Assembly (NCBI GenBank): GCA_024276995.1
Contig: JAJRWB010000053.1
Coordinates: 1-31,604 of the forward strand
Direction: 5' to 3'
Origin: Candidatus Eiseniibacteriota bacterium
Lineage (GTDB): Bacteria > Orphanbacterota > Orphanbacteria > Orphanbacterales > Orphanbacteraceae
Length of the DNA: 31,604 nt
The notes below the pieces were generated by a model. The model did no database searches, was not told the DNA's origin, and worked only from the letters and a program-made list of their open reading frames with translations. Position 1 is the first letter of the stretch. Each line of letters begins with the position of its first letter. Shown piece after piece: positions 1 through 31,604 of this stretch. Made by a program: the position numbers and the translations under genes.

Positions 1-43
1 AACGGAAACACCGGGCGGCGTGAACTGACGGGCGGGGGAAGAC

Positions 44-2113
44 TCACCTGATGAGCACGATCTTTCGCACCACCGCATCGCCGTTCGAGACGAGCCTTGC
101 GAAATAGACCCCCGAAGCGACATCGCGCCCGGCGCGATCCTTGCCGCGCCACGCCACGGTGTGCGATCCGGCCGATGCGAACCGGTCGTCGAGCACCGTC
201 ACGAGCCGGCCCGCTTCGTCATGGATTGCGACGCGCACGTCGGCATCGCGAGGCAGGGAGTAGCGGATCATCACCACCGGGTTGAATGGTGTCGGCGCGG
301 CGACGAGTTGCGGCGACGCGGGCAACGGCTCGACCGATGGGGTGCCGGTGCTGATATCGGTGGTCACGATCCATGAAAACGAGGCGGAAAGCGAGCCGTC
401 GGTGGCCGTCACGCGGAGCGTCTCGGGCGCCGCCGGAGAGTCGGCGAGGTAACTGTAGGTCGACGCGGCCCCGCTCTGCACGGCGACACCGTTCTCATAC
501 CAGTCGTACGTGAGGGCGTCGCCGTCCTCGTCCACCGCGGTCACGGAAAAGAGCGCGGCGCTGCCCTGGGCGATCACCGTGTCGGTCGTTGCCGGGGAGT
601 GCGCCGCGATATACGGCCACGCGTTTCCGAAGCCGATATCGAAGGTCATCGTGCCGCCCGAAGCGCTGATGTTGGTGATCCAGATTCCGCTCGAAGCGCC
701 GTACCAGTCGCTCGACGGCATCGACAGGGGGGTGAACGATGTCTGGCCGGAATCCTCGGCGGCGAACGCCGCACCCGTCCTGAATTCATAAGGGTACCAT
801 TCTCCGGAGAATTCGCTCACCCCGTCCCACGGCGTTGCGGAGTCGTACCCGGCATCCTCGACGATCACCTTGTAGTGCGGTGCATTCGGACCGTATGTGT
901 TGCTCCCCACGTTGTCATCTACGTGGTAAATGATCAGCCCTGAATCTTTCGGGTTCCTGCCCGCGGTAAACCACGGAAAGTAGGCGGAAAAATCGGAATC
1001 GAGATGATCGAAAATCGCCGTGGAGGCGCTGTTCCGGTTCTCCACGAGGAAGTACTCGGCCGAACCGGGGCTCTTCTCGATCTTGAACACCGCCTGGTTC
1101 AACTCCACTTCGGGAAGGGAGACTCCCTGCTGGGGAGAGGATAGAATCGTCGGCGTGATATACCCGAGCTTCGTCTTGATCCACGCGCACATGTGGGCCG
1201 GGTCGGTTCTCGTTCCGTACGACATGAGGTTGTATCCGGCGTACCCCATGATGCACCAGTCGACCACCGGGTGGTCGTTCGCGTCGCCGGGCGTGAAGTA
1301 CGTCGTCGTGTCGAGCTTCGAGTCGTAGTCGTATAGATCGGGCATGCCGAGAACATGGGTCGCCTCGTGGCCCGGCACGCGGATATCGATGATCGATCCG
1401 TCCACATGCACTTCCGGGTTGCACGAGAATCGGTCTATGATCACGCCGTCATCGGTCATGTAGTTCAGTCCCTGGACGGCGAAAGACCAGATATCGGCGG
1501 GATCGTGGGTTTCCTCCTGTCCCGGACCGGCGTGGAAGATCCACACGGCGTCGGTGTAGCCGTCGCCGTCCTTGTCGAAACGGGAATAATCGATGAAAGG
1601 ATCGGCGGCGGCGAAAAAATCGGTGAAGTAGAGACTCGAAATATACGTCGGCTGGGAATACCAGCCGTGCACTTCTCCTTCGATCCTGTACTTGCCGTAC
1701 GAGACTTCCCGAAAGTACTCCCGAAGCGAACCGGTGCTCACCGCCCCGGTGGAGAAGAGGAGAGTATCGAACGCCGACCGCGGATGGGCGAGGGTGTCCG
1801 CCGGGTGATCGTCCCACTGGCAAAGGAGGATCAGCGCCACGCCCGTATCGACGGCGGCGGTCTTTCCCTCCGCGGCGCGCTTCTCGCGCACCGACTCTTC
1901 GAGGACACGCGAGCGGCGGCGAACCATCTCGTCATAGGGGATGGAGAGGCTCGACTCGATCTCTCCGGCGGGAAGATCGTAGATGACGAACCGGGGATTC
2001 GCCGCCGGCGGCAAAAGCCAGCCGGCCTCTCTCCGAATCGCACCGGCGCCGGGCGGAAAGATAAGCTGCAAAACGAGAGCTGCGGCGATGGGAGCGAGGA
2101 AAGCGACGCGCAT
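44..2113 (-). CDS. Secreted M6-family metalloprotease with C-terminal sorting domain
   Basis: A 689-residue exported zinc protease. The HEXXHXXGXXD signature of M6 peptidases (immune inhibitor A type) is present as HEATHVLGMPD, with H249, E250, H253 and D259 in this numbering. After the catalytic region come an Ig/PKD-like segment (about residues 510-590) and a final ~85 residues of FlgD-Ig/type IX sorting type (PTPFNP, then GRLV, ASGVYFARL and a KIVLIR end). Such tails direct secretion or surface attachment in FCB-group bacteria. I chose the ATG at 2113 over the in-frame ATG at 2194 for three reasons. A GGGGAG ribosome site lies 7 bases upstream. The protein then begins with a clean signal peptide (MRVAFLAPIAAALVLQLIF). 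A TATAAT element overlaps the upstream ATG, so the transcript would start after it. It is probably monocistronic. Substrate unknown; family assignment is strong. Confidence 0.93.
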   Translation of the reverse strand: MRVAFLAPIAAALVLQLIFPPGAGAIRREAGWLLPPAANPRFVIYDLPAGEIESSLSIPYDEMVRRRSRVLEESVREKRAAEGKTAAVDTGVALILLCQWDDHPADTLAHPRSAFDTLLFSTGAVSTGSLREYFREVSYGKYRIEGEVHGWYSQPTYISSLYFTDFFAAADPFIDYSRFDKDGDGYTDAVWIFHAGPGQEETHDPADIWSFAVQGLNYMTDDGVIIDRFSCNPEVHVDGSIIDIRVPGHEATHVLGMPDLYDYDSKLDTTTYFTPGDANDHPVVDWCIMGYAGYNLMSYGTRTDPAHMCAWIKTKLGYITPTILSSPQQGVSLPEVELNQAVFKIEKSPGSAEYFLVENRNSASTAIFDHLDSDFSAYFPWFTAGRNPKDSGLIIYHVDDNVGSNTYGPNAPHYKVIVEDAGYDSATPWDGVSEFSGEWYPYEFRTGAAFAAEDSGQTSFTPLSMPSSDWYGASSGIWITNISASGGTMTFDIGFGNAWPYIAAHSPATTDTVIAQGSAALFSVTAVDEDGDALTYDWYENGVAVQSGAASTYSYLADSPAAPETLRVTATDGSLSASFSWIVTTDISTGTPSVEPLPASPQLVAAPTPFNPVVMIRYSLPRDADVRVAIHDEAGRLVTVLDDRFASAGSHTVAWRGKDRAGRDVASGVYFARLVSNGDAVVRKIVLIR

Positions 2114-2192
2114 GTTATGACTCCCCGGATGTGATGACGGCTGCTGAGAATCGGAAAACGGCCGGGGGAGCCCTGTCGGCGAATTCATTTCC

Positions 2193-2201
2193 ATTATACC
2201 A
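2193..2201 (-). promoter_or_regulatory. Extended -10 promoter of the M6 protease gene
   Basis: On the minus strand the sequence reads TGGTATAAT: a perfect TATAAT (2193-2198) preceded by the TGn of an extended -10. No good -35 is visible 17 bases upstream, as often seen with extended -10 promoters. The predicted start of transcription near 2187 gives a leader of about 74 bases to the ATG at 2113. It also excludes the ATG at 2194. Confidence 0.6.
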
Positions 2202-2240
2202 TCTCCGGCACGCCGGGTGGGAAGGAAACCGCGGGCCGAC

Positions 2241-2277
2241 GGGAAAAGAAAGAGCGGGGGGCGTCGCCGCCCCCCGC
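2241..2277 (-). terminator. Rho-independent terminator after the dockerin protein gene
   Basis: A perfect 10-bp G+C stem (2254-2263 pairing with 2268-2277, loop of 4) is followed on the minus strand by a T-rich tract, TCTTTCTTTTCCC. It starts 21 bases beyond the stop codon at 2298 and lies just before the promoter of the next gene, so it isolates the two transcription units. It is the only classical terminator I could find in the window. Confidence 0.8.
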
Positions 2278-2297
2278 GTCATTTCACCGGGACCGCG

Positions 2298-2990
2298 TCA
2301 GAAACATTGGAACGAGGCATTGCAGGCGTGATAGGGAAGCGATGACCCGACACAGTTGTGATTTCCGTTCAGATGAGGCAGGAACTGGAACGTGTCGAAG
2401 AAGTTGACAACGCCGTCGCAGTTGTAATCGCAGCAGATGCTGTAACTACTCTGAAGACAGGGGAGGTACTGGAACACATCGAAGAAATTGACTACGCCGT
2501 CACCGTTGAGATCGGGAGACTTCACGCAGAAATCGGCCTGGCCCGTGCAGATTACGAAGCCCACGGTCGTGGCGACATAGCGGATGTTCAGGCAACCGCA
2601 CCCCCCACCCCAGAACTTGGCATATGCTTTTCCGTTGGCGTCGGTTGTGAGGCTGAAATCCCTGTGTCCCACCGCGTCGAAACCACACCCGAAGATGTTG
2701 TTTCCCGCCACCGCCGCCTGGCCGCTCATGTCGACACTCACCCGGACATCGGTAAAGGCGCACGGCGCACCGGTGACGTCCTTGAGGGTCACCTCGATCT
2801 GGAAATACGACATATCCCCAGCCGGACACCAGACGAGATTCGGGGGGAACGTATTGGGACAGGCGTCGTTATCGACTATCGTCAGAACGCACGTTGAGTT
2901 CGCGGGATCGGGAACGCACTGGGCGGCGGCCGTACCGGCGAGAAGAAGAAGAAACGATAGAACGAAGACGGAGATCGTGCTTCTTAACAA
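2298..2990 (-). CDS. Small secreted Cys-rich protein with dockerin-like calcium repeats
   Basis: A 230-residue exported protein with a hydrophobic signal segment (VFVLSFLLLLAGTAAAQ). A middle Ig-like domain contains TDANGKAYAKF, as in Big/invasin-type folds. The C-terminus has two dockerin/EF-hand loops, DLNGDGVVNFFD and DYNCDGVVNFFD. The mature part holds 17 cysteines, implying several disulfides. I place the start at a TTG (2990): an AGGAGG lies 5 bases upstream and the signal peptide then begins directly. The longer in-frame ATG at 3059 has no such support and would precede the signal peptide with 23 polar residues. Dockerin-type repeats end many secreted proteins in FCB candidate phyla, where they need not mean a cellulosome. 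Function unknown. It is a single-gene unit with its own promoter and terminator. Confidence 0.8.
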   Translation of the reverse strand: MLRSTISVFVLSFLLLLAGTAAAQCVPDPANSTCVLTIVDNDACPNTFPPNLVWCPAGDMSYFQIEVTLKDVTGAPCAFTDVRVSVDMSGQAAVAGNNIFGCGFDAVGHRDFSLTTDANGKAYAKFWGGGCGCLNIRYVATTVGFVICTGQADFCVKSPDLNGDGVVNFFDVFQYLPCLQSSYSICCDYNCDGVVNFFDTFQFLPHLNGNHNCVGSSLPYHACNASFQCF

Positions 2991-3113
2991 AGGGGCCTCC
3001 TGATTTCCGGGTATCAGTCCATACAAACAGTCACGATCTATATTGGACGGGACCCGCACCGCGATGGGCGCAGTGTCCCGGATACTCCGTCCCCGACGCC
3101 TGAAGCCGCCGGC

Positions 3114-3142
3114 ATTATAACACGGAAGGGGTCGAATCGCAA
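3114..3142 (-). promoter_or_regulatory. Sigma-70-like promoter of the dockerin protein gene
   Basis: On the minus strand TTGCGA (3137-3142) and a perfect TATAAT (3114-3119) are separated by exactly 17 bases. Transcription would start near 3107, giving a leader of about 117 bases before the TTG start at 2990. The leader is long enough to hold a regulatory structure, but I see no convincing one. Confidence 0.65.
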
Positions 3143-3163
3143 GGATTCCGGCGGGCGAAACGC

Positions 3164-4264
3164 CTAGGCGAAAAGGGCGAGAAGCTCTTTATCGCTCAAC
3201 GGTTTTCTGTGGGCGACGCCCATGTTCTCCGCCACGTGCATCGGGTCGCTCATGCCGACGAGAACGGTGGTAACGCCGGGCACGGACCGACAAAACTGGA
3301 TCGCTCTTTCCGCGTTCGATCCGAGAGTCGCCATGCCGGTGACGAGAAACGGAGGGAAACCCTTCAGAAGCCGTGCCTGGAGGAGGGGCACGCTCGTCAC
3401 CACGTCGAGGCCGAGGGCCGCCGCGGCGTCGAATGACGACATCGTCTTGCCGCCCACTTTCTGGCAGGGTAGCGCGAACCCTTCCGCCATGGCCGGGTTG
3501 AATGGGATCTGCACGGTCGTGAAATGGTGACTCTCCCCTCCCACTTCCCGAGCCGCCAGGACGAGATCCTCCAAGCTGATATACGGTCTGGCGTCGAAGG
3601 CGACGCGAAACGCCTCCCACGAAGAGATACCGTACGCACCGATCTTCCCCTCCGCCACGCGGGTCTCGAGAAGCTCGAACGCCTTCTTGATCCTGTGGAG
3701 GAATATGCGCGAAGGAACGGCGGCCGTGTGCACTTCCGGGTTATGGAGATAGTAGATATCGACGTGCGACAGGCCGAGATTCTCGAGGCTCTTTTCGATC
3801 TGGGCGGAGAGAAACGACGGGGAGAGGGCGTGCGATCCGCCGGCGAGTTCCTTCTCATCGACGAGGCCGCGCTCGATGAAGTTTTCCCGGATATATGATC
3901 GAACATTCGCCGGCGGCGAACCGTCGAAGGGGATGTATCCCCCCTTCGTCGCCACGATGATTTCCTCGCGCTCGGCGCCGGACGACTCGAACAGTTCCGC
4001 CAGCGCCGCGCCCACCACCTTCTCGCTGTGCATGCAGCGGTAGTTGATCGCCGTATCGATGTGATTGCAACCGAGCCGGACGGCCTGCACGATCGCTTCA
4101 CGATAGAGGTCGTCGGTCGATTCGTCGTGAGCGCCGAGGTAAGTGCCGAACCCGATCGACCCGACGCGAAGGCCGTTCCACTCCCGAAAATGGCCCACCG
4201 CCACCTTGCCGGCGAACCGCGCGGCGTACCTCGCCGTACCTTCCTTCGTCGCCCCTGCGTTCAT
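3164..4264 (-). CDS. Aldo/keto reductase family protein
   Basis: A 366-residue NAD(P)H-dependent oxidoreductase of the aldo/keto reductase superfamily, expected to be a cytosolic TIM barrel. The catalytic tetrad is visible: D70 (HIDTAINY), Y75, K107 (ATKGGY) and H174 (YYLHNP). The protein is longer than the usual 280-330 residues, with an insertion of about 40 residues between K107 and the helix before YYLHNPEVH. The C-terminal cofactor-binding region (RSVPGVTTVLVGMSDP) resembles the usual site, which reads IPGT..p.H..eN in other members. Its ATG overlaps the stop of the preceding methyltransferase gene (ATGA), so it is last in a four-gene unit. Substrate cannot be told from sequence. Confidence 0.92.
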   Translation of the reverse strand: MNAGATKEGTARYAARFAGKVAVGHFREWNGLRVGSIGFGTYLGAHDESTDDLYREAIVQAVRLGCNHIDTAINYRCMHSEKVVGAALAELFESSGAEREEIIVATKGGYIPFDGSPPANVRSYIRENFIERGLVDEKELAGGSHALSPSFLSAQIEKSLENLGLSHVDIYYLHNPEVHTAAVPSRIFLHRIKKAFELLETRVAEGKIGAYGISSWEAFRVAFDARPYISLEDLVLAAREVGGESHHFTTVQIPFNPAMAEGFALPCQKVGGKTMSSFDAAAALGLDVVTSVPLLQARLLKGFPPFLVTGMATLGSNAERAIQFCRSVPGVTTVLVGMSDPMHVAENMGVAHRKPLSDKELLALFA

Positions 4265-5049
4265 GACCGCTCCTCTCCCTCGTCCCGGACAAGACGCGAA
4301 ACCGGCCCCCGGATCCGCCGGGCGAGGGTATGGAAACTGAGAACATCGTCGCGCCGCATCTCGGCGCGATGAAGGATGAGCCTGAGGTGCTTCAGCAGCC
4401 GTCGCCGCTTCTTCTCTTCGAACCGGTTCGCCCGCAGCGCCCTGTCGAGATGATCGTACATTCTCTCCATTTCGTCGTGCGTGGCAAGAAGTGGTCCGTC
4501 TCCCGCGGCGGGAACTCGCCGGAGCGCCAGCGACGATTCATACGAAAGAAGCATGACCGACTGCGCCAGGTTGAGGGAAGGATAATCCACCGGCGACGGT
4601 GCGGTGACGATCCTCCGGCAGCGAAGGATGTCGTCGTTGGTTAGGCCGGTTTTCTCCGGGCCGAAAAGGATGGCGATCTCCTCGTCGGGGCCAAGCTTCG
4701 CGAGCTGGTCGGACCACGTCCTCGGGGTGATCACCCGTGCCTTGTCGCGACGATCGCGCCTCGTGGTGCCCACCACCCACGTGCAGTCCGCCAGGGCGGC
4801 GTCGAGAGAACCGTACACCTCCGCCCCACCGAGCACCTCCTCGGCGCCGTGCGACATCGCGATGGCATGATCGGTCCGCCACGGTTCGACCGGATTCACG
4901 AGAGCAAGCCTCCTAAACCCCATCGACTTGAGCGCCCTTGCCGCGGCGCCGATGTTTCCCGGTTCGGTCGTGCCGATCAGGACGAAGCGGATCTTCTCGC
5001 GGCTCGCGGACCGCTCGCGATCGAACCAGTATCCGCCTGTTGGAACCAT
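4261..5049 (-). CDS. TrmJ/TrmH-family (SPOUT) RNA 2'-O-methyltransferase
   Basis: A 262-residue SAM-dependent RNA ribose methyltransferase of the SpoU/TrmH class. It is closest in layout to TrmJ, which modifies position 32 of tRNA. The three knot motifs are visible: TEPGNIGAAARALKSMGF (28-45), ILFGPEKTGLTNDD (127-140) and SLNLAQSVMLLSYE (158-171). The remaining ~90 residues are basic and helical, as in TrmJ. The gene starts 6 bases after the GreA-like gene stops and overlaps the next gene by 4 bases, suggesting co-translation. TrmJ is the likeliest assignment, but the exact RNA target is not determined by sequence, so I give no symbol. Confidence 0.9.
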   Translation of the reverse strand: MVPTGGYWFDRERSASREKIRFVLIGTTEPGNIGAAARALKSMGFRRLALVNPVEPWRTDHAIAMSHGAEEVLGGAEVYGSLDAALADCTWVVGTTRRDRRDKARVITPRTWSDQLAKLGPDEEIAILFGPEKTGLTNDDILRCRRIVTAPSPVDYPSLNLAQSVMLLSYESSLALRRVPAAGDGPLLATHDEMERMYDHLDRALRANRFEEKKRRRLLKHLRLILHRAEMRRDDVLSFHTLARRIRGPVSRLVRDEGEERS

Positions 5050-5055
5050 GATCGG

Positions 5056-7695
5056 TTACCCGGACTGTTCGGGGAGCCTCTGTTTCAACGACACGATGGT
5101 CACCCGTTTTCCGCCGGGAAGTTCCGCCGTCTCTCCCGCTTTCTTTCCGAGAAGAGCCCTGCCCAAGGGCGCGAGGTAGGAGATCACCTCGTCTCCGTGA
5201 CGCCGATCCCCTTCCCCGAGGACCCAGTACCGAAGCGATTCCCCGTCGTCCGTTCTCAGCTCCACCTCCGCCCCAGGCCCCACTTTCTCGGGATCGAACT
5301 CGATCTCCTCGATCGGCCGGGCGAGCCGGATCCTCTGGTAGAGTTCCTCGAGCCTCTTCGTGGCGTCCTTCTGTTTCTGGCGGGCGGCGTCGTACTCGGC
5401 GTTCTCCCTCAGGTCGCCGAGTTCGCGCGCCTCCCGGATCATGCGGGGAATCGATGTCTTCAGATCCCAGTCGAGTTCCTCCACCTCTTTGCGAAGCGCC
5501 TCGATGGTGGCGACGGTCATCAGGTTCCGTCCGCCGAACGCCGCGAGGTCGTCCTCCACCGCATCGGGCCGCGCCGAGCTGCGCCTCCTTTCCACCTCTT
5601 CGGCGATCGGTTCAAGCCGCGTCCCGGCGAACGCCTCGAGGACGGGAAAGAGAAACCGCTCCGAGTACTTCCAATGGGCGAGACGGCTCGTGAGGAATTC
5701 GCGCTCCACGTCGGTGGGCTCATGTTCCGCGAGCGCCTTTCGAAAAAGGTCGGAAGAGACGAGATCGAGGGCATCCTTCCGGTGGGTCTCCTTCTCCGGT
5801 TCTTCGAGAAGATAGAGAAGGGCGTGGAGGCAATCGAGAATCCGTTCGGGGCTCGATACGGCCAGTTCCTTTACCACATGAAGAACTCCGCTCCCGCCGC
5901 GGGGACTCTTCTCGAGCATTTCAGCGACCGTCTTTTCGCGCTCTCCCCCCGGGAGAGCGCCGAGGGCGTCCCATGCGGCGCGGCGCACGGTAACGATACG
6001 CGATGTGAGCAGAAGCCCGCCCGCGACGGCGACCATGTCCGGCGGCACAATGGTGAGAAGCAGCTTCTGCTGCTCACCCGACAACGTACCCATGTCGAGA
6101 GAAGCGGCCATCGTCCGGAGCGCCGCCCGAATCCCCTCTTCATCGCCCGCGCCGACGCGATGCAACAGGAGATGGCCCATCATCCTGTCGCCGGGAGGGG
6201 TTTCCTCGCTGTTCGCCTTCTCGCCGATCTTCTCCTCGTAGCGTCTCTTCACGTCGGCGGCGCCGCCGGGATGCTGATCGAGAAAGCCGTTGAGAAGGGC
6301 GAGCGCCTTGCGGAAGTTCTTCTCCATCGACACCTCCGGAACGACCACGCCGGCGTTGTCTTCGCCGCGAAGACGGACCACCTTCCGGAAAAAACGGGAG
6401 AAATCGAAACGCTCGTCCTTTTCCGCTTTCCCCTTCGCGTTTTTCCACCACTCCGCCCACGTGGACGAAGTGAGAATGCCGAGATGGAGGAGAAGTTTCT
6501 TGATGTCGTCCCTCGACGCTTCGCCGCCGAGATGCTCGAGAACGTGGTAGAGCAGTTCGACGCGGTTCTCCCTGGCGCCGCGAAGCACGCCGTCCCTGTC
6601 GGTAAACATCTTCACCCTGAGATCGGTCGGTTCGAGAAAGAGGAGCGCCGTCGCGGCGAGACCGAGACTCATCTTATGATCCGGCTTCCCTTCGAAGCGG
6701 ATGTGCAACTTCTCGCCGTCATTATCGGTGATCCGCCCCACCCCCCAGCCGTGATGATAGACGTAGCGGCCGGCGGGTAGTTCGAGCAGCTTGTCGAGCA
6801 CGGCGAGGGCATCGTGAATATCGACGTCCGCGTTTCCCACGCCCGAGCGCTCGAACATCTTTTCAGGATGAAGAATGTCGGGATACGCCCCCGGCCCGAA
6901 GCGGGCGGCCGCGGAGCGGAGCGGCGAAGGTCCGGAGAAGCCCTCGAGGTGTTTTCGGAGGAGGGGCCACAGCTTCGCGGAAAGCCCCTCGCGGATCATC
7001 GCCTCCGAGGAGAACTCGAAAAGCGTGAGTACCTTGTCTGTTTCACCCGCCTCGAGCATCGGTTCGATCGCCGACACGAGGTGCTCGAGTTCCTCGCGCC
7101 GTGCGTCCTCGATGAGGATAAGCATCCCCTCCTCGACGCGGTCGTATTCCTTTTTTCGCGCGAACCCGGCGAGCGATCGCGCCACCAGGAGAGTGCCTTC
7201 GTCGTCGCCCTGTTCGATGAGCGAATTGCCGAGCGCCCAGAGAATCCTGTGGTCGTCTTCCGCGAAACCGTGCGAACGCCTGAGAAGATCGATGCCGGCG
7301 AACCGCGCCCCTCCCTTCTCCCACACCCGCGCGGCGAGCCGTGCGAGGGGGGCACTGCCGTTGCCGTTTCCGTCGATGGCGATGTCGAGCACTCCCGAGA
7401 GGATCTCCCAGTTCCGCTGCTGCTCCATCCTCTCGCAGAGCGAAAGGAAGAGCTTCGAGCCGATCTCTTTCGAACCGGCGAGACAATGGGTGCGGGCGGC
7501 GGCGAACTGGAGACCGGCGCCGGCGCCCTTCTTCTGAATCAGGGGGTTGACGAGCGCGAGGAGATCCTCGCTTCCACCCGCTTCGACCGCTTCCCGGACG
7601 GCGGCGTCGATCTCTTCGACGAGGTCACCGTCCAGGGGAGCCGAGCCTCCCGTGGGGTCTTCCTCCAGTTTGAGCAGATCGGTCAGTTTCTTCAT
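5056..7695 (-). CDS. Giant GreA/GreB-type transcript cleavage factor with ~720-residue N-terminal extension
   Basis: An 879-residue protein whose last ~155 residues are a complete GreA. There is an N-terminal coiled coil with the hallmark ELGDLRENAEYD, in which D761 and E764 match the acidic tip residues D41 and E44 of E. coli GreA. A C-terminal FKBP-like domain follows (PLGRALLGKKAGETAELPGG). GreA rescues backtracked RNA polymerase by stimulating transcript cleavage. The first ~720 residues are mostly helical and repeat-like. A beta-rich segment near residues 305-370 (HHGWGVGRITDNDG, then LHIRFEGKPDHKM) recalls CarD/tudor-type modules. Similar long GreA proteins are known in spirochaetes. 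The ATG at 7695 follows GGAGG and overlaps the MFS stop (ATGA). The same frame stays open far upstream, but that part lies inside the MFS gene and is not coding. Confidence 0.9.
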   Translation of the reverse strand: MKKLTDLLKLEEDPTGGSAPLDGDLVEEIDAAVREAVEAGGSEDLLALVNPLIQKKGAGAGLQFAAARTHCLAGSKEIGSKLFLSLCERMEQQRNWEILSGVLDIAIDGNGNGSAPLARLAARVWEKGGARFAGIDLLRRSHGFAEDDHRILWALGNSLIEQGDDEGTLLVARSLAGFARKKEYDRVEEGMLILIEDARREELEHLVSAIEPMLEAGETDKVLTLFEFSSEAMIREGLSAKLWPLLRKHLEGFSGPSPLRSAAARFGPGAYPDILHPEKMFERSGVGNADVDIHDALAVLDKLLELPAGRYVYHHGWGVGRITDNDGEKLHIRFEGKPDHKMSLGLAATALLFLEPTDLRVKMFTDRDGVLRGARENRVELLYHVLEHLGGEASRDDIKKLLLHLGILTSSTWAEWWKNAKGKAEKDERFDFSRFFRKVVRLRGEDNAGVVVPEVSMEKNFRKALALLNGFLDQHPGGAADVKRRYEEKIGEKANSEETPPGDRMMGHLLLHRVGAGDEEGIRAALRTMAASLDMGTLSGEQQKLLLTIVPPDMVAVAGGLLLTSRIVTVRRAAWDALGALPGGEREKTVAEMLEKSPRGGSGVLHVVKELAVSSPERILDCLHALLYLLEEPEKETHRKDALDLVSSDLFRKALAEHEPTDVEREFLTSRLAHWKYSERFLFPVLEAFAGTRLEPIAEEVERRRSSARPDAVEDDLAAFGGRNLMTVATIEALRKEVEELDWDLKTSIPRMIREARELGDLRENAEYDAARQKQKDATKRLEELYQRIRLARPIEEIEFDPEKVGPGAEVELRTDDGESLRYWVLGEGDRRHGDEVISYLAPLGRALLGKKAGETAELPGGKRVTIVSLKQRLPEQSG

Positions 7696-8930
7696 CGTTC
7701 CTCCGGGTCGGGATGTTGAACCGTACCAGATTCCTCCCCGATGCGGCAAGGGGCGGACCGTCCCTGCGGCACGCGAATCCGCAGACAGATGAAGAAGCCT
7801 GCCACGGCGATCGCGGCGGCGATCAGGAAGACCCAGCGGAACCCCCACACCTCCCAGACGTAGCCGGAGAGCACCGGCAGTGACATGGCGACGGCGTGAT
7901 CGATGGTGATCCCCAGAGAGATGCTCGGCGTGATATCGGACGGGTCCTTCACGATCTTCTTGAGATACGTCGTCCGGGCGACGCGCAGGGCGAAGAGGAT
8001 GTAGTCGAGAATGTAGGCACCGTAGAGCACCCTGAGATCCCACGGCTCAGGAAGGAGATCGGACGCGAAGGCGTATGTCAGGCAGACGAGCAGGAGGAAA
8101 AGCTCGTCCACGGCGAGCACCACCCGTTCGCCGAACCAATCGATCACGTCGCCGAGAAGGGGACGGAGAACCACACCGAGGGTGGATGAGATGAAGTAGA
8201 GGAGGGCGATGGTGGAGACCGGCACACCGTGGATCGAAACTAGAACCCACGCACCGAACACGAGGAAGATCTGTTTACGAATACCGAAGAGCGCACTGAT
8301 GGCGTAGAAGAGGGAATACTCCTTCCTGTACACGAGCCGCTTCGACCGGGGATCGCCGCGACCCACCTTGAGGGTCAGGTAAAGCAGGGCGGATACCAAG
8401 GCAAACCCGGCGGCGATCAGGAAGAAGAGCGGGAACACGTCGCCCATCAGCCTCGCCAGGAGGAAAACGACTCCCACTCCGAGGATCGTTCCGAGATTGC
8501 GGGCGCCGCCGAGCTGGCCGAGGCGCCGGCCTTCGCCGCCGCTTCTGGCGAGCTTGAGGCCGAGCGGGCCGTCCACGGCGAAGAGAATGTGATCGCCCAA
8601 CGACCATACGGCGATCCACAGGACGAGAAGCGTCGTGCTCGGAGCGAGGTGGCCGAGTCCCACGGCGCCCGCGGCGGAAAAGACCATCGCCACCGCCGCC
8701 ATCTGGCTCTCCCTGAGGCGGATCGCCAGGAGGGCCATCGTCCCGGCCAGGAGGAATCCCGGAAGCTCCCGCGGAAACTCGAGCCAGCCGCGCGCTTCGG
8801 CGCCGAGATGGTGCACCTCGGCGAGATAGTTGTTGAGCGAAGCGGTGAAAATGCCGCTCGCCGCGCCGAAGAAGAGCGTCGCGAAAAGGAGATGTATCAG
8901 CTCGCGCCTGTGGTCGGTGGGAAGAGACAT
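7692..8930 (-). CDS. Major facilitator superfamily transporter
   Basis: A 412-residue integral membrane protein with about 12 predicted hydrophobic helices and a central basic loop (GRGDPRSKRLVYRKEY) between two six-helix halves, the usual MFS plan. No substrate-specific motif is recognisable. The C-terminus is a short polar tail. It is the first gene of the minus-strand unit that continues into the GreA-like, TrmJ and aldo/keto reductase genes; its stop overlaps the GreA-like ATG by 4 bases. The ribosome site before the ATG at 8930 is weak (GAG at short distance). Classification as MFS is fairly sure; function is not. Confidence 0.85.
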   Translation of the reverse strand: MSLPTDHRRELIHLLFATLFFGAASGIFTASLNNYLAEVHHLGAEARGWLEFPRELPGFLLAGTMALLAIRLRESQMAAVAMVFSAAGAVGLGHLAPSTTLLVLWIAVWSLGDHILFAVDGPLGLKLARSGGEGRRLGQLGGARNLGTILGVGVVFLLARLMGDVFPLFFLIAAGFALVSALLYLTLKVGRGDPRSKRLVYRKEYSLFYAISALFGIRKQIFLVFGAWVLVSIHGVPVSTIALLYFISSTLGVVLRPLLGDVIDWFGERVVLAVDELFLLLVCLTYAFASDLLPEPWDLRVLYGAYILDYILFALRVARTTYLKKIVKDPSDITPSISLGITIDHAVAMSLPVLSGYVWEVWGFRWVFLIAAAIAVAGFFICLRIRVPQGRSAPCRIGEESGTVQHPDPEER

Positions 8931-9005
8931 CCGCTCATGTTAGACTCAATTCTTCGAAAAATCCCGGCCGAAAACGGTGCCGCCTCCGCCGGGGGGCGGC
9001 GGACC

Positions 9006-9034
9006 TTGAACGGGCGGCGCCGGGATGCCATCAT
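9006..9034 (+). promoter_or_regulatory. Possible promoter for the ftcD gene
   Basis: The 147-base gap 8931-9077 separates divergent genes and must hold both promoters. The best candidate I see reading right is TTGAAC (9006-9011), a 17-base spacer, then CATCAT (9029-9034). Each hexamer matches only 4 of 6 consensus bases, so this is weak. Confidence 0.25.
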
Positions 9035-9077
9035 ACCGGGGCACCGGGGCGATCCATTGCGAAGGAGAAAGAAGAGA

Positions 9078-10751
9078 ATGGCACTGGTCGAGTGTGTTCC
9101 GAATATCAGCGAAGGACGGGATCGGGGAGTGATCGACGCCGTGGCGGGGGAGGTGGAGCGCATCGAGGGGTGCACCCTCCTCGACGTCGATCCGGGCGCG
9201 GCGACGAACCGGACGGTGATCACCTTTGTCGGGGAGCCGGAGGCGGCGCTCGAGGGGGCGTTCCGCCTGATCTCGAAGGCGTCCGAACTGATCGATATGC
9301 GCACCCACACCGGGGAGCACCCCCGCATGGGCGCCACCGACGTATGCCCCTTCGTTCCCGTTTCGGGAATCACCATGGAGGAGTGCGCCGCGCTCGCCCG
9401 AAGACTCGCCGAGCGTGTCGGAAGCGAACTCGGCATCCCGGTCTATCTCTACGAACATGCCGCGGCGACGGAAGAACGGAAGAACCTGGCCGCCGTGAGG
9501 GCGGGGGAATACGAGGGCCTCGAGGAGAAATTGAAAGACCCCCACTGGGCGCCCGACTGCGGCGAGGCGACGTTCAACGCGAGATCGGGCGCCACGGCGA
9601 TCGGAGCGCGCAAGTTCCTGATCGCCTACAACATCAATCTGAACACGAAAGAGAAGAAGCTGGCCACCGACATCGCCTTGAACATCCGCGAGGCGGGGCG
9701 CAACAAGCGGGGGCCGGACGGCAAGTTCGTGCGGGACGTGAACGGCGTACCGATCAAGAAGCCCGGTTTGTTCAAGCACGTGAAAGCGGTCGGCTGGTAT
9801 ATCGAGGAGTACAAGAGGGCGCAGATTTCGATCAATTTCACCGACTGGGAGGTCTCGCCGATCCATGCCGTTTTCGACGAGGTGTGTGCCCAGGCGGCCG
9901 ACCGCGGGATGCGGGTTACAGGCAGCGAACTGGTCGGTCTCGTTCCGAAGGCGGCGATCCTCCGTGCAGGAATCCACTATCTCGAGAAACAGGGACGGTC
10001 GGTGGGACTGCCCGAATCGGAGATCATCGAAACGGCGGTGCAGTCTCTCGGCCTGTCCGATCTCGCCCCCTTCGACCCGGCCGAGAAGATCATCGAGTAC
10101 CGCGTGGGCGACCGTTTCGGCGTCTTGGCGGCGATGAAGGTGCGGGATTTCGTCGACGAGGTCTCCACCGAATCGCCCGCGCCCGGAGGCGGAAGCGTCG
10201 CTGCCCTCTGCGGCGCGCTCTGCGGCGCGCTCTGCGCCATGGTGGCGAATCTCACGGTGGGAAAGAAGGGATACGAGAAGGCGTGGGGCGATATGAGCGC
10301 CCTCGCGGCACAGGCGCAACAGCTGAAGGATTTCTTCCTCGAGGCGATCGATAGGGACACGGAGGCGTTCACCGCGGTGATCGAGGCGTGGCGGCTCCCG
10401 AAGAAGACGGATGCCGAAAAGGAAGCGAGCGAAAAAGCGGTTCTCGCGGCGATGAAGGCCGCCTCCCTCGTACCGATGGAGACGCTCGAGAAATGCGTCG
10501 ATGTGTGTGCGCTGGCGCAGCGATCCGCGGCGGCGGGAAACCGCGCATCCGTTTCCGACGCCGCGGTCGGGGCGTGCTGCGCGGAAGCGGCCGCCGAGAG
10601 CGCCTGGTTCAACGTGCTGATCAATCTGAATGAAATCTCCGACAAGGATTTCGTCGCGAAATCGCGAAGAGACGCGGACGAACTTCTCGAGAAGGTAAGG
10701 CGCGATTCGAAGAGGGTCCGTGACTCGGTGCGCGACGCCCTCGCGAAGTAG
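9078..10751 (+). CDS. ftcD: Bifunctional glutamate formimidoyltransferase / formimidoyltetrahydrofolate cyclodeaminase
   Basis: A 557-residue cytosolic enzyme. It moves the formimino group of formiminoglutamate (from histidine breakdown) to tetrahydrofolate, then deaminates it to methenyl-THF. The N-terminal formiminotransferase part (about 1-330) carries ECVPNISEGRD and GEHPRMGATDVCPF; H81 matches the catalytic histidine of the mammalian enzyme (H82 in pig). The cyclodeaminase part begins near residue 353 (VRDFVDEVSTESPAPGGGSV). The full fusion resembles animal FTCD (541 residues); many bacteria have separate proteins or one half only. The ATG at 9078 follows GAAGGAGAAAGAAGAG. The frame is open further upstream, but conserved family sequence begins at MALVECVPN. 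No other histidine-degradation gene is in the window. Confidence 0.95.
   Translation: MALVECVPNISEGRDRGVIDAVAGEVERIEGCTLLDVDPGAATNRTVITFVGEPEAALEGAFRLISKASELIDMRTHTGEHPRMGATDVCPFVPVSGITMEECAALARRLAERVGSELGIPVYLYEHAAATEERKNLAAVRAGEYEGLEEKLKDPHWAPDCGEATFNARSGATAIGARKFLIAYNINLNTKEKKLATDIALNIREAGRNKRGPDGKFVRDVNGVPIKKPGLFKHVKAVGWYIEEYKRAQISINFTDWEVSPIHAVFDEVCAQAADRGMRVTGSELVGLVPKAAILRAGIHYLEKQGRSVGLPESEIIETAVQSLGLSDLAPFDPAEKIIEYRVGDRFGVLAAMKVRDFVDEVSTESPAPGGGSVAALCGALCGALCAMVANLTVGKKGYEKAWGDMSALAAQAQQLKDFFLEAIDRDTEAFTAVIEAWRLPKKTDAEKEASEKAVLAAMKAASLVPMETLEKCVDVCALAQRSAAAGNRASVSDAAVGACCAEAAAESAWFNVLINLNEISDKDFVAKSRRDADELLEKVRRDSKRVRDSVRDALAK
10206..10236 (+). repeat. 12-base tandem microrepeat inside ftcD
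   Basis: The unit CTCTGCGGCGCG occurs twice in tandem with a third partial copy (CTCTGCG). It encodes LCGALCGALC in the glycine/alanine-rich start of the cyclodeaminase domain. The unit keeps frame, so copy-number change would add or remove four residues. Confidence 0.7.
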
Positions 10752-10817
10752 CGTCCGCCCGGGGGCACGGCACCGCGCCATCTCCCCCGGAACGGCGCAC
10801 GACGCAGGAAAGCCGGA

Positions 10818-12323
10818 ATGAGATCGTACGAATCGGTAGGCGGGGATCTCGCCGCGCTCACCGCCGCGCGAATCGGCGCCACGCTTCTCGGACTCGTCAA
10901 CATCCTGGTGATTACCACTCTCTTCACACCCGAAGAGTATGGTCGCTACTCTCTCTTTCAGATGATGGTCAATGTGGGATTGACGTTCGGAGTCTTCTGG
11001 TCGAGCGTATCGATCATCCGTTTCGGCCGGGAGGAGCTGGAAAAGAGCGGCGCCATGGGGGCGACCTTCTGGGGCCGTCTCCTGCTGCTCGGGACGAGCG
11101 CCGCGCTCTTCGCCGGCGCCGGCTATGCGCTCCGTCGCCCGATCGCGTCGTACACCGGCCTCCCCCCCTTCCTCTTTCCCTTCTTTCTCGCCACGTTTCT
11201 ATTCGTCGCCATGCTCGACCACTACCAAAGAGCGCTCCAGGCGGTCCGCCGTATGGGATCGTACGCGCTCAGCTACCTCGTCCAGATCGGAACACTCACG
11301 TTCGGCGTGCTCCTCATCGCGACGGGCCTCCTCCCCACAACTCTCCCGGTGCTCCTGGGGGTGTTCACCCTCTCGAACGGCGCGGGTTTTCTCTTCGCCG
11401 CCGCGCGGTTCCCCCCGAAGGCCGCCTCTCCCGCGAGAATCGACGGGAGGAAGATCGCCGCCATCGTCCGTTTCTCGCTGCCCCAGCTTTTCGGGTTCGG
11501 GGGAATCTACATCGTGAACTGGGTCGACATCGCGGTGATCCGCGAAATGCTCGGCACGGAAGATGTCGGCGTCTACCAGCTTGCGTACCGTTTCTTCGCC
11601 GCGCTGATCGCGCTTTCGATGGTCGCCGCCACGGTTCTCGCCCCCCTCATGGTATCGCTCCGCACGAAAGGGGAGGAATCGCTCGTACGCCGATATGCCG
11701 CCGACATGGTGCCTCTTGTCACACTCCTATTCGGAATCGCTCTCCTCGCCGCCGGTTCCGCCGCTCGGCTCGCACTTCCGGCGATTCTCCCGGACGCCTA
11801 CCTTCCGGCGCTGCCCTGCCTTCTCGTTCTTCTCGCCGCCGCGCTCTTCCGCACGCTGTCGCTCATCCTCGTGCCCGCGCTCAACGCGTACGACAAAGTC
11901 ATCGACGTGCAGGCGGTCAACGTCGGTGTCGCCGCGATCAACATCGTCCTCGATATCGTTCTCGTTCCGCGCTTCCATATTCTCGGCGCGGCGATGGCGA
12001 CGAGCATCGCCTATGCGGCGGGAACGGCGGTGCTCATCCTTCGGATGCGCCCGATCGCCCGCACGGGCGAGAGGAAACTCGTCCTCGCCCTTCTTCCGGC
12101 CGCCGCGGGGATCGTGGCCGTGGCGACGATCGCACGCCCCCTTCCCGCGTTCGCGGCGGCGGCGGGTGCGGCGGCGATCCTTCTCACGCTCGGGCGCACG
12201 GGGCGATACGTCAACGGCGCGATGTACCTCCTCGTCGAGCGGATATCCATGCCGCGGAGCGCACGCTCCGCGGCGGTGGCGCTACTCGATTTCATCGGCG
12301 CAAAGAGGACGGACAATCGATGA
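10818..12323 (+). CDS. Polysaccharide flippase family protein (Wzx/MATE-like)
   Basis: A 501-residue membrane protein with 12-14 predicted helices of the polysaccharide-biosynthesis exporter class, which flips lipid-linked sugars across the inner membrane. Typical features are the N-terminal amphipathic stretch, the TPEEYGRYSLFQ segment following helix 1 (compare lxpeeyG.ysl in this family), and the mid-protein VDIAVIREMLGTEDVGVYQLAYR. The start codon follows AGGAAAGCCGGA. It lies 66 bases after ftcD and its stop overlaps the next ATG (ATGA), so it is probably co-translated with the ABC pair. No glycosyltransferase is adjacent, so the sugar substrate is unknown. Confidence 0.88.
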   Translation: MRSYESVGGDLAALTAARIGATLLGLVNILVITTLFTPEEYGRYSLFQMMVNVGLTFGVFWSSVSIIRFGREELEKSGAMGATFWGRLLLLGTSAALFAGAGYALRRPIASYTGLPPFLFPFFLATFLFVAMLDHYQRALQAVRRMGSYALSYLVQIGTLTFGVLLIATGLLPTTLPVLLGVFTLSNGAGFLFAAARFPPKAASPARIDGRKIAAIVRFSLPQLFGFGGIYIVNWVDIAVIREMLGTEDVGVYQLAYRFFAALIALSMVAATVLAPLMVSLRTKGEESLVRRYAADMVPLVTLLFGIALLAAGSAARLALPAILPDAYLPALPCLLVLLAAALFRTLSLILVPALNAYDKVIDVQAVNVGVAAINIVLDIVLVPRFHILGAAMATSIAYAAGTAVLILRMRPIARTGERKLVLALLPAAAGIVAVATIARPLPAFAAAAGAAAILLTLGRTGRYVNGAMYLLVERISMPRSARSAAVALLDFIGAKRTDNR

Positions 12324-12976
12324 TGGATAAAGCGATTTTCGACGTGCGCCGATTGCGCGCCCTTCCGGGGCCGGGGACGCGCGAAGTGACGCTTAACTGC
12401 CGCCTCGACGCAGGGGAGATGTTCGTGATCCGCGGCCCTTCCGGGTCGGGGAAGACGACGCTTCTGCGAACCCTCGCCCGTCTCCACACCGCCGAGGGGG
12501 GAGATGTTCTTCTTCGGGGCGAGTCGTGGCGAACGATCCCGCCCAGGAAGTGGCGGCGGCGGATCGCCTATGTCCCCTCCCGTCCCCGGTTCGTGCCGGG
12601 CACGGCGGAACGGAACCTCGAACTCCCCTTCGAGCTGCGCATCGCGGAGAGAGAGACGTTTCCGAAGGAGCGTGCCGCCGAGCTTCTCAACGCCGTTCTC
12701 CTCGATGAGGCGATCCTGTCGAAGGAGACCGCCGTCCTTTCCGACGGCGAGAGGGCACGCCTTTCGCTGGTGCGCGCCCTTCTCACGGCGCCCGACGTGC
12801 TCCTCGCCGACGAGCCGACGGCGGCGCTCGACGACGAGAGCGCCCGCGCGGTGATCGTTCTTCTCGCCTCGGAGGCGGCCGGCCGGGGCCTCGCTATGAT
12901 GACCGTATCCCACGACAGTCGCCGGACGGGCGGCCTCGACGCGAAGGTGATCGATATCGGTGGAGGGGCATCTTGA
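12320..12976 (+). CDS. ABC transporter ATP-binding protein, FetA-like
   Basis: A 218-residue ATPase of an ABC transporter, paired with the UPF0014/FetB permease that follows; E. coli FetAB is implicated in iron export. Visible: Walker A GPSGSGKT (39-46), signature LSDGE (140-144, in place of the usual LSGGE), Walker B LLADEP with D-loop AALDD, and the switch histidine in TVSHD. The Q-loop glutamine is not where expected: the segment reads IAYVPSRPRF, with S87 in the usual Q position. A second ATG directly follows the first (MM), so the start may be 12320 or 12323. The stop overlaps the TTG start of the permease. Orthology to FetA rests on the neighbour, so I withhold the symbol. Confidence 0.88.
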   Translation: MMDKAIFDVRRLRALPGPGTREVTLNCRLDAGEMFVIRGPSGSGKTTLLRTLARLHTAEGGDVLLRGESWRTIPPRKWRRRIAYVPSRPRFVPGTAERNLELPFELRIAERETFPKERAAELLNAVLLDEAILSKETAVLSDGERARLSLVRALLTAPDVLLADEPTAALDDESARAVIVLLASEAAGRGLAMMTVSHDSRRTGGLDAKVIDIGGGAS

Positions 12977-13776
12977 ACGGCGTCGTCCCCCCGATCGGAA
13001 TCGGACAGCTCGCCCTCACGGTGGTGCTTGTCGTCGCCGCGGGCGCGGTGTCGGCACTCCTCAGGCTCGGCCTCCTCCGCTCCCTCCTGTGGGGCACCGT
13101 GCGGACGGTGGTGCAGCTCCTCCTGATCGGCCACGCCCTGGTATTTATTTTTTCTATTGACAATCGATACCTAGTTCTCGCCACGGTGGCGGTCATGACG
13201 TTCATCGCGGCGCATGCAGCGCGCGGCAGGACGCCCCACGTTCCCGGAGGCGCCTTCGCAGTAACCTACGTCGCGCTCTTCTCGAGCACCCTCCTCGTGT
13301 CGATCACCGTGTGCGCCCTCATCGTGAAGGCCGAGCCGTGGCACACCGCCCGTGTGGCGATCCCGATTTCCGGCATGATCCTCGGGAACGCGATGAACGG
13401 CATCGCCCTTTCCCTCGACAGGCTCGCCGCCGAAACGAGAAGTCGTTCGGGTGAAAGCGAAACGCTTCTCCTCCTCGGCGCGTCGCCGTGGGAGGCGATC
13501 CGCCGGTCGCTGCGCGAGTCGCTCCGCTCGGGAATGATCCCGACGATCAACTCGCTGAAGACGGTGGGCCTCGTATCTCTTCCCGGTATGATGACGGGAC
13601 AGATTCTCGGCGGCGTCGACCCCCTGGTGGCGGTGCGCTACCAGATCGTGGTGATGCTCATGCTCGCGGCGGCGGTGGCGATCGGAAGCCTGATTCTTCT
13701 CGCCGCCTACTATCGCCGGCTCTTCACCGAGGATGAGGCGCTCGACCCGGTGTTTCTGCGGGGAGAACGCCGGTAA
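12973..13776 (+). CDS. fetB: UPF0014/FetB-family ABC permease
   Basis: A 267-residue membrane protein of the FetB (YbbM) family, the permease partner of the preceding ATPase. Family features are GNAMNGIALSLDRL, the ATPase-contacting ETLLLLGASPWEA and SLKTVGLVSLPGMMTGQILGGVDPLVAVRYQ. About seven hydrophobic helices are visible. It starts at TTG (12973) with GGAGGGG four bases upstream and overlaps the ATPase stop. Metal specificity is inferred from E. coli FetAB and could differ. A 36-base AT-rich patch (13141-13176) encodes VFIFSIDNRYLV using codons unlike the rest of the gene. Confidence 0.88.
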   Translation: MNGVVPPIGIGQLALTVVLVVAAGAVSALLRLGLLRSLLWGTVRTVVQLLLIGHALVFIFSIDNRYLVLATVAVMTFIAAHAARGRTPHVPGGAFAVTYVALFSSTLLVSITVCALIVKAEPWHTARVAIPISGMILGNAMNGIALSLDRLAAETRSRSGESETLLLLGASPWEAIRRSLRESLRSGMIPTINSLKTVGLVSLPGMMTGQILGGVDPLVAVRYQIVVMLMLAAAVAIGSLILLAAYYRRLFTEDEALDPVFLRGERR

Positions 13777-13903
13777 CAGGGTGACGGGGCGAGAGCAATG
13801 ATGTAACCCGGCTCGGGAAAGATGCGTATTTCACCTACGGGGGATCGTCCCCGACTGATTCGAACGGAGCGCCCGGATCGCCGGTGCAGAAAGGGAACCG
13901 ATC

Positions 13904-14539
13904 ATGAGTGAAGCCGGAACGCCCTACCCGGTAAGTGTAACCGTGGAATACCCGGACCGCGAACTCGACCGGTTGAGCACGCTCTTCCGAGTCGTATTCG
14001 CGGCGCCGATCATAGCGTTGCTCGCCATGGTCATCGGATTGGACCACGGAGGCGACGTGGCCGGCGGATGGAGGATTCATATCGTTATGGGCGGCTTCTT
14101 GATCGTACCGACGATGCTGATGATCGTTTTCCGGCGGAAATATCCGAAGTGGTGGTTCGACTACAATGTGAATCTCACGTCTTTCGTCGCGCGGGTCTTG
14201 GCGTACATGCTCCTTCTGCGCGACGAGTATCCCTCCACCGACGAAGAGCAGGCAGTCCGCGTCCGGATTCCCTACCCCGATGCGAGGAACGGCCTCGACC
14301 GGCTGCTTCCCCTCGTGAAGTGGATCCTGGTTCTTCCCCACGTGATCGCTCTGTGGCTCCTTTCGGTGCTCGCCTTCCTCGCCGCCGTGATCGCCTGGTT
14401 CGCCATCCTGGTCAACGGCGGCTATCCGAAGGATCTTTTCGAGTTCCAAGTCGGGGTGATACGATGGGGCATACGGGTCGCCTCGTACGCGCTCTTGATG
14501 GTGACCGACGAGTACCCGCCGTTCCGCCTGGGAGAGTAA
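13904..14539 (+). CDS. DUF4389 membrane protein with internal duplication
   Basis: A 211-residue membrane protein of the DUF4389 family; function unknown. Two similar halves are visible. Each begins with a D-R-L segment before a helix (ELDRLSTLFRVVFAAP and GLDRLLPLVKWILVLP). Each ends with an R-V-x-x-Y helix and DEYP (FVARVLAYMLLLRDEYPS and WGIRVASYALLMVTDEYPP). Each half has two hydrophobic helices. It starts at ATG 13904 after AAAGGGAACCGATC. It stands alone between the FetAB-like pair (127-base gap holding a short GGGGA/TCCCC hairpin without a T tract) and the convergent pdxT. Confidence 0.85.
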   Translation: MSEAGTPYPVSVTVEYPDRELDRLSTLFRVVFAAPIIALLAMVIGLDHGGDVAGGWRIHIVMGGFLIVPTMLMIVFRRKYPKWWFDYNVNLTSFVARVLAYMLLLRDEYPSTDEEQAVRVRIPYPDARNGLDRLLPLVKWILVLPHVIALWLLSVLAFLAAVIAWFAILVNGGYPKDLFEFQVGVIRWGIRVASYALLMVTDEYPPFRLGE

Positions 14540-14630
14540 GACGCCCACCTCCGGCATCGTCGAGGATGTATGCGCGCCGGGCCCCCGATCCCTTCCAGCC
14601 CTACCCGCTCGCCCGATTCTTCCGCCGCGC

Positions 14631-15191
14631 CTATTTCATCATTTCCAGGAAGATCGCATGTACCGCCGGGTTGTCGGTCAGCTCGGGATGGAACGTCGCA
14701 CCGAGGATATTCCCCTGCGCGACGAGAACCGGTTCCCCCTCGAAAGCGCCGAGCACTTCCACCTCGCCCGCCGCCCGGGTGATTCGAGGCGCCCGGATGA
14801 ACACCATGGGGAACGGCCCGCCGTTCACTTCGCCGATCCCCTCGAACGACTCGACCTGGGAACCGTAGGCGTTTCGCGCCACGGTGACATCGAGGAGTCC
14901 GAGGGAACGTTGCGGCGGGTTCATCACTTCCTTCGCCAGGAGGATGACGCCCATGCACGTGGCGAGCACGGGCCTCCCCTCCGCGATGAAGCGACGGATC
15001 GGCTCCTCGAAACCGTAGGCTTCCATCAATTTGAGAAGCGTCGTCGACTCGCCGCCGGGGATCACGAGACCGCCGACATCGCCGAGCGCATCCGGCGAAC
15101 GGATCTCCACCGTGTCGGCGCCGAGCGAGCGGAGCATCTCGCCGTGGGCGGCGAAGGCGCCCTGCAGCGCGAGAAGCCCGACGCGGCCCAC
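14631..15191 (-). CDS. pdxT: Pyridoxal 5'-phosphate synthase glutaminase subunit
   Basis: A 186-residue class I glutamine amidotransferase that supplies ammonia to PdxS in DXP-independent PLP synthesis. The start VGLLALQGAF, the PGGEST loop (45-50), nucleophile C79 (ATCMGVILLAK) and the pair H168/E170 (FHPELT) are all present; length is normal. It begins at a GTG four bases after pdxS. The GGGGA before the GTG is unusually close, so initiation may depend on coupling to pdxS. The gene is convergent with the DUF4389 gene, and I see no terminator in the 91 bases between them. Confidence 0.96.
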   Translation of the reverse strand: MGRVGLLALQGAFAAHGEMLRSLGADTVEIRSPDALGDVGGLVIPGGESTTLLKLMEAYGFEEPIRRFIAEGRPVLATCMGVILLAKEVMNPPQRSLGLLDVTVARNAYGSQVESFEGIGEVNGGPFPMVFIRAPRITRAAGEVEVLGAFEGEPVLVAQGNILGATFHPELTDNPAVHAIFLEMMK

Positions 15192-15195
15192 TCCC

Positions 15196-16080
15196 CTACC
15201 AGCCCCTCGTCTGAAGAAGCTCCGACTCGTCCATTTTCGACACGTCGAGACCGCGCATCGCCTCTCCCAGTCCCGTGGAAACCTCGGCGAGCACCTTTGG
15301 ATCGTTGTAATGGGTCGCCGCGCGGACGATCGCCTTCGCCCGGGACGGCGGATCTTCAGATTTGAAGATTCCGGAGCCGACGAACACCGCCTCCGCGCCG
15401 AGCTGCATCACGAGTCCCGCGTCGGCGGGCGTGGCGATTCCGCCGGCCGAGAAGTTCGGCACCGGGAGCTTCCCGTCGCGCGCCACCATGCGCACCAGCT
15501 CGTAAGGCGCGCCGAGTTCCTTCGCCTCGCTCATCAGCTCCTCGTCGCCGAGCTGCGTGAGACGCCGGATCCCGCCTACCACGGCGCGGATGTGCCGCAC
15601 CGCCTCGATGATGTCCCCCGATCCCGCTTCCCCCTTCGTCCGGATCATCGCCGCCCCCTCGGCGATCCGCCGGAGCGCTTCGCCCAGGTTGCGGCAGCCG
15701 CACACGAAAGGCACGGTGAAGGCATGCTTGTCGATGTGGTGCTTCTCGTCCGCCGGGGTGAGCACCTCGCTCTCGTCGATGAAATCGACGCCCAGCTCCT
15801 GCAGGATCTGCGCTTCCACGAAGTGACCGATCCGCGCCTTCGCCATCACCGGGATGGTCACTCTTTCCTGGATCTCGCGGATCTTCGTCGGATCGGCCAT
15901 GCGCGCCACGCCGCCGTCGCGCCTGATGTCGGACGGCACCCGCTCGAGGGCCATCACGGCGACCGCCCCCGCCTCTTCGGCGATCTGCGCCTGCTCCGCG
16001 TTGGTGACGTCCATGATGACGCCCCCTTTGAGCATCTCGGCGAGACCTGTTTTCAGTCTCAACGTTCCTCTTTCACCCAT
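15196..16080 (-). CDS. pdxS: Pyridoxal 5'-phosphate synthase synthase subunit
   Basis: A 294-residue TIM-barrel enzyme that assembles PLP from ribose 5-phosphate, glyceraldehyde 3-phosphate and ammonia delivered by PdxT, as a dodecamer. The catalytic residues are conserved: D24 (GGVIMDVTN), K81 ([10 protein letters not shown]) and K149 ([10 protein letters not shown]). Length and the RRDGGVARM motif are typical. The ATG at 16080 follows AGGAGG with 9 bases between. It sits 51 bases after pdxR and just before pdxT in the same direction. The three genes could form one transcript, or pdxS may have its own promoter in the short gap. Confidence 0.98.
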
Positions 16081-16131
16081 GATCCGGTTCCTCCTGTCGT
16101 TTTCAGACCGCCCCGTCCACCCCGCGGCGGA

Positions 16132-17661
16132 TCAGAGCAGCACGTCGCTTTCTCTCCATTCCCCGGCACGGCGGGTGGCGATCCTCCGGCGAAGAAGCTC
16201 GCCGAGCGCAGCGATCCCCGCCGCGATTCTCTCTTCCTTTTCGACGGTGAACGAGAGGCGAAACTCGTTCCTCCCGCCTCCTCCCGCATGGAAGAGCACA
16301 CCGGGGGCGAAGTTGACCCCCTCCCGGCGCGCATCCATGAGAAGCTCCATTGAATCGATTCCCCGCGGGAGCGTGACCCAGAGCGACATTCCCCCGTCGG
16401 GCACGGTCCACGAAACCCCCTCGGGAAAATGCGTCTCCATGGCGGACGTCATAGCGCCGAGACGCGCGCCGTTCTCGCGGCGGACCTTTTCGAGGTGATC
16501 GTCGAGATATCCCATCTCGCAGAACCGGTGGATCGCCGCCTGCACGAGCTGTCCCGCCGAGAGATCGGTATACGCCCTGATCGTGCGGAACGGCTCCCGG
16601 AAAGCGGATGGAAGGACGAGCCAGCCGAGTCGGAGGCCGGGGAAGAGGATCTTGGAGAACGTCCCGAGAAGGAGACCGTTTTCGCCGCCGCGCAGCGAGC
16701 GAAGGGCGCATTGCTCGTCACCGCTGTAGCGGAGGTCCGCGCCGAAATTATCCTCGAGCACCGGCACGCCGTGGCGCGCCGCCGCCGCCACGATCTCTTC
16801 GCGTCTTTCGAGCGGCATCGTAACGCCGGTGGGATTCTGGAAGGTAGGCATGCAGTAGATCAGCTTCACCCGCTCCCCCTCGAGAATGTCGCCGAGCATG
16901 TCGGCACGCATTCCGTTCCCGTCGAGCGGTACGGGACGGAGGTTCGCCCCGTAAAGGCGGAAGACACCGATGGCGTTGTGATACGTCGGCCCTTCCACCA
17001 CCACGGTGTCCCCCTCGTCTAGGAGGAGCTTCGCCACCAGGTCGAGGCCCTGCTGCGAACCGTTGACGATGAAGAGATTCTCCTCCTCCACTTCGCCGCA
17101 CATCCCGGAAAGTCTCTCGGCGAGCCATCGCCGGAGCGGCCTATACCCCTCGCGGGAACCGTAGTCGAGAATCACCGGTCCCATTTCCTTCACGACATCG
17201 GAAAGGACGAGCCGGAACTCCTCCGCCGGGAAAAGCTCCCGATCGGGGATGAGGCCGCCCAGCTCGATCCTGGCGGTATCGCCGTCCCCCCCTGAGAGAC
17301 GCTCGGCGAGGGCGTCCCCCTGCCTCGTACGCCTCGACAGAGCGTGCTCGAGCCGCTCTCCGCCTCGCCCCGCGCCTCCTGGGGGGAGCGATCGACCAAC
17401 GTCCCGGCCTTGATTCGCTTCGATCACATATGTACCGCTCCCCACCCTGGTTTGTACCAGTCCAATCGATTCAAGTTCTGTGTACGCAAGGCCGACGGTA
17501 TTCCGGTTCACCCCGAGCGATCGGGCGAGGTCTCTCATAGAAAGGAGACGTTCTCCTGGCTTTAACTCTTTGTTTTGAATCAGGTTAGAGAACGATTCGA
17601 CGATCTGGACATGGATGGGCGTCCCGGAGTTTCTATCGATCGTGATCGGAAGCTGCGGCAT
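16132..17661 (-). CDS. pdxR: MocR-type PLP-dependent transcriptional regulator, probably PdxR
   Basis: A 509-residue GntR/MocR regulator. The N-terminal winged helix (about 1-75; LLSMRDLARSLGVNRNTVG, then GSGTYV) is followed by a linker (about 80-130). The rest is an aminotransferase fold that senses PLP; its Schiff-base lysine is K337 (LLGTFSKILFPGLRLGW). PdxR proteins activate pdxST when PLP is low and usually repress themselves. The neighbouring pdxS and pdxT support this role. The ATG at 17661 has an AGGAGG five bases upstream. PdxR genes are more often divergent from pdxST; here the three run in the same direction. The PdxR name comes from context; other MocR proteins share the fold. Confidence 0.88.
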   Translation of the reverse strand: MPQLPITIDRNSGTPIHVQIVESFSNLIQNKELKPGERLLSMRDLARSLGVNRNTVGLAYTELESIGLVQTRVGSGTYVIEANQGRDVGRSLPPGGAGRGGERLEHALSRRTRQGDALAERLSGGDGDTARIELGGLIPDRELFPAEEFRLVLSDVVKEMGPVILDYGSREGYRPLRRWLAERLSGMCGEVEEENLFIVNGSQQGLDLVAKLLLDEGDTVVVEGPTYHNAIGVFRLYGANLRPVPLDGNGMRADMLGDILEGERVKLIYCMPTFQNPTGVTMPLERREEIVAAAARHGVPVLEDNFGADLRYSGDEQCALRSLRGGENGLLLGTFSKILFPGLRLGWLVLPSAFREPFRTIRAYTDLSAGQLVQAAIHRFCEMGYLDDHLEKVRRENGARLGAMTSAMETHFPEGVSWTVPDGGMSLWVTLPRGIDSMELLMDARREGVNFAPGVLFHAGGGGRNEFRLSFTVEKEERIAAGIAALGELLRRRIATRRAGEWRESDVLL

Positions 17662-17729
17662 CTTCTCCTCCTAATCCACGAAGCCGAACCAAGGCTAACA
17701 CCGGAAGGATGGAAATGGCAAGAAAAATA

Positions 17730-17756
17730 GTCCTATTAATGAACTAGGACATTTTA
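17730..17756 (-). promoter_or_regulatory. Candidate pdxR operator and -10 region
   Basis: An AT-rich island lies about 70-95 bases upstream of pdxR. A perfect 6-base inverted repeat (GTCCTA at 17730-17735, TAGGAC at 17745-17750, spacer 9) is preceded on the minus strand by TAAAAT (17751-17756), a 5/6 match to a -10. The repeat would thus straddle the likely start of transcription, where an autorepressor would act. No good -35 is visible. Its assignment to PdxR is inference. Confidence 0.4.
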
Positions 17757-17835
17757 CCTGTTATCCGGTCCCCGGATATTCCCCGGAGACAGTCGGGGAC
17801 GCGGAACCGAGAACCGGAGGGCGGGGTGGGGAATG

Positions 17836-17844
17836 TGTTATATT
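17836..17844 (+). promoter_or_regulatory. Extended -10 promoter for the EEP hydrolase gene
   Basis: TGTTATATT gives a TGn followed by TATATT (5/6 match) in otherwise GC-rich sequence. Transcription near 17851 would leave a leader of about 79 bases to the ATG at 17930. The 268-base gap between pdxR and this gene therefore appears to hold two divergent promoters. Confidence 0.4.
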
Positions 17845-17929
17845 CAGTATCCAGAGATGAGATCGGAGGCCGTTTCGGAAATGGAAGACGGCTCAATCGG
17901 TGGGGTCGCTCGACAGAGACGGGGAATCG

Positions 17930-18874
17930 ATGCGAGGCGAACAGATCAGGAGATTATCGGGCGTGCTCACCATTGCGACGCTCGTGGCGACCGTCCTCTC
18001 TCTCCTCCCCGTCAGGGCGTGGCCCCTCGAACTCCTCGCGAGCTTCCGCGTGCAGATCACATTGATATCGCTGTTCGCCGCGCTGGCGGCGATCTCGTTC
18101 CGCATGCATCGCAGCGCGGCGCTAGCCCTCCTTCTCACGACGGCCCAGGCGGGGATCCTCGCGCCGATCTTCGTCAATGCGGGGGTGGAGAGCTCGAAAG
18201 GCGACGATGAGATCACGCTGCTCACGCTGAACGTGGAATGGACGAACCGTTCCGACAAGGAAATACTCGACACGATCCGCGGCGCCGACGCCGACATCGT
18301 CGTCGTGGAGGAGGTCGATTCGTGGTGGCGGGAAAGGCTCGCCACACTCGACGATCTCTTCCCCTACCGGTACTTCGACCCGGTGTCGAGCCGGCCGGGG
18401 GTGGCGGTCCTTTCGCGCACCGGTGCCCTCTCGGAAGAGTGGCGCCCCCTGCAGGGCAGGGCGTTCGTCACACTGCGATTCCAGCCGGTGGCGAAAGTGT
18501 TCCGCCTCACCGCTCTCCATGCCCTCCCCCCGAGATCACCGCTCCTCTACAGGGCGCGAAACAGGCAGCTCGACGGCGTCGCCGCGCACCTCGCGCGGCT
18601 GGAGAGGAGCGAGCCGCTCCCCACCCTGGCGGCGGGAGACTTCAACACCACCCCCTGGTCACCGGTGATGCGGGATTTCCTCGAGCGAACGGGACTGGTC
18701 GATGTGCGGGCGGGCCGGGGCGCGCTCCCCACATGGCCCTCGTGGAACCCGCTTCTTTGCGTTCCGATCGACCATATTCTCCACTCCCGCGAGATCGGCG
18801 TGGAGAACGTGGAACGATTGCAGCTCGAGGGGTCGGATCACATCGGCCTCCTCTCACGACTGACCCTCGGCTGA
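17930..18874 (+). CDS. Membrane-anchored endonuclease/exonuclease/phosphatase family protein
   Basis: A 314-residue protein: two or three N-terminal hydrophobic helices (about residues 10-85), then an EEP (DNase I-like) domain. Motifs in order: TLNVEWTN (N101), VVEEVDSWW (E127/E128), LHALPP, AGDFNTTPWSP and the terminal SDHIGLLS (D303, H304). The plan resembles the YafD group of EEP proteins, whose substrate is unknown; it may cleave nucleic acid or phosphoesters outside the membrane. I chose the ATG at 17930, preceded by GGGG at suitable distance; a GTG at 17900 is an alternative. It heads a same-direction run with the SGNH/TPR and sulfatase-like genes. Confidence 0.88.
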   Translation: MRGEQIRRLSGVLTIATLVATVLSLLPVRAWPLELLASFRVQITLISLFAALAAISFRMHRSAALALLLTTAQAGILAPIFVNAGVESSKGDDEITLLTLNVEWTNRSDKEILDTIRGADADIVVVEEVDSWWRERLATLDDLFPYRYFDPVSSRPGVAVLSRTGALSEEWRPLQGRAFVTLRFQPVAKVFRLTALHALPPRSPLLYRARNRQLDGVAAHLARLERSEPLPTLAAGDFNTTPWSPVMRDFLERTGLVDVRAGRGALPTWPSWNPLLCVPIDHILHSREIGVENVERLQLEGSDHIGLLSRLTLG

Positions 18875-18941
18875 CCGGCCGGCGCGGACCGAGCGAATTT
18901 CACAGGGATTTTTCTCGTCCCCGAAGGTAAACTGCCTCAAT

Positions 18942-20819
18942 ATGATCGCTATCTCTCCATCGAACGCCGACAGGGGCGGCACGACTCTCGTGCAGAAGCT
19001 CATCCTCTTCCTCTTCGGCATCGCTCTTATCGCCGGAGTGGAAACGGTTCTCCGCGTGGCGGGCATCGGCGGCGAGGCGAAGCTCTTTGTGAGGGAGAAA
19101 TCGCCCGACGGCATCGAGTACTACGTCACCAACGAGGCGCTCAACAAGCGACTCTTCTTTCCCGTGACGGGAAAGGCTTCCGACTTCCCCCGTCCCCAGG
19201 TTCCGTACGCCCGCTTCCCCGTAAAAAAGGGGGAGAACACTTTCCGCTTCTTCGTCGTCGGCGCGTCGTCGTCGGTCGGCTTTCCTTTCTCTCCAAATGT
19301 CGCGTTCGCCGGGTTCCTCCGTGAAATGCTCGCCGCAGGTAGTGAAGGGATGAAAATCGAGGGGATCAACACGTCGATGACGGCGATCAGCAGTTACCAG
19401 GTCGGGCGATGGGTGAAGGAGATCGTGAACCACTACGATCCCGACCTCGTGGTGGTCTACACGGGACACAACGAAGTGTACGGCGTTCTCGGCGCCGGGT
19501 CGTCGATGTCGGTGGGGACCCACCGCTGGCTGACCCGTCTCTTCCTCGATGTCCAGGGAACGGCGCTCTACTCTCTCGTCGCCCACGGCATGGAGAAAGT
19601 GATGAGACCGCCCGCCGGCGGGCCGAAGGGACAACCTCTCGAGTCGCTCACCCGCAACCGGGAAGTGAGACCCGACAGTGAAATGCATCGCGCCGTGGAG
19701 AAGAACTTCAGGAAGAACCTTCTCGACATGCGCTACGCCGCGCGAAAGAAGGGTGTGCCGATCTTCTTTTGCACGCCCGTGTCGAACCGTTCCGGCTGCG
19801 CGCCGATGATCTCCCTCCACGATCAGCTCTTCGACGTCGCGGCCGACGGACGGGAGTGGGAGCGGTACCTGACGTACGGCGACACGAGTTTCCGCACGGG
19901 AGACTGGAAGCGCGCGGCGACCGAGTACGGCCGCGCCCTCGAAATGGATCCCACCTGGGGCGAAACGCACTACCGCCTTGGTCTTCTCGCCCTGGAGGAG
20001 GGACGAATCGGCGACGCGCGAAAAGCATTCTCCAAGGCACTTCTCCACGACGCCCTCCACCTGAGGGCATGCGACCCTCTGCTCGACATCGTCCGGGAAG
20101 TGGCCGGAGATCGGAAGGACGCCGGTGTCCGTCTCGTCGATACGGCGAGGCGATTCGACGAGGAGTCGGAAAGGGGCGTCACCGGCACCGACCTGGTATT
20201 CGAACATGTTCATCCGAACGGAAAGGGTCATTACTTGATCGCCTCGGAGATCTACAGGGAGTTTCTCCGGACCGATGCGGGCGGCCGTTTCTCGCCGGCG
20301 GGGGAACTTCCCTTCGACGAAGCGAGCCGGCGCACCGGCTACACGCCGGTGGATCGTGTCTTCGGCGACCGGTTCATGATCCTCATGCACCACAGATGGC
20401 CTTTCGACGGCACTTTTCGAAACGAAAACGAGACGCGCCGCCTCGAAAAGGATCTCCGTCTCGCCCGGGCAGACCTCGATTCGGTGGAGACCGCCGTACT
20501 CGATGCGAACCGGTCGGAGACGACGGTGCTTCTTCTCCACCACAAGATCGGTCTCGCCTACCTCGAGGCAAAGCTTCCGGAGAAGGCGGCGGGCCGGTTC
20601 GAACTCCTGGCGCGGGTCCTTCCCGAGCTGGTCGAGGTTCGGCTTCTCCTCGCCGCGTCGCTCACGCAGGCGGGAGATATCGAGGGCGCGCTCGCGTCCC
20701 TTCGCTCGGCGCTCGACGACGGTTTCCTCGACAGGGAGGCGATCGAGGCCGATACGCTCCTCGCGGCGCTTCGGGCCGATCCGCGCTACACCGGCCTCTA
20801 CGACGGCGGTCCGCGGTAG
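18942..20819 (+). CDS. Membrane-anchored SGNH hydrolase-like protein with TPR repeats
   Basis: A 625-residue protein with an N-terminal hydrophobic anchor (about 17-40), an SGNH/GDSL-like domain and TPR helices. The SGNH blocks are visible: GASSSVG at 107-113 (S109 the probable nucleophile), the block III equivalent YTGHNEVYG (173-181, with GHNE where GxND is usual) and FEHVHPNGKGH (from 420) with the block V histidine. A TPR segment (TGDWKRAATEYGRALEMDP, GRIGDARKAFSKAL) is inserted between blocks III and V, and further repeats follow at the C-terminus (EKAAGRFELL, GDIEGALASLRSAL). The likely role is deacylation or modification of envelope glycans. It lies 67 bases after the EEP gene; its own ribosome site is weak. 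Confidence 0.85.
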   Translation: MIAISPSNADRGGTTLVQKLILFLFGIALIAGVETVLRVAGIGGEAKLFVREKSPDGIEYYVTNEALNKRLFFPVTGKASDFPRPQVPYARFPVKKGENTFRFFVVGASSSVGFPFSPNVAFAGFLREMLAAGSEGMKIEGINTSMTAISSYQVGRWVKEIVNHYDPDLVVVYTGHNEVYGVLGAGSSMSVGTHRWLTRLFLDVQGTALYSLVAHGMEKVMRPPAGGPKGQPLESLTRNREVRPDSEMHRAVEKNFRKNLLDMRYAARKKGVPIFFCTPVSNRSGCAPMISLHDQLFDVAADGREWERYLTYGDTSFRTGDWKRAATEYGRALEMDPTWGETHYRLGLLALEEGRIGDARKAFSKALLHDALHLRACDPLLDIVREVAGDRKDAGVRLVDTARRFDEESERGVTGTDLVFEHVHPNGKGHYLIASEIYREFLRTDAGGRFSPAGELPFDEASRRTGYTPVDRVFGDRFMILMHHRWPFDGTFRNENETRRLEKDLRLARADLDSVETAVLDANRSETTVLLLHHKIGLAYLEAKLPEKAAGRFELLARVLPELVEVRLLLAASLTQAGDIEGALASLRSALDDGFLDREAIEADTLLAALRADPRYTGLYDGGPR

Positions 20820-20872
20820 CGCACGGCGTTCTCATGATCTCTTCCGGACGATTCTGCTACCATCGACGGGCA

Positions 20873-22648
20873 ATGCGCATCATGACGAAAACTTTCCGCA
20901 CAGGCCTTTTTCTCACACTCGCGGCGGCGCTCCCCGGGTGCTCCGGCGGGAACGACACCGTCAAGCGCGATGCGCAACCGCCGTGCGTGATCATCTACCT
21001 CGTCGACACGCTTCGGCCCGATCATCTCGATCCTTACGGCTACGACGGCGCCACATCGCCCCGCCTGGCGGCGTTCGCCCGGGACGCCGTCCTCTTCCGC
21101 CGGGCGTACTCTCCCTCGTCGTGGACGAAGCCGGCGGTGGCGTCGATCATGACCTCCCTCTACCCCCTCGAGCATGGCGCCATGGAGAAACGGGACAGGC
21201 TCTCCGACAGGACGACCACGGCGGCCGAGCGATTCCGCGCCGCCGGTTTCGAGACGGCCGCGTTCGTCTCGAGCCCGTGGATCATTCCCGCATTCGGATT
21301 CGACAGGGGATTCGAACATTTCGACGTGGTGACTCACAACGGAGGGGTGAAGGGAACGCAGGCGCCGCAGATATTCGACGCCCTCGAGAGTTTCTGGAAG
21401 GATCGGTCGGCGGATAAGCCGCTTTTCCTTTATATCCATACGAAAGAGCCGCACGCGCCGTACGCCCCGCCGGCCCGGTACCGCCGCGGCGAACAACCGG
21501 GCGAAAACGCGATGATGGAAAAAGATGTCACCGCCGGGACCCGCGACGAGGCGATCGCGCTCTACGACGGAGAGATCCGCTACAACGACGACTACTTCGG
21601 CAGGCTTCTCGACCTCCTCGCCGCCGACAGCCTCTACGACCGGAGCGTCATCGTCTACACCGCCGACCATGGCGAGGAGTTTCTCGAGCACGGCGACACC
21701 GGCCACGGGAAGAGACTCTGGGAGGAACTGGTGCGCGTGCCGCTTCTCATCAAGTTTCCCGGCGAAAGAGGGGGCGGTTCCGCCGTCGACGATCCGGTGA
21801 GCCTCCTCGACATCCTCCCGACGCTCCTCGACGCGGCCGGCGTTCCCCTCACCGGTGATTCCCTGTCGGGGAGGACTCTCGCCGCCGCCGCTTCCCCCCC
21901 CTTCCAGATGGCGAAGCGGGATCTTTTCATGGAAGAGCCGAGGGATGCCGTCGAACTGATCGCCGTCCGGCGCGGCGACTACAAGGCGATCCTGCGCACC
22001 AGGCCGAAGGAATCGTTTCTGCTCTTCGATCTCGCCCGTGACGGCTCCGAAAAGACCGACATCGCCGCCGAGAAAAGCTCCCTCGCCGCGGAGCTTCGGA
22101 GCGAACTGTTCGCGAGACTCGGCGCCAGGGAGACGGGATACGTGCTGTACGCCCTCGGCGGAAAGGCGACCCATGAACTGAGCGGCGTGATCCGCGTGTC
22201 GGGAGAGGTGGTCTCGCTCACCGATCACAACGTCGGCGGCGACGACGAGCTGGAGCGCTCGCGACGAGAGATCCGCTTCCGATTTCACATGGCGAAACCC
22301 GACGACGAAGTGGTGGCCGGTTTCCGGGCGATCAGCCCGAGAAGGACGATCGCCTTTCGCACCGATCCGCCCGGCGCGGAGGCGACGTTCGAGCTTTATC
22401 TCGACGGCGACCCGATCGACCCGGCCATGGTCGGCCTCGGATCGGACCGGCGTTCGGTGGCGGGACTTCCCGTCTCCATCGATCCGGGACGGGGGGACGC
22501 CCTCTTCGAAGGGAGAAGACTTCCGTCGAAAAGAGAAAAGAAGGAACTGCCCATGGAGATCGTGATCGGTTACCGCCATGTCGCCGAGAAGGTCGATATC
22601 GACGAACGCACCGAGGCGGATCTGCGCGCCCTCGGCTATCTCAAGTAG
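20873..22648 (+). CDS. Sulfatase-like lipoprotein (alkaline phosphatase superfamily) without a formylglycine motif
   Basis: A 591-residue predicted lipoprotein (lipobox LPGC, C23) of the sulfatase/phosphoglycerol-transferase fold. Metal ligands are visible at VDTLRPDHL (D45) and TADHGEEF. The nucleophile region reads SSWTKPAVASIMTS. True sulfatases have C/S-x-P-x-R; here T85 would be the nucleophile, as in phosphoethanolamine and phosphoglycerol transferases. The last ~180 residues form an extra beta-rich domain ending LRALGYLK, a tail often seen in this group. The start is uncertain: ATGs at 20834, 20873 and 20882 are all in frame and none has a strong ribosome site; 20873 gives a good signal peptide. 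The same frame is open far upstream through the SGNH gene, but that part is not real. It probably modifies envelope glycans or lipids. Confidence 0.87.
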   Translation: MRIMTKTFRTGLFLTLAAALPGCSGGNDTVKRDAQPPCVIIYLVDTLRPDHLDPYGYDGATSPRLAAFARDAVLFRRAYSPSSWTKPAVASIMTSLYPLEHGAMEKRDRLSDRTTTAAERFRAAGFETAAFVSSPWIIPAFGFDRGFEHFDVVTHNGGVKGTQAPQIFDALESFWKDRSADKPLFLYIHTKEPHAPYAPPARYRRGEQPGENAMMEKDVTAGTRDEAIALYDGEIRYNDDYFGRLLDLLAADSLYDRSVIVYTADHGEEFLEHGDTGHGKRLWEELVRVPLLIKFPGERGGGSAVDDPVSLLDILPTLLDAAGVPLTGDSLSGRTLAAAASPPFQMAKRDLFMEEPRDAVELIAVRRGDYKAILRTRPKESFLLFDLARDGSEKTDIAAEKSSLAAELRSELFARLGARETGYVLYALGGKATHELSGVIRVSGEVVSLTDHNVGGDDELERSRREIRFRFHMAKPDDEVVAGFRAISPRRTIAFRTDPPGAEATFELYLDGDPIDPAMVGLGSDRRSVAGLPVSIDPGRGDALFEGRRLPSKREKKELPMEIVIGYRHVAEKVDIDERTEADLRALGYLK

Positions 22649-22667
22649 GGCGACTTCGGCTGGCGTC

Positions 22668-23726
22668 CTACGCCTCTCCGCCGTCTCCCGGGCGGCGGCG
22701 CCTTCGCGTGGCCGCCGCGGCGGCGATACCGATCCCCTTGCGGGTCATCGAGGTGATCGGCCACCCCCCCAGTTCCTCGCGGGCGACCCAAGTCCATTCT
22801 CCCTCGCCGCACGGCGGTTCGCCGCCCGACGCGCAAAACACTTCGACATCATACCGTTCATTCATGATCGAATGGCGGAACGATCCCGACCGGACGGCGC
22901 CGGGCGCGTCACGGCCGCTCCCCTCGGGGAGTTCCCACATGCCGCCGAGACGTCCTCCCTCGGGACGGCGGCGAAGGAGGATCCTCCCGGCACCGTCGCT
23001 GAACACGAGAAGAGAGCGCCGCACGGAGCGCATGGCGGGACGCGTTCGCGGCGCCGGGCACTGCGCTACCATGTCGTTTTCGAGAGCACCGCACCGGCGC
23101 CGCACGGGGCACGAAGCGCACGCGGGGGCGGCCGGCGTACAGACCAGGGCGCCCCACTCCATGAGCGCCTGGTTGAAATCGCCCGGCCTCGCCCGGGGGA
23201 CGAGCACCGCGGCGGCGCGCCAGTAGCGGTCGCGCACACCGGCGTCGCTCCACGACTCCATTCTCGCGAAGAAGCGGGCGATCACGCGGAAGACGTTGCC
23301 GTCCAGGATCGGCGCGGAGATTCCGAAGGCGATCGAGCGGATCGCCCCGGCGGTGTAGCGGCCGACGCCGGGGAGGGCGAGGAGATCGTCCTCGTCCTCG
23401 GGAAGAACGCCGCCGTGCCGGCGCACAACGATTCCGGCCGCCTCTTTCAGGTGTCTCGCGCGACGGTAATAGCCGAGGCCGGACCAGAGGGCGAGCACGT
23501 CGTCCACCGGCGCGGCGGCGAGCGCATCGACACCGGGAAAACGGTCGAGAAAACGATCGTAGTAATCGAGCACCGTCGCCACGCGGGTCTGCTGGAGCAT
23601 GATCTCCGATACCCAGAGGGCATACGGGTCGGAGGTTCCCCGCCACGGAAGGTCACGGCGGTTCGCCCTGTACCACCGCGGAAGAACGGTTCGGAGATAG
23701 CGGATGCTGCCCGGGTCGATCGTCAT
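22668..23726 (-). CDS. mutY: A/G-specific adenine DNA glycosylase
   Basis: A base-excision repair enzyme that removes adenine opposite 8-oxoguanine. Numbered from the longer possible start (GTG at 23780), E59 (VSEIMLQQT), the hairpin LPGVGRYTAGAI (136-147), D160 (ILDGNVFRV) and a [4Fe-4S] cluster C-x6-C-x2-C-x5-C (C214, C221, C224, C230) are intact. A C-terminal NUDIX-like domain (LLRRRPEGGRLGGMWELPEG) recognises 8-oxoG. I chose the ATG at 23726 (352 residues) because the 18 codons before it have third-position bases unlike the rest of the gene. Neither start has a clear ribosome site. It is divergent from the cytochrome cluster and ends 19 bases from the sulfatase-like gene. Confidence 0.95.
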   Translation of the reverse strand: MTIDPGSIRYLRTVLPRWYRANRRDLPWRGTSDPYALWVSEIMLQQTRVATVLDYYDRFLDRFPGVDALAAAPVDDVLALWSGLGYYRRARHLKEAAGIVVRRHGGVLPEDEDDLLALPGVGRYTAGAIRSIAFGISAPILDGNVFRVIARFFARMESWSDAGVRDRYWRAAAVLVPRARPGDFNQALMEWGALVCTPAAPACASCPVRRRCGALENDMVAQCPAPRTRPAMRSVRRSLLVFSDGAGRILLRRRPEGGRLGGMWELPEGSGRDAPGAVRSGSFRHSIMNERYDVEVFCASGGEPPCGEGEWTWVAREELGGWPITSMTRKGIGIAAAAATRRRRRPGDGGEA

Positions 23727-23796
23727 GACGGGGCGAAGCGTAGCCTCGGCAAAGGGTGGTGTCAAACAAACGGTTCTCACGCCGGGAACTTATCCC

Positions 23797-23805
23797 TGCT
23801 ACAAT
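23797..23805 (+). promoter_or_regulatory. Extended -10 promoter of the cytochrome cluster
   Basis: TGCTACAAT provides TGn plus TACAAT (5/6). No clear -35 is seen. Transcription near 23812 would give a leader of about 33 bases before the first gene at 23845. No other promoter-like sequence is apparent before 31018, consistent with a single five-gene transcript. Confidence 0.45.
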
Positions 23806-23818
23806 TTCAGCCGATGAA

Positions 23819-23848
23819 ATGAGCGGGAGGTTCTCCGCGATAACATGA
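23819..23848 (+). other. Possible 9-codon upstream ORF coupled to the cytochrome cluster
   Basis: An ATG at 23819 opens a frame encoding MSGRFSAIT, and its TGA overlaps the ATG at 23845 as ATGA. The first real gene has no ribosome site at normal distance; the nearest GGGAGG is 14 bases away and lies inside this small frame. Translation of the leader could therefore deliver ribosomes to the main start. The small frame itself has no clear ribosome site, so this is speculative. Confidence 0.25.
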
Positions 23849-24750
23849 CCGGCACGGGCGAGGCACATAAGGGAAAGAAGAGGCCGCGCGCCTGGCGCGT
23901 GTTCCTCGTGGTGCTCTACACCCTTTCGGCGGCGTTCTGTATCTACCAGGCGCTCGGAGGGCTTTCGTACTACCTGACCCCCTACACTTCCCGGCCCCAT
24001 CTCGACGCGTACCGAACGCTCCGTCCCGGAGGGAGCGTGGGACACGGCTTCGGCGTCGCCGGGGGGGCGATGCTCCTCCTCCTTCTCCTCTATTCCGTGC
24101 GGAAGAGTAACCGGCTTCTTCGCGGCGCCGGACCGGTCGGGAGGTGGCTCGACATCCACATCTACTTCGGTATCTTCGGACCGCTCCTGATCATTCTTCA
24201 TACATCGTTCAAGGTCGGGGGGATCGTGGCGATCAGCTTCTGGTCGATGGTTGCGGTGGCACTCAGCGGCGTGCTCGGCCGTTTCCTCTACCGCCAGATT
24301 CCCCGAAACCTCCTCGGCGATGAACTCGGCGCGAAGGAGATCGGCGCGGCGCAGCGCGAAATCGACTCCGAACTCCGCGACCGCTTTCACCTAACGGGGC
24401 CGATGCTCGACCGCATCGATCGAGAAGCTCGCGGCGGCGCGCGGAGCGGCGGCGTATCCCTCGCGCTTGCGCTCCTACGTGGCGACCTCGGCCTCGGCAG
24501 GATACCGTGGCGCCTGGCGTCGGAGTTCTCCGGCAAACTCCCGGCGCCGAGCGACGGGGCGTCGACACTGCCCGACGTGATCCGGGCAAGGGCGCTCCTC
24601 ACGCGGCGCATCGCCCTCCTCGATCGTGTGCAGCGTCTCTTCCACTACTGGCACGTGATTCATAAACCATTCGCCTATACCATGCTGATCTTCATGATCA
24701 TCCATGTGGTCATCGCCGTGGTGCTCGGTTACAGGTGGATCTGGTCATGA
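23845..24750 (+). CDS. Predicted di-haem b-type membrane cytochrome, first gene of the electron-transfer cluster
   Basis: A 301-residue inner-membrane protein with about five hydrophobic helices. Two helices each carry a pair of histidines 14 residues apart: H105/H119 (DIHIYFGIFGPLLIILHT) and H273/H287 (IHKPFAYTMLIFMIIH). This is the geometry by which cytochrome b and ferric-reductase-like proteins hold two b haems across the membrane. Further histidines are at 67, 267 and 270. A polar, charged region (about 150-255) lies between the helix pairs. I do not recognise a named family. Its place before two multihaem cytochromes suggests it passes electrons between the quinone pool or a cytoplasmic donor and the periplasm. 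Its stop overlaps the next start (ATGA). Confidence 0.8.
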   Translation: MTGTGEAHKGKKRPRAWRVFLVVLYTLSAAFCIYQALGGLSYYLTPYTSRPHLDAYRTLRPGGSVGHGFGVAGGAMLLLLLLYSVRKSNRLLRGAGPVGRWLDIHIYFGIFGPLLIILHTSFKVGGIVAISFWSMVAVALSGVLGRFLYRQIPRNLLGDELGAKEIGAAQREIDSELRDRFHLTGPMLDRIDREARGGARSGGVSLALALLRGDLGLGRIPWRLASEFSGKLPAPSDGASTLPDVIRARALLTRRIALLDRVQRLFHYWHVIHKPFAYTMLIFMIIHVVIAVVLGYRWIWS

Positions 24751-26474
24751 TCGAGATCACCCGCACAAACGCGGCGGCATCGGTCCTCCTCTTTCTTCTC
24801 CTCCTCCCAACCGCCGCCGCCGCGCAGCTCTCGCCGGGAGAACTCCACGAATCGCACAAACAGCTGGAGGGGATCGAAAACTGCACGCGGTGTCACGAAG
24901 TGGGGAGGAAGCTTTCGCCGGCACGATGCCTCGCGTGTCACCGGATCCTGGCGGGACGGATCGAAGCGGGGGAAGGTCTTCACGCCGGCGACGAATTCGA
25001 AAAGTGCGGTTCCTGTCACGTGGATCACCAGGGAAGGGAATACGACCTCGTCTGGTGGAAAGACGGGATCGACCGGTTCGATCACCGGAAGACGGGATAT
25101 CCTCTCGAGGGGGGCCACCTCCGTCCCGCGTGCAGGGAGTGTCACCGGCCGGACCACATCCGGAACCGCGGGCGGCTCACGGCGACCGGGAAGAAGCTCG
25201 ACCGCACCTGGCTCGGCCTCGAAAAGGAGTGCACCACCTGTCACCGCGATGTTCATGAAGGCGAGCTGCCCGGGGGGTGCCTTTCGTGCCACAAGATGGA
25301 GAAGTGGCGACCGGCTTCCCTATTCGATCACCATCGCGCCCGCTTCGTGCTCACCGGTAAGCATACGGGCGTCGACTGCGCGAAGTGTCACGGTAAGAAG
25401 AGGATCGGGGCGCAAGAGCCGTCGGGAGGGGAGGGCGTCACGGTCCACTTCCGGGGAATCCCCTTCGCGTGGTGCGGCGAGTGCCATGCCGATCCCCACG
25501 AAGGTCGTCTCGGCCCGTCGTGTGAACGGTGCCACGACACGAACAGCTGGCGCGACGCCGGGGGGAAAGGTTTCGACCATACGAAAACGGCGTTCCCCCT
25601 GCTCGGCGCCCACGCAACCGTTCCGTGCGGCGGCTGCCATCGGAACGGGGCGTCCCATCGCGTTTCGAAGTTCGGAAAATGCGACGATTGCCACGCCGAT
25701 GTGCACGGCGATTCGTTCGCCGGGAGGGGTGACGAGGAGAAGTGCGCATCGTGCCATACGGTGGAGCGCTTTTCGCCGTCCACGTTTACCGTGGCGCGCC
25801 ACGACGAAACCGTCTTTCCTCTCGAAGGAGCGCATCGGGCGGCGCCGTGCGATCTTTGTCATCGGAAGGAAACGACCGGGGCCGCCACGGCGATCCTTCT
25901 TTTTCCCCGCGAACGCCCCGAATGCGACGGCTGCCACGACGATCCCCACGGCAATGCCGGAAAAGAGGAGGGGAACCGTTGCGCCGCATGCCATACGACG
26001 ACCGGCTGGGCGGATGTCGGATTCGACCATGACACGACCAGGTTTCCCCTCGCCGGCGCCCACCGGCGACTGGCATGCGCGAAGTGTCACTCCGCCCCGG
26101 GCGGGGAACCGGCCGGTCATCTCCGCTTCTCGAAGATGGCTGCACGGCCCGTGTGCGGCGATTGCCATGACGACCGGCACCGGGGCCAATTCGCCGGGGT
26201 GCAAGAGGGGGACGGGATCTCGAACGCATCTCCCAGGTGCGACAGATGTCATACCGCCGCGAACTGGATCGGCTCGCGGTTCGATCATGACACGATGGCG
26301 TCGTTCCGCCTGACGGGTGCGCACCAGCATATATCGTGCCCGTCGTGCCACCCGACGGTCGAGGATGACATCGGTCGCTATACGATCTATCGTCCATTGA
26401 AGAAGGAATGCCGGTGGCGCCACCGATCGGGCGCGGCCGAGAAACTCTCCGGGATGGAAGGAAAGAGTCGATGA
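24747..26474 (+). CDS. Exported multihaem c-type cytochrome, 19 CXXCH motifs
   Basis: A 575-residue protein with a signal peptide (SVLLFLLLLPTAAAAQ) and 19 CXXCH haem-attachment sites, from CTRCH to CPSCH. A 20th site near the C-terminus is degenerate: CRWRH (26409-26423) differs from C-x-x-C-H by one base. At least six copies of a module FDH-x(n)-FPLxGAH-x(n)-CxxCH are visible, for example FDHDTTRFPLAGAH and FDHTKTAFPLLGAH; the extra histidines are probable distal haem ligands. Such proteins act as electron wires in the periplasm or at the cell surface. I chose the ATG at 24747, which overlaps the preceding stop, over a GTG at 24735. The C-terminus overlaps the second cytochrome start (ATGA). 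Redox partners are inferred from position. Confidence 0.93.
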   Translation: MIEITRTNAAASVLLFLLLLPTAAAAQLSPGELHESHKQLEGIENCTRCHEVGRKLSPARCLACHRILAGRIEAGEGLHAGDEFEKCGSCHVDHQGREYDLVWWKDGIDRFDHRKTGYPLEGGHLRPACRECHRPDHIRNRGRLTATGKKLDRTWLGLEKECTTCHRDVHEGELPGGCLSCHKMEKWRPASLFDHHRARFVLTGKHTGVDCAKCHGKKRIGAQEPSGGEGVTVHFRGIPFAWCGECHADPHEGRLGPSCERCHDTNSWRDAGGKGFDHTKTAFPLLGAHATVPCGGCHRNGASHRVSKFGKCDDCHADVHGDSFAGRGDEEKCASCHTVERFSPSTFTVARHDETVFPLEGAHRAAPCDLCHRKETTGAATAILLFPRERPECDGCHDDPHGNAGKEEGNRCAACHTTTGWADVGFDHDTTRFPLAGAHRRLACAKCHSAPGGEPAGHLRFSKMAARPVCGDCHDDRHRGQFAGVQEGDGISNASPRCDRCHTAANWIGSRFDHDTMASFRLTGAHQHISCPSCHPTVEDDIGRYTIYRPLKKECRWRHRSGAAEKLSGMEGKSR

Positions 26475-27940
26475 GGAAGGCGCCTGCGATTCCCTTGGTT
26501 CTCCTTCTCACGGCTCTTTCGAGCGCCCCCGCCCGCAAGGGGGAGAATCCCCACGGCGATTCGATTCCCGAATGCTCCCTCTGCCACGGCACGACGAGCT
26601 GGAGCGTCCCCTCGCGGCCGGGCCGGTTCGATCACGCCACTACCGACTTTCCCCTGAGGGGCGCCCACGACGGCGTCCGATGCGCGGCGTGCCACACCGA
26701 ACTCGAGTTCCACCGTGTCGGCTCGGCGTGCGCCGATTGCCACGCCGACATTCATCGAGGCGATCTCGGCACCGATTGCACCGGGTGTCATCGTGCGGAG
26801 GGGTGGCGAAGGAGAGATGATGCCTTCGAACTCCATGCCGCCGCCGGCTTCATTCTTCTCGGGATGCACGCCCTCGCCGACTGTGAAGCGTGTCACGAAG
26901 GGCAGCAGGAGAGAGAGTACGCGGACACGCCGTTCGAGTGCGCCGGCTGCCACGTGGAGACGTACGAGGCGACCGACGATCCCCCGCACGCTTCGAGCGG
27001 CTTCGGCACATCGTGCGAGGACTGTCATCGTTTCGCCGCCGCAACGTGGAGCGAGACGGAGTTCGCCCATTCGAGCGCCTTCCCGCTCACCGGCGCTCAC
27101 GGCACGGTTTCGTGCGACGCATGCCATACCGACGGGTTCGGACCGCTTCCCACGGAGTGCATCGCCTGCCATGCGACAACCTACGAGAACACCACCGATC
27201 CGGATCACCAGGGGTACCGATTCTCCACGAGCTGCGGCGAGTGCCACGGAACCGGGACGTGGCTCTCCACGACGTGGGATCACGGCGCCGCATCCGGGTT
27301 CATCCTCTCGGGCGCGCACCGGGCGGCCGACTGCTCCGCGTGCCACGGGACGACGCCGGAACTCAGCCCCCCGGTCGAATGCTTCGACTGTCACGAATCC
27401 AACTACGACGGAACGACCGACCCCGACCACGCCGCCGCCGGCATCCCCACCGACTGCGCCGCGTGCCACACCGACCAGGCGTGGTCCCCCGCCGTGTTCG
27501 ACCATGACGCCACGAACTTTCCCCTTGCCGGCGCGCATGGGTCGCTCGAGTGCGCCGCGTGCCACGCCGCCGGCTACCAGGGAACGCCGACCGACTGCTT
27601 CGCATGTCACGAGTCGAACTACAGCGGAACGACCGATCCGAATCACGCCGCCGCCGGCTTCGGCACCGACTGCACGGCGTGCCACAACACGACCCGCTGG
27701 GATCAGACGACGTGGAATCACGACGCCGATTTCTTCCCCATCTATTCGGGAGAGCATAGGGGAAAATGGAATACCTGTGATGAATGCCACACCGATCCTA
27801 CCGACTTCGGCGTCTTCTCGTGTATCGACTGCCATGAGCACAGCAGGTCGAACACCGACGACGAGCACAACGAGGTGAGGAACTACGTCTACCAGAGCGG
27901 TGCGTGCCTCGATTGCCATCCCACGGGAAGGGGAGACTGA
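26471..27940 (+). CDS. Second exported multihaem c-type cytochrome, 19 CXXCH motifs
   Basis: A 489-residue protein with a short signal peptide (IPLVLLLTALSSAPA) and 19 CXXCH motifs, from CSLCH to CLDCH. It uses the same module as its upstream neighbour (FDHATTDFPLRGAH, FDHDATNFPLAGAH, and others; about six). It also has its own longer repeat of the form CHESNYxGTTDPxHAAAG, present in two nearly identical copies (encoded near 27393 and 27606) with a related copy upstream (CHATTYENTTDPDH). The 5' part of the frame upstream of 26471 lies in the first cytochrome and is not used; the ATG overlaps its stop. The two cytochromes probably arose by duplication and may form one wire with up to 38 haems. 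Confidence 0.93.
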   Translation: MRKAPAIPLVLLLTALSSAPARKGENPHGDSIPECSLCHGTTSWSVPSRPGRFDHATTDFPLRGAHDGVRCAACHTELEFHRVGSACADCHADIHRGDLGTDCTGCHRAEGWRRRDDAFELHAAAGFILLGMHALADCEACHEGQQEREYADTPFECAGCHVETYEATDDPPHASSGFGTSCEDCHRFAAATWSETEFAHSSAFPLTGAHGTVSCDACHTDGFGPLPTECIACHATTYENTTDPDHQGYRFSTSCGECHGTGTWLSTTWDHGAASGFILSGAHRAADCSACHGTTPELSPPVECFDCHESNYDGTTDPDHAAAGIPTDCAACHTDQAWSPAVFDHDATNFPLAGAHGSLECAACHAAGYQGTPTDCFACHESNYSGTTDPNHAAAGFGTDCTACHNTTRWDQTTWNHDADFFPIYSGEHRGKWNTCDECHTDPTDFGVFSCIDCHEHSRSNTDDEHNEVRNYVYQSGACLDCHPTGRGD

Positions 27941-27941
27941 A

Positions 27942-29666
27942 ATGCCCCGGGCGACGAAGCGGGCCGTACTCGGCCCGGCGACACTCGCCGCGGCGGCCTG
28001 GCTGATGGCCGCAGTCCCCGCGGACGCCGGCGGCGGCGACCGGCGTGACGACGGCCCTGTTGTCCGCTACGTCTCCGCCGGCCATGTCTACCTCGACGCC
28101 GGGGCCGACGGCGGACTGGCCGCAGGGGACACCGTCGAGATCTACAGGAAGGATCTCTCGATCGCCACGGCGGTGATCGACTACGTCTCGCGCCACAGCT
28201 CGACGTGCGTGCCGATACGGCGTTCCGACCACGCTCCCGAAAAGGGAGACACGGTGATCGTCGTCGGTCCGCGGGCGCGCCGGGGAACCCGCCCACTCTC
28301 TCCCCCGCCGGCGGGTCCGAGCGGTCCGCCTCTCCCACCCGGGTACGACGGTCCGATGGTCGTCACCCACGTCTGGCCGAAACATCAAGACGCAAGATCG
28401 GTGAGATCCGTCGAGACGTTCGACATCGAGCCGCGCCCTGTTCCCCGGGTGCGCCTTATCGAGGGAGTCGTTTCGCTCGAGTGGATTCATATCGACGACC
28501 GCACCGTCGCCGGCCTCGATCTCGACCGGCCGACCGCGCGCATCCGCCTGGCGGCGCCCCATCTTCTCGACGATTCGTACGCCTTCGAGATGCGCGGCCG
28601 CTTCAGACGGATCGATCGCTCCAGATCGTACGGCTCCGGCACGCACTCGAGCGAATGGCGCAACAGGCTCTACACTCTCTCCCTCTCCCGGACCACCCGG
28701 GAAAATACGTTTCGCTGGAAGGCCGGAAGAATCGTGCCGGACCGCGCCGGCGGCGCGGGCACCCTCGACGGCGTGCTCGTCGAAACCGGTATCGGCCGGG
28801 CGATCCGGACGGGGGCGTTCGCCGGTACGCTCCCGACATGGCGCGACTCCGACCCGCGAACGGCGGTGCAAAAGGGGGGCGTCTATATCGACTACCGCCC
28901 CGGCGACGTGAACGGAAGGCGTCTCGACGGTACCGTGGCGGCGGTGGGTGAATACCGAGGCAACACGACGAGCCGGGAGTATCTCTATCTTCGCTCCGCC
29001 GCCCGGTTCGGCAGGCGGTTCCGCGTCGAAGAGAGCGCCATTGTCGATGTGAACCGGTCGTGGCGCAAAGACGTCGCCCCGAGCCGCCTTTCGCTCAGTC
29101 GCCTCTATCTCACCGGGCGATTCCGCGGATCGAACGGGTTCGAGGCTTCCTTCACCGGCTACTCAAGGAAGCGGTACAGGACGTACGAGTCCCGATCGAC
29201 GGCCGACTCGCTCTTCGACGGCGCCGCCCGCGCCGGGGGAAAGCTCCGTATCGGCGCGCGCCTCCTCCGCTTCCACGTCTCCCTCGAAGGGGGGGCGCGG
29301 GAGAGGGGAAGCGGCGGGGGACCGGTGTGGACCTGGTCGGCGGCCGCCCGATCGACGGCAGTCGGCACGGCCGCATTCGGCGCGTCGCTTCGCGTCACCG
29401 GCTATTCCGGCGCCCTCTCCAGCGGCGTCCGTACCACGCTCCGGTTGAGCGCGTCGCCCGCGCCGCGTGCCGATCTCTCCCTCGGCTGGACCGGCTCGTT
29501 TTACACCCTCGACATCGACGGGAAGAGCCGAAGCGACCACACGTTGATCCCGGCCGCTTCGCTCGATCTCGGAAAGGGCGTTCGCGCCGGTGCGATCTAC
29601 GAGCGCCACTGGGGCGACGACAGGAACGAGAACCGCGTGATCATCGATATCGACAGGAAGATCTGA
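27942..29666 (+). CDS. Exported protein with SH3-like domain and probable outer-membrane beta-barrel
   Basis: A 574-residue protein with a signal peptide (LGPATLAAAAWLMAAVPADA). Residues about 40-110 (HVYLDAGADGGLAAGDTVEIY, then GDTVIVVG) resemble the SH3-like C-terminal domain of FlgT. A proline-rich linker follows (SPPPAGPSGPPLPP). The remaining ~400 residues are rich in alternating polar/hydrophobic strands with frequent Tyr, Arg and Gly turns, as expected for an outer-membrane barrel. No CXXCH is present. The ATG at 27942 is one base after the cytochrome stop and has GGGGAG eight bases upstream. By position it could be the porin that houses a cytochrome, as MtrB does for MtrA, but I see no recognisable sequence relation to MtrB/PioB. 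The barrel is an inference. Confidence 0.72.
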   Translation: MPRATKRAVLGPATLAAAAWLMAAVPADAGGGDRRDDGPVVRYVSAGHVYLDAGADGGLAAGDTVEIYRKDLSIATAVIDYVSRHSSTCVPIRRSDHAPEKGDTVIVVGPRARRGTRPLSPPPAGPSGPPLPPGYDGPMVVTHVWPKHQDARSVRSVETFDIEPRPVPRVRLIEGVVSLEWIHIDDRTVAGLDLDRPTARIRLAAPHLLDDSYAFEMRGRFRRIDRSRSYGSGTHSSEWRNRLYTLSLSRTTRENTFRWKAGRIVPDRAGGAGTLDGVLVETGIGRAIRTGAFAGTLPTWRDSDPRTAVQKGGVYIDYRPGDVNGRRLDGTVAAVGEYRGNTTSREYLYLRSAARFGRRFRVEESAIVDVNRSWRKDVAPSRLSLSRLYLTGRFRGSNGFEASFTGYSRKRYRTYESRSTADSLFDGAARAGGKLRIGARLLRFHVSLEGGARERGSGGGPVWTWSAAARSTAVGTAAFGASLRVTGYSGALSSGVRTTLRLSASPAPRADLSLGWTGSFYTLDIDGKSRSDHTLIPAASLDLGKGVRAGAIYERHWGDDRNENRVIIDIDRKI

Positions 29667-29676
29667 GAGGAACGCC

Positions 29677-31017
29677 GTGGAATCCGCTCTCACATGGCTC
29701 GCCGCCGGTGGCATCGCCTTCGCAATGTTCGCGGTCTATTTCGCCCGCTTCAGGACGAAAGTGAAGGAGGACGCCGAGCGAAAAGCGGAGGCGGTCCACC
29801 TCGGCTCCGACCGTCCCGTCGCCCAATACCCGCAGATCGACGAGCTGCAGTGCATCGGCTGCGGCGCGTGCATCGATGCCTGCCCGGAAGGGGACGTGCT
29901 CGGCATCGTCTCGGGAAGGGCGACGATCATCAACGGCCTGCGCTGCATCGGTCACGGGAGGTGCGCCGAGGCGTGTCCCGTGGGTGCGATCCGTGTCGGC
30001 ATCGGATCGACGCTGGAAAGGGACGACCTGCCGCTCTTGGGGAAGGGAAACGAGACGACCGTTCCGGGAGTCTTCATCGCCGGCGAGCTGAGCGGCTTCG
30101 CGCTGATCCGCAACGCCGTCGCCCAGGGGAAGATGGTGATCGACGAGATCGCGTCGAGGGGATGCGCGGGCGAGAGGGGCGGTATCCACGACGTGGTGAT
30201 CATCGGGGCGGGGCCGGCGGGCCTGAGCGCCGCCGCGGCGGCCGTGGAGCGAAAGCTCTCGTGCATCGTGCTCGACCAGCAGGGACCGGGCGGTACGATC
30301 CTCCAGTATCCCAGGAAGAAGCTGGTGCTCACCCGACCGATGAAAATCCCCCTCTACGGCACCCTCGACAAGAGCGAGTACTCCAAGGAGGAGCTACTCG
30401 AAGTCTGGGAAGAGGTGATCGATCGTCTCGGTATCGAGGTGCGGACAGGCTGCAGACTCACCGGTCTCGAAAGGAAGAACGACCGTCTCGAAGCGACCGC
30501 CGGCGGCGGCATCTTTCGCGGCCGCCATGTGGTGCTCGCCCTCGGTCGCCGGGGGACGCCGCGCCGCCTCGGCGTGGAGGGAGAAGACCGCTCGAAGGTG
30601 ATGTACAAGCTCCTCGACGCCGAGTCGTACGACTCCTGTCGCATCCTCGTCGTGGGCGGCGGCGACAGCGCCGTCGAGGCGGCGGCGGGCCTCGCCCGAA
30701 AAGGTGTGAACACGGTGCATCTCTCATACAGGAAGGAAAAAATCTTCCGCGTCAAGAAGAAGAACGCCGAGGCGCTCGCGCGGCTGGAGCGGTCGGGGGC
30801 GGTCGACGTCTTGTACCGGTCGAACGTCGAATCGATCGGCGAGAAGACGGTCACCCTCCGGACGCCGGACGGCCTCGTGGAGCTGGAAAACGACTATGTT
30901 TTCATCTTCGCCGGCGGCACTCCCCCCTTCGCGCTCCTGAAAGGGTTCGGCATCTCTTTCGGCGAGGGCGACGCCGGCAGCGCCGCTGGACCGCGCCGCG
31001 CCGGCGTGGTACGCTAG
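29677..31017 (+). CDS. Membrane-anchored ferredoxin-flavoprotein (thioredoxin reductase-like) oxidoreductase
   Basis: A 446-residue protein starting at GTG (29677) after GAGAGG. Order: one N-terminal helix (4-24) followed by a basic stretch, placing the rest in the cytoplasm; a 2x[4Fe-4S] domain with C59, C62, C65, C69 and C90, H93, C96, C100; a segment TTVPGVFIAGELSG (128-140); an FAD Rossmann motif VIIGAGPAGLSA (from 174); an NAD(P) motif VVGGGDSAVEAA. In ordinary thioredoxin reductase-like proteins the VPGVFxAGE segment, which contacts FAD, is at the C-terminus; here it precedes the Rossmann domain. The second cluster has His in place of its second cysteine. It probably links NAD(P)H to the membrane cytochrome of this cluster, in either direction. 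Confidence 0.88.
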   Translation: MESALTWLAAGGIAFAMFAVYFARFRTKVKEDAERKAEAVHLGSDRPVAQYPQIDELQCIGCGACIDACPEGDVLGIVSGRATIINGLRCIGHGRCAEACPVGAIRVGIGSTLERDDLPLLGKGNETTVPGVFIAGELSGFALIRNAVAQGKMVIDEIASRGCAGERGGIHDVVIIGAGPAGLSAAAAAVERKLSCIVLDQQGPGGTILQYPRKKLVLTRPMKIPLYGTLDKSEYSKEELLEVWEEVIDRLGIEVRTGCRLTGLERKNDRLEATAGGGIFRGRHVVLALGRRGTPRRLGVEGEDRSKVMYKLLDAESYDSCRILVVGGGDSAVEAAAGLARKGVNTVHLSYRKEKIFRVKKKNAEALARLERSGAVDVLYRSNVESIGEKTVTLRTPDGLVELENDYVFIFAGGTPPFALLKGFGISFGEGDAGSAAGPRRAGVVR

Positions 31018-31073
31018 CCTCCCGGCATCGAATCAGCGACACGAGATCGATCACCGATACAGGAGGTCATGAG

Positions 31074-31604
31074 GTGGCAGGCGTTCAGAAGAGATGGTCG
31101 AAGATCGCCGTCGTGGGGGGCGGCAACATGGGTAGCGGCATCGCGCAGAAGATCGCGACCGAGGGGCTCGACGTCGTGCTCGTCGATATCGACGACGATC
31201 GCGTCGAAGCCGGGCTCGGCCGGATCCGGTCGATGCTCGACGAGGGCGTGGCCCGGCGGATCTTCCGGCCCGAGCAGGCGGAGGCGATCCTGGGGCGGGT
31301 GAGCGGCACCGCTCGGCTCGACGACGTGAAAGACACCGACTTGGTGATCGAGGCGGTTTTCGAGGATCTCGACGTGAAGCGCGATCTATTCCGGAAGCTC
31401 GACGCCGCCTGCTCGGACGAGACGATTCTCGCCACGAACACTTCGTCGTTCTTCGTCCGCTCAGTCGCCGAGGCGACCGGAAGGGCCGACAGGGTGGTGG
31501 GCCTCCACTTCTTCTACCACCCCGCGAAGAACCGCCTCGTCGAGGTGATCCGTTGCGACGCCACGTCGGACGAAACGTTCGACGCGTGCTGGGCGCTCCA
31601 GGAG
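31074..31604 (+). CDS. 3-hydroxyacyl-CoA dehydrogenase, N-terminal part (runs off the window)
   Basis: The frame is open for 177 codons to the end of the window. It starts at GTG (31074) with AGGAGG seven bases upstream. The Rossmann motif VVGGGNMGSGIA (13-24), VIEAVFEDLDVKRDLF (91-106), TNTSS (121-125) and H145 (GLHFFYHPAKNRLVEVI) define the NAD-binding domain of 3-hydroxyacyl/3-hydroxybutyryl-CoA dehydrogenase (beta-oxidation or butyrate-type pathways). The usual HFFNP is HFFYHP here, a variant in the catalytic histidine loop. It starts 57 bases after the flavoprotein and may be a separate unit. Whether it is a stand-alone enzyme or a FadB-type fusion cannot be seen. Confidence 0.92.
   Translation, partial: MAGVQKRWSKIAVVGGGNMGSGIAQKIATEGLDVVLVDIDDDRVEAGLGRIRSMLDEGVARRIFRPEQAEAILGRVSGTARLDDVKDTDLVIEAVFEDLDVKRDLFRKLDAACSDETILATNTSSFFVRSVAEATGRADRVVGLHFFYHPAKNRLVEVIRCDATSDETFDACWALQE

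Follow-up and report, generated by a model that had tools for sequence, protein, structure and literature searches.

A PCC3-type gene set with a fifth, flavoprotein gene: a likely NAD(P)H-linked trans-envelope electron conduit found across bacterial phyla

Introduction

The PCC3 gene cluster was described in Fe(II)-oxidising and other Proteobacteria, and also in Mn(II)-oxidising bacteria (He et al. 2017, PMC5566968). Its parts are a porin, extracellular and periplasmic multihaem proteins and an inner-membrane protein of about 300 amino acids. The latter has five TM helices, with the motif SGXXG on TM4 and WX3HX13H on both TM3 and TM5, and for it two bound b haems and electron exchange with quinone have been predicted (PMC5566968). 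In S. lithotrophicus ES-1 and Sideroxydans CL21 PCC3 consists of four genes, of unverified function; Slit_0867-0870 is an example of the proteobacterial type. Both ES-1 copies are down-regulated on Fe(II) (PMC8788666), and in Sideroxydans CL21 the inner-membrane gene of one PCC3 copy rose with iron oxidation. No function of PCC3 has been tested since its description in 2017, and the point at which electrons enter it is not known. Among open-licence papers, we found none that reports a flavoprotein together with PCC3, or PCC3 in the phyla considered here.

Here, we analysed five genes near the end of a 31,604-nucleotide stretch of DNA (the window) from a Candidatus Eiseniibacteriota bacterium. 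An earlier note on this DNA had proposed that they form a trans-envelope electron conduit, in a combination matching none that was recognised. The conduit architecture is supported by the motifs, the conservation of the set, the predicted barrel and the co-occurrence of the genes. The claim of an unrecognised combination fails, as a b protein, two large multihaem cytochromes and a porin are what makes up a PCC3 cluster (He et al. 2017, PMC5566968).

Results

Five adjoining genes form the set

We named the genes, in order, b, C1, C2, bar and FP (Table 1), their starts being taken as ATG codons within longer mechanical open reading frames. That the five overlap or lie 1-10 bases apart was readily confirmed, the junctions being ATGA overlaps or else gaps of 1-10 bases. 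Upstream lies a divergent MutY-like gene (22668-23780), and downstream a 3-hydroxyacyl-CoA dehydrogenase gene which is cut at the window end, position 31604 being exactly the end of the contig; by annotation, both neighbours are unrelated to the set. The flanks of 30-odd homologous loci hold no constant extra partner gene. Cytochrome c assembly genes occur in 3 of 62 cases and two-component genes in a few.

Elsewhere the window encodes, on the minus strand, a 995-aa protein (5056-8043), whose C-terminal GreA/GreB transcription-elongation domain (residues 841-986) follows a long N-terminal part that is uncharacterised, and a 716-aa protein (44-2194) that ends in a FlgD_ig-like domain, like secreted proteins of FCB bacteria that are sorted C-terminally. 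An ABC ATPase followed by a UPF0014 (FetB-like) permease is found on the plus strand (12320-13776).

Table 1. Positions of the five genes and of their motifs and domains in the window
Feature	Position	Strand	Description
b	23845-24750	+	301-aa di-haem b protein, PCC3 inner-membrane-protein-like; inner membrane (predicted location)
b WX3HX13H motif 1	24145-24201	+	H105, H119; WLDIHx13H
b SGVLG	24265-24279	+	match to SGXXG
b WX3HX13H motif 2	24649-24705	+	H273, H287; WHVIHx13H
C1	24747-26474	+	putative exported multihaem c cytochrome; signal-peptide-like N-terminus; 19 CXXCH
C1 degenerate 20th haem motif	26409-26423	+	CRWRH where the alignment has CxxCH
C2	26471-27940	+	putative exported multihaem c cytochrome; 19 CXXCH; three-haem modules of ~73 residues
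bar	27942-29666	+	predicted exported outer-membrane barrel; signal peptide, mature from about 28029
bar N-terminal domain	28059-28265	+	predicted periplasmic beta domain, mature residues 11-79; AlphaFold2
bar linker	28272-28445	+	disordered, mature residues 82-139; AlphaFold2
bar barrel	28461-29660	+	22-stranded transmembrane beta-barrel with long strands, mature residues 145-544; AlphaFold2
FP	29677-31017	+	Fe-S flavoprotein, predicted membrane-anchored (N-terminal hydrophobic helix); proposed NAD(P)H entry subunit
FP ferredoxin part	29851-29976	+	two clusters: CxxCxxCxxxCP, then CxxHxxCxxxCP
FP FAD/NAD(P)H domain	30187-30966	+	Pyr_redox_3; no TrxR CxxC

The b protein carries the PCC3 inner-membrane signature

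The reading of b as a di-haem protein, made from its His-x13-His spacing, holds, since it contains two HX13H motifs (H105/H119 and H273/H287). It has five hydrophobic segments. Two HX13H motifs are present in 63 of 64 aligned family members and SGXXG in all 64. The sole accepted Pfam match is DUF4405, at 27.2 bits (cut-off 26.7); the ferric reductase domain PF01794 scored 15.5 bits, below its Pfam cut-off of 28, and a PDB profile search with b returned no match. Positive residues ahead of TM1, and in loops 2-3 and 4-5, suggest that the N-terminus lies inside; with such a topology, H105/H273 would be close to the cytoplasm and H119/H287 close to the periplasm.

The set recurs in many phyla

We compared 67 loci with a b relative, taken from species-representative genomes. 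The set recurs in Calditrichota, Zixibacteria, KSB1, Neomarinimicrobiota, Ignavibacteria, Bacteroidota, Latescibacterota and Marinamargulisbacteria, some of the sets being cut by contig ends, and it comes in three orders: b-C1-C2-bar-FP, FP-b-C1-C2-bar and b-FP-C1-C2-bar. Of the 42 loci that extend 8.5 kb or more beyond b, 28 have all five genes. We also surveyed 386 genomes separately and found b in 41, a strong FP in 24 and a strong bar in 15. Every one of the 24 genomes with FP also has b (Fisher p 1.6e-27, shared ancestry ignored), as do 14 of the 15 with strong bar. The genes therefore do co-occur elsewhere, and the complete loci together with the 386-genome survey rule out chance clustering.

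The four-gene composition of PCC3 without flavoprotein is not what we see in the window or in most relatives. Because FP belongs to both, we refer to the window set as a PCC3-type variant and not as PCC3 proper, an assignment made by features from the published description and not by sequence homology. A genome of a small phylum (G236) comes close to the published composition, with b, C1, C2 and barrel spread over two contigs; FP is absent at this locus, and no FP was found genome-wide at E<=1e-80.

A tblastn search against plasmids returned only Emticicia for b and C1, and nothing for bar. The cultured Emticicia oligotrophica DSM 17448 carries a complete set on its plasmid pEMTOL02 (NC_018749.1, 81299-89995; EMTOL_RS21090-21110), where it adjoins a large CcsA cytochrome c assembly gene and the barrel is annotated as hypothetical. 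A different arrangement was seen at L141 (contig C157 of G354), with b, a short barrel-like protein, FP and a C1-type cytochrome, in that order; a single frame of this cytochrome has 40 haems or more, which looks like a merger of C1 and C2.

The genome from which the window comes holds a second set of b, FP, C1 and C2, at ~10.4-18.5 kb of its contig C40 (L085). C1 has 20 haems there, and C2 has at least 52 and runs off the contig end. Contig C53 (~30.9-32.9 kb, L086) bears an end fragment of C2 and bar, also at a contig end. The two are probably one locus that was split in C2, because both breaks fall in this repetitive gene. In a quick tree, the second copy groups with genomes of the same family and the window copy falls with G089 and with relatives from other phyla, a grouping which is suggestive only.

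FP is very probably the cytoplasmic partner of b

Rossmann folds had been read in FP, and it has an FAD/NAD(P)H domain with two dinucleotide folds (Pyr_redox_3, E 3e-35). The reading of Cys clusters stands as regards two Fe-S motifs (Fer4, E 3e-11); the second is not a four-Cys motif, however, but CxxHxxCxxxCP. All 37 FPs in the alignment have its His, and 27 of them retain the second Cys of the first motif. The closest solved relatives of the flavin domain are bacillithiol disulfide reductase (Bdr/YpdA), then TrxR and TrxR-type ferredoxin-NADP reductases. TrxR models scored below their cut-offs. Outside the Fe-S motif FP lacks a CxxC, which makes thioredoxin reductase activity unlikely.

In 24 of 26 places, no more than about 10 kb separates FP from b. 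Its position in the set, last, second or first, largely follows clade in the quick tree. At L137 and L135 FP stands with b alone, with no cytochromes nearby. In two genomes, moreover, FP and b are a single polypeptide: the fusion at L150 (G282) has 753 aa, with FP at residues 27-447 and b at 468-742, and that at L143 (G181) has FP at 201-632 and b at 664-941. Since the linkage holds in three positions, and given the lone FP-b pairs and the two fusions, we conclude that FP is very probably the cytoplasmic partner of b. Long open frames of 732-759 aa around b in G391 and G393 may be further fusions of this kind. Paralogues of the FP flavin domain occur in ~770-aa frames in three same-family genomes (L014, L016 and L017 in G005, G004 and G001, respectively); they match FP only from residue ~118, with no Fe-S part aligned.

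At L148 (8510-10492) and L151 (4857-6842) relatives of b are fused to an N-terminal module which we read, from sequence, as cNMP-binding-like with several Fe-S clusters. One of these fusions lies near a 27-haem C1, and the module would be a second way to feed the same b protein. Taken together, the linkage of FP, the FP::b fusions and these cNMP/Fe-S fusions say that the b family takes or gives electrons on the cytoplasmic side through Fe-S proteins.

The cytochromes grow in three-haem steps

Both cytochromes were described as 19-haem proteins, and each does contain 19 CXXCH. Their Pfam matches are Cytochrome_C7 and Cytochrom_CIII, haem numbers rise in threes in both, and there are about 30 residues per haem. 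Among C1 relatives, 52 of 81 have 20 haems, 67 of 81 have 17, 20 or 23, and in 72 of 81 the count is 3n+2 (ancestry being shared). The window C1 counts 19 because its 20th motif is degenerate: codon 26418-26420 encodes Arg where relatives have Cys. One substituted base in the usual Cys codon would account for this; the change may be genuine, or else an error in the sequence. In the C1 alignment the haem motifs are invariant, and conserved or invariant distal His residues outside the motifs are present; these are candidate second ligands, which fits bis-His wires and not catalysts.

In the window C2 the haem spacing repeats as 33-15-25 residues. C2 length differs widely, from 8 to 73 haems per open reading frame and from 10 to 76 per complete set elsewhere, with 67-76 in the longest complete sets; 41 of 67 frames have 3n+1 haems (shared ancestry applies here as well). 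Both cytochromes have signal-peptide-like N-termini, and a simple pattern finds no lipobox-like signal on C2. We propose that C1 is periplasmic and C2 is at the surface. An AlphaFold2 model of C1 is coil-rich and of moderate confidence (pTM 0.43); it is uninformative on fold, and Foldseek and VIA-align gave nothing usable with it.

The bar product is predicted to be a 22-stranded barrel

The alternative that bar encodes a soluble beta protein is ruled out by AlphaFold2, which predicts a confident 22-stranded barrel in agreement with the earlier note. The model was built on 31 aligned relatives and has a mean pLDDT of 84 and a pTM of 0.69, with the 22 strands mostly above pLDDT 90. Foldseek matched it to outer-membrane ushers and porins (best E 5e-9, PDB), and VIA-align to TonB-dependent receptors and porins with Z about 17-21 (up to 20.6) and rmsd about 4-6 over 260-375 residues. 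Most bar relatives end in an aromatic outer-membrane signature, e.g., GYRF, and the window protein ends in DIDRKI. The only Pfam match, DUF7781, is below cut-off (E 0.044), and no MtrB-type porin was matched. The N-terminal domain bears the FlgT_C/TsaP-like motif GLxxGDxLxVxR; one relative matches FlgT_C weakly, below cut-off (E 4e-4), and a TsaP match has E 0.34.

Discussion

We consider it likely that the five genes encode one trans-envelope conduit of the PCC3 kind that includes a cytoplasmic dehydrogenase of its own, is linked to NAD(P)H and most likely runs outward. NAD(P)H as the donor, the bypass of quinones, the seating of a cytochrome in the barrel, the direction and the acceptor are what we infer here. 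FP would oxidise NAD(P)H with its FAD, and electrons would pass its two Fe-S clusters to the cytoplasmic-side haem of b (H105/H273). From the second haem (H119/H287) they would go to C1, a putative bis-His wire of the 20-haem type, built of three-haem modules and able to cross the periplasm. The 22-stranded barrel may hold a cytochrome segment at the outer membrane, and the modular, length-variable C2 would deliver electrons to an external acceptor, such as a mineral, humic matter or a partner cell. In net effect, NAD(P)H would gain an electron sink by a route around the quinones.

The outward direction is favoured by redox potential and membrane potential. The ferredoxins with CxxHxxC(x)nCP motifs examined by Child et al. 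bind [3Fe-4S] clusters of fairly high potential, -31 mV being quoted for one from M. tuberculosis (PMC6237146). If the His-type cluster of FP likewise lies well above the potential of NAD(P)H, then outward flow is favoured. A more specific reading, for which the case seems to us evenly balanced, is that of a widespread respiratory or redox-disposal complex, independent of quinones and leading from NAD(P)H to the outside. Here FP and b would form a core resembling NADPH oxidase or ferric reductase on a multihaem wire; the His-type cluster would be an invariant relay, and the surface wire would be lengthened in whole three-haem modules.

Since published PCC3 clusters and the G236 locus do without FP, this protein is not essential to the PCC3 kind. 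The same observations, including the absence of FP from the whole G236 genome at the threshold used, would suit a model in which b exchanges electrons with menaquinone, and di-haem b proteins with HX13H do often react with quinones (He et al., PMC5566968). FP would then be accessory, for instance a redox sensor or a reductase that holds b or the cytochromes in the reduced state. We find this unlikely, as the FP::b fusions, the b-FP pairs free of cytochromes and the constant linkage despite changes of order argue for direct transfer from FP to b.

Could Fe(II), a mineral or a partner cell instead feed electrons into the conduit, and FP reduce NAD(P)+ or low-potential carriers? The presence of PCC3 in bacteria that oxidise Fe(II) and Mn(II) (PMC5566968) and the behaviour of the CL21 gene during iron oxidation point this way. 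However, transfer from Fe(II) to NAD(P)+ would be strongly uphill, working against the membrane potential, and the set has no coupling device, so that inward flow appears quite unlikely. The His-type motif, which suggests a potential above that of NAD(P)H, speaks against it too. Emticicia and Lacihabitans, which are among the hosts, also belong to groups known as heterotrophs. A third view, very unlikely in our judgement, does away with extracellular transfer: C1 and C2 would store electrons in the periplasm or work with a soluble reductase, and the barrel would be an unrelated channel. It could draw on the lack of a visible sixth, surface protein and of a lipobox-like signal on C2, and on b relatives which stand elsewhere beside small multihaem proteins without a barrel. 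Nevertheless, the barrel gene touches that of C2 and is tied to the set, b being present in 14 of the 15 genomes that have it, and C2 length varies freely, as expected of a surface wire.

Returning to the NAD(P)H-linked conduit, the set is real and well conserved. It is not categorically new, and it is probably a five-part, NAD(P)H-linked variant of PCC3 that goes beyond the described range; what is new is the range of phyla and the fifth gene. A flavoprotein genetically tied, and twice fused, to a PCC3-type b protein is a candidate cytoplasmic donor, and this tie makes the question of quinone or NAD(P)H directly testable. PCC3-type conduits are extended from Proteobacteria to many mostly uncultured phyla, and their range now includes a cultured strain with a public plasmid record, E. 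oligotrophica DSM 17448.

Comparison with known systems

Among described systems, the set is most like PCC3. The window b carries the full inner-membrane signature (~300 aa, five segments, two WX3HX13H and SGXXG), the porin gene is adjacent, and the cytochromes are repeated and haem-dense (PMC5566968; PMC10734462). The near-constant multihaem protein of PCC3 has a published median of 21 haems, and C1 here mostly has 20; for the variable one the published median is 34, with up to 85, and here C2 has 10-76. Published PCC3, however, has four genes, is known from Proteobacteria and comes with a quinone-linked model, whereas here there is a fifth gene, there are other phyla, and the barrel has an N-terminal periplasmic domain. 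PCC4 (He et al. 2017) shares the di-haem b inner-membrane protein with the same motifs, and its subgroup II is linked to an Fe-S protein, but it has three small periplasmic cytochromes (4, 5 and 10 haems) and no extracellular multihaem protein.

MtrCAB and MtoAB with CymA resemble the set in working principle, a periplasmic multihaem wire held in an outer-membrane barrel. They consist of decahaem cytochromes, an MtrB-type porin and a NapC/NrfH-type quinol oxidase, none of which was found here by family models; membership is rejected, as the cytochromes of the set are 19-haem proteins and the OmcA/MtrC model reaches 19.2 bits (cut-off 209.3). Ferric reductases and NADPH oxidases likewise have NAD(P)H and FAD inside and two stacked b haems held by paired HX13H. 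In contrast, FP is separate or N-terminally fused and of the Bdr/TrxR type with Fe-S, and the proposed acceptor is a multihaem wire. The FAD/NAD(P)H domain of FP, finally, is in the same fold family as Bdr/YpdA and TrxR-type ferredoxin-NADP reductases, but FP differs from them in its N-terminal anchor, its two-cluster ferredoxin domain and the absence of a CxxC disulfide.
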